From positions 50,405 to 114,404 of IMG/VR virus record IMGVR_UViG_3300026484_000308: DNA of 64,000 bases; one strand, 5' to 3'. Below, piece after piece: positions 1 through 64,000 of this stretch. The notes below the pieces were generated by a model. The model did no database searches. It had not been told where the DNA came from and saw only the letters and a list, made by a program, of their open reading frames with translations. Position numbers and translations under genes: made by a program. This stretch comes from a virus. Every line of letters begins with the position of its first letter. Positions within the stretch are counted from its first letter, which is position 1.

Positions 1-387
1 ATTTAAATCATCAATGAGTTTTTGAGCTAAAATTTTATCAATTTTTCTATCATCTAATTCATCTGTAATATTAATAAGTTCATGACGAACTTTTTCTAAG
101 TTTTCTGCTGATTCAATTTTATCAATTTTCTTTTCATCCAATGTTTCATAATTAGAATCAATCTTGTCGTTAAGATCCGCTAAATCTTTTGCATACTCTG
201 ATTGAGTAACGAAATCTTTAACAGCCTTTTCAAATTTTTCATCAACATACTCTAAAGTTTCCGTTTGAGTATCAGCAATTTTTTGCTCGAGATCCTGAAC
301 TTCTTTTTCAATAGTTACAAGAACATCTTGTATTTTACCATTTACATATATTGAGTTCTCGACTGCTAATTCTTGTAATAATGACAT
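1..387 (-). CDS. Coiled-coil structural protein, C-terminus cut by window edge
   Basis: I read this frame directly. The ATG is at 387-385, preceded by AAAGGA, and 129 codons stay open to base 1, so the stop lies outside the window. It begins MSLLQELAVENSIYV and continues as charged, heptad-like sequence (VTIEKEVQDLEQKI, LADLNDKIDSNYETL) typical of a trimeric or dimeric coiled coil. It starts 10 bp after the stop of the 122-aa gene and continues the fibre operon that contains the 2433-aa coiled-coil protein. No enzyme motif is visible. A fibre or whisker component is the natural reading, but that rests on context and composition only. Confidence 0.6.
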   Translation of the reverse strand, partial: MSLLQELAVENSIYVNGKIQDVLVTIEKEVQDLEQKIADTQTETLEYVDEKFEKAVKDFVTQSEYAKDLADLNDKIDSNYETLDEKKIDKIESAENLEKVRHELINITDELDDRKIDKILAQKLIDDLN

Positions 388-397
388 ATATTTTCCT

Positions 398-766
398 TTA
401 TTTTAAATTATTTTTAAAATCTTCTATAGTACCAATATAATTTTTAAAATTGGTAATATCAGCCTTTATATTTAGTTTATCTAAATCATTAGCGTCTTTA
501 TATTCTGTATCTCGAACTAAAAAATTTTGAAAATCGACATGAAAGCTATAAACATCCATTTTGATAATATTTAATTTCATCATTAAGTCTTTATATACTT
601 TTCCAACTTTTGAACCTATAAAAGGTAATAATTTATCTTTAGGTACATCATCTGTATATAAAACATCCTCCTCAGAAGTATTAGTAATAATACTTCTGAG
701 TACATTTTCGTCTTCTTTTACCATTAAATCAATTTGATCTACTGGATCATTAACTGTATCTGCCAT
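398..766 (-). CDS. Hypothetical small protein in fibre operon (122 aa)
   Basis: ATG start with an AAGGA site just upstream; it begins 12 bp after the stop of the 2433-aa gene. The protein is soluble and mixed charge. An acidic N-terminus (MADTVNDPVDQIDLMVKED) is followed by a helical-looking C-terminal half (DLDKLNIKADITNFKNYIG). I see no signal peptide, membrane segment or known motif. Its position between two coiled-coil genes suggests a fibre-associated or chaperone-like role, which is inference. I do not recognise the family. Confidence 0.6.
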   Translation of the reverse strand: MADTVNDPVDQIDLMVKEDENVLRSIITNTSEEDVLYTDDVPKDKLLPFIGSKVGKVYKDLMMKLNIIKMDVYSFHVDFQNFLVRDTEYKDANDLDKLNIKADITNFKNYIGTIEDFKNNLK

Positions 767-778
767 AATTTATTATCC

Positions 779-3700
779 TTATAAGTTTTGTAAGATGAAT
801 GCGTCATCAAATTCGTCAGCACTTCCAAATTTTGGATGAGTCGCTTTATATAAAGTTTCATTAATCGCTTGAACTAAATCATCTTTGTTTTCTGTATCAA
901 GATCATCCAAATCTCCAATCTGAGTTTGTAAATCTCTAGTGTTATCTGATAAAGTAGTGTCTAAAGTAATAAGACTATTTTTAACAGACATATTATCAAT
1001 ATAATTACTTCCTGTAATAATTAAGTCATTATTATCCTCAAGTCCAATACTAACCCGCATTTGGTTATCATTAAGAATTCTGTCTTGAATTTCATCATTA
1101 ACAACTTCTGTTAAATCTTTAATATCTTTAGTATTTGTATCTATATCTGATCTATTTTGACTAATTTGATCTTGAAGTAATTTTTGAACCGTATCTATTT
1201 TAAGATTTAATGCTTTAACATCATCAATTCTTTTTTGAATTTCGATATTTAAATCATTAGTTAATTTTTCAATATCTCTTATACGATCCTCGTTATTTGC
1301 ATATACAACTTCATCTAATCTATCTAAACAGCTATAAACTGTATTATTAGTACTTAGATAATGAGCGTTTAACATAGTTACGAATTCACCAAGATTATTT
1401 AATCCTGTTCCAGCAATAATATTATTTTGAATTTTTAATAAATCACTGTCTGCTTGATTAATATAAGCTACAACTTCTTCAACTGAATTTAAATCAACTG
1501 AGCTATCTTTTAGAATATCTTCTACTATTAATCTTAAATCTTGAACTTGAGTTTGAAGATTCTCTTCATCATTATTAAGAGATAATAACATATTTTGAAA
1601 ATCTTGAACTTTAGTATCTATAATTACAGATTTGTCAGTTAAGTCTTGGCTCAAATTAGCAAATTCTTGTTCTAAGGTACTTGTTTTATCATTAACTATT
1701 TCCGTAGTACTTGCTAAAATATCAGCAGTTTGATTATTACTAGTAATAATTAATTCATTTAATTTAGAAGTAGTATTGTCAATATCATTTGCATTCATTG
1801 TTACACTAGATTCAAGTTTAGCAAATTCTACTGTACGTACTTCAACTTCTTTAGATAATTGATAATTAGTATCTTTTAATTTAAGATCCAATGTATCTAC
1901 TATATTTTTGAAGTCTCCTATTTTAGTATTAACCATATCGATAATATCATTGGTAATATCTTTTACTAATTTAGTATTTTCTTCTAATCCCAAATCATTA
2001 TCAGAACGCAATTGAATAATTTTAGCTTCTAAATCAAGTTCTTTAGTTTGAGCTCTATTAGATTCCTGAAGTACCACAGTACTAATTCTTGAATCAATAG
2101 TATTTAATAAACTTTGAGTATCGAATGCATCAAGATTTATTCCATTTCCATCTGTAGAACCATTATAGGAAATTCCAGTAATGTTGCCATTTTCAATATC
2201 ATTTTTAATTTCATTATAAACATCTTGTTGGATATCTAATAATCTATTTAATGATGCTTGGACTGCAGCACTTAAATTATCATAATCTGTTACACCATCC
2301 CCTAGAATTTCTTGAAATGTGGTCACACGATTATTAATATTTTTAGTAAATGTGTTAATTTCATCGGTATTTGTATTAATAAATGTATTAATAGTATTTA
2401 ACATTGAATCAGTTACAAATGTTCTATTAGTAATTTCTTTATTTAAAGCATTGTTTAAAGTAAGTAATTTATCTAATACCACACTGGCATTTAAATCAAT
2501 ATTATTTTGAAGTTCTTTTCTTAAATCAAGAATATCATTTTGACGAGCTTCAGTTTCTCTAATTAATTTAAGATTTAAATTATTATCTTCCGTAACTCTA
2601 AATGTTTTCTCACTTTGCAATGAAGAATCTATATAATTTTTAATACTGTCATAAAAACCTTGTCTAGCAGTTAATTCATTCTCTAACTTAGAAGTTAAAG
2701 TATCTATTTCTAAATTCGTATTAAATTCGGAATTTTGAATACTTGCTAATAAAGTATTTTTAAGATCATTAAATTTATTAGTATAATCTTCGGTCATTGA
2801 AGTAATTAAACCAAGGGCTTCTTGTTTAATATTTAAAATTTCTTCTTCTATATAATCTTTATTAAGATCCATATCGGCATTAACTTGAGATATTTTAAAA
2901 TTAATATCATCTTTAATATTTCTAATAATATCTGTATTTGGATCAATACTATTTAGAACATCTACGATTTTTTGGAATTCTTCTGTATCTACTAATGAAC
3001 CATCTAAAATACTTTCAACTCTAGAATTTAAATTATCTATTCTAGTGTTTGTAGCATCATCGTTATTATCAACTTTAGTTTCTAATAAATTTATTTCATT
3101 TTGAAGATTTTCATCTTGAACTTGTCTATCTATAACTTCTTGATTAATTAGACCTTTTACTTCATTAATATTATTATTAATTTTTGTACTAGTATCATTA
3201 ATTTTTAAATTAATCGTATCTATTTTAGCATTTTGATCTACAATTGCATCTTGGATAATTACTTCAGAATCATTATTCATATTTTCTATTTTATAAACGG
3301 CTTCTTGAATATTTTTATTACAAATTGCATATTTTTCTTCAACTGAAACCATAATAGCATCAAAATCAGTTCTAAGGTTATTAATATAATATTTTCTATC
3401 TTTTACTTCTGTAAGTAAATCAGTATTAACTGCTTCTATTAAAGTTCTAATATTGGCAAAGTCGTCATTAAGTGATTTAATAATTAAACCAGTTTGGGTA
3501 TTATTATCATTAATTGTATCAATAACTACTTCTTTAAAATTAGAATTTTCTTGAGCAACTTGAACTTTATTAGTTTCAAAATCTTGTACTAACCCTTTAA
3601 AGTCTGCTATTCTTTCACGAATTTCATTATTTAATTGGATGCGAATAAGATTATCTTCACCAGCTCTTGCATTCATTTCATTACTAATTAAAGTATGTAA

Positions 3701-6700
3701 TTCATCAATATTATCATATACGGTTTTACTAAAATTAAGTAAATTTGTATCATTGCTAAAATCTGTACTATTAATTAAATCAACTATTTCTCTAAAAGAA
3801 TTTAAATCGTCAGTGCTACCATCAAAAATAGTATTAACTGTTTGAGTTAAAGAATCTACTTGTACTTGAAGTTTAGCGTCTTCTGACGTTCTTTCGGTTC
3901 TTTCAGTATCCAAATTTTTAGTAAAGTTTACAGTCATATTATAATTAGTAGTAATTCTTTCGCTTAAATCGCTATCTGCTTGTAGTCTTTCGTTAGTTTC
4001 TAAATTTAATGCATTTCTTAAATCTTGGTCAGCTGTTGCTCTAGTACTTGTTTCTTGGCTTAATGCTGTTCTTACCTCTTTAATATCATTAATACGAGTT
4101 TGAATTTCAGTATTAATAGTATTTGTAGTATTAGTATTCCAAGTATTTTGCTTAATTTCATTATCCGAAACTACTTTAGATAAATCATTTACCGAATTTG
4201 TACGATCTTGAATTTCTTGATTAAGAATAATTTTAATACCATCAGTATCTTCAATTCTATCCGAGATTTCTTTATCAATTCTTGCATTTATATTAGCATC
4301 CGATTCTTTAAAAGTTGCTTCAACTGTATTAATTCTATTAGTAAATTTAGCATCTGTTTGAATCATTGCATCACGGACTTCTTTAAATGAATCTAAACTT
4401 GCATCCGAATCCGCCATAATTTTAGAAATATCGTTAGCATTTTTATTAGCAAGTGCTTCTAATTCGATATCCTTAGTAACTGATCTATTAATTTCATCAT
4501 TAATAATAGTTTCTAAAATACTATCTTGAGCTTTTCTATCTGTAGTTTCATTAGTAATAAGAGTTAAATTACTTCTGTATTCATCTTCTTGTTTTGTACT
4601 AAGATCTGAAATCGTTTTGGTAAATTTTTCTTTTTGTAATTCTGTACTAGCTTCTAAATCATTTAATTCATTTTGTAGATTATTAACTTGAGTAGTTCTC
4701 GTATTAATTTCATTACTTAATTTATTATTTAAAAGAGCATCACCATTTTCTCTATCAACTATTTCTGAATCAATTCTAGCATTTACATCGGAATCTAATT
4801 GTTGGATAGTATTAACATTTTCTACGATTTTACCATCAAGTATTTTATCTTGAGAAATTCTATTTTGAACTTCAGTTTCTAAATTACTAACATCATTTGC
4901 TATTCTTTGACTTAATTCATCGGTAGTTACTTTAATAGCGCTTGCTAATGTATTATTATCATTTTCGGCTTTAATAATACTATCTGTAATTTTTTGACTT
5001 AATTCATTGTCACCATCTTGAATTTTAGAATAAATAACATCTAAAGTATTACTATCTTTTGGATAGTTACCAAAGAATTGATCTATAATATTATTGATAC
5101 TAGAAATATCCTGAATCATAGAATCGTGTTCCGAAGCATTTGTAGCTTCAAAAGCTTTTACATAATCCATAGTGTTATCAATATTAATTTGAAGTTCCGC
5201 TTTAGATTCGGCAATAAGATTTAACAACTCTGTTACTTTATTATCAATTTTTAAATTAGTATTATCAATTAATTCGATTACTGTATCAAGGTTTGTCTGA
5301 ACAGTTTCAGTTAATGTTTCTAATCTATTTTCTTGAATTTTTAAAAGATCGTTAAAAATAATCTTTTGGTTTTCAATATTTGTATTAATTTCTTGAATAG
5401 CATTTAATCTATCTTTAACTTCTTGTGTAATTAAGGCCGTTACCTTTTCGATGCTTTCAATGCGTAATTGAGCTTCTGTTTGAATACTTTCGGTAAGGAT
5501 ATCGTCGGCTTCTAATCTAAATTCGGATTCTTTATTAACTGCATCTAAAATAGTTATTTTAAAATCTTTAATATCTTGGATAAGATCAGTAAACATATTT
5601 TCTTTTTCACCAGAAAGTTGGTTCACATAATCAAGTATTTCTTTAAGAGAATCGAATGCTTCTGTACTTCCATCAAGAACTGCTGAAAGTTTATCAGCTT
5701 GAATAGTTATTTGATTTTGAAGATCTTTGGCTTGAGCAATTCTAGTATCAATTTCCTGAACTAGTTTATCATCTAAATTTTTAATAGCTAATGAACGAGC
5801 CTGAACTTCTTCATTAATATTAGCATTTAATTCAGTTTGAACAGAATCAAAAGTATCTTTAATAGTATTAATTAAAGCAGTATTAGCATTAATATCTTGA
5901 GTAAGGGTATTAGTGGCAGTTTCTAAATTAATTTGTAATTCGTTATCTTTATTTCTTAATTCTTCGGTCAGAACTTTTAATTCAGTACTAGCTTTAAGAG
6001 CGTTATCAATAATTAAACCATAATTGGTATCTACTTTATTTTCAATAAGATTTATTTTAGATGTTTTAATTTCATCCATTTCTAAGAAATCTTTATTAAG
6101 GTTATTAATAAGAGTTCTTAAATTAGTATCATTTAATGAAATAGTATTTTTAACTTCTGTTAAACCACCTTCCAAAAGGGTTACTCTAAGATCCAAAGCG
6201 TTACATCCAATTTTTAACTGAGTATCTAGATCAGTTAGACCAGAATTTAAAGAATTAAAATTATTAGTAATAATAGTATTAAGATTTTCTAAATTAGTAA
6301 CTTCAGTATTGGCACCAGCAGTAATTGCTAAAATTTCATTTTCTAATCGTTGAACATAAGATTCTAAATTAGAAATATTAATTTGGCTAAGATTTAAAGC
6401 ACTTTCAGCCGTAGTTACAGCATCTTGTACTTGATTTGAAATTACTAAATTTTTATCATTGATATCTTTAAGAATATTAGCCTTAGTATCCAACATTAAA
6501 GAATTTAAAGTATTAATAGTATTTATATTATTAGTAATTGATGTTTGTAAAACTGTTATTTGATCTTGAATACTTTCCGATGTAATCGTAGTACTATCTG
6601 TTTCAGTACTAGCTTCAAGATTAATAATTCTAGTTTCTATTTGGGATATCGATTTATTAATTCCGAATAATTTTTTATTCATGTCTCCAGTTCTTTCGTC

Positions 6701-8080
6701 AAAACTTTGAACAAGATTTTCATAATTACTAGTATTTGCATCTACTGCCGTATCAATTCTAGAAAGTAAATCATTTTTAAGCGAATCCATTTTAGAAGAA
6801 TTAGTATTAATTTGTCCATAAATATCAACAAATTTATTAACATTTTCTAAATTCTTAGTTTCCATTTCTAGAATAGCATCTTCTATTCTTGTATCAAGAG
6901 CTTCAAAATTACTAGAGTAATCAATAGCTTCCAAATCCTTAGTAAATTGATTAACAAAATTATTAATTTTAATTTCTAATACATTATTACTATCAACTCT
7001 ATTTTTAGATTCAATTTCAACCATATTAAAAGTTTTAATATAATTATCATTTACTAATTTAATTACATCCGCGAATTTACTTTTAATTTCCTGCTCTTTA
7101 ATATTAAAGATACTAATAAAATCATCTAAGTCTGTTCTAAGACCTTGAAGAGTTTCAGAAACCCGAAATTCAATTTTAGAAAGATCATTATTAAGATTTT
7201 TAACATCTAACTTACGTTCAGTTAATTCATCAATAATTTTTTCTTCATTTGCTTTAATTAATGCTTGGATAGCTTCCAATTGAATATCAATATTTATATT
7301 TAATTTAGCAAAGTAATTACTAAGAGTAGTTACACTATCAGCAGTTTTCTTATTTTCAATACTTAAAGAATTGATAATATTTAAATTTTCATCCGTTCCA
7401 AGATTAGTAATTTCAGATATAATATTTAATTTAGTATCCAGTTCGGCTCTATTAAGTACCAAATAAGATAATTTAGTTTCTTGTAATAAAAGATCTGATT
7501 TAATATCAGTAATAATATTAAGCAATTGTGTAAAAGTGCTATTAATTTTAATTTCGGAAGCAGTTTTTAAATTACTAATATTAGTCTCTACTGCACTAGT
7601 ACTTGCTTTAGTATTTACTCGAGTTTGTAAATCAGAATTTACATTTTCTATTTTGGAATCGAGTAATTGGATATTACTATCAGCTAACTTTCTATCATTT
7701 TCAATAGTTACTCTAAGATCGTTTTGATCATTTTCAATAAGAGCTTTATTAATTATATTAATACTATTTTGAATATTTGCTAAAGTAGTGTCAAATTTTG
7801 TACTAGTTTCCTGTAAAAGAAAACTTTGATTTTGAGTTTCATTTTCTAAAAACGAAATTTTAGTTTGAGCATTATTTACAGAAGTAATACAATCGTCACC
7901 GCATGGGTTACACTCATGGGTATTTTTTATTTGATATTCCTCTCGTTCTGGTACCCATTCTGGTACCCATTCTGGTACCCGTTCTGGTGCTCGTTCTACG
8001 GTTTGAACTCCAGATTTACCAAAAGTTTGAATATTACTTGTTTTATATGTTTTTATTTCCGACATAGCAAAATTATGCAT
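779..8080 (-). CDS. Giant coiled-coil virion/fibre protein (2433 aa)
   Basis: This is the largest gene in the window. Nearly the whole protein is heptad-rich, low in aromatics and free of enzyme motifs, consistent with a long trimeric tail fibre or whisker. Residues 31-46 carry a proline repeat (VPEWVPEWVPERE) encoded by a tandem DNA repeat near 7948-7995. Next is a Cys cluster (HECNPCGDDC, about residues 56-64) that could bind metal or form disulphides. At least five copies of a degenerate module resembling DGSTDDLNSFREIVDLINS recur along the rod, and the same module is in the 1041-aa protein at 38065. The C-terminus ends FDDAFILQNL. ATG at 8080 with AAGGACC upstream; a second Met (residue 6) is a weaker candidate. 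Family function unknown; structural role inferred. Confidence 0.7.
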   Translation of the reverse strand: MHNFAMSEIKTYKTSNIQTFGKSGVQTVERAPERVPEWVPEWVPEREEYQIKNTHECNPCGDDCITSVNNAQTKISFLENETQNQSFLLQETSTKFDTTLANIQNSINIINKALIENDQNDLRVTIENDRKLADSNIQLLDSKIENVNSDLQTRVNTKASTSAVETNISNLKTASEIKINSTFTQLLNIITDIKSDLLLQETKLSYLVLNRAELDTKLNIISEITNLGTDENLNIINSLSIENKKTADSVTTLSNYFAKLNINIDIQLEAIQALIKANEEKIIDELTERKLDVKNLNNDLSKIEFRVSETLQGLRTDLDDFISIFNIKEQEIKSKFADVIKLVNDNYIKTFNMVEIESKNRVDSNNVLEIKINNFVNQFTKDLEAIDYSSNFEALDTRIEDAILEMETKNLENVNKFVDIYGQINTNSSKMDSLKNDLLSRIDTAVDANTSNYENLVQSFDERTGDMNKKLFGINKSISQIETRIINLEASTETDSTTITSESIQDQITVLQTSITNNINTINTLNSLMLDTKANILKDINDKNLVISNQVQDAVTTAESALNLSQINISNLESYVQRLENEILAITAGANTEVTNLENLNTIITNNFNSLNSGLTDLDTQLKIGCNALDLRVTLLEGGLTEVKNTISLNDTNLRTLINNLNKDFLEMDEIKTSKINLIENKVDTNYGLIIDNALKASTELKVLTEELRNKDNELQINLETATNTLTQDINANTALINTIKDTFDSVQTELNANINEEVQARSLAIKNLDDKLVQEIDTRIAQAKDLQNQITIQADKLSAVLDGSTEAFDSLKEILDYVNQLSGEKENMFTDLIQDIKDFKITILDAVNKESEFRLEADDILTESIQTEAQLRIESIEKVTALITQEVKDRLNAIQEINTNIENQKIIFNDLLKIQENRLETLTETVQTNLDTVIELIDNTNLKIDNKVTELLNLIAESKAELQINIDNTMDYVKAFEATNASEHDSMIQDISSINNIIDQFFGNYPKDSNTLDVIYSKIQDGDNELSQKITDSIIKAENDNNTLASAIKVTTDELSQRIANDVSNLETEVQNRISQDKILDGKIVENVNTIQQLDSDVNARIDSEIVDRENGDALLNNKLSNEINTRTTQVNNLQNELNDLEASTELQKEKFTKTISDLSTKQEDEYRSNLTLITNETTDRKAQDSILETIINDEINRSVTKDIELEALANKNANDISKIMADSDASLDSFKEVRDAMIQTDAKFTNRINTVEATFKESDANINARIDKEISDRIEDTDGIKIILNQEIQDRTNSVNDLSKVVSDNEIKQNTWNTNTTNTINTEIQTRINDIKEVRTALSQETSTRATADQDLRNALNLETNERLQADSDLSERITTNYNMTVNFTKNLDTERTERTSEDAKLQVQVDSLTQTVNTIFDGSTDDLNSFREIVDLINSTDFSNDTNLLNFSKTVYDNIDELHTLISNEMNARAGEDNLIRIQLNNEIRERIADFKGLVQDFETNKVQVAQENSNFKEVVIDTINDNNTQTGLIIKSLNDDFANIRTLIEAVNTDLLTEVKDRKYYINNLRTDFDAIMVSVEEKYAICNKNIQEAVYKIENMNNDSEVIIQDAIVDQNAKIDTINLKINDTSTKINNNINEVKGLINQEVIDRQVQDENLQNEINLLETKVDNNDDATNTRIDNLNSRVESILDGSLVDTEEFQKIVDVLNSIDPNTDIIRNIKDDINFKISQVNADMDLNKDYIEEEILNIKQEALGLITSMTEDYTNKFNDLKNTLLASIQNSEFNTNLEIDTLTSKLENELTARQGFYDSIKNYIDSSLQSEKTFRVTEDNNLNLKLIRETEARQNDILDLRKELQNNIDLNASVVLDKLLTLNNALNKEITNRTFVTDSMLNTINTFINTNTDEINTFTKNINNRVTTFQEILGDGVTDYDNLSAAVQASLNRLLDIQQDVYNEIKNDIENGNITGISYNGSTDGNGINLDAFDTQSLLNTIDSRISTVVLQESNRAQTKELDLEAKIIQLRSDNDLGLEENTKLVKDITNDIIDMVNTKIGDFKNIVDTLDLKLKDTNYQLSKEVEVRTVEFAKLESSVTMNANDIDNTTSKLNELIITSNNQTADILASTTEIVNDKTSTLEQEFANLSQDLTDKSVIIDTKVQDFQNMLLSLNNDEENLQTQVQDLRLIVEDILKDSSVDLNSVEEVVAYINQADSDLLKIQNNIIAGTGLNNLGEFVTMLNAHYLSTNNTVYSCLDRLDEVVYANNEDRIRDIEKLTNDLNIEIQKRIDDVKALNLKIDTVQKLLQDQISQNRSDIDTNTKDIKDLTEVVNDEIQDRILNDNQMRVSIGLEDNNDLIITGSNYIDNMSVKNSLITLDTTLSDNTRDLQTQIGDLDDLDTENKDDLVQAINETLYKATHPKFGSADEFDDAFILQNL

Positions 8081-8120
8081 ATTAGGTCCTTATTTTTAAT
8101 TATTTATTTGTTGAATCATT

Positions 8121-10580
8121 TTAAAACGTTAGATTAATGTTTATATTCTCTAGGTCAAATTGAAAGAAAGGTGGACAAAAATCCAATAAATCCTCAAAAG
8201 TCATCTGTTCCTTAATATTGTAGTATATAGTATCAGAATCATTTATAATAAATACAGATGGTTCAAGTACTTCAACATTTTTAATATAAGCATAATCGGA
8301 ATCTAAATTATATTTAGAATATATGATATTCTCTAATTCCGATTCAAAGTATCTCATTTGAAATCCTCTTTTTTCTTTAAAGAAATTAATAATATCTATT
8401 TCAAGACTTAGATTTAATTCCGATAAAGTTTTAAAAGTAGTACTTATATCGAAATAGTTTTTATCTACATAAATATTTAAAGTAATTTTTTTATTAAGAC
8501 TTAAGTCAATATTATTATTCTTTTTATATACTGGAATATTATATTTTGGATCCAAAAATAATGTATTATAAAAACATTGAAAAATTCTAGTATTAAAATT
8601 TACCAAATCTTTTGTATCCTGTACTTTAAAGAAATCGTTTAAAATATTATATTGTGTTTGAAATTCTAAATCATTAAACGCAGTTTCTATAAATGGAAGT
8701 TTTAATAAGATACTTGTTTCTTCATTTGAATATGGGTGTAATATTTCATTTGCTTTTACTAATATATTTCTTAATTCATTATCTAAATAACCTAAAGAAA
8801 TATCGGATAAATCTACAATTTCTGGAATATAATTTTCCGAATTATGTTGATAATATTTAAAAGCAATTTGTTTAGAAATTAATTGATAAACTTCTTCTGT
8901 ACAATAAAATTTATCAAGTACGGTATTATTACTATCCTGTACTTCTAATTTTATTTCTTGAATAGGTTCTTTAATAATACAAAAATCATCCGTAAAAAGA
9001 GTATTAACTTCCCAAGTAAAATTATTAGCATAATCCAAAGTAAATGTAAAATTATCTGTTTGGAAATGATAACTTTTATCACTTACAGCACCTTGATCCA
9101 AAATAAAATAACTTTTATTTGTATTAAAATCGTAATTTAATGAAAACACAATTTCGCTATTAATAGTATTAGCTAAATCTGGAACTAAGTTAATATATAT
9201 TTTAGGATTAACTATATACATTTCCGTTTCGTTCGAACTTAGGTACTTATAATAAAATGGACTAATCATCTCTTTACCATTTATATTTATACGGGGATAA
9301 AATGGATTTGTACTGATTATACTTTCTTCGATATTTTGAGAATAGGTATCTAGTACTACACTATTATTTTGTATTTTAGTTTCTAAAGTATTATAAATAT
9401 ATACAAAGTTCTGACCATTTAAAAATTTATTATCTATAAATGGACGTATACCATTCTCTTTAAAAAATATTTCAAAATCGTTCACAGAAGTTAAACTTTT
9501 TCTATATGATATTTTATTAAATATATCTTGTTTGATTTCATCTATATTTTGAATATTTTTTCCATCTGATCCACCATCGATACTAACACCATTTAAAGAA
9601 TATTTTGTTAATTCGAATAACCCATTCTTATTTTCTATTTTAGTCTCAACATCTGTTAAAATAAAAGAAAGATTATTAAAATTTCCTTCAATTCCTAAGG
9701 TTTCATCTATACATAAAATTATTTCATCATTTGTATTTAAATATTTACCTACTCTACCATCCCCGGTTTCAAAGGAAACACTATTTTCAAATATAGTTAG
9801 AAATAAATCTAAACTTAATCTATTACTTTTAAATTTAAAAAATTTATTTGTGAATTCGTCTATTCCGAAAGCCGTAGATACCTCATTAGGTTCATATTTT
9901 TCTAATAAATCCATTGGAATTTTTTCTTTGGTTGCATGATTATACCAAGAACGTATTTCTTTAATATTTTTGTAATTATCTACATTCATATTGAATTTAA
10001 AAGTTTCACCGATGTTATAACTTGGAACGATTATTTTTTTATATGTTCTTTTCATTTGTAATACATTATCATAATGTATTAAGTAAATATTTTTTCCTGG
10101 TTTAGTAGGATCTGGCGCTAATGTAACTAACAATTGAATTTTAGAAGTATCTGTATATTTAAAAGCGGTTACTTGATTAGTACTTTGTATAATTTCTATT
10201 TTATCCATAATCATAAAATTTATATTATTTTCATCTACAAATTCAAAATTCTTTGGAATATTATATATCATATTTTTAACGTTTGTTATAACTATTTCTG
10301 GAACAATAATACTTATATTAAATTTTGCTGGTTTGGCAAAATTTAATTGAGTATCGTATATACTACTGTGAAATAGCATACTATTAAAATCTCTAGCTAA
10401 ACTAGGATTCATTTCTCTAAATAAAGTACTATAATAATTAGCCATATCGTATTTAATATTTGCTAAATAATTTGTAATTACTCCAAGTACTCCCGATTTT
10501 AATAAAACTGGATTAGTAATATTTAATTCATCTTGAACCATATTGCGGAATTCAGTCTGTGTAATCTCTATTGATTGCAT
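8121..10580 (-). CDS. Baseplate wedge protein, T4 gp6 / baseplate-J-like
   Basis: An 819-aa protein matching the architecture of gp6/BaseplateJ wedge proteins. The key stretch in the middle reads GGSDGKNIQNIDEIKQDI, then YRKSLTSVNDFEIFFKE. This is the family's GG-D-x-E...R...V-DYE signature, in which a helix pair follows the conserved Gly-Gly. In T4, gp6 forms the wedge dimer ring holding gp53, gp25 and gp7 around the hub. The N-terminal TEFRNMVQDELN and LANIKYDMANYYSTLFREMN fit the helical entry of the family. ATG at 10580, 13 bp after the upstream stop, so it is translated with the tube-like gene at 10594. I am fairly sure of the baseplate assignment and less sure of gp6 rather than another J-family member. 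Confidence 0.7.
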   Translation of the reverse strand: MQSIEITQTEFRNMVQDELNITNPVLLKSGVLGVITNYLANIKYDMANYYSTLFREMNPSLARDFNSMLFHSSIYDTQLNFAKPAKFNISIIVPEIVITNVKNMIYNIPKNFEFVDENNINFMIMDKIEIIQSTNQVTAFKYTDTSKIQLLVTLAPDPTKPGKNIYLIHYDNVLQMKRTYKKIIVPSYNIGETFKFNMNVDNYKNIKEIRSWYNHATKEKIPMDLLEKYEPNEVSTAFGIDEFTNKFFKFKSNRLSLDLFLTIFENSVSFETGDGRVGKYLNTNDEIILCIDETLGIEGNFNNLSFILTDVETKIENKNGLFELTKYSLNGVSIDGGSDGKNIQNIDEIKQDIFNKISYRKSLTSVNDFEIFFKENGIRPFIDNKFLNGQNFVYIYNTLETKIQNNSVVLDTYSQNIEESIISTNPFYPRININGKEMISPFYYKYLSSNETEMYIVNPKIYINLVPDLANTINSEIVFSLNYDFNTNKSYFILDQGAVSDKSYHFQTDNFTFTLDYANNFTWEVNTLFTDDFCIIKEPIQEIKLEVQDSNNTVLDKFYCTEEVYQLISKQIAFKYYQHNSENYIPEIVDLSDISLGYLDNELRNILVKANEILHPYSNEETSILLKLPFIETAFNDLEFQTQYNILNDFFKVQDTKDLVNFNTRIFQCFYNTLFLDPKYNIPVYKKNNNIDLSLNKKITLNIYVDKNYFDISTTFKTLSELNLSLEIDIINFFKEKRGFQMRYFESELENIIYSKYNLDSDYAYIKNVEVLEPSVFIINDSDTIYYNIKEQMTFEDLLDFCPPFFQFDLENININLTF

Positions 10581-10593
10581 TTATATCCTTTAA

Positions 10594-11562
10594 TTATATT
10601 TTGTGAATGTTTTTATTTTCTGCTCCAGAATAAGATAAAAAATTAAAGAATTTTTTACTTAATGTTGTATTTGTATCTTTATCATCAGTATTATTCTTTT
10701 GTAATTTATCCCAACCATCTATAAACGTATATTGCATATCCATAAATTTAAAATTTAAATTATATGTTACTGCTTTTGGGGAACCTCTATCGCCAATAAG
10801 ATTTTTAAATGGCATATTCATTGGCATTACTCCAAACAGTGCTATAATCCCTCTAAGATCAACTCCTTTAGAATCCAATAATGCTATCCAAATAGTATTA
10901 TTATATAAATTATCTATTAAATAATCTTCGGTTTCTAATTTTCCTAAAAATTTTTGTACCGTTGAGGAAGAACTATCTAAAAATAACCCTTCTCTTATTA
11001 AATCTATACTTTTATTCCAGGCTTCCATATATTTAAAAACCCCTAGTTCCTTATTATCTATAAAAGACATACTAAAATCAGAACCAACATAATCTCGTGT
11101 ATTTACAAATGAATTTTTTTGTCTTGTACTAATTGCCATATATTCTTTATTTGGTTCTGGTAATTGTATATCCGTAATAGTTTGGCTAAATTTTAAAAAG
11201 TTCTGAAATTTAGTTCCATACATATCATAATTTTTTAAATTTATATCGGATTTATTATTATTCATTATACTAATATAATCTTTTATCGTTTTTAGAGCGC
11301 TTGCTTCTGTATCAGATATGTTATCAATTTTACTCATATAATCTTTTAATATTTGCCACCAAGTCCCATGCTGTATAAATACTGCGTAATTTCCATTGAT
11401 GAATGGACTAAATTCTGAATAGTCTAAACCAAATGTTTTAGTAAGATTAGTTAAAAATGTTATAAGTTCTTCATCTTGTAATCCATAGCCACCGATATCT
11501 TTATCCGCTCGTAATTGACTTTCTACGTGTTGTTCCATAATATTTTTAAATGAAAAAGCCAT
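10594..11562 (-). CDS. Tail-tube-like baseplate protein (gp54/gp48 type)
   Basis: A 322-aa protein whose C-terminal half looks like a tail-tube fold. DFSMSFIDNKELGVFKYMEAW is followed by IIALFGVMPMNMPFKNLIG and AVTYNLNFKFMDMQ. This ending parallels that of the tail tube protein at 50452 (GVFPKTDLKSIYDS, then NIQYSFDGF). In T4 the baseplate proteins gp54 and gp48 share the tube fold and start tube polymerisation. Position immediately before the gp6-like wedge gene supports a baseplate job. The N-terminal about 150 residues are helical and unrecognised. Assignment to gp54 or gp48 in particular is inference. Confidence 0.5.
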   Translation of the reverse strand: MAFSFKNIMEQHVESQLRADKDIGGYGLQDEELITFLTNLTKTFGLDYSEFSPFINGNYAVFIQHGTWWQILKDYMSKIDNISDTEASALKTIKDYISIMNNNKSDINLKNYDMYGTKFQNFLKFSQTITDIQLPEPNKEYMAISTRQKNSFVNTRDYVGSDFSMSFIDNKELGVFKYMEAWNKSIDLIREGLFLDSSSSTVQKFLGKLETEDYLIDNLYNNTIWIALLDSKGVDLRGIIALFGVMPMNMPFKNLIGDRGSPKAVTYNLNFKFMDMQYTFIDGWDKLQKNNTDDKDTNTTLSKKFFNFLSYSGAENKNIHKI

Positions 11563-11645
11563 ATTATTTCCTTATTGATCTTACAGACCTTTTTAATTTG
11601 TATATTATCTTTGTTAATTCATTTTTATTAGTCCTTATTTTTAAA

Positions 11646-11681
11646 GACAGGAAAACGAAGAGGTTAAACCCTCTTCGTTTT
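11646..11681 (-). terminator. Intrinsic terminator with TGTC motif after nucleotide-sugar dehydrogenase gene
   Basis: A 12-bp perfect stem (11652-11663 with 11670-11681, loop of 6) contains the gene's TAA stop in its loop. On the minus strand it is followed by TTTTCCTGTCTTTAAAAATA. The TGTC motif (RC at 11646-11651) recurs after most other terminators in this window. Confidence 0.75.
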
Positions 11682-12656
11682 ATTATAACTAGATATATTT
11701 TCTAAATGATTTAAAGAATTTAAATCATTATTTTTTGGTAAATATTTTTTACCTTTTAAATTATATTGGGCTTGAATAAAATTATCCAAATCTTTTGGAA
11801 GACACTCTCCACCTACCCCAAGTTTTCCATCTTGAGCTATACTAAAAGTATTAAAACTATAAGCATGTTTTTTCTGATATTGATCAAATCTTCTAATATC
11901 TGTTTCAAATAAATCCGGAATAGTATTTAAAAATAAAAAGTGATTCATAAGTAACATGTTTCTAAAATATTTATATTCCATAACTTCGGTAAAAGTACCA
12001 GTACTGTAATATTGAATATCATATTTTAAAAATTTATTTAATACTTGGACAACTTTTTCAATGATAATTGGATCTCCACCAAATAATGGAATCTCAGTAC
12101 TAAAATCTTTTTCTGCGGTTCTAGCGTTTAAAAATTCAGGCCAAAAGATTAGATTAAAATTCTCTAATTTTAGTCCATATTTTTTAAGAAGTCTTTTTTC
12201 TAAAAGTTTTGGAAGTACCGTACTTTTAATTACTAGTATTCCTTTATAATTAAAATCATGATAAGCTTTAAGTAATTCGACCAAACCTTTTAAAGATTTC
12301 TTACTTCCGAATTTTTTAAAATTATTTTCTTTAGTTACTATATTTTCTTTATCTAATTTATCTGGAAAATAATCAGTGTTAATAGTAATGATATTTAAAT
12401 CCGTTTCTAATGTTTCCAAAAAATTATTAAGGTATTGCTTTTCCAATGAATAAATTTTTACATAATCTTTTAAAGTATTTTTTACATTTTTATAAATAGC
12501 TTGATTAACTATTCCAAAACCAACTAAACCAATTTTGGTTAATTTTGGATTTGATAAGTTTTCTGTTTCTTCAATAACTTTTACTAATTTATCCAAAGGT
12601 AATTCCATTTCGTAATCTAAATTATTAATTTCTTCTTCCATTTTTTGATAACTCAT
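11664..12656 (-). CDS. Nucleotide-sugar dehydrogenase (UDP-glucose/GDP-mannose dehydrogenase family), short form
   Basis: 330 aa. The NAD-binding Rossmann motif KIGLVGFGIVN lies near residues 41-51. Family landmarks then appear in order: IKSTVLPKL (STV-P motif), FWPEFLNARTAEKDF (normally NPEFL-EG-A--DF), EVMEYKYFRNMLLMN (the Lys/Asn substrate helix), and VGGECLPKD near 281-288 with the catalytic Cys at about 285. All catalytic elements are present, so it is probably active, oxidising a nucleotide sugar to the uronate with two NAD+. It is shorter than the usual 390-440 aa because the C-terminal domain that completes the sugar-nucleotide site is almost missing; the substrate is therefore uncertain. 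It follows thymidylate kinase and ends in a terminator hairpin. A role in glycan or surface modification is inference. Confidence 0.75.
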   Translation of the reverse strand: MSYQKMEEEINNLDYEMELPLDKLVKVIEETENLSNPKLTKIGLVGFGIVNQAIYKNVKNTLKDYVKIYSLEKQYLNNFLETLETDLNIITINTDYFPDKLDKENIVTKENNFKKFGSKKSLKGLVELLKAYHDFNYKGILVIKSTVLPKLLEKRLLKKYGLKLENFNLIFWPEFLNARTAEKDFSTEIPLFGGDPIIIEKVVQVLNKFLKYDIQYYSTGTFTEVMEYKYFRNMLLMNHFLFLNTIPDLFETDIRRFDQYQKKHAYSFNTFSIAQDGKLGVGGECLPKDLDNFIQAQYNLKGKKYLPKNNDLNSLNHLENISSYNKTKRV

Positions 12657-12665
12657 TTTGGTACC

Positions 12666-13280
12666 TTACAAAATAATATTTACATAATTCATAATTAAAT
12701 TATGAATTTCATTTATTTCTAACGTAGCGTCGATTACTAGAATATTGTGTCCGGATTCTTTTAGTTTTTCTATTTCTTGTAAATACTTTTCTCGAACTTC
12801 AGTTAACTTTTCTAAATTTTCATATCTTTCTATATTTGTAAGATCATTTTTATTACGTTTATGAATTCTTTTTAAACTATGAATAGGTCCCATATCTAAA
12901 AAAATAGTAAGATTTGGTTTTATTAATTCCTCGGTATTCATCTGTTTAGAATTATAAACTTTGGAACTTAAAGAATATCTAACACTTATATAATGTTTTT
13001 TATCTTCATTAATAATTTTATAAATACCATTGGTATTATTCCAAGTTTGATAGATTCTATCAGTATGCATTAAATATGATAAAAATAATTCTTCATTTTG
13101 TTGATACATACTTGGATTAATTAATTCTTCTCTAATTACTTCTTGTAACTTACCTTTTCTTGTTGGTGCATAACCAAGATAAGAATTTGGTAAAGCTGCT
13201 TGTAAAAGCGCGGCTTGCGTATCTTTCCCACTCGCATCCAGGCCTTCCAGTACTATAAATTTTCCATTTTTTTCTAACAT
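12666..13280 (-). CDS. tmk: Thymidylate kinase
   Basis: 204 aa, the normal size for dTMP kinase, which phosphorylates dTMP to dTDP for DNA synthesis. A Walker A loop GLDASGKDTQ (residues 13-22) is followed by the phage/bacterial TMK pattern: TRKGKLQEVIREEL, HTDRIYQTW (DR motif), VRYSLSSKVYN in place of the usual DRY-SS-AYQ, and a Walker-B-like TIFLDMGP. A lid region with HKRNKNDLTNIERYE follows. The DRY motif has Val for Asp. The start overlaps the end of the nuclease gene by 7 bp and the dehydrogenase gene starts 9 bp downstream, so the three are probably co-expressed. It is the only nucleotide-metabolism gene in this otherwise structural window. Confidence 0.85.
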   Translation of the reverse strand: MLEKNGKFIVLEGLDASGKDTQAALLQAALPNSYLGYAPTRKGKLQEVIREELINPSMYQQNEELFLSYLMHTDRIYQTWNNTNGIYKIINEDKKHYISVRYSLSSKVYNSKQMNTEELIKPNLTIFLDMGPIHSLKRIHKRNKNDLTNIERYENLEKLTEVREKYLQEIEKLKESGHNILVIDATLEINEIHNLIMNYVNIIL

Positions 13281-14167
13281 AATTTTTCCTTTAAAATTGT
13301 TTTAATATTATTTATTTCTTTATATGAAAGTCGAATAAGATTTATATTATTATTTTCGCAGTACTTATTTTTTATAAAATCTCTTTTCTTAGTTTTTTCA
13401 AAGGCCTCTTTACCACCAAAATAACGATAAGCTTTAAAATGTTGTTCTCCGTCATATTCAATGATAGTATTTAAATCTGGTAAATAAAAATCAAAGGGTA
13501 ATGGTAAAATATTTTTACAATCATTAAATTTATATTCTTGTGTAAAATTAATATTATTTTCTTCTAAAAATTTTCTAATAGCTTTTTCACCTTTTGAACT
13601 TTTACATATTGGACAACCAATACCAGACCAATGTGAACTAGATACCTGCCAAAAACTACCATGCTTTGGGCAAATAATTTCTACTTTTTTATCTTTTCCA
13701 AAATATTTCACTTTATCATAATTATATAAATTACCATGAATTTTTTTAAATTTTTGTATTACTTCGGAATCAGTTTTTTTAAAATTACCACCGCATTTTG
13801 GACATCCAGTACCTTTTTTATGATCATTTGGTTTCTGGAAAAAACTTCCATGTTTCGAGCAAATTATTTCTACCTTGACCATAGATGTGGAATATTTAAC
13901 TTTTGAATAATCGTATCTATCCCCATGAACTTTTTTAAAATCTATTATAGTTTCGGCTCTTGATTTATTTCTATTTTTTGAACATTTTGGGCAACCACAA
14001 TTTTTCCAATGATCCGAAGGGTTTTGGAAAAAACTTCCATGTTTCGAGCAAATTATTTCTACTTTTTTAAAAGTACCCTTATAATTAACCTTCGAATAAT
14101 TGTATTTATTTCCATGAACTTTTTTAAAGCGTTCTAGAACTTCTTCTTGTGTTAATTTTTTGGCCAT
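13274..14167 (-). CDS. Homing-endonuclease-like protein: three zinc-binding repeats plus PD-(D/E)xK nuclease
   Basis: 297 aa. Three tandem modules of about 60 aa (roughly residues 6-64, 68-127, 129-190) each read F-K-x-H-G-x-x-Y-x-Y-x-K-V, then VEIICSKHGSFFQ, then GCPKC. The C-x2-H and C-x2-C pairs suggest a treble-clef or zinc-ribbon DNA-binding unit. The C-terminal about 100 residues form a Vsr-like nuclease: EKAIRKFLEENNI, PFDFYLPDLNTIIEYDGEQH (Asp, Glu and His active-site-like residues), then RDFIKNKYC. This layout is known for free-standing phage homing nucleases. It is preceded by a palindromic repeat block and overlaps tmk. The target site is unknown; one possibility is that it mobilises this three-gene group (inference). 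Confidence 0.7.
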   Translation of the reverse strand: MAKKLTQEEVLERFKKVHGNKYNYSKVNYKGTFKKVEIICSKHGSFFQNPSDHWKNCGCPKCSKNRNKSRAETIIDFKKVHGDRYDYSKVKYSTSMVKVEIICSKHGSFFQKPNDHKKGTGCPKCGGNFKKTDSEVIQKFKKIHGNLYNYDKVKYFGKDKKVEIICPKHGSFWQVSSSHWSGIGCPICKSSKGEKAIRKFLEENNINFTQEYKFNDCKNILPLPFDFYLPDLNTIIEYDGEQHFKAYRYFGGKEAFEKTKKRDFIKNKYCENNNINLIRLSYKEINNIKTILKEKLC

Positions 14168-14204
14168 AAAATTTTTCCTTTAAATTACATGCGTTTTTAT
14201 CTAT

Positions 14205-14312
14205 AGATAACTATCAATGGTATAACCATGTATAGTTATCTGTATAGATAACTATATTACTATCAGTACCACGCACTATTAATAGATAACTATTAATAGT
14301 TATCTATTAATT
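14205..14312. repeat. Intergenic palindromic repeat block A
   Basis: The gap between the 409-aa gene and the nuclease gene is filled with ATAGATAACTAT/ATAGTTATCTAT elements. At 14279-14310 there is a perfect 32-bp palindrome (TTAATAGATAACTATT and its mirror), which may also terminate transcription. A stretch reading TACCACGCACTATTAATAG is shared with block D, and its reverse complement is in blocks E and F. Confidence 0.75.
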
Positions 14313-14322
14313 TTCCAAACTT

Positions 14323-15552
14323 TTAAATGCTTTTACAATTAAGGAATTTAATATAACTTAGAATACTAGTAATCATAATCTTACTATAACGATATTCATT
14401 TTGAGTACTAATATGTTTAGCATCTTCATTTGGGGCATGTAATACATTAATAGCAATACTAGTATTAAATTTTTTAAGTTTATCGAAGTACTCGTCTTTT
14501 CTAGAACTAGTAATTCTATTAGCTAAGACTTCCATATTCATATTACATAATTCTTCTTCTGATCTAAGTTTAAGACCATTTAAAAGCAATTCAATATAAT
14601 ATTTTAAATCTTCTTTATTATCATCATCGTCTAAGTAATTATCAATTTTTTGAATAACTTGATTACTTAAAAAGAATTTTTTATAAAGTGCATCTTTAAT
14701 AGGACTTTTCTCAATTACTCTAGTTTTTAATAAACCGTTTTTTATAATTTTATCAGAAAGTCTTTCTATAATATTATTAAAGTGTTCTTTCTTTTCAATC
14801 ATTTCACCTGAGTTTTCATAAGAAGTACTATGTAATTCATGAACTGATTCCGATTTACCAGATTCAACAGCTTTGTAATAATTAGTAGCAAGGTTTTTAA
14901 ATAGTTGGTTATAACGACTTCTAATAGTAGTAATAACTCTCTTTAAACCAGCGTAATGATGAACCGGATCATTAGCAATTTCTTTAGGATAATTGTTTTC
15001 TAGAGCAGGTAAAGTAACTTTCATAATATAATTTAATGGGCTACCAGCGCTTTTAAAGGAGTGGTTTCCCTGTAATTCATAGTTCATTACATATTGACTA
15101 ATCTTAGGATCACATATATTTGGAAAGAATCTAAGTTTGTAATAATTCCATATAAGAATACTCATAAGTAATAAAGCATATTGTCGAAGTTCCTCATCAT
15201 TATTATCTAGGCCTATAAGATAAGCTACACAAAGAGTCATATAATAATCTTTAGTATATACAATCGAACCTTTTAAAGAAAATTGTTCCATCTCGTGTTT
15301 AAGTTCTCTTTCGTTAATACCATAAAGTTTAAATAAAAGATTTGGTAATTTTTTAGAAACTGGGAAATAATCACAAAATGAAGTATGTTGCATACTATCT
15401 TGCATTACTTTATGACTAGCTAATTTTAAATAACCTTCTTTAAGTAATTGATAGGCATGCTTATCAGTTTTAAATTTATCTAAAAGTGCTACCATCGTAG
15501 GACTAAGTTTGGAACGATTAAGTGTCACTGGGCTTGATTTATAGTTTGACAT
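14323..15552 (-). CDS. Hypothetical protein, probable virion-associated (409 aa)
   Basis: I chose the ATG at 15552 (MSNYKSSPVTLNR), which has AAGG six bases upstream; an in-frame TTG two codons earlier lies within that spacer. The protein is helical and mostly soluble, with hydrophobic stretches (YALLLMSILIWNYY around residue 130) too short and mixed for a confident membrane segment. A charged linker occurs near residue 300 (NYLDDDDNKEDLKYY). No catalytic motif is visible. It sits in its own unit between a TGTC terminator upstream and repeat block A downstream. Not recognised. Confidence 0.6.
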   Translation of the reverse strand: MSNYKSSPVTLNRSKLSPTMVALLDKFKTDKHAYQLLKEGYLKLASHKVMQDSMQHTSFCDYFPVSKKLPNLLFKLYGINERELKHEMEQFSLKGSIVYTKDYYMTLCVAYLIGLDNNDEELRQYALLLMSILIWNYYKLRFFPNICDPKISQYVMNYELQGNHSFKSAGSPLNYIMKVTLPALENNYPKEIANDPVHHYAGLKRVITTIRSRYNQLFKNLATNYYKAVESGKSESVHELHSTSYENSGEMIEKKEHFNNIIERLSDKIIKNGLLKTRVIEKSPIKDALYKKFFLSNQVIQKIDNYLDDDDNKEDLKYYIELLLNGLKLRSEEELCNMNMEVLANRITSSRKDEYFDKLKKFNTSIAINVLHAPNEDAKHISTQNEYRYSKIMITSILSYIKFLNCKSI

Positions 15553-15613
15553 ATTCAACCTTTTTGTTTTGATGTTATTTTATTTATAATATCTCTTTGT
15601 TTAATATATCTAT

Positions 15614-15664
15614 ATAAGGTGAGTATAGTTATCTATTCATCTATATAGAAATTGTATAGATATA
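15614..15664. repeat. Short palindromic repeat block B
   Basis: Contains TATAGTTATCTATTCATCTATATAGA and TGTATAGATATA, a degenerate version of the palindromic elements in the other intergenic blocks. It lies between the terminator at 15677 and the start of the 409-aa gene. Confidence 0.45.
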
Positions 15665-15676
15665 CCTTTAAACTTC

Positions 15677-15714
15677 CACAGGAAATTATTGGAGAATTTC
15701 TTCTCCAATAATTT
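15677..15714 (-). terminator. Intrinsic terminator
   Basis: A 14-bp perfect stem (15683-15696 with 15701-15714) with a TTTC loop. On the minus strand it is followed by TTTCCTGTGG, a variant of the TGTC motif. It terminates the unit ending with the 217-aa gene. Confidence 0.75.
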
Positions 15715-15727
15715 ATGTTATATTATA

Positions 15728-16381
15728 TTATACTTTTTCAAATACTAAATCGTAAATAAATGAGTTAGAGAAACCATACTTAAAGGTTCCACCGTTACTA
15801 AATCGACTGATGCCGAAATCATTTTGTATTCCTAAATTTCCTAAAGTATCATTAAAAGTAATTGAATAACTTTCAATTGTTTCTTTATCTGAATGTATTC
15901 CAGATATTTCGGTACCACTTGTAACACTAACACCATTCACGAGAATTTCTTTAATGTATTCCGTTCCAGTAATATTAATTTCTTTAGAATTTGATAAATA
16001 ATAAGCTCTGACATACTTTCCATCTATAATGGTCACGAATACATAGTTGGCATCGTCTGTTCGGCTTCCTTTAAATTTGAAACTCACTTTATTAGCTTCT
16101 TTAATTAAATCTAAATCTTTCTTTAATATTCTGAAATTTGGAGTAATTTCATCTCTATGTTCATAAATAATATTTATCGAATCTAGTTCAATTTTTTTAA
16201 TTTCACATTTTTCCAATCTGTCCACAATTTTTACAAAGTTTTCTTGGATTGGTTCATTCCAATTCTCAGTTTTATTACCTATTAAATTAAGTCCTTGATA
16301 ATAAACTTTTTGCCAATCGGGAACTGTTAAAATAAGTCCATCTTTATTTACTACATCAAAAACGGTATTGTTTAAAGCCAT
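15728..16381 (-). CDS. Fibre-like protein with NWNEP anchor module (217 aa)
   Basis: The N-terminal about 60 residues contain YYQGLNLIGNKTENWNEPIQ and NFVKIVDRLEKCE. The 61-aa protein at 50200 has the same pattern (YKGIKLVGRDTPNWNEPFQ, NFIKLIDRIAVLE), so this is a shared attachment or trimerisation module. The C-terminal part is beta-rich (ADANYV-type strands: YVFVTIIDGKYVRAYYL, ISRFSNGGTFKYGFSNSFIY), fitting a small fibre head. ATG at 16381 with AAGGA upstream. It is bracketed by two hairpin terminators, so it may be separately transcribed. Function inferred from module sharing and beta content. Confidence 0.5.
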   Translation of the reverse strand: MALNNTVFDVVNKDGLILTVPDWQKVYYQGLNLIGNKTENWNEPIQENFVKIVDRLEKCEIKKIELDSINIIYEHRDEITPNFRILKKDLDLIKEANKVSFKFKGSRTDDANYVFVTIIDGKYVRAYYLSNSKEINITGTEYIKEILVNGVSVTSGTEISGIHSDKETIESYSITFNDTLGNLGIQNDFGISRFSNGGTFKYGFSNSFIYDLVFEKV

Positions 16382-16407
16382 TTTTAATCCTTTTTTATTT
16401 ATTTTTT

Positions 16408-16447
16408 GACGTAAGAATTACAAAAGTCTTGTTTAACTTTTGTAATT
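16408..16447 (-). terminator. Intrinsic terminator between 472-aa and 217-aa genes
   Basis: A 12-bp perfect stem (16416-16427 with 16436-16447) with an 8-nt loop. It is followed on the minus strand by CTTACGTCAAAAAATA, which keeps the GTC-A-rich pattern seen after the other terminators. Confidence 0.65.
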
Positions 16448-16451
16448 AATA

Positions 16452-17870
16452 TTAATTTTTCTTAGTTTCTATAAGTTCTTTTCCATTATCTTCGGCATCT
16501 TCTGCTTCCTTTGGATCTTCAACTTCTTTATCAACTTCAACTTCTTTATCAGTTTCAACTTCTTTATCAGCTTGTTCAATATCTTCTTTAGCTGCATCTT
16601 CCCCATCATGTAATTCTAATGAATCCATAACTTGATCATCTATATTAGCTTCGCCATCTGCTTCTATTTCTTCCTTAGCTTCTTCATCCGAAGGAATTAC
16701 TTCAGTAGCATCTTCGATATCGTCTTCGACACTTTGTTCGGCATCAACTTCGTTTGCCTCATCTTCAGCTGCCTCAGATTCATCATCTTTTAAAGCATCG
16801 CTATGATCACCTTTAAAATCTTCTGGTAATTCCCCATGATTTTCATCTTCGTCTGGAGTACCATCTTTATCTAAATCTTCTTTGACTTCAACTTTAGAAC
16901 AACCTGGAACATCTTCATCACCAGTAATAGAACATACTTTAGCAATCGCAGAATATTTTCCAGCATCGATATCATTATCTTCTCCAAGTTCTACATTTTT
17001 ATCAAATGTAGTACCAGAAAGTAAAGTAGTCAATGAATCAATTTTCTCATGTAGTTTATGGAGTAATTCTTCTGCGTTTCCTGGAATATCTTTATAATCC
17101 GGAGTCTGTGTATCTATAAAAGATTCTATTTTTTGTTGAGCCCCTTCTGGAAGCATAACATCCTTTAAATGGTCACCAAGAACATTATTAAAACCTAAAA
17201 CAGTTCCCATTTTAGCTGGATCAATTTCACCAACCTCTTCACCAAGACCTTTATCTACTGAAATTTTAATAATTTTTTTAACCGGTTCCATATTTTCTTC
17301 AAGTAATGTACCATTAAGTAGTTTAAGTCTAAAATTTTCTTCTAAAGAATTTTTAAATTTATTATCATAAATAGCAAATGCTTCTGATTCAGTTAAAGTA
17401 GTATCTAATGCTAAAGAAGTTAATCTGGGAGTAGTGTTAGTTTCTTTATAAAGATCAGCAGCAATTACTAAAGCTTCTTCAAGAATTCTATTATAAGTTT
17501 CTTTAGTTTCTTCGAATTTAAATCCTTCTTCAAGAGATTTTAAATAAGGAAGATCAATTCTAAATTTTTCTTTAAGTTTTTCTTCACTGTATTTATCAGT
17601 ACTTAAAAATGTTTTAGATTCTTCAATTTTTTGAAGTTTCTTAGCTTTATCAGCTGCACTAAAAATAAAATCTGGGTCAAATTTAGCTGATTTAGATTCT
17701 TCAAATTTTTGAACTTGAACAGATTCTTCTAAAACATTATTTTCTTTATCACCATCTTTAATTTTTTTAAGAGCGAGTCTAGAAGACTCCTCTATACTTT
17801 TACCGAAATTTAATAATTCATTTGAATTCAAATACGAATCCATATCTAAATTTAATTTTTTAGTTCTCAT
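16452..17870 (-). CDS. Acidic protein with Ca-binding-like loop (472 aa), possible prohead-core/internal protein
   Basis: The N-terminal 300 residues are helical and charged. The C-terminal third is extremely acidic, with many Asp/Glu/Ala and repeated EVETDKEVEVDKEVED-like units. At the junction is DLDKDGTPDEDENHG, a DxDxDGxxDxxE loop like those of EF-hand or thrombospondin type 3 calcium sites. Strong acidity and low complexity recall phage scaffolding or core proteins, but no family is recognised. It starts 16 bp after the 1031-aa gene and ends at a terminator. Role inferred, low certainty. Confidence 0.45.
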   Translation of the reverse strand: MRTKKLNLDMDSYLNSNELLNFGKSIEESSRLALKKIKDGDKENNVLEESVQVQKFEESKSAKFDPDFIFSAADKAKKLQKIEESKTFLSTDKYSEEKLKEKFRIDLPYLKSLEEGFKFEETKETYNRILEEALVIAADLYKETNTTPRLTSLALDTTLTESEAFAIYDNKFKNSLEENFRLKLLNGTLLEENMEPVKKIIKISVDKGLGEEVGEIDPAKMGTVLGFNNVLGDHLKDVMLPEGAQQKIESFIDTQTPDYKDIPGNAEELLHKLHEKIDSLTTLLSGTTFDKNVELGEDNDIDAGKYSAIAKVCSITGDEDVPGCSKVEVKEDLDKDGTPDEDENHGELPEDFKGDHSDALKDDESEAAEDEANEVDAEQSVEDDIEDATEVIPSDEEAKEEIEADGEANIDDQVMDSLELHDGEDAAKEDIEQADKEVETDKEVEVDKEVEDPKEAEDAEDNGKELIETKKN

Positions 17871-17886
17871 AAGTTTTCCTTAATTT

Positions 17887-20800
17887 TTATCTATCTCTTC
17901 TTGAATAATTATCTATATATGATCTTGGATCATTTTGTATTTGTTGACGCATCCTCGTTATATTATTTGGTTGAGTTTGTATTGGATTGAGGTGAGTTCC
18001 AAAACCACCATTAGCTCCACCGGATATATTGTTTTGATTTAGTTCTGGTCTTGATGGAGGAACATTTGGCATTTCCATAATACTAAATTTAGATTCTATT
18101 TCTTTTGAAATTTCTTCCTCTTCCATACCTTGGTTACGAAGTTCTTCGATTTTTTCTAAGTACTGTTCGTAATTAAGTTCTTCTTTCATTTTATGTTCAA
18201 CTTGATCACCAAAACCACCAGCACCATAAAAATCAGTTTTAGCATCTTTAGTAATATTTAATCCAATATTCCCTAAACCTAAATCTAACTTATTTTCTAA
18301 TTCTTTTTGTCTTTTATTTAATACTTCTCGAGCACGTTTTAATTTTTCACGATTAGCAATAGTATCATTATCTTTAACATCTTTTTCTGCTTTAATTAAA
18401 GCGTCTTTTTCTTTAGTAAGATCCTGAACTTTACCATTAAAATCATAATCGTTGCTAATATTGGCTTCGGTCCACCATTTTTTAGAATCCAATTTACAAA
18501 TACTTCTTAATTGACTTTGTTTAATATCACTAGTAAAAGGAATTCCAGTAATTGCTAAATAATCTGGCATACTAAGACGAACTTTCCCACCACCAATTAT
18601 CCAAACGGTATTTTGACTTAAACCTAATACATTATCTAAAATATATTTAATTTTTGCTTCCGTGGTATTTAATCTGACCACCGGTTTTCTTAATAAACCA
18701 TTATAAAATAATTTTTCTTTTGTGAGAACTATTAAATCATATAAAGTTTCTAAAGTCGTTATTCCAAATATAAAAGATTTAAAGTTATTTATATTTCTAG
18801 CCATTTTTCCAAGAACTGGATGTAAATCATTTAGTTCGTGTGAATACTGTAATTCATTTTGTTCTCGTATTTGAACTCTAGATAGTTTTAATAACATTGG
18901 TTTCCAAATATAATTACAAAGTTTTTTATAACAATCTTCCAAAAATTTAATTGTCAATTGGTCATAATCAGCTTTGCTTAGTAAAGCTTTCAATTTGTCT
19001 TCGCCCGAGTTTAACGAAGTTTGAACTCCATCAGTACTAATAGCTGAATCAATTAAATTTAAATACATATCCATAAGATATCTTAAATCTACGGTAAGCT
19101 GTTGAATTAAACTATCAAGAACTTCTAAAGATTGTTTTTCGACAGCTGTCGAAGTTTTAATCTTTAATTTAATTTCTGAAAATTTAGTTAATGAAGTATG
19201 CAAATCCATACAATTCATATTAAACCCACTTTCACCCAAATTAAATAATTTTCTTATATCATCATTAGTAAAGAATAAATTCATCATTAATGGATTCAAG
19301 AATATATTACTAAGATCTTCGTAAATATTTCCAAATGAAGTTACTAAAGTATCAAATTTATTTTCAATTCCGCCAAGTATTTTGTTGGTTGCGTTTTGAG
19401 CTAGAGTATCCATTTTAGTAACTATTACAGTTCTTCTTGCTTCAACGCTCGCATAATCTTGGTTTAATCTTGCCCAAGCATCTTGTGCATCGGTTAATTG
19501 TCTTCGAGCTGCGATAATTGCTGGATTCACAATAGTATTTGCATTAACTGGAATACCTCCAGTTAATGCATCCAAATTAGCCTGTGCTAATTGAACCTGT
19601 TCTCTAATAGTATTTATTTGATCTAAAATAGTATTTAACTCATTTTTAATTTGAGCATAATCTGGATCTTTATTGTAATTATAAAATATATTTATTTCTT
19701 TAGTTAACTGTCTTTCTATAATAGTTCTAATAGTTCCTGAAATAAAAGTAGTACAATCATCTTGCCAACTTTTATAAGATTGATCAAATAATGGTCTATC
19801 TATGGCTCCTCTGATAGTAGTAAGATTAGCTTCTGCATTATCACCAGTTAATATAATATCTTTATTAAAATTGATATCATGGTCTTGAATAATATCTTTT
19901 AAACCTAATTCATTATAGGCTACTAATTCTTCAAATATTTTAATAATTGGTTGATAATGATTATAATCGGCCACTAATTCCATTCTTCTATCTCTAGAAT
20001 AATTTCTATGATTTAAATCTTCAACAAAATCATTTATTTCATTATGTTCTAACATAGTTTCAACAATTTTTAAAATAATTTCGGTACTTTGAAATTCATT
20101 ATTACTTGCTCTAAGTCTATTTAATTCCACGGTTATTTGAGTACTTATAATTTTTACAAGTCCTCTAAATTTAGTATCATCTGGATTAAATTTATTAACT
20201 GATCTAGAACTTAGTCTTGAAGTAAAGTTATTAAAATTAGCCGTTTTATTTTCATCGAATTCTTGTTTAGCAAAAGATACTAAATCATATATCGCTAAAA
20301 ATACAGTAACTGGATTTAAATCAAATTTTTGAATAAGTTTATAAAATCTCATAACTTGTACTAATTGCTTTCTTTTAAAATCCGAAAAAGCAATTGGATC
20401 TCTAGATCGAGAAACATCATTAAAAAGTACATCACTTTTAAAAAGATGAATAAATATATAAAGTACATTTATTACAGCGGCTTCATCAATTACCAATTCC
20501 TTAGTTCTATCATTAATTAAATTATTAGTCAATAAAACAAAATTAAATTTATATTGAGAACTGATTTTATTCTTTGAAGAATTATCCCGCATATATTTTT
20601 CCATATATATTGGATAATATACCATCCCTTTATAAAAAGGAGCTTCTGATAATTGAATATAAAATGTTTTAAGTATTTTAAAAGCTCTTTTAGTAGCTTC
20701 TACATAATTTTTATAATCTCCAGATCGTTGTCCAGTTTCTTGATTATCTAATCTTCCAGCAGTTGTATTAGCTTTAGCATTATTCATATTATTATTAGCC

Positions 20801-20982
20801 ATACTAGCAATAACTTTTTCTGGAGTAATATAAAAAGTATTTTTCATAATACTTAGATTAGTAATAGCATTTGAAAATGATATACTATCTGAAAAATGTT
20901 TAAGTAAGTACTTATCTAAACATTCATGTTCCTCTTTTCTAATTTGGACAAGAGGAAAAGAACCAAATCTGATTAATTTCAT
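17887..20982 (-). CDS. Large unknown virion-associated protein (1031 aa)
   Basis: Mostly helical. A coiled-coil or hairpin segment near residues 435-520 (NELNTILDQINTIREQVQLA and following) and a charged helix near 870-920 (KEKDALIKAEKDVKDND) are visible. The last about 90 residues are disordered and rich in Gly, Asn, Pro and Gln (GGANGGFGTHLNPIQTQPNN). I see no membrane segments or enzyme motifs. Size and position among uncharacterised genes between CheW/PAAR and the acidic protein suggest an internal or ejected virion protein, which is inference. ATG at 20982 with AAGGAATC upstream. Confidence 0.55.
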   Translation of the reverse strand: MKLIRFGSFPLVQIRKEEHECLDKYLLKHFSDSISFSNAITNLSIMKNTFYITPEKVIASMANNNMNNAKANTTAGRLDNQETGQRSGDYKNYVEATKRAFKILKTFYIQLSEAPFYKGMVYYPIYMEKYMRDNSSKNKISSQYKFNFVLLTNNLINDRTKELVIDEAAVINVLYIFIHLFKSDVLFNDVSRSRDPIAFSDFKRKQLVQVMRFYKLIQKFDLNPVTVFLAIYDLVSFAKQEFDENKTANFNNFTSRLSSRSVNKFNPDDTKFRGLVKIISTQITVELNRLRASNNEFQSTEIILKIVETMLEHNEINDFVEDLNHRNYSRDRRMELVADYNHYQPIIKIFEELVAYNELGLKDIIQDHDINFNKDIILTGDNAEANLTTIRGAIDRPLFDQSYKSWQDDCTTFISGTIRTIIERQLTKEINIFYNYNKDPDYAQIKNELNTILDQINTIREQVQLAQANLDALTGGIPVNANTIVNPAIIAARRQLTDAQDAWARLNQDYASVEARRTVIVTKMDTLAQNATNKILGGIENKFDTLVTSFGNIYEDLSNIFLNPLMMNLFFTNDDIRKLFNLGESGFNMNCMDLHTSLTKFSEIKLKIKTSTAVEKQSLEVLDSLIQQLTVDLRYLMDMYLNLIDSAISTDGVQTSLNSGEDKLKALLSKADYDQLTIKFLEDCYKKLCNYIWKPMLLKLSRVQIREQNELQYSHELNDLHPVLGKMARNINNFKSFIFGITTLETLYDLIVLTKEKLFYNGLLRKPVVRLNTTEAKIKYILDNVLGLSQNTVWIIGGGKVRLSMPDYLAITGIPFTSDIKQSQLRSICKLDSKKWWTEANISNDYDFNGKVQDLTKEKDALIKAEKDVKDNDTIANREKLKRAREVLNKRQKELENKLDLGLGNIGLNITKDAKTDFYGAGGFGDQVEHKMKEELNYEQYLEKIEELRNQGMEEEEISKEIESKFSIMEMPNVPPSRPELNQNNISGGANGGFGTHLNPIQTQPNNITRMRQQIQNDPRSYIDNYSRRDR

Positions 20983-20997
20983 TTTGATTCCTTATTT

Positions 20998-21354
20998 TTA
21001 ATTTTGACCAGCTTGCCATTTTTGAGTAGCCTGAGAATAATATCTTTGAAGTATTTCATTTTTAGCATGTTTCCAAGCTCCACGAAAGTGTTTTAATCTT
21101 TCGTAAAGTGGATCATGATTTTTTTTAGCTAATGAAACGGCGATTGCACCAATAGCGGCATTTTTCTTACTTTCGTAAGAACGCATTTGCATACCAGCGG
21201 TAGTAGCTTCTTCAAGCATTCCATCAATAGTTTCTAAAATTTTTAAAGTATCTTGTAAATCTTCATTTACTTCAGATTCTTGTAAAACTTCCTCAACCTT
21301 TTCAGCGGTACTAAGTTCTTTTTTAACATCTTCTAAAATTTTATTAGCTGACAT
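20998..21354 (-). CDS. Hypothetical small helical protein (118 aa)
   Basis: An acidic helical N-terminus (MSANKILEDVKKELSTAEKV, EEVLQESEVNEDL) is followed by a basic C-terminal half (YESKKNAAIGAIAVSLAKKN, LKHFRGAWKHAKNEILQRYY). The split charge suggests it binds a partner. Spacing is 15 bp to the 1031-aa gene and 20 bp from the 524-aa gene, so it is co-transcribed. Not recognised. Confidence 0.55.
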   Translation of the reverse strand: MSANKILEDVKKELSTAEKVEEVLQESEVNEDLQDTLKILETIDGMLEEATTAGMQMRSYESKKNAAIGAIAVSLAKKNHDPLYERLKHFRGAWKHAKNEILQRYYSQATQKWQAGQN

Positions 21355-21374
21355 AGTTTTCCTTTTTAATATAA

Positions 21375-22949
21375 TTAATCATATATACTTTTAATTTTTT
21401 TTCTAGTAGAATTACCTTTTTCATAATCTCTTACATTTTTAAGTTTATGATCTTTCCAAGATTCTTCGTATTTTGGTTCTTCGCCTTTAGCAATACTATC
21501 TTTAAGTTTATTATCATCTATAACCGCTCTTTGTTTTTCAGCGGCTTCATCAAGATCCAAATAAGCTTGTTTAATTTTTTGCTTTAAGTACATATAGAAT
21601 TGATCAAGATATTTATCTTGGAATAATTCTTGTTTATTTTCTTTTAATTTTTCAGCAATTTCGTCAACACTTAAAAGAACTTTACCAACTTTATACATTA
21701 AATCATTAATATCTCTTCCATCAGTTTTAATATGTTCAAAAATATTATAATCTTTTCTACGAGAAGCTACTTTAACTTTTTCAAGAATATCCGTAGTCGT
21801 AATATCTTGAGACATAGCTACTTTAGCATATCCCAATAAAAGATCAAAAATATGATCATAAGTACATTTACGGAATTCGAAGAAACTTTTTTGAAAACTT
21901 GGATCATTCGCATCAATATTAAATAAAAATCCTAACATACTTTTATCAGTATCTTGAGGATTACCTAACCATTGCATACGACCAGTTTTTATCCAATTAG
22001 CAAAAGAATTAAAACTAAATTTAAAACCTTGACGTTCAGTACTATCCATTACTTGAGCATGTTTAGTCCAACAATCATTGATAATCGTTTCTCTAGTATT
22101 TTCTTTTTCCTGAATATCTTTAATAAAATCTTTGATTTCATCTTTATCTAATTCATTTGTATTTTTAAGAATTTCCCCAACTTTACCATAAGGTTTTAAT
22201 AACATTTCAGCAATTGCTCTAGTAGGTGAAATTAATTCTAAAGCTTTCCCTGGTCTCGAAGTACCACTTCTACCAAGCATTTTATATTTAATATTACTTG
22301 ATCCAATTAGTTGGTAAGGGCTATATAAAGCAACCACGCCAAATAAAAGAGCTTCTTTAATAGTTCTTGCTAATCCTACAGTACTTCCAACAAAGAAATT
22401 ACTAATAGCATCTTCAACTTTATCATAAGCTGCACCAAGATTTTTATAACCATTTTTAAAAGAATCTAAACTTTCTTCTAGTTGCAATTTACTTGCAAAA
22501 ATAATACTTTCTGTTAATTCACTTCTTTTATCTTTTGGAAAATCGTTAAATATAAAATTTTCAATAAGGTAACGAGATGTACTTTCATATTTAATTTGAG
22601 AACTAAAATCTAAATTGAATTGAGTACCTTCTTCAATCATTTCAAATTTTTTGAGAGTAAGACTCTCTTCGAATTTTTGAAAAGCTGGTAAAATAGTATT
22701 TTCAAACAGGTACTCTTTTATAAATTTAGTTTTTTGTTCGTCCGGAATACTTATTAATTTACCATAACCACTTTTCTTATCGTAATAAAATTCTTCGAAA
22801 AGTTTATCCGCATCTATATTATATGAACCCATTGTAGTTTCAAATATCAATTCATCATTTTTCAATAATTTACCATATTCGTAATTAACTATAGATTTGA
22901 ATTTATTTTCAGTTTCTTTATTAAAGAAACCTTTATGTTCGTAAGCCAT
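21375..22949 (-). CDS. Unknown virion-associated protein (524 aa)
   Basis: A soluble alpha-helical protein with one moderately hydrophobic stretch (FFVGSTVGLARTIKEALLFG then VVALYSPY, residues about 188-215) that could touch a membrane. The C-terminal tail is basic (LKNVRDYEKGNSTRKKIKS). It belongs to the set 15728-25220 and has no recognisable enzyme motif. An internal head or ejection protein is possible but unsupported beyond context. Confidence 0.5.
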   Translation of the reverse strand: MAYEHKGFFNKETENKFKSIVNYEYGKLLKNDELIFETTMGSYNIDADKLFEEFYYDKKSGYGKLISIPDEQKTKFIKEYLFENTILPAFQKFEESLTLKKFEMIEEGTQFNLDFSSQIKYESTSRYLIENFIFNDFPKDKRSELTESIIFASKLQLEESLDSFKNGYKNLGAAYDKVEDAISNFFVGSTVGLARTIKEALLFGVVALYSPYQLIGSSNIKYKMLGRSGTSRPGKALELISPTRAIAEMLLKPYGKVGEILKNTNELDKDEIKDFIKDIQEKENTRETIINDCWTKHAQVMDSTERQGFKFSFNSFANWIKTGRMQWLGNPQDTDKSMLGFLFNIDANDPSFQKSFFEFRKCTYDHIFDLLLGYAKVAMSQDITTTDILEKVKVASRRKDYNIFEHIKTDGRDINDLMYKVGKVLLSVDEIAEKLKENKQELFQDKYLDQFYMYLKQKIKQAYLDLDEAAEKQRAVIDDNKLKDSIAKGEEPKYEESWKDHKLKNVRDYEKGNSTRKKIKSIYD

Positions 22950-22984
22950 CTGTTTACCTTATTTTAAATTTTATTGTTCAAGAT

Positions 22985-23554
22985 TTAATAATCTTCTTCT
23001 AGTAATTCTTGTTGAATACTTTGTAATAATAGTTGTCCTGAATCAGTACCTGGTAAGCCAGTTTCATCAGTATTTAACGGATTCTGCATAGAACCACCCT
23101 TTAACATTTCTTGAATATCAGCAAGAACTGTATTAATATTCTCTTCCTCTTTTTTCTCTTCTTGAAGAACAGTACTAATTCTGATTCTATTTCCAAGATC
23201 TTTTTCATTTATTTCTAAAAGAACTTTTCGGTACTTAAAAATCATATCTTCGTATTTAATAATAATATCTTTAAGTAATCCTAGATTTTCTATTTGTTTC
23301 ATAAGATTAGCTTGTGTTTGACCAACCCATTTAAAATTTCCTGGATCAATGCTTTCTAATGTAGCATTAGTTCTAGTAATTATATTATTTAACATAGTTT
23401 CTTTAATTTCTAAATCTACTAATTTTCTTTCGTGTGCCTCAATCTTAGCTTGAATAGCCTCTTTTTGAGTATTTAGATCTTGGGAATAAATATTATAATT
23501 AATATTTGGAGCTACATCTTGTTCTGTAGTATTTGATGTTTGTTGAGATGCCAT
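22985..23554 (-). CDS. Coiled-coil protein (189 aa)
   Basis: A polar, flexible start (MASQQTSNTTEQDVAPN) is followed by a long coiled coil (KEAIQAKIEAHERKLVDLEI) covering roughly residues 28-60. A second helical stretch and a disordered acidic tail follow (LLQSIQQELLEEDY). ATG at 23554. It is first of the small coiled-coil group after the three short genes at 23583-24675. Not recognised; probably a structural accessory. Confidence 0.5.
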   Translation of the reverse strand: MASQQTSNTTEQDVAPNINYNIYSQDLNTQKEAIQAKIEAHERKLVDLEIKETMLNNIITRTNATLESIDPGNFKWVGQTQANLMKQIENLGLLKDIIIKYEDMIFKYRKVLLEINEKDLGNRIRISTVLQEEKKEEENINTVLADIQEMLKGGSMQNPLNTDETGLPGTDSGQLLLQSIQQELLEEDY

Positions 23555-23582
23555 TTAAATTCCTTTATTATATAGGTTTTTG

Positions 23583-24002
23583 TTAATTTCCAAAATTAAC
23601 GATAAGGTTTCTCTTACTTAGAACTTCGATCTCATCTTTATTTTTTAAAACGATATCTGCTAACTGTTCTAGTTTATTCGTTAGGTCGTTTAATTTATCA
23701 TCTTTTTGTTGCTGTTCTCTTTCAAATTCAAAAACCTTTTCTCTTAATGAATCGTTATCAAATCGTAAATGATTTATTTGATCCTTTAGAATTTGAAATT
23801 TCTTTTCAATACTTCTAGAATCTAATTGATATTGAGATGAAGAATAATGATCAACGTGATCGAATTGAGGTACTTCTGGAATATTTGGTGATATCATATC
23901 ATAACTATTATCCAAACCATACGGATTTTGAATGGATATTGTATTATTTAAATTACTATCCATTGATCTAGATCTAAAACTAAATTTATTTTCGTTTGTC
24001 AT
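23583..24002 (-). CDS. Small coiled-coil protein with C-terminal hydrophobic tag (139 aa)
   Basis: I set the start at the ATG at 24002 (MTNENKFSFRSRSMDSNL), seven bases after AAAGGA. A longer version would need a TTG and would overlap the upstream gene. A disordered N-terminal half rich in Ser, Tyr and Asn is followed by a coiled coil (LKDQINHLRFDNDSLREKVF) and ends LSKRNLIVNFGN. The end resembles those of the next two upstream genes (RPLIAKFE, KDLTINFE), so the three form a tandem family. Confidence 0.55.
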   Translation of the reverse strand: MTNENKFSFRSRSMDSNLNNTISIQNPYGLDNSYDMISPNIPEVPQFDHVDHYSSSQYQLDSRSIEKKFQILKDQINHLRFDNDSLREKVFEFEREQQQKDDKLNDLTNKLEQLADIVLKNKDEIEVLSKRNLIVNFGN

Positions 24003-24012
24003 TTTATTTCCT

Positions 24013-24228
24013 TTATTCAAATTTTGCTATTAATGGTCGCTTTTCTAATTCATTTAATTTTTCTTCCAAATAATCATTTTTAGATATAAGTGTATCTATC
24101 CTAGTAAGTACTTTATTAAGTTGTTCTTCTAAAATACTAATTCTGGTTAAATGCTCAAAATTATTTGATTCAAGAACTCGAACTTGATTCTGTAACATTT
24201 CTTTTCCCGTTTCCAATAAGGTTGTCAT
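24013..24228 (-). CDS. Small coiled-coil protein with C-terminal hydrophobic tag (71 aa)
   Basis: Almost the whole protein is one coiled coil (LESNNFEHLTRISILEEQLN, VLTRIDTLISKNDYLEEKLN), ending ELEKRPLIAKFE. It is the minimal form of the three-gene family: coiled coil plus a short beta-like end. Such proteins often trimerise and hand a C-terminal strand to a partner, but that is inference. Fifteen bases separate it from the upstream gene. Confidence 0.5.
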   Translation of the reverse strand: MTTLLETGKEMLQNQVRVLESNNFEHLTRISILEEQLNKVLTRIDTLISKNDYLEEKLNELEKRPLIAKFE

Positions 24229-24243
24229 TTTATTTCCTTTAAA

Positions 24244-24675
24244 TTATTCAAAATTAATAGTTAAATCTTTTTTCTTTAATTCTTCAATCTCTTTTTCTAA
24301 TTTTTTTATATTAACATTAAGTATTTTTTTATCTTCTTTTAATTCACTTATATGATTTTGAAAAGTTTCCCGTTCTATTATACATACCGAATAACTAGTT
24401 AAAAATTCATGATTTTTACTAAATAAGGATTTATTAATATTTATATTATTTATTACTTTAAATACTTCCTCTAATGATAATTTTATATTACATGTCTCTA
24501 CTTTACCATTTATATTTTTATTATTAAAAAATTTTAATAAATCTGTATTATTTTTAACGCCATCTAAATTTTCAATTATTAATTTTTCAATTGCTATTGT
24601 ATAATCTGATATTGATTCGTCCTCACATATATCTAATAATCTATCTATTTCTTCTTGACTTAATATATCTGCCAT
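24244..24675 (-). CDS. Small coiled-coil protein with C-terminal hydrophobic tag (143 aa)
   Basis: A globular-looking N-terminal part (MADILSQEEIDRLLDICEDE, then IENLDGVKNNTDLLKFF) precedes a coiled coil (HISELKEDKKILNVNIKKLE) that ends ELKKKDLTINFE. MADILSQEEIDRLL resembles the short N-terminal CheC/FliY-binding-type peptide of flagellar FliM/FliN (LSQEEIDALL). It could therefore mimic a flagellar switch peptide, which is suggestive given the CheW-like gene 2 kb downstream, but it may be chance. First of the tandem triple. Confidence 0.5.
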   Translation of the reverse strand: MADILSQEEIDRLLDICEDESISDYTIAIEKLIIENLDGVKNNTDLLKFFNNKNINGKVETCNIKLSLEEVFKVINNININKSLFSKNHEFLTSYSVCIIERETFQNHISELKEDKKILNVNIKKLEKEIEELKKKDLTINFE

Positions 24676-24686
24676 TTTATTTCCTA

Positions 24687-25220
24687 TTAATGCAATTCTT
24701 TTTCTAATTCTATTGGTTTAAAATTAGTACCAGTAAAATAGGTAATGTTTTCCGGGGTTGGGTCTAATCTATATCCGCGAGTATAACGAAATTGATTCAT
24801 AATACCATGTGCAATTTGCTTATAAAATTTTCCAGGATAAATATCTAAATTCGAATTACCTATAATTAGAATAGTTAAATATTCTTTATATCCAGGCACT
24901 AAAGATTTATACATAAATGGTCTCGTATTAATTATATATGGTTTATTATCTACAATATCGATTACATAATGCCAAGGTAAAAATAAATCCCTTTTTGAAC
25001 CACCATACATTTCATGAAAATAATCCGACAATTTACTTGTATTAAAGGCCATCGTATCTACTTGGAATAATTCCATTTTCCAAAAAGGATTATTCCAAGT
25101 ATCCATTATTACCCAACCTTTTGGATGAGTAATGTTCATATTGTTATGTTTAAAAGAATTCTCTACATAATTTTCGTAATGGTAATTCTTCAAACCTTGA
25201 TTAATTTCTTCTCTCGTCAT
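24687..25220 (-). CDS. Unknown protein, possible baseplate/tail component (177 aa)
   Basis: A compact globular sequence with many aromatics (GWVIMDTWNNPFWKMELFQ, FLPWHYVIDIVDNKPYIINT). It is rich in beta strand and lacks coiled coil, signal peptide or known motif. It starts 11 bp after the 377-aa gene and is followed at 11 bp by the coiled-coil triple. The aromatic-rich globular fold and location after the PAAR/CheW genes suggest a tail or baseplate accessory, at low certainty. Confidence 0.45.
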   Translation of the reverse strand: MTREEINQGLKNYHYENYVENSFKHNNMNITHPKGWVIMDTWNNPFWKMELFQVDTMAFNTSKLSDYFHEMYGGSKRDLFLPWHYVIDIVDNKPYIINTRPFMYKSLVPGYKEYLTILIIGNSNLDIYPGKFYKQIAHGIMNQFRYTRGYRLDPTPENITYFTGTNFKPIELEKELH

Positions 25221-25231
25221 TTATTTTCCTT

Positions 25232-26365
25232 TTAATTATGTTGTGCATTTAAAACTTCTCTAAGAATTATTAAATCGGTTGTTAACCCTATATTATAAAA
25301 AGCCGATTGAACCGCCGATCCAAATACAGTTGCTTGATTAGTTCTCTTATCATTAATATACTTTTGAGCCTCTATAGCTATTGGGACCGATATGGCCATT
25401 GCCCAAATAGTTCTTGCTTGTAAAGAAGCTTTAGATGTTTCGGTATCTGTATCTTGTCCAACCGGTGGGGTCATACTTTTAAAAGTACTTTTACTTTCTT
25501 TTTCCAATAAGTCGGTATCTGCTGGATCAGCATAAAAAACTATATTTAAAGCCCCAAGAACTTTTACTGCGATATAAATTTCGTCCATAAAACCTTCCAT
25601 AGCATCTAATAAAGTATTTAAATCCCTTAATCCCACTTCAAGTTTAGTTTTATACTTATTTATGGCATTAATAAAAGGTTCCGCATCTGCCTCATAATTA
25701 AGTTGACCTACATCCGGAACAGTATAATTATTATAATAAGCGTATGAAAGATTGGTTTTGGTATTACAATCTAAATTTGTGGCATCTTGATAATTATTAT
25801 AATTAGCATATATTTGATAATTATCAAATTGTTTTATAAAATCATTGTAAATGCTATCAAAGTACGCCATGATATTTCCATATTTAATAGCTTCCTGAAT
25901 TTCTTGGACTTGTCTAAACATTTCCATAAAATCACATTCAAATTTAGATACTTGTTTGGCCATACTATAATTTTGTAAAAAGTTCCCAACCCCTTTATCT
26001 AAGGTTGCTATTAATTTAGCAAAAACTCCATCTACTTTACCAATGGTTGGATCATATACGCCACGAGGATTTTCCTCTCCATTTAAACAATCGGTACATC
26101 TTAAAATTTTTTCGGTTAATTTTTCTACTAATGGTCCAAGAGGTTCCTCATTAAAATCTCTTTTAATAATATCCCAAAAGGTTTCGCTATAATCACAATC
26201 AGTATTTTCTATATAATCTAGAGCATCTATTCTTCCTAACATATAATTATCTATATTTTTTAAAAATTCGGTATATTTTTTAAAATGTAAGATAACGATC
26301 CAGTCAGTATTTTGATTAAAATATAATCTGTCGTCTTTATAATCTGGGCTCATGAAGTTTATCAT
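25232..26365 (-). CDS. Unknown structural protein (377 aa)
   Basis: A helical protein with several cysteines (NTDCDYSETF, ILRCTDCLNGEENPRG) and a Tyr/Asn-rich middle (YANYNNYQDATNLDC, YAYYNNYTVPDVG). A weakly hydrophobic helix lies near residues 313-330 (IWAMAISVPIAIEAQKYI). CxxC and scattered Cys could bind metal. ATG at 26365 with AAGGA seven bases upstream; a second Met at residue 5 is possible. It directly follows the PAAR gene. Not recognised. Confidence 0.5.
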   Translation of the reverse strand: MINFMSPDYKDDRLYFNQNTDWIVILHFKKYTEFLKNIDNYMLGRIDALDYIENTDCDYSETFWDIIKRDFNEEPLGPLVEKLTEKILRCTDCLNGEENPRGVYDPTIGKVDGVFAKLIATLDKGVGNFLQNYSMAKQVSKFECDFMEMFRQVQEIQEAIKYGNIMAYFDSIYNDFIKQFDNYQIYANYNNYQDATNLDCNTKTNLSYAYYNNYTVPDVGQLNYEADAEPFINAINKYKTKLEVGLRDLNTLLDAMEGFMDEIYIAVKVLGALNIVFYADPADTDLLEKESKSTFKSMTPPVGQDTDTETSKASLQARTIWAMAISVPIAIEAQKYINDKRTNQATVFGSAVQSAFYNIGLTTDLIILREVLNAQHN

Positions 26366-26407
26366 TAATTTTTCCTTAAAATTTTATGTATTGTGTTATC
26401 GTAACTA

Positions 26408-26716
26408 TTACATGCTCATATTCATCGGATCGCCTGATACAATCATCGCTTGTACTATTGGACCAACTACTGTAGCACCTAATGTACTCGTTGGCATACC
26501 ACTATTTAAATCCATTGGTACTCCAGTCATAATCATGGCTGAACCACATGGAAATATAACAGTATCCCCCATCCGAGCGGTTGGCATACCAGTATTAAGG
26601 CTCATTGGATCGCCGGATACAACTATTCCAGTGGCTGGTTGAGGACCTGGTCCAGCTGGTGGAGGAGGCCAAAAACAAGTACCAAAAGCAGTATCTCCAA
26701 TTCGGGTAACTACCAT
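26408..26716 (-). CDS. PAAR-repeat tail spike tip protein
   Basis: A 102-aa single-domain PAAR protein. It shows the family's repeated pattern of Gly-Asp-Thr, Cys and P-x-A-R turns: RIGDTAFGTCFWPPPP, TGIVVSGDPMSLNTGMPTAR, MGDTVIFPCGSAMIMTGVP, then a third PMDLNSGMPTS repeat. The Cys and His-type ligands normally bind one metal ion at the tip of a cone. PAAR proteins cap the gp5/VgrG spike of contractile systems, and here the partner would be the OB-fold spike at 48524. It has no effector extension. It sits between the CheW-like gene and the 377-aa gene, far from the spike gene. Confidence 0.85.
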   Translation of the reverse strand: MVVTRIGDTAFGTCFWPPPPAGPGPQPATGIVVSGDPMSLNTGMPTARMGDTVIFPCGSAMIMTGVPMDLNSGMPTSTLGATVVGPIVQAMIVSGDPMNMSM

Positions 26717-26736
26717 ATTATTTCCTTTATATCTAG

Positions 26737-27147
26737 TTATATATCTAGTAATATAACTAATTTATTTTCTATTTCCGATATTTTTATTAAATTTTTAAAA
26801 AATTTATTTTTCGGTTTTGGAATTTTTATTTTATTATCTGAAATTTCAAATACTCTATATATTTTATGTATTGGTATTAAAATTTTTCCATATTTTTTAG
26901 TTTTAATTAACATAAGAATTTTTGCATGTTCTATTTCTATATTTTTAGAAGTCAGTCCAATTAATTTATTTAAATTAAAAACTGGAAAAATCGTATTCCG
27001 AATAATACCAAAACCATAACTCGGAGAATTTAATTCACCCGTTTTTGTAATTTTTATATCCTGAGTTCTCATAAATTCTATTATATTTTCCGCTGGAAAA
27101 GCAAATATTTCATCCGAATTTGGTAATTCAAAAACTGCTATTTTCAT
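26737..27147 (-). CDS. CheW-like chemotaxis adaptor domain protein
   Basis: 136 aa, the size of one CheW domain. The order of motifs follows CheW: MKIAVFELPNSDEIFAFPAE (first strands), ENIIEFMR (where CheW has V-EV), YGFGIIRNTIFPVFNLNKLI (CheW: G-INLRG-ILPVIDL), then HAKILMLIKTKKYGKILIPI with HKIYRVFEIS (CheW: iiv--vG-lVD-V--V). It ends IENKLVILLDI, like CheW's RL-ILLDI. The conserved Arg after N is present; the preceding Gly-Val-I-N-L is IIRN here. CheW couples chemoreceptors to the CheA kinase in the cytoplasm. This gene starts 8 bp after a fibre gene and precedes PAAR, so it is transcribed with virion genes. Host chemotaxis interference or a structural re-use of the fold are both possible. 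Confidence 0.65.
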   Translation of the reverse strand: MKIAVFELPNSDEIFAFPAENIIEFMRTQDIKITKTGELNSPSYGFGIIRNTIFPVFNLNKLIGLTSKNIEIEHAKILMLIKTKKYGKILIPIHKIYRVFEISDNKIKIPKPKNKFFKNLIKISEIENKLVILLDI

Positions 27148-27155
27148 ATTAATCC

Positions 27156-29294
27156 TTAATATTGAAATAATATTCCTCGGTCATTGTAAATTCCACCAAC
27201 ATTTTTATAATAATTAAGAACTGGATAAAAAGATTCAAAAATTCCATTTATAATAATATCCTCTTGATATGTATCATAAAGAACTATTGGACCACATAGA
27301 GTATCGAAAGGTTTTATATATCCTTTTTTACTGAATGAATACTCCGCGTAAAAACTATTTAATTGAAATCTTTTATTTATTGCGTCTAAATTAGTCTCAT
27401 CTAAATTCATAACTTCGTTAATTTTTCTAGTACTACTTGTACTTAAAAATTCATATTCCGAAGCGGCCGATAAATTTTTATAATGTATTGTTGTATCAAA
27501 CGTCTGTTTATTAAAATCATATCTTAATGTTAATTGATACCAGTTACCTGGAACAAAGTTTACAAAAATTTCAGAATGATAACCATGAAAATCAATATTT
27601 AAAGTCATATCTCTTTCATTATAATATATACAATTATTATTAATTGGATCGGATATTAAAACCTGTCTTGAAACATCATAATATGAATTTCTAAAACTTG
27701 TATTCATAAAAGCATTTCTTTTAAAGAAAAGAATTAAAGTAAAACTTTCATTAGTGAATTTATTCTTACAAAACATATCGTCTATTATAACATGGTTCGG
27801 AAAAGTATAATTACCTGATTTTCTAGTTTCTAAATACCAATCTTTTCCTCTCATTGATAACGGTTTACCTAATGATTTATAAGGATAAACTTTATTATAA
27901 ACGATTCTAGTTTCTTCTTTGGATTTATTAAAAAAATCATAATATGCTAAAGCTCCATATAAATCTGGAAAATAGTTTTGACCAAAGGTTATATTATTAA
28001 TATCTATTCGATCTTCTTGTAGATGAACATCGTATATCTTACCACAGAATTGTTTTAACCCACTTTTATCCATACCTAAATAATATAATCCCGTTTCAGT
28101 CGTACTGGATTCTTCATCTGTATAAGTATCGGTTCCATAAAATCTTTTTAATTCTAAAGTATGGTAATTATAATTTCTAGTATAAACCATAGTATAAATA
28201 ACTTCTGGAAGTATTTTAGCATCTGGAATATCAGTAATATTAATTTCAAGTTTCTTTTTCATTGAATCTGAAATAGTTCCATCTAAATTTGAATCGACAG
28301 CTGAGCCTAAATATTGCGTAGTATTATCTACTATACTTTGACCATCAATGTATTTATCAAAATTTAGTACTTCTAATTGACCATTATTAATTTGAATAAT
28401 TAAATTTCTATCTAAATTTATTTGAAGCAATGGTATTCCATAAGTTGGTAAAGAATTTTTTAATAAATCAGTTACGTGATTATTTAATGCTTCTGTGGAA
28501 GCATCTGCTACATTTACTCCAGTTTTTTCTTCGATAATATTTAATTGATTTTGAACCACTTTAGATATACCATCTTGAATTAAATTAGTATTATATTCTT
28601 CCATAGTGCTTGCACCAAGTTTTAATTTCTTCGTTTCCGTTTGAACTATATTTTTAAGTTCCGAATTATCTGGTAAATTACATAATGGTTCAGAAATAGT
28701 TGGTTCTATATTATTTCCTGGATTAATTTTAGGTAATGCATTTAAAAAAGTTGCCTTTAAAGTTTCCTCTATTCCAGTCGCAGATTTACATATTTTAGTA
28801 TTATCAGATAAATCCATTGTAACAGTTTCTATAATTTCAGCATCCATATTTTCTATATTAATTGTTGTAGTATTTGCTTCCGAAAGAGCTTCTTTATCTT
28901 CTTCTGAAAGTTCTGGACAATCAGGTAAAGTACTTGGATCGTCTATACCATTATTTATCATATCTAAAGCATCGTTTATATCTGATTCAGCTGTATCTAA
29001 ACTTTCTTTAGATACGACTCTTTGAATTGAATCTAAAAGAACTAAATCACTTAATGTTCCATCGTAACCATAATTATTTAATAACATTGATCCAAGATTA
29101 TTTAAATCTAAAGTTTTATTATTTATAATTAAACCATCATCTTCATAATACGCCTGATTTGAAACTTCAAATGTAATACTTATACTAAATTTACTTTTAT
29201 TTTTAAAAGTTTTAAATTGAGCTCCAAGGCCATTATAATCCATAATATTATTTACAGTTGGTGCTAATTCAAATATATTTTCTGGTACTAACAT
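27156..29294 (-). CDS. Virion protein with C-terminal concanavalin/LamG-like domain (712 aa)
   Basis: Begins MLVPENIFELAPTVNNIMDY. The first half is helical with acidic linkers (LPDCPELSEEDKEALSEANT). The C-terminal 300 residues look like a jelly-roll lectin: NHVIIDDMFCKNKFTNESFT, LILFFKRNAFM, then FVPGNWYQLTLRYDFNKQTF and GIFESFYPVLNYYKNVGG. NWY-L followed by a D-strand is typical of ConA/LamG folds that bind glycans. It is the first gene after a terminator, repeat block C and a conserved leader, so it heads an operon. Probably a receptor-binding or decoration protein (inference). Confidence 0.5.
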   Translation of the reverse strand: MLVPENIFELAPTVNNIMDYNGLGAQFKTFKNKSKFSISITFEVSNQAYYEDDGLIINNKTLDLNNLGSMLLNNYGYDGTLSDLVLLDSIQRVVSKESLDTAESDINDALDMINNGIDDPSTLPDCPELSEEDKEALSEANTTTINIENMDAEIIETVTMDLSDNTKICKSATGIEETLKATFLNALPKINPGNNIEPTISEPLCNLPDNSELKNIVQTETKKLKLGASTMEEYNTNLIQDGISKVVQNQLNIIEEKTGVNVADASTEALNNHVTDLLKNSLPTYGIPLLQINLDRNLIIQINNGQLEVLNFDKYIDGQSIVDNTTQYLGSAVDSNLDGTISDSMKKKLEINITDIPDAKILPEVIYTMVYTRNYNYHTLELKRFYGTDTYTDEESSTTETGLYYLGMDKSGLKQFCGKIYDVHLQEDRIDINNITFGQNYFPDLYGALAYYDFFNKSKEETRIVYNKVYPYKSLGKPLSMRGKDWYLETRKSGNYTFPNHVIIDDMFCKNKFTNESFTLILFFKRNAFMNTSFRNSYYDVSRQVLISDPINNNCIYYNERDMTLNIDFHGYHSEIFVNFVPGNWYQLTLRYDFNKQTFDTTIHYKNLSAASEYEFLSTSSTRKINEVMNLDETNLDAINKRFQLNSFYAEYSFSKKGYIKPFDTLCGPIVLYDTYQEDIIINGIFESFYPVLNYYKNVGGIYNDRGILFQY

Positions 29295-29310
29295 TTAATT
29301 TCCTTTAATT

Positions 29311-29344
29311 TATTATTATTTAGTTCTTTAATATAGAAATAGAC
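29311..29344 (-). promoter_or_regulatory. Conserved operon leader / candidate late promoter
   Basis: On the minus strand this reads GTCTATTTCTATATTAAAGAACTAAATAATAATA. The leader at 31193-31226 is nearly identical over 33 bp. It lies just upstream of the ribosome binding site of the 712-aa gene. TATAT followed by an A-rich initial region fits a phage-type promoter or 5' leader. Shortened versions (AAACTAAATAATAAT) occur upstream of the spike gene near 49940-49955 and of the 86-aa gene near 35000-35012. Confidence 0.45.
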
Positions 29345-29367
29345 TTTGAAAATATTTAAGTTTTTAT

Positions 29368-29459
29368 CTATAGTTAACTATCTGTACACTCACTACAGAT
29401 AGTTAACTATTGATACCATCAACTAAAGAGACAAATGTATATAGATAACTATAGTTATC
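29368..29459. repeat. Intergenic palindromic repeat block C
   Basis: Contains CTATAGTTAACTATCTG, CAGATAGTTAACTATTGATA and ATATAGATAACTATAG. The segment with AACTAAAGAGACAAATGTAT is the reverse complement of a segment in block E (50060-50090), showing the module occurs in both orientations. Confidence 0.75.
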
Positions 29460-29480
29460 CTGTTTTAAAATATTTTTTAA

Positions 29481-29523
29481 CGACAAGAATATACCTTAAT
29501 AGAGAAATTCTCTATTAAGGTAT
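29481..29523 (-). terminator. Intrinsic terminator after fibre-assembly gene
   Basis: A 15-bp perfect stem (29491-29505 with 29509-29523) with a 3-nt loop. It is followed on the minus strand by ATTCTTGTCGTTAAAAAATA, the TGTC motif. The stop of the 206-aa gene is 7 bp upstream. Confidence 0.75.
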
Positions 29524-29529
29524 TAAATA

Positions 29530-30150
29530 TTAATTCCAAGATATTAATTCTACATCTTCCTTATTAACACATACTTCTACATCTTTCAATAATTTTTGAT
29601 ATTTTCCCAAAGCACTGGATTCCATAATTTTATAATCCGAAGCTTTTTCTAAAATTTTAGTTATTAATTCATCCTTGGTTTCGTCAAGATCTCTTGATAC
29701 TAATAAATTATCAATAAATGGAGTTTTTACATTATTATCTATTATATAATTATTTGCTTCGGTTTCTTGATAAATCCAAGATTCTCTTTCGTTAACCGGA
29801 TAAATAATTCTCGAATTTTCGTAATCCATTCTAAGTTCGATTATTTTATTTTCTTTAATTTGATTTAATGTTAAATTTCCTTCTTGACCTTCAGGTTGAA
29901 CCCAATTAAAAGTAAGATCATGTAGGTAAGATAATTGTTCATCGGTGAGTGGTCTAGTTTCGTTATTAACGTTAGTGAAAAATTTAGTATTTAAATCACT
30001 GTCGTCATATTCTAAATATATATAATCTTCCGATATATCTGGAGGAGTATTTTTTCCATACACTCCATTTGGATATAAATCATTTTCTATGTAAATATTA
30101 TTTACCTCATCGTTTAAATATTCACCATAATTCCATACTATTAATTTCAT
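29530..30150 (-). CDS. Tail fibre assembly protein (DUF4376-like)
   Basis: 206 aa. The N-terminal part is a small acidic beta domain (MKLIVWNYGEYLNDEVNNIY). The C-terminal part carries the pattern known from fibre-assembly/DUF4376 proteins: a helix, then IIYPVNERESWIYQETEAN, then TPFIDNLLVSRDLDETKDEL and a closing helix. Such proteins chaperone trimerisation of the distal fibre, often encoded directly after the adhesin. Here the glycine-rich adhesin gene lies immediately upstream (10-bp gap), matching that order. Role is family knowledge plus context. Confidence 0.65.
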   Translation of the reverse strand: MKLIVWNYGEYLNDEVNNIYIENDLYPNGVYGKNTPPDISEDYIYLEYDDSDLNTKFFTNVNNETRPLTDEQLSYLHDLTFNWVQPEGQEGNLTLNQIKENKIIELRMDYENSRIIYPVNERESWIYQETEANNYIIDNNVKTPFIDNLLVSRDLDETKDELITKILEKASDYKIMESSALGKYQKLLKDVEVCVNKEDVELISWN

Positions 30151-30160
30151 TTAATTTCCT

Positions 30161-30859
30161 TTAAAATATTATTTTTACTAATCCGTTACCACCACGGCCG
30201 GTACTCACATTAGTATAAGCATAAGCGTAAAAACCTATACCTCCACCACCACTACCATAACCACCATTACTACCAAAACCATAACAAGCTCCACCATTAC
30301 CACCATTACTATATCCAGAAGATATACCACCATATCCATAATGGTAGGAATATTTTGCTCTAATGCCGTCTTTACTACTAGTATAACAACCATTTCTAGA
30401 ACCACCATTACCATAACCACCAGAACCAGAACCACCACTAGCGCTGTATCCACCGGCAGAAGTTGTTCCACCGGCTCCACCATTTGACCAAGTATTGGAA
30501 ATAGAGTTACCACCAGCACCAATAGAAATAACTAAAGATTGACCATCACTATAATTAATGGTCTTTGTAACTATTGTACCTGCGGTACCACCAGTAGCGG
30601 TAGTTTGTTGACCCGAACCACCACCACCTGCTCCAAGTAAACATATGGTTACATCGGTATTAGCTGGAAAATCTTTTCCAGCTATTAAAGTTTTAGAAGT
30701 TGTTACTATGATAGGAGAAGTAAATGCTGATGGAGGAGGTGGTATATATATTTCCCAAACCTTTATTTTATTAGCATATAGTTTATTCATTTCTTTACCA
30801 TTAGCTATTAATTTTCCACCGTTTTCTGGTATAGTTATACCAAATATTTCTAAACCCAT
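30161..30859 (-). CDS. Glycine-rich tail fibre tip / adhesin (232 aa)
   Basis: The N-terminal about 45 residues are an attachment segment (MGLEIFGITIPENGGKLIAN, then IYIPPPPSAFTSP). The rest is a phage glycine-rich domain: TVTICLLGAGGGGSG-type start (here TDVTICLLGAGGGGSG), many GGxGG turns, and the characteristic end GRGGNGLVKIIF. This domain forms polyglycine-II helix sandwiches in several phage adhesins and shows host specificity through its loops. The gene lies between a 91-aa fibre gene and the fibre-assembly protein. Glycine runs and repeats make it prone to recombination. Confidence 0.75.
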   Translation of the reverse strand: MGLEIFGITIPENGGKLIANGKEMNKLYANKIKVWEIYIPPPPSAFTSPIIVTTSKTLIAGKDFPANTDVTICLLGAGGGGSGQQTTATGGTAGTIVTKTINYSDGQSLVISIGAGGNSISNTWSNGGAGGTTSAGGYSASGGSGSGGYGNGGSRNGCYTSSKDGIRAKYSYHYGYGGISSGYSNGGNGGACYGFGSNGGYGSGGGGIGFYAYAYTNVSTGRGGNGLVKIIF

Positions 30860-30892
30860 AATAATCCTTTATATTAATAATAGGTGAACCCT

Positions 30893-31168
30893 TTACGCGT
30901 CTGTACCGTCATTAGTTAAATAAACTGTACCCGTATCTTCATCCACCCTCATTTTAACGACCCCACCGACAGTACTTGTAGCCCAAGTAGTTTTAGTAGC
31001 TAAGTCATCTATACCTACTCCACTAACAGTCGCCGCATCTATACCAGAATTGGGACCATCTATTTTTAGAATTTCTTCTAATAGATTTTCAGTACTTAAT
31101 TTAGTATTTCTTAAATCCTTTATATCTGCTCCAACCATCTGTCCAATAGTACTTAATGTATCTGCCAT
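30893..31168 (-). CDS. Short fibre protein with MADTLSTIG anchor (91 aa)
   Basis: The first about 25 residues (MADTLSTIGQMVGADIKDLR) match the start of the 455-aa fibre at 33350 (MADTLSTIGRMVGTDIKDLR), indicating a shared virion anchor. The remainder is short and beta-like (TWATSTVGGVVKMRVDEDTG, YLTNDGTDA). It may be a stub fibre or a remnant of a longer fibre that lost its tip. It has its own leader and an upstream terminator, so it heads the adhesin cassette. Confidence 0.6.
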   Translation of the reverse strand: MADTLSTIGQMVGADIKDLRNTKLSTENLLEEILKIDGPNSGIDAATVSGVGIDDLATKTTWATSTVGGVVKMRVDEDTGTVYLTNDGTDA

Positions 31169-31192
31169 AATTTTTTCCTTTATAAATCAATT

Positions 31193-31226
31193 TTATTATT
31201 ATTTAGTTCTTTATATAAAAATAGAC
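31193..31226 (-). promoter_or_regulatory. Conserved operon leader / candidate late promoter
   Basis: Minus-strand GTCTATTTTTATATAAAGAACTAAATAATAATAAA, nearly identical to 29311-29344. It follows a hairpin directly, and its GTC overlaps the TTGTC that corresponds to the TGTC motif after the other terminators. It lies about 30 bp upstream of the 91-aa fibre start. Confidence 0.45.
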
Positions 31227-31253
31227 AATTATTGAGGAGAGTATTGCTCCAAT
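31224..31253 (-). terminator. Imperfect terminator hairpin after 694-aa gene
   Basis: GGAG/CTCC with ATT/AAT flanks and a 2-nt bulge (31231-31253), then AATTGTCTATTTTTATA on the minus strand. It is weaker than the other hairpins but keeps the same hairpin-TGTC arrangement and lies 3 bp from the stop codon. Confidence 0.5.
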
Positions 31254-31255
31254 CA

Positions 31256-33340
31256 TTAAATTATACCATTTCGAATATCTTTTATAAGTTTTGGATATTT
31301 ATAATAAAATTTAGATTTTGTTTTATTATTAATACTTAACATTGTCATATATTTTTCATTATTATTATTAATAGTGTTATTACTACCATTTGAGAAAATA
31401 CTTGAAAATTTAATATTCGCTAATACATTATTATCTCTAATAATATCGTTTGTTAATATCGATAATTTTCTATAATCTGAAATTTGTAAAGGTATATTTA
31501 TATACAAAGTTCTTTGATATACAATTGGACTAATAATCATAGTCTTTAAAGTATCTCCATCTTTCATTAATATTTTGCTATCGTACCCGCTATAATAAGT
31601 AATATTTGTATCTGTTCCATCATATGTAAATTCTCCTATTACTGTATTATTATGTTGTATATATCCAAAAATATTTTCAGTTAATGATTGAGAATAATCG
31701 ATTAACATATCTATTATAAAAGGATTTGATTTTAATTCAAAAGTACTTGGATAATCTGTTCCAATTGGATCGTAGTAATGTATAATTTCTGGAACATTTA
31801 TACCATAAGTATAACTTCTGTTAATTATAGAACCATTTTTTAATTCCACCATTATATTAATAGTGTTGTATCCTGTTGTTACCGTTTCTCCTGGAAAATT
31901 ACTTGGGGTAAAAGAAGGAGTTTCTGTAATATTAATTTTAGATTCGCTTCTACCAGCGTAAATATCTTCCGAATCGGTAAGATTATTATATAATGGATGA
32001 TCTCCGTAATTGGTTCTTAAGAATCCCACATTAACGGAAGTTCTATCATAATTACCAGTAAAGTAAGCTCCAAAATTAGTAATTAATTTATTAGCTGTAC
32101 AAAAGAAAGCCCCCGATTTATATGGAAAATCACTTGCCTCGGTAGAGCTAGTATAATTACCACCATGATCGGTTATAATAAATATTCCATTACCAGCTTC
32201 TCTAAATAAAAGAAGATTTGTAACAGCATTATCAGTAATTCTAGGAGTGGTTAAATATTTTGAACTCATAAATAAAACACCACAATAATCATTTAGCTCA
32301 GTTAAAGAAGGATTTAATAAACCATCGCTATAACTAGAACTCGTTTTATAAGTTAAAGTATATCCCATAATTTTAGCAACCCCAGCGAAACTAGTTCTAA
32401 AATCACTTGTTCCAGTTTCATTAATATTATAACTTTCCCCAGTGTTTGCATCACCAAGTACCAAAATATTTTTATTGCCTTGTGATACTTTATCGGTATT
32501 TGATATAAAATCCATAGCATTTGCTAAGTACCTAAAGGAAGCGTTTAAATCGGAAAAAACTTTCCAAGAGGTATTATATCGATTATTATAAAATTTTGGG
32601 AAACCTCCATCAAACAATACATTTCCTTTACCATCTTGAACGGTTGCTATAAAAGGATTAGCTGGACTTAAATTATCGTAAGCGATGTATTTAGCTAAAG
32701 TTGGTGTTTCATTAACAGCTGATAAAACATTAATTACATCAGTAGAAAAATCAAAATATACATCTTGTTTCGTTGGGTAAATACCAGGAGGAACCGTAGG
32801 ATTTAAATAATCATTAATTGTTACTATTTTGGTAGTACTTTTAATACTATACGGAAGTGTTCCAATATTTATATATTTCTTACTATAATCACTTGAAATT
32901 ATTTTAATTTTGTCTATGTTGGTTTTAGATGTTATTTTAATACTTAAATTTTTAAAATCATTGATATTATCCATAACTAACCCATCGGTACAACAAGTAT
33001 CCCATCTAAAGGTTCCTGTACAAACTCCAGTACTTGAATTAAAACTTGCTTCACCTTGATCATCCTGTACTACTAAAGAGGAATTCTTTGGTAAACCACT
33101 GATAGTAAAAGTAATATCTCCAGTCGTATTATCTTTGTATTGACTAGCAATTGCATGAATAGAAATTTTACCAGTACTTAAATCTTTATAAAAATATAAA
33201 GTAAGGCATCTGGTTTCCTGCCACACTGGAGCGGCAGATGCTTCAAAAGTGGTATTATAACCATAATATGTTTTTGCATCTACTGTTCCGGTAAAGGATA
33301 AGGCTTCTTTGCCGTCTATATAATATTTTTGTATTTCCAT
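31256..33340 (-). CDS. Large fibre/surface protein with alpha/beta middle domain (694 aa)
   Basis: The N-terminal third is beta-rich (YYIDGKEALSFTGTVDAKTY; SLVVQDDQGEASFNSSTG). The middle (about residues 285-400) looks alpha/beta: NKNILVLGDANTGESY, LLNPSLTELNDYCGVLFMSS, then NLLLFREAGNGIFIITDHGG. This strand-loop-helix order resembles glutamine-amidotransferase/ThuA-like folds, although no nucleophile Cys-elbow is obvious. The C-terminus is again beta-rich. Situated between two fibres carrying the MADTLSTIG anchor. Likely an adhesin or decoration protein; enzymatic activity is possible but unproven. Confidence 0.45.
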   Translation of the reverse strand: MEIQKYYIDGKEALSFTGTVDAKTYYGYNTTFEASAAPVWQETRCLTLYFYKDLSTGKISIHAIASQYKDNTTGDITFTISGLPKNSSLVVQDDQGEASFNSSTGVCTGTFRWDTCCTDGLVMDNINDFKNLSIKITSKTNIDKIKIISSDYSKKYINIGTLPYSIKSTTKIVTINDYLNPTVPPGIYPTKQDVYFDFSTDVINVLSAVNETPTLAKYIAYDNLSPANPFIATVQDGKGNVLFDGGFPKFYNNRYNTSWKVFSDLNASFRYLANAMDFISNTDKVSQGNKNILVLGDANTGESYNINETGTSDFRTSFAGVAKIMGYTLTYKTSSSYSDGLLNPSLTELNDYCGVLFMSSKYLTTPRITDNAVTNLLLFREAGNGIFIITDHGGNYTSSTEASDFPYKSGAFFCTANKLITNFGAYFTGNYDRTSVNVGFLRTNYGDHPLYNNLTDSEDIYAGRSESKINITETPSFTPSNFPGETVTTGYNTINIMVELKNGSIINRSYTYGINVPEIIHYYDPIGTDYPSTFELKSNPFIIDMLIDYSQSLTENIFGYIQHNNTVIGEFTYDGTDTNITYYSGYDSKILMKDGDTLKTMIISPIVYQRTLYINIPLQISDYRKLSILTNDIIRDNNVLANIKFSSIFSNGSNNTINNNNEKYMTMLSINNKTKSKFYYKYPKLIKDIRNGII

Positions 33341-33349
33341 AAGGATCCT

Positions 33350-34717
33350 TTATATATCTCTAATATTAATTAAAAAGATTTGATCAATATTATCGTAATT
33401 TATAAATTTGCAAGAGGTTCCATCTTTAGTTATACTAATAGTACAAACAGCTTCCGAATTAATATAAGTATCATAAGTATCTGAATCTGTTACCTGATCC
33501 AATAATTTTACGTCGTAAATTGCCTTTAATCCATTTATACCAAGACTTAATAAATCTAAATTAAAGCTTGAACTAGCCGCAATAGACACTTCGTTATTAT
33601 AAGATCTTTTATTTGGAGTTAGTTTATTTATAGAACCATTTTTATAATATGTGAATAATGTATCCATATCATTTAAAATAGTATTATCTGGAATATAATT
33701 AAATAAAGTTTCTGCTAATTTTAAATAAGTTCCATCTGTTTGTAGTTTATAAGCATCATTAGTATCTAAATTAAATAAATAATTCTCTAAAGCATTAATA
33801 CCTTCTGGAATGAATACATTTTTAAACGTACTATTATTTTGAGACATACATGCAAAACCGTATGGTTGGGGACCTTTAAACATTTCTAAATCAGCAGCAT
33901 CATCTAAATCAAATTCAATTAATGAATTATCGACTATCGTATTACTGTCATTTTGAGTAGTCCAACACTTGACAATATTTCCAACTCTTTGTACTTTAAT
34001 GGTTGCCCCATCTTTATAATTATTCCAAGTACCACCATCAGAAATAGTATCCGATTTATCTTCGATTATTCTTTCTCCGTATTTGGATCCTTGTAAATAA
34101 TTATAAACTACTCTCCAGTTAAAACTTTCATTATCTCTTAAAGCAGATAAAGTATATTCTCTTCCGGTATTTGGATCTTTATAAAATGCTATTACCACAC
34201 CCATTCTATCATCGTCAGCTACATCAGAAGTTAACTTAGAATATAAAGTATAATCCGTGTAATATCTTTCACTAATAAATCCAATAAAAGTCCTAGAATT
34301 AATAGTACTTTTTATAATATCGTTTGCTTCATCGTATTCCCATTGATTTAATTCGTCCTTATTTGCAGGAAAATTCCCAGAAGAATTATGAGAAAATCTA
34401 TACCAATTTTTGAATACCTCTAATTGGGATTGTCCACCTGCGGCCAATCTTTCGTCTATATCTATATTTGTCGCTAATCTGGTACGGATTAAAGAAGGAT
34501 ATATATTATTATGATTATGTTCTATATTTGATACTTCTATTCCATCATTTGTAAGCTTACCATTTATTTCCAAATCAGTTTGTATTATTTGCTCTCCAGT
34601 CGTTAAATCATTTCTAATGTACTTTACATCGGCTGCGGAAATATCTTGTTTAGTAATACGCAAATCTTTTATATCTGTTCCAACCATACGTCCAATAGTA
34701 CTTAATGTATCTGCCAT
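33350..34717 (-). CDS. Tail fibre with MADTLSTIG anchor and lectin-like domain (455 aa)
   Basis: Anchor residues 1-25 (MADTLSTIGRMVGTDIKDLR) are shared with the 91-aa protein. A short shaft follows (LEINGKLTNDGIEVSNIEHN). A jelly-roll-type domain lies near residues 110-310: WEYDEANDIIKSTINSRTFI, YTDYTLYSKLTSDVADDDRM, ATIKVQRVGNIVKCWTTQND and YGFACMSQNNSTFKNVFIPE. That spacing of strands is typical of ConA/LamG-like glycan-binding domains. The C-terminus is a beta-rich tip. Probable receptor-binding fibre; gap of 2 bp to the upstream small membrane gene. Confidence 0.6.
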   Translation of the reverse strand: MADTLSTIGRMVGTDIKDLRITKQDISAADVKYIRNDLTTGEQIIQTDLEINGKLTNDGIEVSNIEHNHNNIYPSLIRTRLATNIDIDERLAAGGQSQLEVFKNWYRFSHNSSGNFPANKDELNQWEYDEANDIIKSTINSRTFIGFISERYYTDYTLYSKLTSDVADDDRMGVVIAFYKDPNTGREYTLSALRDNESFNWRVVYNYLQGSKYGERIIEDKSDTISDGGTWNNYKDGATIKVQRVGNIVKCWTTQNDSNTIVDNSLIEFDLDDAADLEMFKGPQPYGFACMSQNNSTFKNVFIPEGINALENYLFNLDTNDAYKLQTDGTYLKLAETLFNYIPDNTILNDMDTLFTYYKNGSINKLTPNKRSYNNEVSIAASSSFNLDLLSLGINGLKAIYDVKLLDQVTDSDTYDTYINSEAVCTISITKDGTSCKFINYDNIDQIFLINIRDI

Positions 34718-34719
34718 AA

Positions 34720-34980
34720 TTATTCCTTAATTTTATCTTCGTAAGAAGACTGATTTTGTATATTTTGCTGAGTTTCGTATTTTGGAGATGTTCTCATATT
34801 TTGATAAGTATGGTTGCCAGCATAACCAAGTAATGCACCAAGGGCCAAATTAAACTCCGGGCTCAATTTTCCAAAAATAGTTAAACCAACTACCGAAATG
34901 GCTAAACCAACTACCATACCTAATACTATATTATTAGTTTTTTGTCTATGTAAATCTTTTGGAGATAATTTTTCTTCCAT
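34720..34980 (-). CDS. Small membrane protein, possible holin-like (86 aa)
   Basis: After a charged start (MEEKLSPKDLHRQKTNN) come two hydrophobic segments: IVLGMVVGLAISVVGLTIFG (about residues 18-37) and LALGALLGYAG (about 45-56). A polar tail follows (YETQQNIQNQSSYEDKIKE). Two short membrane helices with a charged tail are seen in class II holins, but no lysis enzyme is nearby, so this is only a possibility. It starts an operon after the intergenic region 34981-35364. Confidence 0.4.
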   Translation of the reverse strand: MEEKLSPKDLHRQKTNNIVLGMVVGLAISVVGLTIFGKLSPEFNLALGALLGYAGNHTYQNMRTSPKYETQQNIQNQSSYEDKIKE

Positions 34981-35300
34981 ATTGAAATCCTTTAATTTTA
35001 TAATATTTAGTTCGAAAAGGATATTTAAACTTTAAATAACTATTCATAGTGTCAACTAACCTACTATAGCCAGTTATTTCAAAAAGACAAAAAATTTTAA
35101 AACCTAAAATTTAAGAAATAGTTAAATTTTCAATCCTTTATAACACCGGAAAATAGGGGACTTGGTTTTTGATTTTAAGTTTATTTTAAAATCTGTTAGC
35201 TAGAGATTTTAAAAACAAACAACTATTAATAGTTAACTATTGATACCACGCACTATGAATAGTTAACTAAGTATCGTATGTTAGTTATTTACGTTTATTT
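34981..35300. other. 384-bp gap without protein genes: hairpins and sparse repeats
   Basis: No frame with a ribosome binding site is open here. I see AT hairpins at 35106-35130 (9-bp stem AAAATTTAA/TTAAATTTT) and at 35171-35193 (GATTTTAA/TTAAAATC). An isolated AACTATTCATAGT element is near 35038-35050, and block D follows on the right. A leader-like AACTAAATATTATAAAATTAAAGG precedes the 86-aa gene. Confidence 0.5.
35221..35270. repeat. Intergenic palindromic repeat block D
   Basis: ACTATTAATAGTTAACTATTGATACCACGCACTATGAATAGTTAACTA. TACCACGCACTAT is shared with block A in the same orientation, and with blocks E and F in the opposite one. Confidence 0.75.
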
Positions 35301-35303
35301 TTA

Positions 35304-35341
35304 GGACAGGAAAATACTTCTGGGATATCCCAGAAGTATTT
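35304..35341 (-). terminator. Intrinsic terminator after 720-aa gene
   Basis: A 13-bp perfect stem (35312-35324 with 35329-35341) with an ATAT loop. It is followed on the minus strand by TTTCCTGTCCTAAAAATA. It lies 24 bp past the stop codon. Confidence 0.8.
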
Positions 35342-35364
35342 AAAAGTTTTAGAGAAACTAGAGA

Positions 35365-37527
35365 TTATACTCCAGCACCACCTTCACCAGCTACACCCAT
35401 TCCAGCGCCATCTTGGTCACCTTCTTTGAACATATATTGAAGTTTACATGCATAACCATCAAACTCACCAGCTGTTACTGAATCAAGTGTGATTACATTA
35501 CCAGCAACTGAAGCAACATTTACAGCAATCGCATCACCATTGTTTGGATCGTAAACGATAACTTCACCATAGATAATACCGTCAGTCATTGGAACGTAAG
35601 TTACAGTAACATCGTCACCAGAAACAGTTAGTGAACCATCCATACCTTCAAGTTTCATCATTGGAATCCATTTGTCAGCGTAAACTTGAGCTTCATATTG
35701 AGCATTAGCAATAGAACCAACAACTGTTTTATCAGAATTAACAACATCTAATGAAGTATTAATAGCATTTTCAGCAGCCACTGCTCTATCAGTTTCAGTT
35801 TGGATTGCAGCAGTTCTATCAAGAACTTCTTGAGCTAAGTTATCAGCAATAACAGTTTCAGCAGCAAGTGCACGAGCTTCTTCAGCATCAACATCAGCAA
35901 TTCTATTAGTAGTTTCAGCAGCGATAGCATCAGCGTTAACTAACTCAGCAGCAAGTGCTCTATCAGTTTCAACTTTAATACTTGAAGCTACAGAACCAGC
36001 AACAGTTTCATCACCATTAAGAATAGTGATATTTGAAGCATTAGCGGTTTCAGCTGCGACAGCTCTATCAGTTTCAACTTGAAGTGCAGTTTCAGCAGCA
36101 GTTTTATTACTTTCAATAGTACTATTTACAGAAGCTAATTCAGTTTCCATAGTGCTTTGAATAGCAGCATCAGCAGCAGCAAATTCATCTCTTACAGTGT
36201 TGTCAGCTGTTTTGTAATCTGTAACCGTTTGAGCAATCGCATCTGCGTTTACCTGTTCAGCAGCAGCTGCACGATCAGTTTCAGAAGTAATTAGACTTTC
36301 AACTCTTGAAATTTCAGAAGTTCTAGAAGTGATTTCAGCATCAATTGCAGCTTGTAAAGCAGCTTCAGCAGCTAAAGCACGACCTTTTTCAGAAGATACT
36401 AAACCACTAAGTTCAGTAAAGTCAGCTATCTTAAGGAATGATTTTGTTGTGAAGTCAGTCGGAGTATAATCTCCACCAGTACCTTCAAGTACAACATAAA
36501 CATCTTTTTCAGCAGTTACATAATAAGCTTGACCAGCAATTAAATCATCTTCAACTAAACCATCAATTGAAGTTTGATCCTCTGTTGGATTAGAAATTAC
36601 ATCTACAGAACCTTTCCACGCAACACCACCAACAATTGAACCTTCGACAGCATTAAGACGATCAGAAAGAGCAGTATCTGCAGAACTACGAGTACTTGCT
36701 TCAGTAGCAATAGCATTTTCAGTAGTTGTTTTATAATCGTTAGCCATTGTAGTTAAATCATCAATACGAACATCAACGCGAGAAACTTCAGTAGTTCTAG
36801 CAGTTACTTCGTTATTGATAGCAGTTGTATTAGCAGCTTCAGCAGCAAGCGCTCGAGTAGTTTCAACAGCTACAGCATCATCAGTATATGTTTTAGTAGC
36901 TACTCCTTCAGTACGAATAGCAATTTCATTATTAAGAGCCTCTTCTATACGTTGTTCTTCAGCGATTGCGCGAGATGTTTCAATAGCTATTTTAGAATCT
37001 ACAGAACCAACTACAGAACTATCCCCATTAAGAACAGTTACTTTATCAGCATTAACAGTTTCAGCAGCAAGTGCACGAGCAGCTTCTGCATCAATAGCAG
37101 CAGTTAAAGAAGTATTAAGTGCGTCAACAGCAGTTGCACGATCAGTAATCTCTTGACCAATTTTAGTATCAAGAATACCTTCAGCAGCAAGTGCGCGATC
37201 AGTTTCTACTTGAATAGCAGTATTACGGTCTTCAACTTCTTGAGCAATAGCTGCCGCGTTATCTCCACTAGCAGTTCCCACAAGAGATTCAAGTTTACCA
37301 AGAGTATTACCATTAGTACTTGCACCATCTACGATGTCTAAATTTTGTTGAACACGGTCAGCAATTTCTACATTTAAACTAGTTTGTAAACTTTTTACAG
37401 CTTCGGCAGATGCCGGTACCGCAGTACCACCAGTAGTTGTATCATTAATAATATCCCCATAAGATACACGATCTTTAAGAAGTGGTACCGTACGAGTTCC
37501 ATATTGTCTTATTTTATTTATAGCCAT
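35365..37527 (-). CDS. Repetitive Ala/Glu-rich coiled-coil virion protein (720 aa)
   Basis: More than ten copies of a short repeat of the form ETDRALAAE (variants EEARALAAE, ETDRAVAAE), broken by ILNGDETVAGSVASSI-type linkers, build a long triple-helical rod. A small beta insert near residues 300-375 (GVAWKGSVDVISNPTEDQTS, VLEGTGGDYTPTDF) and a beta-rich C-terminal domain (KLEGMDGSLTVSGDDVTVTY, KLQYMFKEGDQDG) cap it. Its DNA uses visibly more GC-containing codons (GCA, GCT, GAC) than its neighbours. This suggests strong expression or a separate origin. It has its own terminator, and a hairpin plus GTCC motif lies upstream. Probably an abundant fibre. Confidence 0.6.
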   Translation of the reverse strand: MAINKIRQYGTRTVPLLKDRVSYGDIINDTTTGGTAVPASAEAVKSLQTSLNVEIADRVQQNLDIVDGASTNGNTLGKLESLVGTASGDNAAAIAQEVEDRNTAIQVETDRALAAEGILDTKIGQEITDRATAVDALNTSLTAAIDAEAARALAAETVNADKVTVLNGDSSVVGSVDSKIAIETSRAIAEEQRIEEALNNEIAIRTEGVATKTYTDDAVAVETTRALAAEAANTTAINNEVTARTTEVSRVDVRIDDLTTMANDYKTTTENAIATEASTRSSADTALSDRLNAVEGSIVGGVAWKGSVDVISNPTEDQTSIDGLVEDDLIAGQAYYVTAEKDVYVVLEGTGGDYTPTDFTTKSFLKIADFTELSGLVSSEKGRALAAEAALQAAIDAEITSRTSEISRVESLITSETDRAAAAEQVNADAIAQTVTDYKTADNTVRDEFAAADAAIQSTMETELASVNSTIESNKTAAETALQVETDRAVAAETANASNITILNGDETVAGSVASSIKVETDRALAAELVNADAIAAETTNRIADVDAEEARALAAETVIADNLAQEVLDRTAAIQTETDRAVAAENAINTSLDVVNSDKTVVGSIANAQYEAQVYADKWIPMMKLEGMDGSLTVSGDDVTVTYVPMTDGIIYGEVIVYDPNNGDAIAVNVASVAGNVITLDSVTAGEFDGYACKLQYMFKEGDQDGAGMGVAGEGGAGV

Positions 37528-37568
37528 AAGTTTTCCTTATTTTAAAAAATTTTTTTGGACTGTATTAA

Positions 37569-37593
37569 GGATAATTTCGCCCATTCATTATCC
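37569..37593 (-). terminator. Weak hairpin upstream of the 720-aa gene
   Basis: A 7-bp stem (37569-37575 with 37587-37593), 11-nt loop, then TTAATACAGTCCAAAAAAATT on the minus strand. It repeats the hairpin-GTC arrangement, so the abundant-looking 720-aa gene may be expressed as its own unit. Confidence 0.4.
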
Positions 37594-37643
37594 ATATATA
37601 TTAGTTATTATGTTAAAGTAGTAACGTTATTCGTTATTTTTCT

Positions 37644-38054
37644 TTAACGTCTTCTACGGAACTGGTTTCTGTTAAAATCAGATTGGTTTGATTTTTTAGT
37701 CATATATAAATCGTTTTGTAATTCAAATTTTTCAAGATTACATGATTCTAATTGAGATTCTAAAATATCTATACGTTCTATAAGTTCCTCGATTACCCTA
37801 TCATTAAGATATCGGTTATTGTTATTGTTATTGTTATTGTTATTGTTATTGTTATTGTTATTTCGCTTGAATTGCATATTACTACAGTATGAATTAGTCC
37901 TTGTTTTATCAAGGTCCCGTAATTTTTCAATTACACCTTCTGGAGCCGTTCTATTGGAACTTATACTAGATCTTTTTCTAGCATAAGTTAAATCTCCATT
38001 ATCACCACCATCTTCAAATTGTGAAATATTATAATATCTTCTTGGTAAACTCAT
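37644..38054 (-). CDS. Small protein with 16-residue Asn tract (136 aa)
   Basis: A basic start (MSLPRRYYNISQFEDGG) is followed by a 16-Asn run at residues 65-80, encoded by eight copies of a 6-bp repeat. Then comes a coiled coil (LNDRVIEELIERIDILESQL) and a basic tail (NRNQFRRRR). Gain or loss of whole hexamers would keep the frame and only change linker length. It lies between two fibre-type genes. Unknown function; a linker or adaptor is plausible. Confidence 0.5.
   Translation of the reverse strand: MSLPRRYYNISQFEDGGDNGDLTYARKRSSISSNRTAPEGVIEKLRDLDKTRTNSYCSNMQFKRNNNNNNNNNNNNNNNNRYLNDRVIEELIERIDILESQLESCNLEKFELQNDLYMTKKSNQSDFNRNQFRRRR
37815..37862. repeat. Hexanucleotide microsatellite (GTTATT)8
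   Basis: Eight perfect tandem copies of GTTATT within the 136-aa gene, encoding alternating AAT and AAC asparagine codons on the minus strand. Confidence 0.95.
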
Positions 38055-38064
38055 AAGTCAATCC

Positions 38065-41000
38065 TTATTTAAGTCTTAAATAAGTACAATAAGCTGTACT
38101 ATTATTTAAATTATTATCATTTAGGAATTCAATACGTTTATCCATTTGGTTAACTTTATCGTTAACTATTATCGTTTCGCTTCCAATATCAATATTTAAA
38201 TCTATAATATCACCAACTGGAGCATTACCTAACGTTATAAAGTTAATAGATTTATCAGAGTCCCAATGAACTACACATTTATCTTTTTCAATTGTAAATG
38301 ATAAAGTACTAGTACTAGCAATTCCGTTTGGATCATTAACAGCTGTAAGATACGCCGCTTTAAAATCTTCCGCGGTTTCACCATTAAGTTTATAAGTATC
38401 TTGAGCTTTAGCGTTTATACCTAAAAATCTCTCATCTGATTCAGTTTTAGTATATCTATCTTTTTCCGCTTGTATCGCTCTTTGAACTTCTTCATTTAAT
38501 AAATTAACGGTAGTATTTATTTTAGTATCCAAATCACCTTCTGCAGATCTTGCTGTAAGAGATTCAGTCGCAATTTTAGAATCTAGTACTTCCTCTTCAG
38601 TGGTACTTCTTTGAATTTCCGTATCTAAATCATTTCTGAGTGAATCTAAATTTCGTGTAGTATTTGTAACGAAAGCTCCAAAAGCTTTGTCATTTACTAT
38701 ATCAACATTATTAATTAAATCAACTATTTCTTTAAAAGAATCTGCGTCGGCTGTACTAAGATTTAATATATCACTAATACGTTTTCTTTCGACTTCTAAT
38801 GAATTTTCTAATGAATTTTCTTTAAATGTAGCTCGGGATACTTCATTATTTATAGCATCCATTAAAGCATTATCCTTTTGGATACTTCTTAAAGTTTCAT
38901 TATTTAATCTTAGATTGATATCATCATGTTCTGCTTGATTACTAGAAATTAAATTATTTAATGCTTCTAATATTTCATTTTCTTTTATACTAGCTCTAGT
39001 AATTTCATTATTTAGATTAGTATTTGAATCAGCTTCTATTTCATCTTCTCTAAGAATTGCTCTCGAAGTTTCATTTTCTAAATTAATATTAGTATTATCT
39101 ATTCTTTCACCGAGATTGGTTTCATTAATTCTTGCTGATTGTTCTTCCGCTTTTATACGAGCATTTAAATCATCAGATAATTGATTTTCTGCCGTTTTAG
39201 CTCTTGAAGTTTCGTCATTGATAGCTAATAATGTTTTAGCTTCTAATACAGAAATACTAGTATTAATGTTATTAACACTGTCTGTAAATTTAGTATCTAA
39301 AGTAGTTTCAGCTGATTTTGCTCTTGAAGTTTCGTTATTTATTTTTAAAAGTAAATCTTGTTCAACCGAAACTGCTCGTTGAATTTCATTATTTATCTTA
39401 GCATCTAATAAAATATCTCTATCATTAGAACCTTGGTTATTATTATCAATCTGTTCTTGAAGATCTGCTTCAACTTGTTTAGCTCTAACTATTTCATTAT
39501 ATGTTACTTCTAAATTCGATTCTTCTTTATCGGTTGCTCTTTGAATTTCATCATCTATTTTAGTATTAAGATTATCCAAATTGGTATTAGTTTCCGATGC
39601 AAAGTTAGCAAAAGCTTGATCATTATCAGTATCAATACTATTAATTAAATCAACAATTTCTTTAAAAGAATCTAAATCAGATGAACTAAGTTTAAGTATA
39701 TCATCTATTCTAGCACGTTGTGTATCAACTCTAGCATTCAAATAATTTAATATACGTTTTTCTTCTTTATCCGCTCTAAGAATTTCTTCTGTAAGATTTT
39801 GAGCATTTATTTTTTCAGATTCTAAAGCTCTAGCAGTTTCATCTTCTAATAATTCGATAATATCTTTTTCGGCTTTTAAAGCTCTAGTATTTTCAGCAAT
39901 AATTTTATTATTTAATCCACTTTCCGCGGTACTTGCTCTAAGTGTTTCTGTACTAATTTTTCCATCTAGAATCTTAATTTTATTAACGGTTTTAGTATTA
40001 TTTGTATCTATTTGATCTTGGAGATCTTGCTCAGAATCAGTCGCTCTTTGAATTTCATCATTTAACTTATCAGTTAAAGTATTTTCAGCATCTTGAGCTC
40101 TAAAAATTTCATCGTTTAAGTTATTACTTGTATTTAATTCGGCTGCTTTAGCTCTATCAGATTCTAAACCAATTTTAGCATTAAGATTACTTTCTATTAA
40201 ATCTTCATTTGTAATAGCTCTATTGGTTTCTTCTGTTAAAGAATTAATTATTTCATTTTCCGAAACAACTGCTCTATCAATTTCATTATTTAAACTATCA
40301 GTAATATTTTTAGAAAATGTAGCTAATGCTTCGTCATTTTCTGTATCAATACTATTAATTAAATTAACGATTTCTTTAAAAGAATCTAAATCTGTCGTAC
40401 TTAATTCCATAATATCATTAATGCGTTCTTCTTGAGTTTTTAAATCTTCGTTACTAGCAAAATAAGTACTATCTTTACCATCCAATAAATCTGCATTTAC
40501 CGCTGTAGCATTAATTCCTAAAAATCTATTATCCGAAATATTTTTATTATAATAACTTTTTTCATGTAAGTGGCTATCATCTAGTATTTGAACTTCTATA
40601 TTTTTATCAGTACTTCCATCTAATGAAATTTCACCTTGAGCATCTCCACTAAGACTTAACTTAATTTCTTTAGCGAGACTAGTAGACGTTCTAGCATTTC
40701 CAGTTGTATTAGCGTTAATTAAATCTGGTAATCTATCTTTATTAAGAGTACCTTGTTTAATTTTAGAAGCGTCTATGTTTGATAAATTAAAACCATCCCC
40801 ATAAAGAGCTTCCGCGGTAACGTTTCTAGTAACCATTAAATTATTATAAACATAAGCATTTTTATTTTTATCAGTTTTAAATGACCAAGTTCCATCAGCA
40901 TTAACGAAACCAATTTCATCTTCTAGGGTCCATCTAACATATTCTCTAGTTACCCAAGATTCATCTGCTGTTTCAACTGATCCAAGAACTCCACCATCTT

Positions 41001-41190
41001 TTAAAGATCTTAAAAAACGGTCTTCTCTATTTTTAGGATAAAGTACTGATCCAGTATCATCTTTCTTGCTTTCCCAATAAAGACCAGCATAGCCTTTTTG
41101 AGAATTCTGTAACCAACCATAAAAATAATTATTTTCATCTATGTAAAAATCATTATTTGGTAAATTTAGTTCTGTGCTTAATTCAGCCAT
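38065..41190 (-). CDS. Long coiled-coil tail fibre (1041 aa)
   Basis: The N-terminal about 150 residues form a globular attachment region (YGWLQNSQKGYAGLYWESKK, YVRWTLEDEIGFVNADGTWS). Next comes KTDKNKNAYVYNNLMVTRNV, then a NADLLDGKDSTYF motif typical of phage fibre necks. The rod is built of coiled coil with three copies of the SFKEIVDLINSID module, also found in the 2433-aa protein. A distal FLGINAKAQDTYKLNGETAE segment and a small C-terminal beta domain end the protein. It is followed by the Asn-tract gene and preceded by the collagen-like gene. Confident as a fibre; its position on the virion is unknown. Confidence 0.7.
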   Translation of the reverse strand: MAELSTELNLPNNDFYIDENNYFYGWLQNSQKGYAGLYWESKKDDTGSVLYPKNREDRFLRSLKDGGVLGSVETADESWVTREYVRWTLEDEIGFVNADGTWSFKTDKNKNAYVYNNLMVTRNVTAEALYGDGFNLSNIDASKIKQGTLNKDRLPDLINANTTGNARTSTSLAKEIKLSLSGDAQGEISLDGSTDKNIEVQILDDSHLHEKSYYNKNISDNRFLGINATAVNADLLDGKDSTYFASNEDLKTQEERINDIMELSTTDLDSFKEIVNLINSIDTENDEALATFSKNITDSLNNEIDRAVVSENEIINSLTEETNRAITNEDLIESNLNAKIGLESDRAKAAELNTSNNLNDEIFRAQDAENTLTDKLNDEIQRATDSEQDLQDQIDTNNTKTVNKIKILDGKISTETLRASTAESGLNNKIIAENTRALKAEKDIIELLEDETARALESEKINAQNLTEEILRADKEEKRILNYLNARVDTQRARIDDILKLSSSDLDSFKEIVDLINSIDTDNDQAFANFASETNTNLDNLNTKIDDEIQRATDKEESNLEVTYNEIVRAKQVEADLQEQIDNNNQGSNDRDILLDAKINNEIQRAVSVEQDLLLKINNETSRAKSAETTLDTKFTDSVNNINTSISVLEAKTLLAINDETSRAKTAENQLSDDLNARIKAEEQSARINETNLGERIDNTNINLENETSRAILREDEIEADSNTNLNNEITRASIKENEILEALNNLISSNQAEHDDINLRLNNETLRSIQKDNALMDAINNEVSRATFKENSLENSLEVERKRISDILNLSTADADSFKEIVDLINNVDIVNDKAFGAFVTNTTRNLDSLRNDLDTEIQRSTTEEEVLDSKIATESLTARSAEGDLDTKINTTVNLLNEEVQRAIQAEKDRYTKTESDERFLGINAKAQDTYKLNGETAEDFKAAYLTAVNDPNGIASTSTLSFTIEKDKCVVHWDSDKSINFITLGNAPVGDIIDLNIDIGSETIIVNDKVNQMDKRIEFLNDNNLNNSTAYCTYLRLK

Positions 41191-41202
41191 ATTTAATCCT
41201 TA

Positions 41203-42285
41203 TTATAATTCAGCTTCATAAGCTGTTTTGAAATCCTCGAAATTTATAGAATTTGCTAATGATTTTCCAAAAAATGAAACAGTTTCATTTATCATATCAA
41301 ATTCCATTATTTTTCCATTATATTTCCAATCATTATGTTCCTTGTCTAACCATTGGTAACTTTTTAATGTAAGAAAGTCGTTTTCATCCGATGAAAATTC
41401 ATAAAATGTACCATCGTCCTTTAAATCATTTATATCAATATAAGTTGGTATAATTGATTTAAAATAAGTTGTTATGTTATAAAAATTTTTCTCTGATGTT
41501 CCAGCATTTTCATTTAAAACGAAATTATCTATATCGTGTCCTGCTAATGTTCCAGCATCATATGAAGTATCTCCAGGAATCCCTGGATCACCTTTATCAC
41601 CTTTATCGCCTTTATCGCCTTTTGGTCCCACCGGACCCTCTATACCTTGAAGACCTTCTGGGCCTTGTGGACCTTCATCACCAACATCTCCTTTAATACC
41701 TTGAGGACCTTGAGCACCTTCTGGGCCAGTAGGTCCTTGAGGACCTTGATCACCATCTTGACCAGGCAAACCTTGATCACCTTTTGGACCAATAGGACCT
41801 TGAGCACCATCTTGACCATCTTGACCATCTTTACCTGCTGGACCAATAGGACCTTGAGGACCAGTTGGGCCCTGATCTCCTTTAGGACCATCGCTTCCAC
41901 GTGGTCCTAAATTTCCCTGATCTCCTTTTGGACCAATAGGACCTTTTGGACCAATAGAACCTTGAGGACCAACTGGTCCCATATCACCCCGATCACCCTT
42001 TGGTCCAGTTAATCCAGTTTGACCTGGTTGACCTTGTGGACCGGTATCTCCTTTATCCCCTTTATCCCCTTTCGGTCCAATAAATTTGGAAAGATCGTCA
42101 AAAATAGCTATTAATTTAGCTAATGATGGATAAGTATTTTTAGTTGTACTAGTATCTTCATTTATAAAAACTATATCAACATCCGAAGTTTTATCGTCTG
42201 TAGTAAAGCGTTTAAGAAATTCTAGAATATTCCAACCATTCGATAATAATATTCTTACATTATTATTTAATTCTTGTAAATTCAT
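41203..42285 (-). CDS. Collagen-like fibre protein (360 aa)
   Basis: A helical N-terminal head (residues 1-69, [20 protein letters not shown]) leads into an almost uninterrupted Gly-X-Y repeat from about residue 70 to 237, rich in GPKGDK, GPQGP and GEQ-type triplets. A C-terminal globular domain follows ([20 protein letters not shown]) ending [13 protein letters not shown]. Gly-X-Y tracts form a collagen triple helix and are common in phage fibres and neck appendages. The repeat is strongly recombinogenic. The last residues resemble the EDFKAAYL end-motif of the 1041-aa fibre. Confidence 0.85.
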
Positions 42286-42294
42286 ATTAATCCT

Positions 42295-42849
42295 TTATGT
42301 TAAAGAAAATGTTTCCGATGTTATTTCTGGTGTATCGAGAACATCTGGCAAATATATTTTATTGAGTAAAGTTGTATTTTTTGTAATTTGATTACCTAGA
42401 GTTATTAAGGTATTCAAAGATAATATTCCTTCTTCTAATTTATCAGCTGTAATAAAACTAAAATCAATTTTATCAGTAGCGTTTGTTAATTTAAATTGTA
42501 TAGAGATTACTACTCTGGTATCACTAGGTATATCTTCATTTAATACTCCAAGTAAAAATGGAATATCCTTTGTAGAATCTGGATCATCGAAGTACAGGCA
42601 AATACTTCTAGTAATATTAGTATTTTCGATCGCTTCTATAATACATGTAAATTCGACAGTATCTTTATCAATTACTCTAAATAAATCAATATTTTTTTGA
42701 TACCAAAATGAGTAATCATTTATATTTACATTTGAAAGAGCCGGAATATCATCATAACTTACTCTAAAATATTTTGGAAATGTTATTATATCTGGCTCTA
42801 GTATTTCCGCTTTTCCATCATCTAAAATAATGGTTTGTAAATTTGCCAT
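42295..42849 (-). CDS. Hypothetical beta-rich structural protein (184 aa)
   Basis: An alternating beta pattern throughout (ILEPDIITFPKYFRVSYDDI, DKDTVEFTCIIEAIENTNIT, DTRVVISIQFKLTNATDKID) with no coiled coil. It looks like a single jelly-roll or immunoglobulin-like domain. It lies 9 bp upstream of the collagen-like gene and 16 bp downstream of the 578-aa gene. Possibly the adaptor that holds the collagen fibre; this is inference. Confidence 0.5.
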   Translation of the reverse strand: MANLQTIILDDGKAEILEPDIITFPKYFRVSYDDIPALSNVNINDYSFWYQKNIDLFRVIDKDTVEFTCIIEAIENTNITRSICLYFDDPDSTKDIPFLLGVLNEDIPSDTRVVISIQFKLTNATDKIDFSFITADKLEEGILSLNTLITLGNQITKNTTLLNKIYLPDVLDTPEITSETFSLT

Positions 42850-42865
42850 ACGCTATCCTTTTTAA

Positions 42866-44602
42866 TTAAGAAATATAAATAGTACTTAAACCATAACTTG
42901 AATATACTAATCCTGAACCAGCATTTTCTTCCATTGTTTCTAATAAACTATTTATTTGAGTCTGTGTTAAATTATAATTTTTTATAATTTTTAATCTGTA
43001 TTTATTTGTTTCCTTTATTGTTTCTTTCTTCTGATCTATTTTTAGTCTTGTTCCAAGACCTTCGGTATTATTATAAATAATAAAATTATTATATTCTGAA
43101 TTAATTAATATATTTTCTGGAATATTATTTGATATTGTCTTAAATAATTTAAAACTTTTATCGGTATTTGATTTACTATAAAGAGTACTGTTTATAATTT
43201 CATCCGATTTAAATAAAGAATAATCTTCCTTATTTATTACCGGAATTAATTCTAAACGGCCTTCATTAATATTATATTGTAATATATAAATATCTGAATA
43301 TATACCAGAATCATTTAAAATAAGTTTGTTGTTAAATTTTAATATTATTTGACGTTTCCCTATTTCTATTAATGCGCTATCACGAATAATGTTATAACTT
43401 ATTTCCGATGGTATTGTACTTAAATCTCTTTTTGTTCCGGTATTTGTACTTGTTTCTGAAGTACTAAAAGGAAAAATATCTAAATTTTCTATAAAATTTA
43501 TTAATTTTAATTTTATAAATTTTTTCAGATTTTCTAAGTCTGGATCAAATTCATCACATAAATAATTAATCCCAGTATTTATATTTATAATATTTATATC
43601 TTCTGTTTTATTTACAAAAGTATTTAAAATAGTATCGTTAAAAATTTTATCGAACAGAAACGTATTTTCATTAGAAAAGGTTTGATAAAAGTTATTTAAA
43701 TTATTTTGGATATCGTATGTATTATTTTCATAATCTATGTTATTTATGTAATCCTGAGGAATTAATTTAAGAGTACATTTATAAATTTTTTTAGAATCCC
43801 TATAATTTTTTAAATTAATATAAGTTTCTTTATTGTTTATAATTTTAAATTCATTTAAACTTAAACTATCAATAATGGTAGTCTCAGATATATTTTCGCT
43901 TAATAAAATTCCGTTTTTAGTGCAATCCAGATTTTTAATAAGTTCTAAATTAGATAATAAAAAAGTTATTAAATCTTTTTGTAAGTATTCGAAGGTACAT
44001 ATAAATGATGTTATAAATTCGGTACTAAATTTAAAACCAAAAAATAAAGTTTTTGTAAAAAATGTTTCTTTTTCGTTTACAATATTTTTAAAAGTAACAT
44101 CAGTGTTAAATAAAATATTAAAATTTATTTTATTTTTAATTCCGTCTGGATTATCCAAAGCATTTAAAACATTATCTTTTTTCATTTTAATACTAGAATT
44201 CTGATAAAAAACATTATTTAAAAACCAATAATCAAAATTTTTAATAATTTTTAATTTTGTAGGATTTTGTACTCCAAATTGTTCTGGAATTGGAAGTACT
44301 AGTTCCTTAATAATAGGAATACTAGTAATATATTTAATTTCATTCTCTATGAACTCTTTTGTAGGAACAGAATATAAATTTGTATTTATATTATCAATTT
44401 CTCCAATCATTTGATTAGATTTAAATGTTTGAGTAATTACGTTTTGTATCTTAGATTCGGAAAATTTTTCCGAATCGTATTTAATTTCAGATACTGGTTC
44501 AGAATAATCTAAAAATAATAAATATTCCCCAAATTTTCCAGTACTTAAGTTCGAGGAACTTATATTTATAATTGGTGTTTTACCAAGTTTTTTATTTTCC
44601 AT
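42866..44602 (-). CDS. Unknown structural protein (578 aa)
   Basis: A mixed alpha/beta, Asn/Ile/Lys-rich protein beginning MENKKLGKTPIINISSSNLS. No repeats, signal peptide or enzyme motif are visible. The C-terminus is beta-like (IDQKKETIKETNKYRLKIIK, GSGLVYSSYGLSTIYIS). It is between the 1302-aa protein and the 184-aa protein in a compact operon of tail and fibre genes. Role in the tail or fibre base is inferred from position only. Confidence 0.5.
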   Translation of the reverse strand: MENKKLGKTPIINISSSNLSTGKFGEYLLFLDYSEPVSEIKYDSEKFSESKIQNVITQTFKSNQMIGEIDNINTNLYSVPTKEFIENEIKYITSIPIIKELVLPIPEQFGVQNPTKLKIIKNFDYWFLNNVFYQNSSIKMKKDNVLNALDNPDGIKNKINFNILFNTDVTFKNIVNEKETFFTKTLFFGFKFSTEFITSFICTFEYLQKDLITFLLSNLELIKNLDCTKNGILLSENISETTIIDSLSLNEFKIINNKETYINLKNYRDSKKIYKCTLKLIPQDYINNIDYENNTYDIQNNLNNFYQTFSNENTFLFDKIFNDTILNTFVNKTEDINIININTGINYLCDEFDPDLENLKKFIKLKLINFIENLDIFPFSTSETSTNTGTKRDLSTIPSEISYNIIRDSALIEIGKRQIILKFNNKLILNDSGIYSDIYILQYNINEGRLELIPVINKEDYSLFKSDEIINSTLYSKSNTDKSFKLFKTISNNIPENILINSEYNNFIIYNNTEGLGTRLKIDQKKETIKETNKYRLKIIKNYNLTQTQINSLLETMEENAGSGLVYSSYGLSTIYIS

Positions 44603-44611
44603 AATTTTCCT

Positions 44612-47600
44612 TTATATCATGCCAAGCTCTAACCATATATCATGAAGCTCATTATTTAATTTGACTATATTTGCAGAAGTTCCAGCTCCTATTGATAAAG
44701 TACAATCAAAAACTAATGGTGTGCTTTGGCGCACTTGTATAGTATGATCTAATATATCTTGTTCCGTTTGATTTAAAGTATTTGGTACGGTAACAATTTT
44801 TGAATATATTATAGTATCATTAAAAGTAGCTGTTGTATTTTCATAAGTAGTTGTGTTTGAATCCATTGATGAATCTTCGGCTTGACAATATATATCATCT
44901 TGAACATTTAAAGCTATACCATCATATATTGATTTAGTATTTATAACTCCATAAATATTTCTTGAAATTGGAAAGAAATTATTACAGTTAACTATAATAG
45001 TAAATAATCCAGATTCTTCGGAATAATGAGTATCATTTACTAAATCATCATCTTTTAAAATAATACCTGGTAATGATATAGTACCTTCTGGGGCTTTATC
45101 AAATAATACTATACTATCAATATAGTTTTTAATTAAAAATAGATTTTGTGTGGGATCTCCATATTCATCTCTTTGCAAAATATTAAAAGATACATTTAAA
45201 GTTTCTTTATTTTTTTCTAAAAATATTTTATAATCTGATGTTTGATAATCGCTTAATATAAATCTCATTTTCGAAGAATCTATAAAATCCAACAATATTA
45301 ATTCGTCAGTATCGTATTTGATTGGTTCATCAGCAAAGCTTTTATAACTTTTTACAAGTACCTTTAATTTACCAGATAAAATAGTTTCTAATGGTATATC
45401 AACAACATAAATTTTTTGACCATCATAAACATTTGATGGTTGATTAACTAGTTCGACGCTTGAACTATCACCAAGAATTGTGCTATCACTAAGTATTATA
45501 TTTTGTATATCTGCACCAATATCATATTCAACTTTTATACTAACTTGGACAAATTGGGACATAGTACAATTGCTAATTTTTCTTTTATTAATATCTACAA
45601 ATTCTACTGAAATATTATGTTCTCTTAATTCATCAGTGGCATCAGTAATCGATAAAGCGCTACCATCTCCTTCATTTTCTTTTTCGTATTGATCCGTAAT
45701 GGCTTGTAAAGCATTATTTAATGCAGTATTAGCACAATTTTCGTATGGGTAATTATTAACACGAGTTTTTAAATTATTTAAAAAGTTTTCGTAAACTTTA
45801 TCAATAAGTTTCATTGTATCACCCATATAAACTATGGACATAATACATTTTAATTTATAAATAATTAAATCTATTAATGCCTTAAGCCATTTAGGAATAA
45901 GCCAATCTAATAATAATTGTAAAAGCCAACCTAAGAAAAGATTAATATAATACATTAAATAATCGATTACCATTTGAATTAATTTACATACTATTGTATC
46001 ACAACCACAATCAATTTTTGGATAATATGTTAGGTAAAAATCATAAGCTACATTTTCTTCAAGAGCCGCGAACATAGTTAATTTATATTCTTCGCATTGG
46101 AGAATTTTAATACTATAATAAACATAATTATATTGTTGACCAGCTATCGTAATTGTTGGTAAACCGTTTATAATTGCTTCTTCTGCATTATTTAACATAG
46201 TATTTTTATAAGCACTGTTTACATAAATCATTCCTTTGTAACTTTTAGTTATATAATTTTTATTTATAGGGTCATTAAATAAATATTCTAACATATAATT
46301 ACCAAAAGGTTTTGAATAAATTTCAGAAAGTAATTTACCATAGTTTTCTTGAGCTTCCTCACTGAGCGAAGGATTTTTCATTTCGAATATTTCGGACTCC
46401 GTATTATATTCTAAATAATAACCATAATCGAATAGATTTTTTATTAAATCCTTTGCTTCGGTAATACTTTTTTTTGCAAATTCCTTATAATTATCTCCAG
46501 TAATTTCATCAAAATAATATAAAGCTAAACGTTTACTAATATATTCTAATGCTAACTGATAAATTGGAGTACCCATTATTTCAAAATACTGGACTAATTT
46601 TTCATATAATCTATTATCGTAAAAATCTATATTTATATCAAATTCCAAATAGGTACTAAAAATATCCAAATACATTTGTTGTTGTTTAAATACGTTATGT
46701 GATGTATAATCATATATAGAGTCATCCAAAGTAATTAAATCTTCGGAAACATAAATATTTAAATTTTTTATTATTACTTCTGCTTTTTGAACAGCCTCTT
46801 CCCAATTTAATTTATCTTGTACTCTAATTTTATCTAATTGTTCGATATATTTATTTTCCTTAGTACTCATATCATTAATATATGCAATAAGTTCTCTATT
46901 GGTAGCCAAAATGTCGGTAGACGATCCTGTACTTTTTGGAATATTTATATCGATAGTACCATACCAATTCCTAGTTAATACATTATTATATTCAGCAATA
47001 GTTTCTTTTATGTACTCGGCTTTATCAGTATAAGCAAATTGCATTGCTGGTAAATTGTTTATAAATTTTTTCGTAAAATCGGATGGTTCTATGTTAATCC
47101 ATTCAGGATCAATATAATTAATAAGATCATCCAATATATCTTCAGCTTTATAATAAGTTCTTGATGATCCACCACTTTTGTTATCTTTTTCCATATACCT
47201 TTTAAATTGTTCCACAAAATTTAAATCGGTGCTAATACTATCAGTAAATGTAATATTGTCATTTTTTAAATAAGTAGTCGAATTACTTAAACTTGGTATA
47301 ATATCTTTATTTTTTATAGCATACGCCGTTTCATTAGAATATTTTAATAAATCATTTCTATTTATATTATTACTTTCTAATGCATTAATTGGAAGTATTC
47401 TTATTTTAGCTTTTGGAAATTTTGGTAATTTAATTTCTAAATGGGCCATATTCATTAGACATCTGCATATACCTGTACCAGGATTTCTAATTTCTCTAAG
47501 ACGGAAAGCTTCTGAGGAAGTATTCATTGGGATACTTCCTATTGGAGCAACATTTGCTAAAGTTTTCCATATTGCTATATCCTGTTCCTTTTTTGTATTA

Positions 47601-48520
47601 ATATCGTTAATATTTTTATTTATTCCATCTTGTTCAGTTAGTTGAGTATTTATGTTAGATGTACTTGATATATTTTTCATAGTTATATTAGCTTTTTTAG
47701 TAAGACTAAGAATTTCATTGTCTATATTAGTATTACTAGTTTTATTTAAAATTGCTATACTTCTATTCGTTTGATTTTTAGTACAATTTTGTAAAGTTCT
47801 ATTTAAATTTTTTACTGGATCAATAATTATATCAAATAAAGAACCAGACATAATTTTATCCATAAGTTGTTCGAATGTTTGAATATATGGTCTAATTGGA
47901 GCCATCCAGTTAAAATCTATTGGTAACCAAGGGTTACCAGGAATAGGGGAGATAAGACAGAATAATGGTTCTATAGCAGTATATAATTTTGTAATATTTT
48001 TAACTACTCCGAGAATAGTTTTCATAAAATCTGAATTGCCTCCACACGATTCTCCTTTTAGATTTGGAGAATCTCCACAGTCCGTATGATCTTTCGAACT
48101 CGCGAGAAATCTAAAAATTGGTACTACAGTTCTATTATATTCATCCGATATATGACAGCATTTCATCTGCTGAAACAGTTGGATTAAAGTATCATTTAAT
48201 TCCGAAATATGATAACTAAATTGATCAGCTTTTATAAATAAATTTAGATTTGGTTTTGGTTTGGATAAAAAATTTGGTAAAGCAAAATCTACACTTATAT
48301 TAAAATTAATATTACAATAAAAACCAAAAGTTTCATTATCATAGGTTGGTGAACCAGTACTAGTACTACCGGCTGTTAAATCAACATTATCTAAATAAGC
48401 ATTTGTAATTGATTCATTCGTTTTGGGGGTTAAATCTATATATGCTATTTCGGCGTATCCCTCTAAAGTGGTTTCAAATGAATCGGTCCTGGTCGTATTA
48501 CTATCTGTTAAATTAGCCAT
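44612..48520 (-). CDS. Large Cys-containing structural protein with hydrophobic core segment (1302 aa)
   Basis: Begins with a beta-rich domain, then cysteine pairs (QMKCCHISDEYNRT, SSKDHTDCGDSPNLKGESCG, GTGICRCLMNMAHLE). A remarkable segment near residues 837-894 has CGCDTIVCKLIQ followed by an aromatic/Leu-rich helix (LFLGWLLQLLLDWLIPKWLK) that could cross or coat a membrane. The last 350 residues are beta-rich. It starts 4 bp after the spike gene's stop, so it is tightly coupled to the spike. Possibilities are a tail-hub protein or a membrane-contacting protein used at DNA entry. Family not recognised. Confidence 0.5.
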   Translation of the reverse strand: MANLTDSNTTRTDSFETTLEGYAEIAYIDLTPKTNESITNAYLDNVDLTAGSTSTGSPTYDNETFGFYCNINFNISVDFALPNFLSKPKPNLNLFIKADQFSYHISELNDTLIQLFQQMKCCHISDEYNRTVVPIFRFLASSKDHTDCGDSPNLKGESCGGNSDFMKTILGVVKNITKLYTAIEPLFCLISPIPGNPWLPIDFNWMAPIRPYIQTFEQLMDKIMSGSLFDIIIDPVKNLNRTLQNCTKNQTNRSIAILNKTSNTNIDNEILSLTKKANITMKNISSTSNINTQLTEQDGINKNINDINTKKEQDIAIWKTLANVAPIGSIPMNTSSEAFRLREIRNPGTGICRCLMNMAHLEIKLPKFPKAKIRILPINALESNNINRNDLLKYSNETAYAIKNKDIIPSLSNSTTYLKNDNITFTDSISTDLNFVEQFKRYMEKDNKSGGSSRTYYKAEDILDDLINYIDPEWINIEPSDFTKKFINNLPAMQFAYTDKAEYIKETIAEYNNVLTRNWYGTIDINIPKSTGSSTDILATNRELIAYINDMSTKENKYIEQLDKIRVQDKLNWEEAVQKAEVIIKNLNIYVSEDLITLDDSIYDYTSHNVFKQQQMYLDIFSTYLEFDINIDFYDNRLYEKLVQYFEIMGTPIYQLALEYISKRLALYYFDEITGDNYKEFAKKSITEAKDLIKNLFDYGYYLEYNTESEIFEMKNPSLSEEAQENYGKLLSEIYSKPFGNYMLEYLFNDPINKNYITKSYKGMIYVNSAYKNTMLNNAEEAIINGLPTITIAGQQYNYVYYSIKILQCEEYKLTMFAALEENVAYDFYLTYYPKIDCGCDTIVCKLIQMVIDYLMYYINLFLGWLLQLLLDWLIPKWLKALIDLIIYKLKCIMSIVYMGDTMKLIDKVYENFLNNLKTRVNNYPYENCANTALNNALQAITDQYEKENEGDGSALSITDATDELREHNISVEFVDINKRKISNCTMSQFVQVSIKVEYDIGADIQNIILSDSTILGDSSSVELVNQPSNVYDGQKIYVVDIPLETILSGKLKVLVKSYKSFADEPIKYDTDELILLDFIDSSKMRFILSDYQTSDYKIFLEKNKETLNVSFNILQRDEYGDPTQNLFLIKNYIDSIVLFDKAPEGTISLPGIILKDDDLVNDTHYSEESGLFTIIVNCNNFFPISRNIYGVINTKSIYDGIALNVQDDIYCQAEDSSMDSNTTTYENTTATFNDTIIYSKIVTVPNTLNQTEQDILDHTIQVRQSTPLVFDCTLSIGAGTSANIVKLNNELHDIWLELGMI

Positions 48521-48523
48521 TCA

Positions 48524-49909
48524 TTATCCTTTTAAAAAATTACTAGAAAGTATTGCTAAATCATTATCGGATTTAGTATTTTGAAATGATAAATTATCAA
48601 TATTTGCATAATCCACAACGGTACTTCCATAATTTATTTTATTTTCTGTATTTACTTCGTTTAAATTATTAAGGAATGTATTCTTATCATTATCTTTTTT
48701 AAAAAATATTCCCATAAGACTTTTATCAACTGGAGTTGCTACAGAAGCAGCGTCAGCTACCGAACCATCTGTTAATACGGTTCCAACGACGGATGACGCT
48801 ATATTATCGAAACTCATAAATGTTCCAAAGGCAGCGAAAGCTAATTGAAGTGAAGTACTAGTAGTAGTTAATGATGTACCAAAACTTGGAGCAACACTGG
48901 TAGCAACACCAAGATTATTTACTATAGCACCATCATTTGCTATAGTACTAATAGCATTTGCTTGAAAGGTACTTGTTTCGGTACTCATGGTATTTTCTCT
49001 AGATTCTAAAGCACTATATGTATGTTTAATGGCTAAATTTATTTGATCATTAATTAACGATTGAGTTCTATAAAATACTTTCGATTCCAAATTTAAAGAT
49101 AATCCAGCTTTAATATAAGTACTTAACCAACCTTCTATATGAATAACACTTGAATTTAAAGCAGCCTTTTGGGTACCAGTTAAATTTAAAATAGTTCCTC
49201 TTATATGAAGTTGTCCAAGACTCTGAATATTTGTACTTTCCCCACGGATATCTAATTTTTTAGTATCTATTGAAAGAAAATCTTCTCCTTTCATACTAAT
49301 ACCTTTGGATGTCATATTAAAAAAAGTAGTTGAATCGGTTCCATTATTTACAGAAAACCCAGCACTATTAAAAATTAAAGTTCTTTCCCCAAAAGATACG
49401 ACAAAACCATCTTCTGATAATTCCATAAAAGATGTTACGTTGTTGCCTATATCATTCGTTTGCATAATAATACTACTTTTATCCATAAAAAAATCAGTTC
49501 TATTTGAGTTATTTATATGGAATCTGCTTTTAGAATTATCGAAATAAACTCTAGAACCATTTGGGGTTTCAGCTAATAAATAATAATCATCGGTTGGTTG
49601 TCCCGGAGGTACGGCTACGGAATCATAATGTATTCTATCTATATAACCAGATTCTATTTTATTAGTACTAAATTTAATTATTACTTTAGTATCTGGTATT
49701 AATGGAAAATATGAACCACTGTATTGTGTTAGGTCAGTTCCTTTTCTTTTCACAGCCATATATTTATTTAATTTATTTTGTACTGGAAGTAATTCATCTT
49801 TTTTTAAAAGAGTTGGTATCCAAACATAATAATTTGTTGGATACGTTTCGTCATAATAATCTGCGATAATACCAATGAATTCTTTATCTGTTAAGGTATT
49901 TGATGCCAT
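48524..49909 (-). CDS. Baseplate central spike protein (gp5/VgrG-like, OB fold plus beta helix)
   Basis: Residues 1-110 form the OB-like entry domain (EFIGIIADYYDETYPTNYYV, then KVIIKFSTNKIESGYIDRIH). The middle has short repeated beta-helix turns (SRFHINNSNRTDFFMDKSSI, KGISMKGEDFLSIDTKKLDI, LGQLHIRGTILNLTGTQ), as in gp5C/VgrG needles. No lysozyme domain is present. It then has an Ala/Thr/Ser-rich helical extension. A trimer of this protein would be tipped by the PAAR protein at 26408. It heads an operon after repeat block E. Confidence 0.75.
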   Translation of the reverse strand: MASNTLTDKEFIGIIADYYDETYPTNYYVWIPTLLKKDELLPVQNKLNKYMAVKRKGTDLTQYSGSYFPLIPDTKVIIKFSTNKIESGYIDRIHYDSVAVPPGQPTDDYYLLAETPNGSRVYFDNSKSRFHINNSNRTDFFMDKSSIIMQTNDIGNNVTSFMELSEDGFVVSFGERTLIFNSAGFSVNNGTDSTTFFNMTSKGISMKGEDFLSIDTKKLDIRGESTNIQSLGQLHIRGTILNLTGTQKAALNSSVIHIEGWLSTYIKAGLSLNLESKVFYRTQSLINDQINLAIKHTYSALESRENTMSTETSTFQANAISTIANDGAIVNNLGVATSVAPSFGTSLTTTSTSLQLAFAAFGTFMSFDNIASSVVGTVLTDGSVADAASVATPVDKSLMGIFFKKDNDKNTFLNNLNEVNTENKINYGSTVVDYANIDNLSFQNTKSDNDLAILSSNFLKG

Positions 49910-49992
49910 AATTTTCCTTTAAAATTTGAATATGTTTAATTATTATTTAGTTTAATATTATTAAAGAAGCGTTTTAAATATCTAATAAACAG

Positions 49993-50136
49993 GATAACTA
50001 TCAATAGTTAACTATCAATGGTGCGTGGTATAGATAGTAAGTATAGTTATCTATATACGTTTGTCTCTTTAGTTGATAGTACTGATAGTTAACTATTGAT
50101 GGTAGGTGTACTAATAGTTAACTATTAATAGTTATT
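49993..50136. repeat. Intergenic palindromic repeat block E (largest)
   Basis: Four palindromic elements (ATCAATAGTTAACTATC, TATAGTTATCTATATA, GATAGTTAACTATTGATGG, TAATAGTTAACTATTAAT) plus the modules GGTGCGTGGTATAGATAG and GTTTGTCTCTTTAGTTGATA. Both modules appear in the reverse orientation in blocks A/D and C respectively. Located between the terminator at 50160 and the spike gene start. Confidence 0.8.
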
Positions 50137-50159
50137 CGATAATTTATAGAAGATTTATC

Positions 50160-50197
50160 GACAGGAAATTACTTCTGGAATTAACCAGAAGTAATTT
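50160..50197 (-). terminator. Intrinsic terminator after sheath/tube operon
   Basis: A 13-bp perfect stem (50166-50178 with 50185-50197), 6-nt loop, followed on the minus strand by TTTCCTGTCGATAAATC. It is 2 bp past the stop of the 61-aa gene. Confidence 0.8.
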
Positions 50198-50199
50198 TA

Positions 50200-50385
50200 T
50201 TAACTTATACCTAATTGAGCTTCTAAAACTGCAATACGGTCAATTAATTTAATAAAGTTTTGTTGAAAAGGTTCGTTCCAATTTGGAGTATCTCTACCAA
50301 CAAGTTTAATACCTTTATAATCAATTAATGTAATTGGAGGAATTGATATAGTATTTCCATCTATATCTGTAAAATTATAAGTCAT
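50200..50385 (-). CDS. Small protein consisting of the NWNEP module (61 aa)
   Basis: ATG at 50385 with AAAAGGAG upstream. It is essentially a stand-alone version of the N-terminal module of the 217-aa protein at 15728: LIDYKGIKLVGRDTPNWNEP, then NFIKLIDRIAVLEAQL. It follows the tail tube gene and ends at a strong terminator. A solo anchor next to the tail tube suggests a small trimeric fitting that receives or caps another component (inference). Confidence 0.6.
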   Translation of the reverse strand: MTYNFTDIDGNTISIPPITLIDYKGIKLVGRDTPNWNEPFQQNFIKLIDRIAVLEAQLGIS

Positions 50386-50451
50386 ATGGACTCCTTTTAA
50401 TTATTTATTGTTTCATTAATTAGTTAAAATAATTATCAAAACGTCTTTTTA

Positions 50452-51213
50452 TTAATTTTCAGTTAAATGATCAAATACGTTATAAGAATGTTTAGATAAA
50501 GTATCATCAATTACTAAAACTTCGTTGAGTTTATCAAGTGCTTCTTTTTTAACTAAATCGTTAGTTTCATCTAATGGGAAACCATCAAACGAATATTGGA
50601 TATTTGGACGAACTAAAGAGTTGTCTGTAATATTAGAATCGTAAATTGATTTGAGATCTGTTTTAGGGAAAACACCATCCATATAATCAACTTTAATGAT
50701 ATCATCAATTACGAATTTATTTGCTGTATTTCCTAGAACTGGTTTAGTTTGAATAATCCAAACTTTACCTTTATAAGAACCTACTTCAAAATTAGATACT
50801 GCATCAGTTGCAGATTTCTTAATTGCCCCACCACTATATGGATCAATAATTGAAGTCCACTGACGATGAATTCTAAATATTGGAGCTCCCCAATATTCTT
50901 TGTATTGTATACTGAAGTTGCGATCAATTTGTTGACCAGTTACGAATGTTGCATCTACTCCACCCATACCCATAATATCTTCAGTTTTTAATTGTCTATC
51001 ACCAGGTGGTGTATAAGACTCAGCTGAAGATAATAAAAGATTTGATAAATTTGTTTTATCACCTTGTTCAAATACATCTGGAAATTCAAAAAGTACGTAA
51101 AAGTAACCTTTGATAAACGGATGAGCGTTTTTCTCTAAATTTGAACCACCTTGATATCTATTTCCATAGACAGCAGCGCTAACGTTACTAAAGCTAATTG
51201 CGTTAAATGCCAT
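50452..51213 (-). CDS. Tail tube protein (T4 gp19-like)
   Basis: 253 aa. It lies directly downstream of the sheath gene, the order used by T4-like phages. The sequence fits the tube fold: PFIKGYFYVLFEFPDVFEQG (early strands), QIDRNFSIQYKEYWGAPIFR (mid strand and helix), EVGSYKGKVWIIQTKPVLGN and DYMDGVFPKTDLKSIYDSNI closing strands. Hexameric rings stack inside the sheath and form the DNA channel. A short intergenic hairpin separates it from the sheath gene and may set a different expression level. Confidence 0.75.
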   Translation of the reverse strand: MAFNAISFSNVSAAVYGNRYQGGSNLEKNAHPFIKGYFYVLFEFPDVFEQGDKTNLSNLLLSSAESYTPPGDRQLKTEDIMGMGGVDATFVTGQQIDRNFSIQYKEYWGAPIFRIHRQWTSIIDPYSGGAIKKSATDAVSNFEVGSYKGKVWIIQTKPVLGNTANKFVIDDIIKVDYMDGVFPKTDLKSIYDSNITDNSLVRPNIQYSFDGFPLDETNDLVKKEALDKLNEVLVIDDTLSKHSYNVFDHLTEN

Positions 51214-51240
51214 AATAATTCCTTAATTTAATTTTTGGTT

Positions 51241-51266
51241 TTCAATAATCCAAGAGGATTATTGAA
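51241..51266 (-). other. Hairpin at sheath stop codon, between sheath and tube genes
   Basis: An 11-bp perfect stem (51241-51251 with 51256-51266) with a 4-nt loop; the sheath stop codon lies in the stem. No T run follows, so it is more likely a stability or processing hairpin than a terminator. Confidence 0.6.
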
Positions 51267-53301
51267 CTTGAATTGGAACACTAATTGTTTCAATTGTTCC
51301 AACTGGGTTAATAGTAATACTAACTACCAAGTGGTTTTCTTCTTCGATGAAATATACTTTAATTTTAATATCTTGGAAAATACCATCTTTAAGGTTGTCT
51401 GCTGAAATTCTATAACGATCCATATATCTAGAAACTATATTCGTAATTTCGGAAATATTTGAACCAAGGGCTTTAACCTGAATAAAATCTTTAAGAAGTT
51501 TTGGGATATCTTTTCTCATTCTATGAATAGGTTTAATAATATTAATTCTTGATAATTTAGAAGCTTTTTTATAAGCGCTAAGTTGATCAATTTCATACGT
51601 TCCGTCAGTTTCTTCAATTATCGTATTAACTTGCATATTTCTAAGAGTTTCGATACCTGCAGAAGTAATAGTATAAGATAATTTTACAGAACTTTCTAGT
51701 AAAGCACCTTTATTAATATTTGCTGGTGGTTCAGTAATACTATATTCAGAATCTATTTTAAGATTAATTAACATTGCCATATAACTATGTGGAATAGTAA
51801 TATAAGATCCAGAACCTTCATCAAAGTGTTCATCATTACATTGACCACTATAAATTAAAGTATTAAATGAATTAACATAATAATCTTGAGAACGTTTAGT
51901 AGCATCTTCTTCAACCGAATTACTGTAACCAAGAGAGGTAATAGGAATAGTAAATCCAATTTCATCGGCTAAATTAACAATACTTGTCATAACATCAAAA
52001 TCATTTGTCCAATCAGGAATATAATCAAAATCATATCTAGGATACATAACTTCTCTAATTAGTGGATCACCATCAAAAAATTGAAGTAATAGTTGTTTAG
52101 CATTTGGAGCTTCTATTGAACCAGGACCTTGCATATTAAGAACATTATCTATAATAACATTTTCTCCATCAGAACCATTTACTAATTTAATAGGGTTATT
52201 AATAAGAGCGTTATATACATCGTAACGCATAAAATTAATTACTTCTGTGGCAAGAGTTTCATTTTCATCGATAAATAATTTATAGAAGGCCTTTTCTCCA
52301 TTAATATTTAATGAAAGAGTTCCTTCGGTATTTCCATAATAAGCTGTAGTATTAATTTGAGAATCATTTACAGTAATACTATATTTTTTAGTAACGACTG
52401 TACCATTAGCATCTGTTTGAATAAGTTGAAGAATTTCTTCTTCTAATCCTTCTAGTTGAGTAGCTTTAATACTTAACCCTTCGTCTTTATTAACATAAAA
52501 TTCGAAGTTAACTCCAGTAGTTTGATCTTTAAGAATTACTTTACGGCCCTGTTCTTCAATTAGATTACTTAAACCCATATATTTATAAAGATCTGGTAAT
52601 TTATATTCATTTGTACTAATTTCAATGAATTCGTTATTCATTGTAAATTTTTTATCTACGAATAATTCTTTACCTGTATTCATATTAAGAATTGGAACAC
52701 CAGTTTCTGGATCTCTATCAATTAGCGAAACTAGGATATCAGAAGCTCTAAGAACTGGACCTTTAGAAGTATTTTCATAAATGCTTGCATTTAAGAAGTT
52801 AAATTTATAATCTAAATCACCTTCATCATTAGCATATAACTTTTCGAAGTTAACTGCTGGAGCAAATACAATACTTAAATCATTATAACCAAGACCACGA
52901 TCTTTAGCTAAAATTTTAATAATGTTATCTAAACCATTAATTTTTAAATTGTTATCAGTAAGAATTTTTTTATCTGTAGTAGTAATTGCTCCAAATTTAT
53001 AATCTTCTGTAAGAATTACATTTGCATAAGTAGCGTCGTTAGCCACCAAACGTTTCCAAAGTACTTTATTAGTACGAGTTAGAGCACCTTTAACATATTT
53101 AATACCTAAACCAAATTTCTTTATATTTTCCAAACCAAGTTTAGCAGTTACCTGCTTTACATCATTAAACATAAATAAATCTTCGGTACCGTATTTACTA
53201 AAACCTGCTATTAGTACTGATCTACCAGATGCCACATTTGTTGCCAAGTAAGAATTATCAATTAAACTAGTTGTAATTCCTGGAATATTATATGTTGCCA
53301 T
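51259..53301 (-). CDS. Tail sheath protein (T4 gp18-like)
   Basis: 680 aa. The start is typical of sheaths: YNIPGITTSLIDNSYLATN, then SVLIAGFSKYGTED and the FMFNDVKQVTAKLG stretch (arm and first core strand). A central variable region follows. The conserved C-terminal assembly domain ends YKKASKLSRINIIKPIHRMR, DFIQVKALGSNISEITNIV, then YRISADNLKDGIFQDIKIKV and VSITINPVGTIETISVPIQV. The protein contracts around the tube to drive DNA injection. Its large size is close to gp18 (about 660 aa). Followed by the tube gene. Confidence 0.88.
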   Translation of the reverse strand: MATYNIPGITTSLIDNSYLATNVASGRSVLIAGFSKYGTEDLFMFNDVKQVTAKLGLENIKKFGLGIKYVKGALTRTNKVLWKRLVANDATYANVILTEDYKFGAITTTDKKILTDNNLKINGLDNIIKILAKDRGLGYNDLSIVFAPAVNFEKLYANDEGDLDYKFNFLNASIYENTSKGPVLRASDILVSLIDRDPETGVPILNMNTGKELFVDKKFTMNNEFIEISTNEYKLPDLYKYMGLSNLIEEQGRKVILKDQTTGVNFEFYVNKDEGLSIKATQLEGLEEEILQLIQTDANGTVVTKKYSITVNDSQINTTAYYGNTEGTLSLNINGEKAFYKLFIDENETLATEVINFMRYDVYNALINNPIKLVNGSDGENVIIDNVLNMQGPGSIEAPNAKQLLLQFFDGDPLIREVMYPRYDFDYIPDWTNDFDVMTSIVNLADEIGFTIPITSLGYSNSVEEDATKRSQDYYVNSFNTLIYSGQCNDEHFDEGSGSYITIPHSYMAMLINLKIDSEYSITEPPANINKGALLESSVKLSYTITSAGIETLRNMQVNTIIEETDGTYEIDQLSAYKKASKLSRINIIKPIHRMRKDIPKLLKDFIQVKALGSNISEITNIVSRYMDRYRISADNLKDGIFQDIKIKVYFIEEENHLVVSITINPVGTIETISVPIQVQ

Positions 53302-53353
53302 ATTGTCTTTCCTTATTTTAAATTTTATTTTTTGTATTTTCTATTTTTTATTT

Positions 53354-54094
53354 TTAAACTAAAATATTCCATTCGATTACAATTCCGTCATGAATATCTA
53401 AATATTTATCCAGAGTTGTAAATCTTGCAAATAAAATATGGTTAGTTTTACTTGGGATACCATTTATATATTCTACCGCATATAATCCAGCTTCATTAAA
53501 TTTAACTGGTTTATCTACTGGTTCATCTTTTTGAATAATAATATTATATGTAATTACAGTTTGTGCAGAAACCGTAACTTGACCACTTGGTCCATTGATT
53601 GTATGATCTTCGCTAGATACTACAATACTTCCATCAGATTGAATACGTTTTAAATACCCATCTCCAACATATTTATAATCATTGGTAGCAGTATCACTAT
53701 CTTCAGTTCTGGCAATTGGAACCGGATTGGCTAAAACTGTATCATTATCAAATGGTCCAACTGTACTTGGAACACCATTATTACTATCAGTTCCACCAGT
53801 TCCAATGCTTACATAATTAATTTTATAATTACTAAGTTCCGGAGCCATTCCAGAAATTAAGGCGGCCACAATTTCACGTCCTCCCATAACAACTAGATTT
53901 TCTTCCTCTGCTAAAAGATTACCATCGAGATCATAAACTTTTGGTCTACCAATAATTCTCTTAGTTTTATTACCAAGATCACCATTTTCAACCATACTAG
54001 TTTCTTCAATAATACTTACTCTATCTTCCGGTTCGAGAGTACTACTATCTAAGATATGTAACTTTTTCATTTCACCTAAATTTTCGTTTTTCAT
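53354..54094 (-). CDS. Unknown tail protein upstream of sheath (246 aa)
   Basis: A helical leader (MKNENLGEMKKLHILDSSTL) is followed by a beta domain with NLVVMGGREIVAALISGMAP, INYVSIGTGGTDSNNGVPST and NPVPIARTEDSDTATNDYKY. The phrase IGTGGTDxxNxxP resembles beta domains of marine phage fibres and baseplate proteins that begin with an RxGTG-type strand. It lies directly upstream of the sheath gene (about 50-bp gap). Likely a tail accessory; not assigned to a family. Confidence 0.5.
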   Translation of the reverse strand: MKNENLGEMKKLHILDSSTLEPEDRVSIIEETSMVENGDLGNKTKRIIGRPKVYDLDGNLLAEEENLVVMGGREIVAALISGMAPELSNYKINYVSIGTGGTDSNNGVPSTVGPFDNDTVLANPVPIARTEDSDTATNDYKYVGDGYLKRIQSDGSIVVSSEDHTINGPSGQVTVSAQTVITYNIIIQKDEPVDKPVKFNEAGLYAVEYINGIPSKTNHILFARFTTLDKYLDIHDGIVIEWNILV

Positions 54095-54141
54095 TAATTT
54101 TTCCTTATATTGTATTAGTTATATAGTTTCTAAGAACCTTT

Positions 54142-56130
54142 TTAATAATTATAAAATAAATAATTATTTATATTTGATAGTTTCGTCTTTTTTAAATAAA
54201 TATAATCTTCTAATGGAGTAATACTACTATTTCCAAAATGTCCATATATTTCTTTATCTATATCAATCTGTTTAGTAATTCCCAAATTTCTTTCTAATTT
54301 CCAAATATAACTTTTAATATGGTCGTCTGTAGATATATCTTGTAAAAAATTATATTTATTATCAAGTACTGTAAATTTATCTGTTGTATTATTGGTATCG
54401 GTATTTTGTTTATTAATAATAATATTGGGTTTTTTTATTCTGGTATTTAATCGATATTCATCCTTATTAATAATATCCAATAAAATACTTACTATATTTT
54501 TATAAAATATATTTTTATCGGTTAGATCTTTCATTATCGTAATTGTATGATCATGTTTCGTTAAGTATCTTGGAGAATTAAAATCGGAATAAATAGTAGT
54601 ATTTATTTTATTACATGGTAAATATCTTGTATCCATAAAACAACTTTTTAAATTCATATATGTATTACTTTCTACAAAGACCGCTTCAAATTTATCTTTG
54701 ATAATTACTTTAGCACTAGATGCTGAAATATAATCCATATTTCCTGGCATAAAATAATTTACAAATAATTTAAATACTGGAGTAAAGAAGTAATTAATAA
54801 ATATATTAGAATTTAATATATTTTGAAAAATACCATTGATCGATAATTCTACGAATTCATTACCGTCAGAAATATTATTTAAAACATTAATATATAAATT
54901 CATAATAAAATTTATATAATCAGTTTTAGTTACTTCTACAATCTCTTCTGGTAAAAGATTTTCAATTTGAATTGAACTATATAAACCTGGATCACTTTCA
55001 AAAGAATCAAATAAAGCTTTAAATTTTGGATATTTTTTTATCATAAAATTATCTAGATCCTGAAAATTTTTAAATACTTTATTATCATTATAATTACTTT
55101 GTAAAAGAAATTGCCATCTTCTTGACAAATCTTTTACTTTTTTTGGATCCCGTCCTTCTAAGTTTTTATATTCAATTAAAAGAATTTCTATAGTATCTAA
55201 CATATTTTCATCGAATATTAAAGAGGACGATACCGGAGATGAAAGTTTATAATCAATTTCATATAATTCTTCCGTCCAGGACGAATCTAATTTCATTCTA
55301 CCAATTTGAGAATATCTTATAAACCTAGTATTAAAATATTGTAGAATAATATCTAAATCTCTAACTTGTAAATCATTTAACATATTTAAAAAGATATCAT
55401 CCTCAAAATTAATAATAGTTTCTTGATGTTTAGTCATTGTAAAAGCAATGGCTCCGTTAATAAAATATTTATCAGAATGTAATAAATAACTAGAATCTAT
55501 AAAATCAATATATAAAAGATTTGTATCCATTGGGAATACTTTAAATTTTTCAAATTGTTCTAATTTCATTAAGTACTTACCAGTCAGATCTATTTTAAAA
55601 TTTGGAAAATATTTAAGTAATTCTGGTTTTGATATAATAATAGGTTTAAGAAAATAACTAAGTATATATTTTCTTTTGGCACTTGCTGGATCTAATGGAT
55701 CCAATTCTCCAGGAGGTATAGCAACACCATTTAATTTATAAGGTAATTTATTTACAGAGATTCCATAATAATTTATATCTTTAAAAAAGTCTATAAAAAG
55801 TTCAGAAATAATTTTTAAATTATCTATAGATCCTTTTTGTTGAAAAAGAATTTCTAGATAATAAATAAGTTTTCTTTTAATAATCGGATTAAGTTTTTCA
55901 TAGTACTCTGGAAGAATACCGTAATTAAGAAAGGTACTTTGTAAAATTTTTTCATTTGGATTATTTCTAAAATTTTCCAGAATTTCTTCTGGTTCGTTTA
56001 TATACACATCTTCCATTAAATTGGAAAATATATTTTTAAATTCGGAATTTGTATTTAAATCCTTTAATTGTGGGACATTCATTAATAAGTCTAACCCAGA
56101 ACTTATATCTCCCTTTGTAATTTCAATCAT
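54142..56130 (-). CDS. Putative baseplate wedge protein (gp7/tail-protein-I-like N-terminus)
   Basis: 662 aa. Near residues 80-125 is IIKRKLIYYLEILFQQKGSI, then LKIISELFIDFFKDINYYG. This resembles the KRK-I----E-Y--KG-----L---F helix pair found in tail protein I and large baseplate wedge proteins of T4/P2-like phages. The rest is mixed alpha/beta with no motif I recognise. It sits between the neck-like 600-aa protein and the 246-aa protein, upstream of the sheath. Baseplate role is likely; gp7 equivalence is uncertain. Confidence 0.4.
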   Translation of the reverse strand: MIEITKGDISSGLDLLMNVPQLKDLNTNSEFKNIFSNLMEDVYINEPEEILENFRNNPNEKILQSTFLNYGILPEYYEKLNPIIKRKLIYYLEILFQQKGSIDNLKIISELFIDFFKDINYYGISVNKLPYKLNGVAIPPGELDPLDPASAKRKYILSYFLKPIIISKPELLKYFPNFKIDLTGKYLMKLEQFEKFKVFPMDTNLLYIDFIDSSYLLHSDKYFINGAIAFTMTKHQETIINFEDDIFLNMLNDLQVRDLDIILQYFNTRFIRYSQIGRMKLDSSWTEELYEIDYKLSSPVSSSLIFDENMLDTIEILLIEYKNLEGRDPKKVKDLSRRWQFLLQSNYNDNKVFKNFQDLDNFMIKKYPKFKALFDSFESDPGLYSSIQIENLLPEEIVEVTKTDYINFIMNLYINVLNNISDGNEFVELSINGIFQNILNSNIFINYFFTPVFKLFVNYFMPGNMDYISASSAKVIIKDKFEAVFVESNTYMNLKSCFMDTRYLPCNKINTTIYSDFNSPRYLTKHDHTITIMKDLTDKNIFYKNIVSILLDIINKDEYRLNTRIKKPNIIINKQNTDTNNTTDKFTVLDNKYNFLQDISTDDHIKSYIWKLERNLGITKQIDIDKEIYGHFGNSSITPLEDYIYLKKTKLSNINNYLFYNY

Positions 56131-56149
56131 TTATTTTCCTTTTAATTTG

Positions 56150-57952
56150 CTAGTTAACATCTGGATTATATATATCTCGGTATTGAACCCCATACTGAAA
56201 TGATAAAGCTATTGGTAATCCTAAATCCCCAATAGGAAGAACTATGTTATTTATATAATCTATAATAATACCTTTATTATTCCAATAAAAATTCCCACTT
56301 GTATCAGTACTTTCTGATAAAGTACTTGGAATAACATCGGGATTAATAATACAATTAAAAATATTATAATACTTAACTCCAGTTATTTTAGAAGAATTTA
56401 CAAAACGATTTCTTTCGGTTTCTAAATCTTCCGGAAATTTAATATATTCTTTATCGCAGTATGCTAATTCATATATCGTATTTAAATAATTAAAAAGCAT
56501 TAAATAAATATCAAAATTATTTTGAATAATTATTTGTACTTTATTTAAAGATAATATTTCTTCTTGATAACCAGATAAAATTGGATCATTATTAATAATA
56601 TATTTAGGTAATGTCATAATATAATTTAAATTATCTATTATTACAAATTCATTACTTCTTAAATCTTTATCTATAAATCCAATAATATTCTCAGTTTGAT
56701 ATTTATTAACGATTTCTAAAAATATTTCTTCCTTGGTTAAAGGATTTAGAAATCTTTCTAAATCTTCTGGAATAATATAATTATTTAACTTAGAGTATAA
56801 AATACTATCATGACAATCTTTATATAGAAAATAATAAAACAGATATAAATATAAAGTATTTTTTATTAAAAATGTACTGTTCCCTTCTAAGGTAAATAAC
56901 CTTTTTAAATTAATAAGTACTTTATCATCTTGGGTTAAATTTTGTATTTGCTCATCTGTTAATAAATTAATATTAATTGGAGCGGTTTGTTCATCTAGTA
57001 CTACCGGTTTTAATAACAATTCCTGAAAATTATTATCGTCGGATAAACCAAGAAATTCTTCAATACTTAAATTGGTACTAATGTTTTTTACTGGTTTTAA
57101 TCTAGATTGATTATAAGTACTATCTTGAATTCTTTTAATAAGATTGTTGAAAATTAAAGGTACTTTTTTATCTATAAATGGAGAACCAGCTTTATTTATA
57201 TTTAAAGTATTAAATTCATAATACGCTTTATCTTTATTGTAATTTTTATTTATTAATTTAAATTTATCATTATCGTTTGATATAATTTGATAATTATCCC
57301 AACATTTGGAACTTGTAAAATTATTTTGAAGATTATCATAAAAGAATATTTCATTTATACTAAACTTTTTAAGATTTTCATATAATATATTTGCTGTTTT
57401 AAATTCCAGTTGATAAATTGGTAAAATATCATTACTAGTTCTTTGCATTTGAATACTGGTAACTTGAAAAATTTCCGTTTGGTCTACAACATTATTACCG
57501 TACTTATCTCGTTTAGCATAATAAGTAAATAAATCTCCAACCTTTGGTCTATCAATAGTCATAAGAGACATACTTCCAGAGATACCATCATTATTATCAC
57601 TATTTGGAGAGTACTGAAAAGGACTCATTTCGATTACTGGAGTAAATTCGAAAATATCATAAGTAAAGTTTTCAAATTTATCAAACATACCTGTACCATG
57701 TATAGCCGAAGTATTACTAGCAGTATAATCTTGTTGATTAATATCATCATCTCCCGAAGTAGGAACGTTTTGTGGAAAAAGTACATCTACTTGATCAATA
57801 TTATTACTAAGAGCTAAATTAATACTAAAATATTTAATTACTAATTCGGGATTATTTGAATAAAGTAAAGAATTCTTTTTTATCTGTTGAAGTTGTTCTT
57901 GATATAAACCGTACTGATAATCGTTTTGATTAGTTCTATTTAATTTAAACAT
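56150..57952 (-). CDS. Neck/baseplate-type protein (600 aa)
   Basis: Near residues 135-200 is RPKVGDLFTYYAKRDKYGNN, then TEIFQVTSIQMQRTSND and PIYQLEFKTANILYEN. This matches the layout of T4-like neck proteins (gp14 type: R-x-GDL--Y...FEI--VE...Y-L--k-F-YS). The C-terminal 300 residues are helical and unique. It starts one base after the gp25-like gene's stop, suggesting translational coupling. gp14-like is my best guess; a gp8-like wedge protein is an alternative. Confidence 0.4.
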   Translation of the reverse strand: MFKLNRTNQNDYQYGLYQEQLQQIKKNSLLYSNNPELVIKYFSINLALSNNIDQVDVLFPQNVPTSGDDDINQQDYTASNTSAIHGTGMFDKFENFTYDIFEFTPVIEMSPFQYSPNSDNNDGISGSMSLMTIDRPKVGDLFTYYAKRDKYGNNVVDQTEIFQVTSIQMQRTSNDILPIYQLEFKTANILYENLKKFSINEIFFYDNLQNNFTSSKCWDNYQIISNDNDKFKLINKNYNKDKAYYEFNTLNINKAGSPFIDKKVPLIFNNLIKRIQDSTYNQSRLKPVKNISTNLSIEEFLGLSDDNNFQELLLKPVVLDEQTAPININLLTDEQIQNLTQDDKVLINLKRLFTLEGNSTFLIKNTLYLYLFYYFLYKDCHDSILYSKLNNYIIPEDLERFLNPLTKEEIFLEIVNKYQTENIIGFIDKDLRSNEFVIIDNLNYIMTLPKYIINNDPILSGYQEEILSLNKVQIIIQNNFDIYLMLFNYLNTIYELAYCDKEYIKFPEDLETERNRFVNSSKITGVKYYNIFNCIINPDVIPSTLSESTDTSGNFYWNNKGIIIDYINNIVLPIGDLGLPIALSFQYGVQYRDIYNPDVN

Positions 57953-57953
57953 A

Positions 57954-58775
57954 TCAATCCTTCACTATGACATTAAATATATTTATATCACCATTAATAT
58001 CTAAATTAATTACAATTTCTATTCCATAGTGACTTATTATATTTATTCTAACATCTTTTAATGTAACTAAGTCTGTATAATTTTTTGAAAAATCTTCAAA
58101 AAATAAAACAATATTATTTCTAACATTATTTAATTTAACTATTATATTTTTTTCTTGAATTAATTCTTTTAACGAATTTCCATAACCTGGAGCAAATGGA
58201 ATAGTATTTCCAGTCGTTCTAATCCAATTATTAAATATATTTATTACAAAATTAATATCTTCTGGTACTTTATTATAATGATGCATATTTAAATCAACAT
58301 CTGTTAAATTTTCAGAATATTGAATATATTTTTGGGAATCCTCTGTACTACTATATCGGGAATAAAAATAATAAGTAATTAAAAGTAAAAGAAAACCATC
58401 CGATATAAATTCCATCAAATATAATTGAGTTTCCGAATCTTGTTCGTAATAATAATTTGGGTTTAATTTAGATATTTCGTAATTTAAATTTTCTTGTATT
58501 TCATATTTCTCGAAAAAAGTTTTAAAATTTAAATATTGATTCTCTCCAATCCAAGATATATATCCATAATAATTAAAAAATATTTTTCCTATATCTAATT
58601 TCACCTGATCAGGGAATTCATCGAATACCAATTTATTATTATTTAAATAAGAAACATTTACATACTTCTTTAATTCCGGCATATTTATTAAATCAATAGT
58701 AGTGATTATAAATTGCCCATCTAATTCGGATTTAAAATATTTTTTATCTATAGATAAATAGGGATTCGTAGCCAT
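57954..58775 (-). CDS. Baseplate wedge protein, gp25-like with long N-terminal extension
   Basis: 273 aa. The C-terminal about 110 residues match the GPW/gp25 family: VINIFNNWIRTTGNTIPFAP, GYGNSLKELIQEKN, then DLVTLKDVRINIISHYGIEI and VINLDINGDINIF. In T4, gp25 is the conserved lysozyme-like protein joining wedge to sheath baseplate. Here there is an N-terminal extension of about 160 residues with a hydrophobic stretch (FLLLLITYYFYSRY near residue 130). T4 gp25 itself is only about 130 aa. It begins an operon after the terminator at 58836. Confidence 0.65.
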   Translation of the reverse strand: MATNPYLSIDKKYFKSELDGQFIITTIDLINMPELKKYVNVSYLNNNKLVFDEFPDQVKLDIGKIFFNYYGYISWIGENQYLNFKTFFEKYEIQENLNYEISKLNPNYYYEQDSETQLYLMEFISDGFLLLLITYYFYSRYSSTEDSQKYIQYSENLTDVDLNMHHYNKVPEDINFVINIFNNWIRTTGNTIPFAPGYGNSLKELIQEKNIIVKLNNVRNNIVLFFEDFSKNYTDLVTLKDVRINIISHYGIEIVINLDINGDINIFNVIVKD

Positions 58776-58835
58776 AAATTTCCTTTACTTTTATTTTAAT
58801 TCTTTGTTAATCTTATATAAACTGTCCTATATTTA

Positions 58836-58873
58836 ACGACAGGAAAAAAATATCCCCGAGGGGATATTTTTTT
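58836..58873 (-). terminator. Intrinsic terminator with TGTC motif
   Basis: A GC-rich core (TATCCC/GGGATA) extended by A7/T7 arms (58844-58856 with 58861-58873). On the minus strand it ends with a T7 run and CCTGTCGTTAAATATAGGA. It terminates the gp26/58-aa gene unit. Confidence 0.85.
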
Positions 58874-58894
58874 TGTTGTTTAAACTTTAATTAA

Positions 58895-59071
58895 TTATCT
58901 ACCTTGAGATTGTTTTAATTGTTGTTTCGTTTTACGATCAAATTCTTTTTCACACAGTACATAAATTTCCTCAATCATAAATAATGGCATATTCATTAAT
59001 TCATCATATGAAAAAGGTATATCCGTAGTACTACTAAAAATAATATAATTTTCTAAATTCTTTGACCACAT
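58895..59071 (-). CDS. Small protein downstream of gp26-like gene (58 aa)
   Basis: Found by reading the gap. ATG at 59071, preceded by AGAAGGGAA; it ends at TAA 58895-58897. The product starts MWSKNLENYIIFSSTTDIPF and ends EFDRKTKQQLKQSQGR. It begins 11 bp after the stop of the gp26-like gene and is in the +1 frame relative to it, so a frameshift fusion product is conceivable, as for tape-measure chaperones. A small gene next to gp26 recalls T4 gp51, a hub-assembly factor, but the sequence is too short to decide. The terminator follows directly. Confidence 0.6.
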   Translation of the reverse strand: MWSKNLENYIIFSSTTDIPFSYDELMNMPLFMIEEIYVLCEKEFDRKTKQQLKQSQGR

Positions 59072-59081
59072 TTCCCTTCTA

Positions 59082-60002
59082 TCATACCTCTGCGAGGAGT
59101 AGAAGGGATTTACGAAAAAATGAGGTTTCGATATTTACAGGAATCTTATTTAACTTATGGCATCTAGTACATTTACATTCCTGATAAAGATTTGGCATGT
59201 ATTTATCAAAAATAGTTAAATCTATTTCTTGTAATACCATATCTTTAATTTTTAATGGAAGGTTTTGTAAAAATGGAAGAATTTCTTTTTCAAGATCTTC
59301 TAGAACTTCATCATCCCCGTTTTCATCAGGAACCACAATACTAGCAGTTAAAAATGAAATAGTTTCAATAATACCAAAGATACCATTACTTTCTTCCATA
59401 TTCTGTTCTATCTTTCCTTCGAGAAAATCCATTAATTTTAATCTGTCTTCTTCGGTTGGAAGCTTTAAGTTAAATATTAAACCACCACCAAGAAGTGTTT
59501 GAGTATTAATATATTCAAATGGACTTTGTTTTCCTTTTGTAAGATCCCAAGGAGCAGGTACGCTATCATCATGCCATAATTCTTCCGTATTTATATCTAC
59601 TGGAAATTTTTCTTCACAATGTTCACATACGTGACCAACTGTCCCAAGAGTACTAAAAGTACTTAATGACAATGCGTAAATAATTAATGATTTATCTTGA
59701 GGGGTCAAATACTTAAGAAAATCTTCATATGATTTAATTTTACTTTTTGGTCCAAATTCACATTTCTCATAAAGTAATTTATTAAAATTTTTAATAAATG
59801 TATTCAATGTTACATTTTGAGTTTTTAAAGCTTGTTCCTCATGTCCAGTTACAGGACTAACAGAAACTTTTTCTTTAAGTATTACCAAATCAGTTTCTTG
59901 TTTATTAATATTATTGACTGCATTAATTTTATTTAACGCTTTCATATAATTTGGTAAATTATCTTGTTCTTCTTTTGTTAAAATGACTTCTTCTTTTGCC
60001 AT
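59082..60002 (-). CDS. Baseplate hub-associated protein, T4 gp26-like with zinc-ribbon cysteines
   Basis: 306 aa. TLGTVGHVCEHCEEKFPVDI has C126xxC129, and near the end CKCTRCHKLNKIPVN has C278xxC281. The two pairs could build one zinc site. The T4 base-plate protein family (gp26) has similar paired CxxC motifs and an initial helical segment. KKFEYINTQ-like hydrophobic helices and an acidic insert (VPDENGDDEVLEDLEKEILP) lie between. In T4, gp26 helps assemble the hub with gp51. Here it is followed by the small gene. Function from family resemblance, moderately sure. Confidence 0.6.
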   Translation of the reverse strand: MAKEEVILTKEEQDNLPNYMKALNKINAVNNINKQETDLVILKEKVSVSPVTGHEEQALKTQNVTLNTFIKNFNKLLYEKCEFGPKSKIKSYEDFLKYLTPQDKSLIIYALSLSTFSTLGTVGHVCEHCEEKFPVDINTEELWHDDSVPAPWDLTKGKQSPFEYINTQTLLGGGLIFNLKLPTEEDRLKLMDFLEGKIEQNMEESNGIFGIIETISFLTASIVVPDENGDDEVLEDLEKEILPFLQNLPLKIKDMVLQEIDLTIFDKYMPNLYQECKCTRCHKLNKIPVNIETSFFRKSLLLLAEV

Positions 60003-60031
60003 AAATATTCCTTTAAATTTATTTTAGTAAT

Positions 60032-60367
60032 TTAATACTTTGGAGGATAATCGTAATTATTTCCAACTTCTTTATTATTCTTTTTCATTTGATTATGTAT
60101 TACATGACCAATTCCAGCACCAGCGGCACCTATTACACCACCACCAATAATACTAGCGGGAAGTCCATCACCATCATTAAGCATGTTAGTTAGCATAGCT
60201 CCACCACCCAATAGTCCTCCAGTGAGCATACCACCGTTAGAAAGTATTTTATCTCTAGTAGTATTAAGATCGGTGTTTTTAACAGTATCTGTAACTTTTC
60301 CAATAGTTTTACCAACCATATCAAATACTTCAGTTAATATAACTTCTTTATTTATTTTAAGATTCAA
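60032..60367 (-). CDS. Small glycine-zipper membrane protein, TTG start (111 aa)
   Basis: The frame starts with TTG at 60367-60365, seven bases after a strong GGAGG. The first internal Met (residue 17) has no ribosome binding site, so the TTG start is favoured. Two Gly-rich hydrophobic segments are typical of glycine zippers: GGMLTGGLLGGGAMLTNML (about 45-63) and ASIIGGGVIGAAGAGIGHVI (about 73-92). A polar tail follows (MKKNNKEVGNNYDYPPKY). Membrane insertion or pore-like assembly is plausible (inference). Confidence 0.6.
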   Translation of the reverse strand: MNLKINKEVILTEVFDMVGKTIGKVTDTVKNTDLNTTRDKILSNGGMLTGGLLGGGAMLTNMLNDGDGLPASIIGGGVIGAAGAGIGHVIHNQMKKNNKEVGNNYDYPPKY

Positions 60368-60408
60368 AACAATCCTCCAAAATTTTTATTCATATGGATT
60401 GGTTATCT

Positions 60409-60675
60409 TTACTTTTTAAGGTCTTTTGTAAATACTCCAATATGCATTTTATACATAGCTCCAATACCTAACACTAATCCAGTATTAACCATAATCATTC
60501 CTAATAAATCTCCATGTAAATATGAATTAGTACTCCAACATAAATCAGCCAATACATAAGTCCAAGAACTATAATAAATCTTTCCTAAGAACATAAATAA
60601 AGCACCAAGTATTAAAAGTAACCCACCAATAGTAATTATATTACAAGTAATATAATTTAAAAATAATTCTATCAT
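60409..60675 (-). CDS. Small membrane protein (88 aa)
   Basis: Two to three membrane helices: FLNYITCNIITIGGLLLILGALFMFLG split as residues about 5-31, then IYYSSWTYVLADLCW, and LLGMIMVNTGLVLGIGAMY (about 58-76). The ATG overlaps the stop of the P-loop gene (ATGA), so translation is coupled. Not recognised; a holin, an inner-membrane fitting or an immunity protein could be considered. Confidence 0.6.
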   Translation of the reverse strand: MIELFLNYITCNIITIGGLLLILGALFMFLGKIYYSSWTYVLADLCWSTNSYLHGDLLGMIMVNTGLVLGIGAMYKMHIGVFTKDLKK

Positions 60676-61259
60676 TTTAAAAACTTTTTTACTTTTTTAA
60701 AACAGTATTTATTAATACTATTTGAATAGGTGCTATTTATTTTTTTATAAGATATTTTATTATTCTTTAGTAAATTTTTAATCATAAAATTTATATTGGA
60801 TGATTCTAATTTAGTTTCATTTCTACCAACCGGATTATAAGATATATTCGAATTATCTAAAAATATATTTATATTTTTAAATATAAAATCTTTATTTAAT
60901 TCTGGTAAAAATTTAGAAAATACTATATCTTTTAAAGATTTATCAAAAATACCAGTATTGAATTCATAAAAAGCTAATCCAATTATAATTGGACTATCCA
61001 TTATTAAAATTCCCTTTTCCCCAATACTATCCCAGTAATCAATCACTTTAAATATTTCTTGGTATTGAGAAGCACTTATAAAAAATTGATTATTAATAGC
61101 TCTTGATCTAGAATAAGTTAAATCTTTTGCTACTTCGGGAGCTAGTTCACAATTATAACCATTCTTTTTAAAATAATTAAATAAGCCAGCGGCTACCGTA
61201 CTTTTTCCAGAACCTGGTCCAGCAAATAAATTAATTATTATATGTTTTTTTAATTCCAA
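60672..61259 (-). CDS. P-loop ATPase/kinase-like protein (AAA_28/NadR-like), TTG start (195 aa)
   Basis: HIIINLFAGPGSGKSTVAAG carries a Walker A loop (residues 14-21). It is followed by a helix, GYNCELAPEVAKDLTYSRSR, and a Walker-B-like KGILIMDSPIIIGLAFYEFN. This order and spacing resemble phage AAA_28/NadR-kinase-like P-loop proteins with EVARxL. The Walker A loop is so close to the start that the TTG at 61259 (AAGGAG six bases upstream) must be the initiation codon. It opens a unit containing two membrane proteins and the gp26-like gene. The substrate is unknown; a nucleoside or nucleotide kinase is likely. Confidence 0.65.
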   Translation of the reverse strand: MELKKHIIINLFAGPGSGKSTVAAGLFNYFKKNGYNCELAPEVAKDLTYSRSRAINNQFFISASQYQEIFKVIDYWDSIGEKGILIMDSPIIIGLAFYEFNTGIFDKSLKDIVFSKFLPELNKDFIFKNINIFLDNSNISYNPVGRNETKLESSNINFMIKNLLKNNKISYKKINSTYSNSINKYCFKKVKKFLK

Positions 61260-61308
61260 AATTTCTCCTTATTTAGGATTAATTAGAATATCTATATAGC
61301 TATTAAGA

Positions 61309-61398
61309 TAATATGAGTTAACTATTCATAGTATGTGGTACTGATAGTAATATAGTTATCTATCAACTAATGGTACCAATAGTTAACTATTAATAGTT
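61309..61398. repeat. Intergenic palindromic repeat block F
   Basis: GAGTTAACTATTCATAGTATGTGGTACTGATAG, then ATATAGTTATCTATCAACTAAT and CCAATAGTTAACTATTAATAG. The TATGTGGTACTGATAGTAAT part is the same module as in block A in reverse orientation. The end (TTAACTATTAATAGTTATTCG) also ends block E. Confidence 0.75.
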
Positions 61399-61402
61399 AT
61401 TC

Positions 61403-61481
61403 GCTAATTAATAATATAGTATTTATTAACTACTAATATCATTATAAAAACGAGTTAATAAATACTATATTATTAATTAGC
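61403..61481. repeat. 29-bp perfect inverted repeat with 21-nt loop
   Basis: GCTAATTAATAATATAGTATTTATTAACT (61403-61431) and its exact reverse complement (61453-61481) flank a 21-nt spacer. It is AT-only except for the ends and one CT pair. It could extrude as a cruciform or form a long RNA hairpin in the 3' end of the tRNA/ncRNA transcript. Confidence 0.9.
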
Positions 61482-61511
61482 AGAATAGATTAAGATTATC
61501 CTAAAATTAAC

Positions 61512-61570
61512 GACATGAGGTGGGATACTAAGAAAGTACTTAAAGAGTAAAAGTACTAAAATAGTATCCC
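61512..61570 (-). terminator. Branched hairpin ending the tRNA/structured-RNA unit
   Basis: An 8-bp stem (61522-61529 with 61563-61570) encloses a second 7-bp stem (61535-61541 with 61551-61557). On the minus strand it is followed by ACCTCATGTCGTTAATTTTAGG, the TGTC motif. No T run is present, so termination is inferred from the recurring arrangement. Confidence 0.5.
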
Positions 61571-61980
61571 GAAAGAGTGTGAGTTTTTTCGCGCGAATTT
61601 AATCAAAGGTTAAAAATGTTATATGAGTCTATATTTATTTAAAGGAGGCGACTCAATTACAAACAAAACATCTAAAAGCATAAGACATTTAATGGATAAA
61701 GGAATAACAGTTTTTAAAGAAAGGGGAAACATTTGGAGTTGCACCAAATTATTAAAGAAGTGAGAGAGTCTTCTTCAACGTCTTACTAATATAAACGATA
61801 TTTCCATAATTTAACATGCCTACTCCCAAGAATTTTAATTTCCTCTAACTTCGTGCTTTATTTCTAAAGGCGTGTTATAGTAGGCTTCTTGGTTTCGTTG
61901 GTTTTTCCTCAGATACCCTACTGCGGTCTTACGGATTTTTAAGTCTCCCGAAGTTACATAAAAGTAAGACTATTGGTGCC
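61571..61980 (-). ncRNA. Candidate structured non-coding RNA downstream of tRNA array
   Basis: A region without a credible protein gene, more GC-rich than other gaps, directly downstream of tRNA-Ile and ending at a branched hairpin. Nested complementary segments include 61741-61747 with 61973-61979 (7 bp closing helix), 61755-61760 with 61770-61775, 61780-61787 with 61963-61970 (8 bp), 61818-61824 with 61879-61885, and 61856-61860 with 61865-61869. A crossing helix 61846-61853 with 61949-61956 (8 bp) would form a pseudoknot. 61926-61932 can compete for 61964-61970. In the left part, 61614-61620 pairs with 61728-61734. Large ornate RNAs such as GOLLD and ROOL are known beside phage tRNAs; membership is not shown here. 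Confidence 0.4.
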
Positions 61981-61996
61981 TAAAAATAGACATATT

Positions 61997-62073
61997 TGGT
62001 TGTCCTTACTAGACTTGAACTAGTGACTCCATCCTTATCAGGGATGTACTCTAACCAACTGAGCTAAAGGACA
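61997..62073 (-). tRNA. tRNA-Ile(GAT)
   Basis: A full cloverleaf: 7-bp acceptor TGTCCTT/AAGGACA, anticodon loop CTGATAA, T-loop TTCAAGT, discriminator A and encoded CCA (61997-61999). It is last of six tRNAs on the minus strand. Confidence 0.93.
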
Positions 62074-62082
62074 ATAATTAAT

Positions 62083-62158
62083 TGGTGCCGACAAGAAGAT
62101 TTGAACTCCTGGCATCTTCATTACAAGTGAAGTGCTCTACCATCTGAGCTATGTCGGC
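62083..62158 (-). tRNA. tRNA-Thr(TGT)
   Basis: Acceptor GCCGACA/TGTCGGC, anticodon stem CTTCA/TGAAG with loop CTTGTAA, T-arm AGGAG/CTTCT with TTCAAAT. CCA is encoded at 62083-62085. Confidence 0.93.
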
Positions 62159-62170
62159 AAATGTTTATAA

Positions 62171-62245
62171 TGGTGACCTCACAGAGAATTGAACTCTGGT
62201 AACCAGAATGAAAATCTGGGATCCTAACCACTAGACGATGAGGCC
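62171..62245 (-). tRNA. tRNA-Glu(TTC)
   Basis: Acceptor GGCCTCA/TGAGGTC with one G-T pair, anticodon stem CCAGA/TCTGG with loop TTTTCAT, T-loop TTCAATT. CCA is encoded at 62171-62173. Confidence 0.93.
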
Positions 62246-62265
62246 ATTTTATAATTTTGAAAATG

Positions 62266-62340
62266 TGGCTCCGGATACTGGATTCGAACCAGTGACCAAG
62301 TGATTAACAGTCACCTACTCTACCGCTGAGCTAATCCGGA
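62266..62340 (-). tRNA. tRNA-Asn(GTT)
   Basis: Acceptor TCCGGAT/ATCCGGA, discriminator G, anticodon loop CTGTTAA, T-loop TTCGAAT. CCA is encoded at 62266-62268. Confidence 0.93.
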
Positions 62341-62416
62341 ATGTTTGAATCAAAGAATTTCTCCTATGATTATATTAAGGATATCTATACTTTTATTAAT
62401 AGATATTTCTTAAATA

Positions 62417-62491
62417 TGGAAGAGGTAGAGGGATTCGAACCCCCGAATATCTGCCCCAAAAACAGATGCCTTACCGCTTGGCGATACCTCT
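62417..62491 (-). tRNA. tRNA-Gln(TTG)
   Basis: Acceptor AGAGGTA/TACCTCT, D-arm ATCGCCAAGCGGTAAGGCA typical of tRNA-Gln, anticodon loop TTTTGGG (TTG), T-loop TTCGAAT. CCA is encoded. The anticodon stem has one T-G pair and the discriminator is T. Confidence 0.85.
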
Positions 62492-62509
62492 AAATTATAT
62501 GGTGTTATA

Positions 62510-62585
62510 TGGTGGGCTGAGTAGAATTCGAATCTACGACCACTCCGTTATGAGCGGAGGACTCTAACCACTGAGTTACCAGCCC
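62510..62585 (-). tRNA. tRNA(CAT): elongator Met or Ile2
   Basis: Acceptor GGGCTGG/TCAGCCC, anticodon stem CTCCG/CGGAG with loop CTCATAA, T-loop TTCGAAT, encoded CCA. The G1-C72 pair excludes initiator tRNA. AGTGGTTAGAGT and TGGTCG recall tRNA-Ile2, whose C34 is modified to lysidine, so the identity is open. First tRNA of the array. Confidence 0.85.
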
Positions 62586-62883
62586 ATAGTATCCTAAAAT
62601 ATCAGCTTAGTACAAAACCAAGGATTTAATTAATCCAAAAATAATTCTAAGATTTAATATTATTTATTCTTTAGTTATTAAAATTTAATACTTAAAATTT
62701 ATTATTTATTTTTTAAAATTTAGTTTTTAATCGTTAATCGTTTAGATCAGTCTTATTAAGACAACGTATTTTTATACGATCATGTTCTCCAAATTTTATT
62801 AAAATTTAAAATAATTTAATTTAGTGGTTATGGACCACTGGCCAAATTAAATTAAGGTTTTTCGATATTTTAGGATAGTTTAT
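62586..62883. other. 298-bp AT-rich gap upstream of the tRNA array
   Basis: No open frame with a start site. It contains a 14-bp inverted repeat (TATCCTAAAATATC at 62589-62602; GATATTTTAGGATA at 62865-62878) near both ends, small hairpins GTCTTAATAAGAC-type near 62751-62763 and CGTATTTTTATACG near 62765-62778. The promoter of the tRNA unit is probably here. Confidence 0.5.
62813..62853 (-). terminator. Terminator-like hairpin after 78-aa gene
   Basis: AGTGGT/ACCACT inner stem (62823-62828 with 62834-62839) and a 10-bp AT outer stem (62813-62822 with 62844-62853), separated by a GGCC bulge on one side. It lies 30 bp past the stop; TTATTTT follows on the minus strand. Confidence 0.55.
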
Positions 62884-63120
62884 TTATTGAGAAATAATTG
62901 GATAATATACCCAAATGTATTCTGATTCTTTATTTGGAATTATTAATTTATTAATATCTCCATTTTTTTCAGAATCGTTTAATATGAAATCATATTTCTC
63001 AAATGGTTTTATAATATTTTTTTGGGTAGTTTCTAATGGAAATTTTTCAATTTCACTAAAATCAAAACCCAAATCTAAAGCGATTTGTTTCGGAATAGAA
63101 ACACTTCTGATATCAGCCAT
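62884..63120 (-). CDS. Hypothetical small protein (78 aa)
   Basis: ATG at 63120 with AAGGA upstream. A compact acidic/beta sequence (MADIRSVSIPKQIALDLGFD; KLIIPNKESEYIWVYYPIIS). It starts 19 bp after the DIP1984-like gene and ends before a hairpin. I see no motif. Confidence 0.55.
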   Translation of the reverse strand: MADIRSVSIPKQIALDLGFDFSEIEKFPLETTQKNIIKPFEKYDFILNDSEKNGDINKLIIPNKESEYIWVYYPIISQ

Positions 63121-63139
63121 ATTAAATCCTTATTAAAGG

Positions 63140-63790
63140 TTAAACATCTATAAATGTATTAGCATTAGATATACTAAGTACTACATCGACATCCGTTTCA
63201 AAACGTTCTATACGCTCTCTAAGATCTTCTATAACACTTCCAAGATTGATTGGATCCATTAAAGTAGGGTTATAAATACTAGCAAGTTCTTTAGCAAGTA
63301 CTTCGGAATTACTATTTTTATTACTATCCGAAGATAATTTTGCATTAAGAAGTTCAGTAATCTTTTCTCTAGCTTCTTCAGACTCTTCTTGGAAGTTTCC
63401 TTGAATAGTACTATAAATTCCTTCGAGAATTCTTAGTAAGTCTTTATCTTGCTGAATACTATTTTTATATTCAATACATTCAACAATACTCATTTTGGTA
63501 TCTGCGATAGTAACTTCGGTGATAGCATTACTAAGAGCTATTTTAGCTTTAAGAGTTCTTCTATTTTTAATAATGTTTGTTACACTATCTAACGAACCTT
63601 GAGCTTTCTTTTGTAACTCTTCAGAAGTTAATAAAGTATATTCACCTTTAGTACTATTACCAATTTTAAAATCTATTGGATAATTATTACTTTTTTGAAG
63701 CTCTTGTAATTTTTTAGTTACTTTTTTATCTAGTAATTTTAATGTACTAAGCGCTTCGGTAATAGTTATAGCTTGTTTTTCTTTAGACAT
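63140..63790 (-). CDS. DIP1984/septicolysin-like protein (216 aa)
   Basis: I start at the internal ATG at 63790 (MSKEKQAITITEALSTLKLL), which has AAAGGG seven bases upstream; an ATG nine codons earlier has no such site. The layout matches the DIP1984/septicolysin family: an N-terminal helix (ITEALSTLKLLDKKVTKKLQ), a middle NIIKNRRTLKAKIALSNAIT with a TKMSIVECIEYKN helix, and a last helix ending VDVVLSISNANTFIDV. This parallels the family's D-x-x-IQ--NW end. The biochemical role of this family is unclear. Moderate certainty. Confidence 0.5.
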   Translation of the reverse strand: MSKEKQAITITEALSTLKLLDKKVTKKLQELQKSNNYPIDFKIGNSTKGEYTLLTSEELQKKAQGSLDSVTNIIKNRRTLKAKIALSNAITEVTIADTKMSIVECIEYKNSIQQDKDLLRILEGIYSTIQGNFQEESEEAREKITELLNAKLSSDSNKNSNSEVLAKELASIYNPTLMDPINLGSVIEDLRERIERFETDVDVVLSISNANTFIDV

Positions 63791-63851
63791 TTTAAACCCT
63801 TTAATGTTTTGATACATATTATATCTATTGTATCTAAGGGCCGTTATTTAG

Positions 63852-64000
63852 TTAACTATTTTCTATCATATAAAAATTTAATAATCCTAAATTACTAGAA
63901 ATATTAATGTCTTCTTGATTAGATACAAATAAAGCATTAACTGGAGAATCTAATAAATTTAATAATCCTAAATTACTAGAAATATTAATGTCTTCTTGAT
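63852..64000 (-). CDS. C-terminal end of a protein with 27-aa tandem repeats (partial)
   Basis: The minus-strand frame enters from the right edge and stops at TAA 63852-63854. Forty-eight residues are seen, ending LLNFYMIENS. A repeat unit of 27 aa (81 bp) starts QEDINISSNLGLLN and recurs once within the window; the preceding copy begins at base 64000. Leucine/Asn-rich repeats suggest a solenoid or a tail-spike-like repeat. The rest lies outside the window. Confidence 0.6.
   Translation of the reverse strand, partial: QEDINISSNLGLLNLLDSPVNALFVSNQEDINISSNLGLLNFYMIENS

Follow-up and report, generated by a model that had tools for sequence, protein, structure and literature searches.

What would a gene resembling a bacterial chemotaxis protein do among the virion genes of a phage? 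The question is raised by an open reading frame (ORF) at positions 26737 to 27147 (minus strand) of the 64,000-nucleotide stretch of DNA analyzed here (the window), which is contained in a 114,404-bp IMG/VR record (IMGVR_UViG_3300026484_000308; GC content, 27%). Judging from the sequence comparisons below, we consider it fairly probable that this CheW-like gene belongs to a small accessory set by which a contractile-tailed phage, with a host inferred to lie in the Campylobacterota, alters host chemotaxis.

The phage and its CheW-like gene

The record contains a tail sheath gene (51259 to 53301, minus strand; PHROG 23, E value of 4.7e-10) and thus belongs to a phage with a contractile tail. The phage also encodes six tRNAs and a virion protein (PHROG 11065) common to jumbo phages, including Salicola phage SCTP-2 and Pseudomonas phages PA1C and PhiPA3. 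Its nearest relative found, G001 (80.8 kb), has a sheath with 86% identity; a second relative, G002 (36.6 kb; sheath identity, 75%), is a fragment that ends short of the CheW locus. Between window positions 16452 and 63817, the majority of the larger genes have G001 orthologs (46 to 98% identity). Those without one include the CheW-like gene, a pair of genes at 24013 to 24675, and fiber-region genes at 29530 to 30859 and 31256 to 33340. A repeat family (KYDYSKVNY...), possibly homing endonucleases, has three members, one in the window (13274 to 14167) and two at L007:10762-11652 and L007:16384-17289, with copies in G001 at 43 to 64% identity.

The CheW-like ORF starts with ATG, has an AAGGA ribosome site, and encodes 136 residues. 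The original prediction of a single CheW-like domain held up, including in the profile search it had set as a check: Pfam CheW (PF01584) matched at 36 bits (E value of 6.6e-9; profile positions 9 to 130 of 138), above the curated cutoff of 23.5 bits, and a genome search with this profile gave the same match. The top four matches in a PDB sequence search were CheW chains (E values of 8e-5 to 2e-4). A profile built from nine Campylobacterota CheW/CheV proteins scored the ORF at 20.8 bits, compared with a maximum of 8.9 bits over 5,000 shuffles of its own sequence and 7.9 bits for the next best ORF; among the 115 ORFs in the record, it was the sole one with a good match. A single-sequence profile comparison gave a probability of 10.6% (E value of 0.003), and a single-sequence AF2 model, made with no alignment, was unusable (pLDDT of 39.5) and gave no confirmation of the fold. 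The predicted order of strands and helices is compatible with a double five-stranded beta-barrel, a compatibility that we do not count as evidence.

An alignment with eight CheW or CheV domains from hosts shows that the phage protein retains all five invariant positions, F6, E24, G45, R50, and P55. The last three form the conserved G-x(4)-R-x(4)-P core, the Arg62 region of the Escherichia coli protein. The NLRG motif reads IIRN, and the C-terminal helix, which is frequent in CheW but does not strictly define it, is missing; the sequence finishes with the last strand (...LVILLDI), whereas host proteins run about 10 or more residues further. By sequence, then, the product is a CheW-family protein. 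It resembles PF01584 members in its near full-length domain match and its retention of F, E, G, R, and P, and it differs from them in being phage encoded, in lacking the C-terminal helix, and in having IIRN for NLRG.

No relatives were retrieved with the protein's own patterns from 50,697 phage records, IMG/VR, or genome contigs, nor did a host CheW profile find viral relatives in IMG/VR. The other virus records tested, including G001 and, among cultured Campylobacter phages, CPt10, contain no CheW. Seven records of the phage collection matched host CheW, but these were rejected, the unannotated fecal fragments having the look of bacterial DNA; two of the seven, 254-kb "Acinetobacter phage MD-2021a" records with an annotated cheW, also resemble bacterial DNA. 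A convincing second phage CheW was not found, and the gene is a one-off. When 397 Campylobacterota genomes were sampled, just one matched the phage protein at an E value of 1e-4, through a CheV-like protein with 31% identity. Because CheW occurs in one virus record and host genomes yielded a single match at this identity, the phage protein may have left its original role.

CheW lies 8 bp from the preceding gene, which encodes a 712-residue virion-region protein (27156 to 29294, minus strand), and 20 bp from the following gene for a PAAR-like spike-tip protein (26408 to 26716, minus strand). The original prediction placed CheW between a lectin-like fiber gene and the PAAR spike tip in one transcription unit. 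The order and the common strand were borne out; the Pfam PAAR_motif match falls under its cutoff (18.8 versus 27 bits), and "lectin-like fiber" is unproven, since searches of Pfam and PHROG with the 712-residue protein gave no match. In G001, the ortholog of this protein (73% identity) is followed directly by PAAR (73%) and then by the ortholog (75%) of a conserved 377-residue protein, which in the window (25232 to 26365, minus strand) separates PAAR from the FliM-mimic genes described below. No CheW gene is present between the 712-residue ortholog and PAAR in G001 or elsewhere in that record. This direct junction argues that CheW is an accessory insertion, not a core tail part. The genes around CheW all share the strand of the virion genes, which suggests that they are expressed late.

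The original prediction had also allowed that the CheW-type double barrel might be reused as a structural tail part, here between the fiber and the PAAR tip. A gene located among virion genes, on their strand and 20 bp upstream of PAAR, would suit such a part. We nevertheless regard this reading as improbable: the relative with 73% identical fiber and PAAR orthologs has nothing between them, the G..R..P motif is kept, no other convincing CheW-bearing phage was found, and a purely structural role would leave the nearby FliM mimic without a reason.

A FliM-type peptide encoded near CheW

About 2 kb from CheW, the gene at 24244 to 24675 (minus strand) encodes a 143-residue protein with a coiled-coil-like C-terminal stretch. 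Its N terminus, MADILSQEEIDRLLDICEDE, is identical at 17 of 20 positions to the Campylobacterota FliM N terminus, MADILSQEEIDALLDVVEDE. The first 16 residues (24628 to 24675, minus strand) comprise the motif LSQEEIDRLL and its surroundings, in agreement with the published consensus LSQxEIDxLL, which at the FliM N terminus is the CheY-binding motif (PMC5677366, PMC9126983). The rest of the protein had no Pfam FliM match at E values up to 1. Because the FliM middle domain (PF02154) is missing, we classify the product, by its sequence, as a mimic of the FliM peptide and not as a FliM. It shares with FliM/FliY the sequence of the CheY-P-binding peptide and its extreme N-terminal position; it differs in carrying that peptide on a phage coiled-coil-like body with neither the middle nor the C-terminal FliM domain.

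G001 has no ortholog of the mimic. The neighboring gene (24013 to 24228, minus strand), which encodes a 71-residue coiled-coil protein with a similar C terminus (...NFE and ...KFE in the two proteins), also has no counterpart in the syntenic stretch of G001. Relative to G001, both CheW and the FliM mimic are therefore inserted in an otherwise conserved block of virion genes. Window positions 23583 to 24675 encode three adjoining small coiled-coil-like proteins with similar C termini (LTINFE, LIAKFE, and LIVNFGN), of which G001 has one (LTVNFGN).

The peptide also bears on the host. In a genome scan with the pattern MAD[IF]LSQ[DE]EIDxLLD[IV], the matches listed came from Sulfurimonas, Sulfuricurvum, Arcobacter, Sulfurospirillum, and other Campylobacterota, with three of those listed titled only "bacterium." On the basis of these matches and the low GC content, the host phylum of the window phage is likely Campylobacterota.

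The CheW-like gene need not act against chemotaxis. Its product could function in coupling, maintaining or strengthening the receptor array and letting an infected cell continue to navigate. In its normal coupling form, CheW has a single domain, as here, and the invariant G..R..P motif is kept. Set against this are the missing C-terminal helix, the change of NLRG to IIRN, the strong divergence from host CheW, and a partner gene whose product imitates the CheY-P docking peptide but has no motor portion, a combination that suggests sequestration. We consider such a pro-chemotaxis role unlikely, while granting it some chance.

FliM-type peptides in other phages

When tied to a start codon, the strict form of the motif matched four IMG/VR contigs, every match opening a small ORF; the estimated number of chance matches across the collection is approximately 0.001. 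A looser motif matched 13 stretches, of which 11 were true ORF starts; the matches in L185 and L186 were rejected because a stop is met at once. The peptide opens a 114-residue protein in a 290-kb phage (G003), a 154-residue protein followed by a FliM-domain ORF in G004 and G006, and a 168-residue protein in a 146-kb phage (L190; IMGVR_UViG_3300026488_000015). On the 89.9-kb contig L192 (IMGVR_UViG_3300005200_000008), the motif is found on a full-length FliM. The ORF adjoining the 154-residue protein in G004 and G006 (L131:4965-5840 and L133:7065-7940) encodes a 291-residue FliM fragment (PF02154, 47.9 bits) with LSQEEVTALL at its N terminus. By eye, we also identified a fliM-fliN-fliG-like switch cassette on the viral contig L192 (5960 to 8539), flanked by tail-like genes, TROVE-like genes, and genes for DNA methyltransferases; the host in this case is possibly a spirochete.

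Cultured Campylobacter phages carry the peptide as well, and reference phages of this kind were among the 11 ORF starts matched by the looser motif. The CPt10 protein matched 37 records of the phage collection, 36 of them named Campylobacter phages. Carriers include the Firehammervirus members CP220, CPt10, CP20, CP21, IBB_35, and WX1 and the Fletchervirus members NCTC12673, F370, CP81, and others, and in all of these Campylobacter phages the protein is annotated as hypothetical. CP220 gp071 (YP_009169205), CPt10 gp077, IBB_35 AEF56767, and NCTC12673 gp149 (AEA86491) are, like the window mimic, small and begin with the same peptide; they differ in their bodies, which show no recognizable homology to the body of the window mimic. 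The hosts of most phages with a FliM-type peptide are probably Campylobacterota.

Between CP220 and NCTC12673, 13 of the first 15 residues are identical, compared with 35 of the remaining 105 (Fisher P = 1e-4), which indicates that, at the sequence level, the N-terminal peptide is the most strongly constrained part of the mimic. The local alignment score between the mimic bodies of the window and G003 was reached by 32 of 1,000 shuffles, and sequence comparison did not demonstrate homology among the bodies from the window, G003, and the Campylobacter phages. This pattern fits a short linear motif that was captured repeatedly or converged on. No relative was found to carry CheW and a FliM mimic together.

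This recurrence bears on whether host genes were simply captured by chance and are now functionless and decaying. CheW is confined to the one record, and the mimic gene is frameshifted in some Fletchervirus genomes (e.g., F352), both of which would agree with decay. On the other hand, the reading frames in question are open and have ribosome sites, and several lineages share the FliM peptide, which is the best-conserved part of its protein; we thus think chance capture improbable as well. In F352 (L160:953-1030), a C run that follows approximately codon 20 of the mimic gene differs by one base, which leads to a free 25-residue peptide, a possible case of phase variation or decay.

The mimic gene of CP220, CPt10, and IBB_35 is, as in the window, close to spike genes: a VgrG/lysozyme spike gene comes two genes downstream of it, and PAAR comes four genes downstream. 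Together with the 20 bp between PAAR and CheW in the window, this placement raises the possibility that both proteins, the CheW-like one and the mimic, enter the cell along with the tail spike, like type VI effectors linked to PAAR or VgrG, and act at once on entry. However, NCTC12673 and G003 have no annotated or matching spike gene close to the mimic gene, a delivery signal was not identified, and adjacency may reflect late expression only. Spike delivery is possible but is not favored here; we rate it as quite unlikely.

Proposed effects on host steering

Phages that require motile hosts are well known. In contrast, a literature search retrieved no relevant report on phage chemotaxis genes, on FliM or CheY mimicry, or on phage proteins that copy docking sites of the chemotaxis pathway, and the genome papers of CP220, CP21, and IBB_35 mention neither FliM nor chemotaxis.

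Further signaling genes occur in these phages. Besides its FliM-type peptide, G003 encodes a complete 124-residue CheY (85 bits; DDSSTMR, TDINMP, TEGGK, and NYIVKPF), which matched 53 records of the phage collection, mainly unannotated fragments. The window's record encodes a 222-residue GGDEF protein outside the window (record positions 29428 to 30096; L008:9428-10096), with 49.1 bits to PF00990 (cutoff of 23.8; profile positions 2 to 87 of 161) and an intact RIGGDEF motif; the related records have no counterpart of this protein, and visual inspection of it showed no RxxD inhibitory site. Receptor (MCPsignal, PF00015) and receiver (Response_reg) domains are absent from the window's record, and a complete chemotaxis pathway, for which receptor or CheY genes were sought, was not found there. 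In G001 (L167:1315-3306), a weak receiver-domain protein adjoins an apparent membrane histidine kinase.

The original prediction also proposed that a phage CheW could redirect the chemotaxis of the host or act as a competitor of its CheW. That proposal gains strength from the FliM-type peptide gene 2 kb away, from the GGDEF gene, and from the peptide in other phages. Because the CheY docking peptide is also present, unannotated, in well-known Campylobacter phages, phages that carry it probably interfere with host steering.

Under the favored reading, in which the accessory genes alter host chemotaxis, the CheW-like protein, lacking the C-terminal helix, would occupy the places of CheW or CheV at receptor tips, and the kinase CheA would be uncoupled or reset. 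The FliM mimic would sequester CheY-P as a decoy and leave the motor in its default counterclockwise, nonreversing mode. Default rotation in H. pylori is counterclockwise, and cells without CheY rotate only in this direction and show no reversals (PMC7834020); on this basis, a free FliM N-terminal peptide would be expected to leave the motor with less CheY-P and to suppress reversals. In other species, the isolated FliM peptide binds with modest affinity (27 µM as quoted; PMC9126983), so a decoy would have to be abundant or multivalent, and the coiled-coil-like tail could provide multivalency. Counted against the favored reading are the restriction of CheW to one virus record, the unusable structural model and low profile-comparison probability, the failure to find a relative that combines CheW with a FliM mimic, and the fact that the close relative G001 has neither.

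Work on NCTC12673 provides context. Plaquing of this phage requires motA and motB, while flagella are not required for adsorption, and its authors tied the motA/motB dependence to oxidative stress (PMC8540345). Given that interpretation, and because gp149 is unchanged in the escape mutant MutC, we treat this result as background only. The same phage encodes FlaGrab (Gp047), which acts on flagella and has host effects beyond adsorption (PMC7099621, PMC8540345). Like the window mimic and CheW in their proposed roles, FlaGrab is a phage protein directed at the host flagellar system; it differs in binding flagellar glycans from outside and in not being a chemotaxis mimic.

More tentatively, Campylobacterota phages, including both main genera of cultured Campylobacter phages, might run a dedicated anti-chemotaxis program by molecular mimicry, with FliM N-terminal peptides as CheY-P decoys in several lineages, CheW, CheY, or GGDEF proteins added in some, and motors locked in a nonreversing state during infection. 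If so, a widespread "hypothetical" protein of much-studied Campylobacter phages would gain a testable function, and phages would be a source of natural chemotaxis inhibitors. It would also raise the question of what a virus gains from a nonreversing host: dispersal of infected cells, exclusion of other phages or superinfection, or energy saving.

Finally, the C termini of some small ORFs in the peptide-carrying phages share features of their own. At approximately 181000 to 239500 of G003 (e.g., L130:392-10690), about 20 unrelated small ORFs, the FliM mimic included, end in [YFHS]PE plus one to four residues (e.g., YPELWV, FPELWV, and HPEYKI). This ending was present in 24 of 320 ORFs, compared with 0.66 expected from internal positions, and by its sequence it looks like a sorting or packaging tag. 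L190 likewise has tandem small ORFs with a common C-terminal PHLFL-type ending, its FliM mimic (...EKPHLGL) among them.
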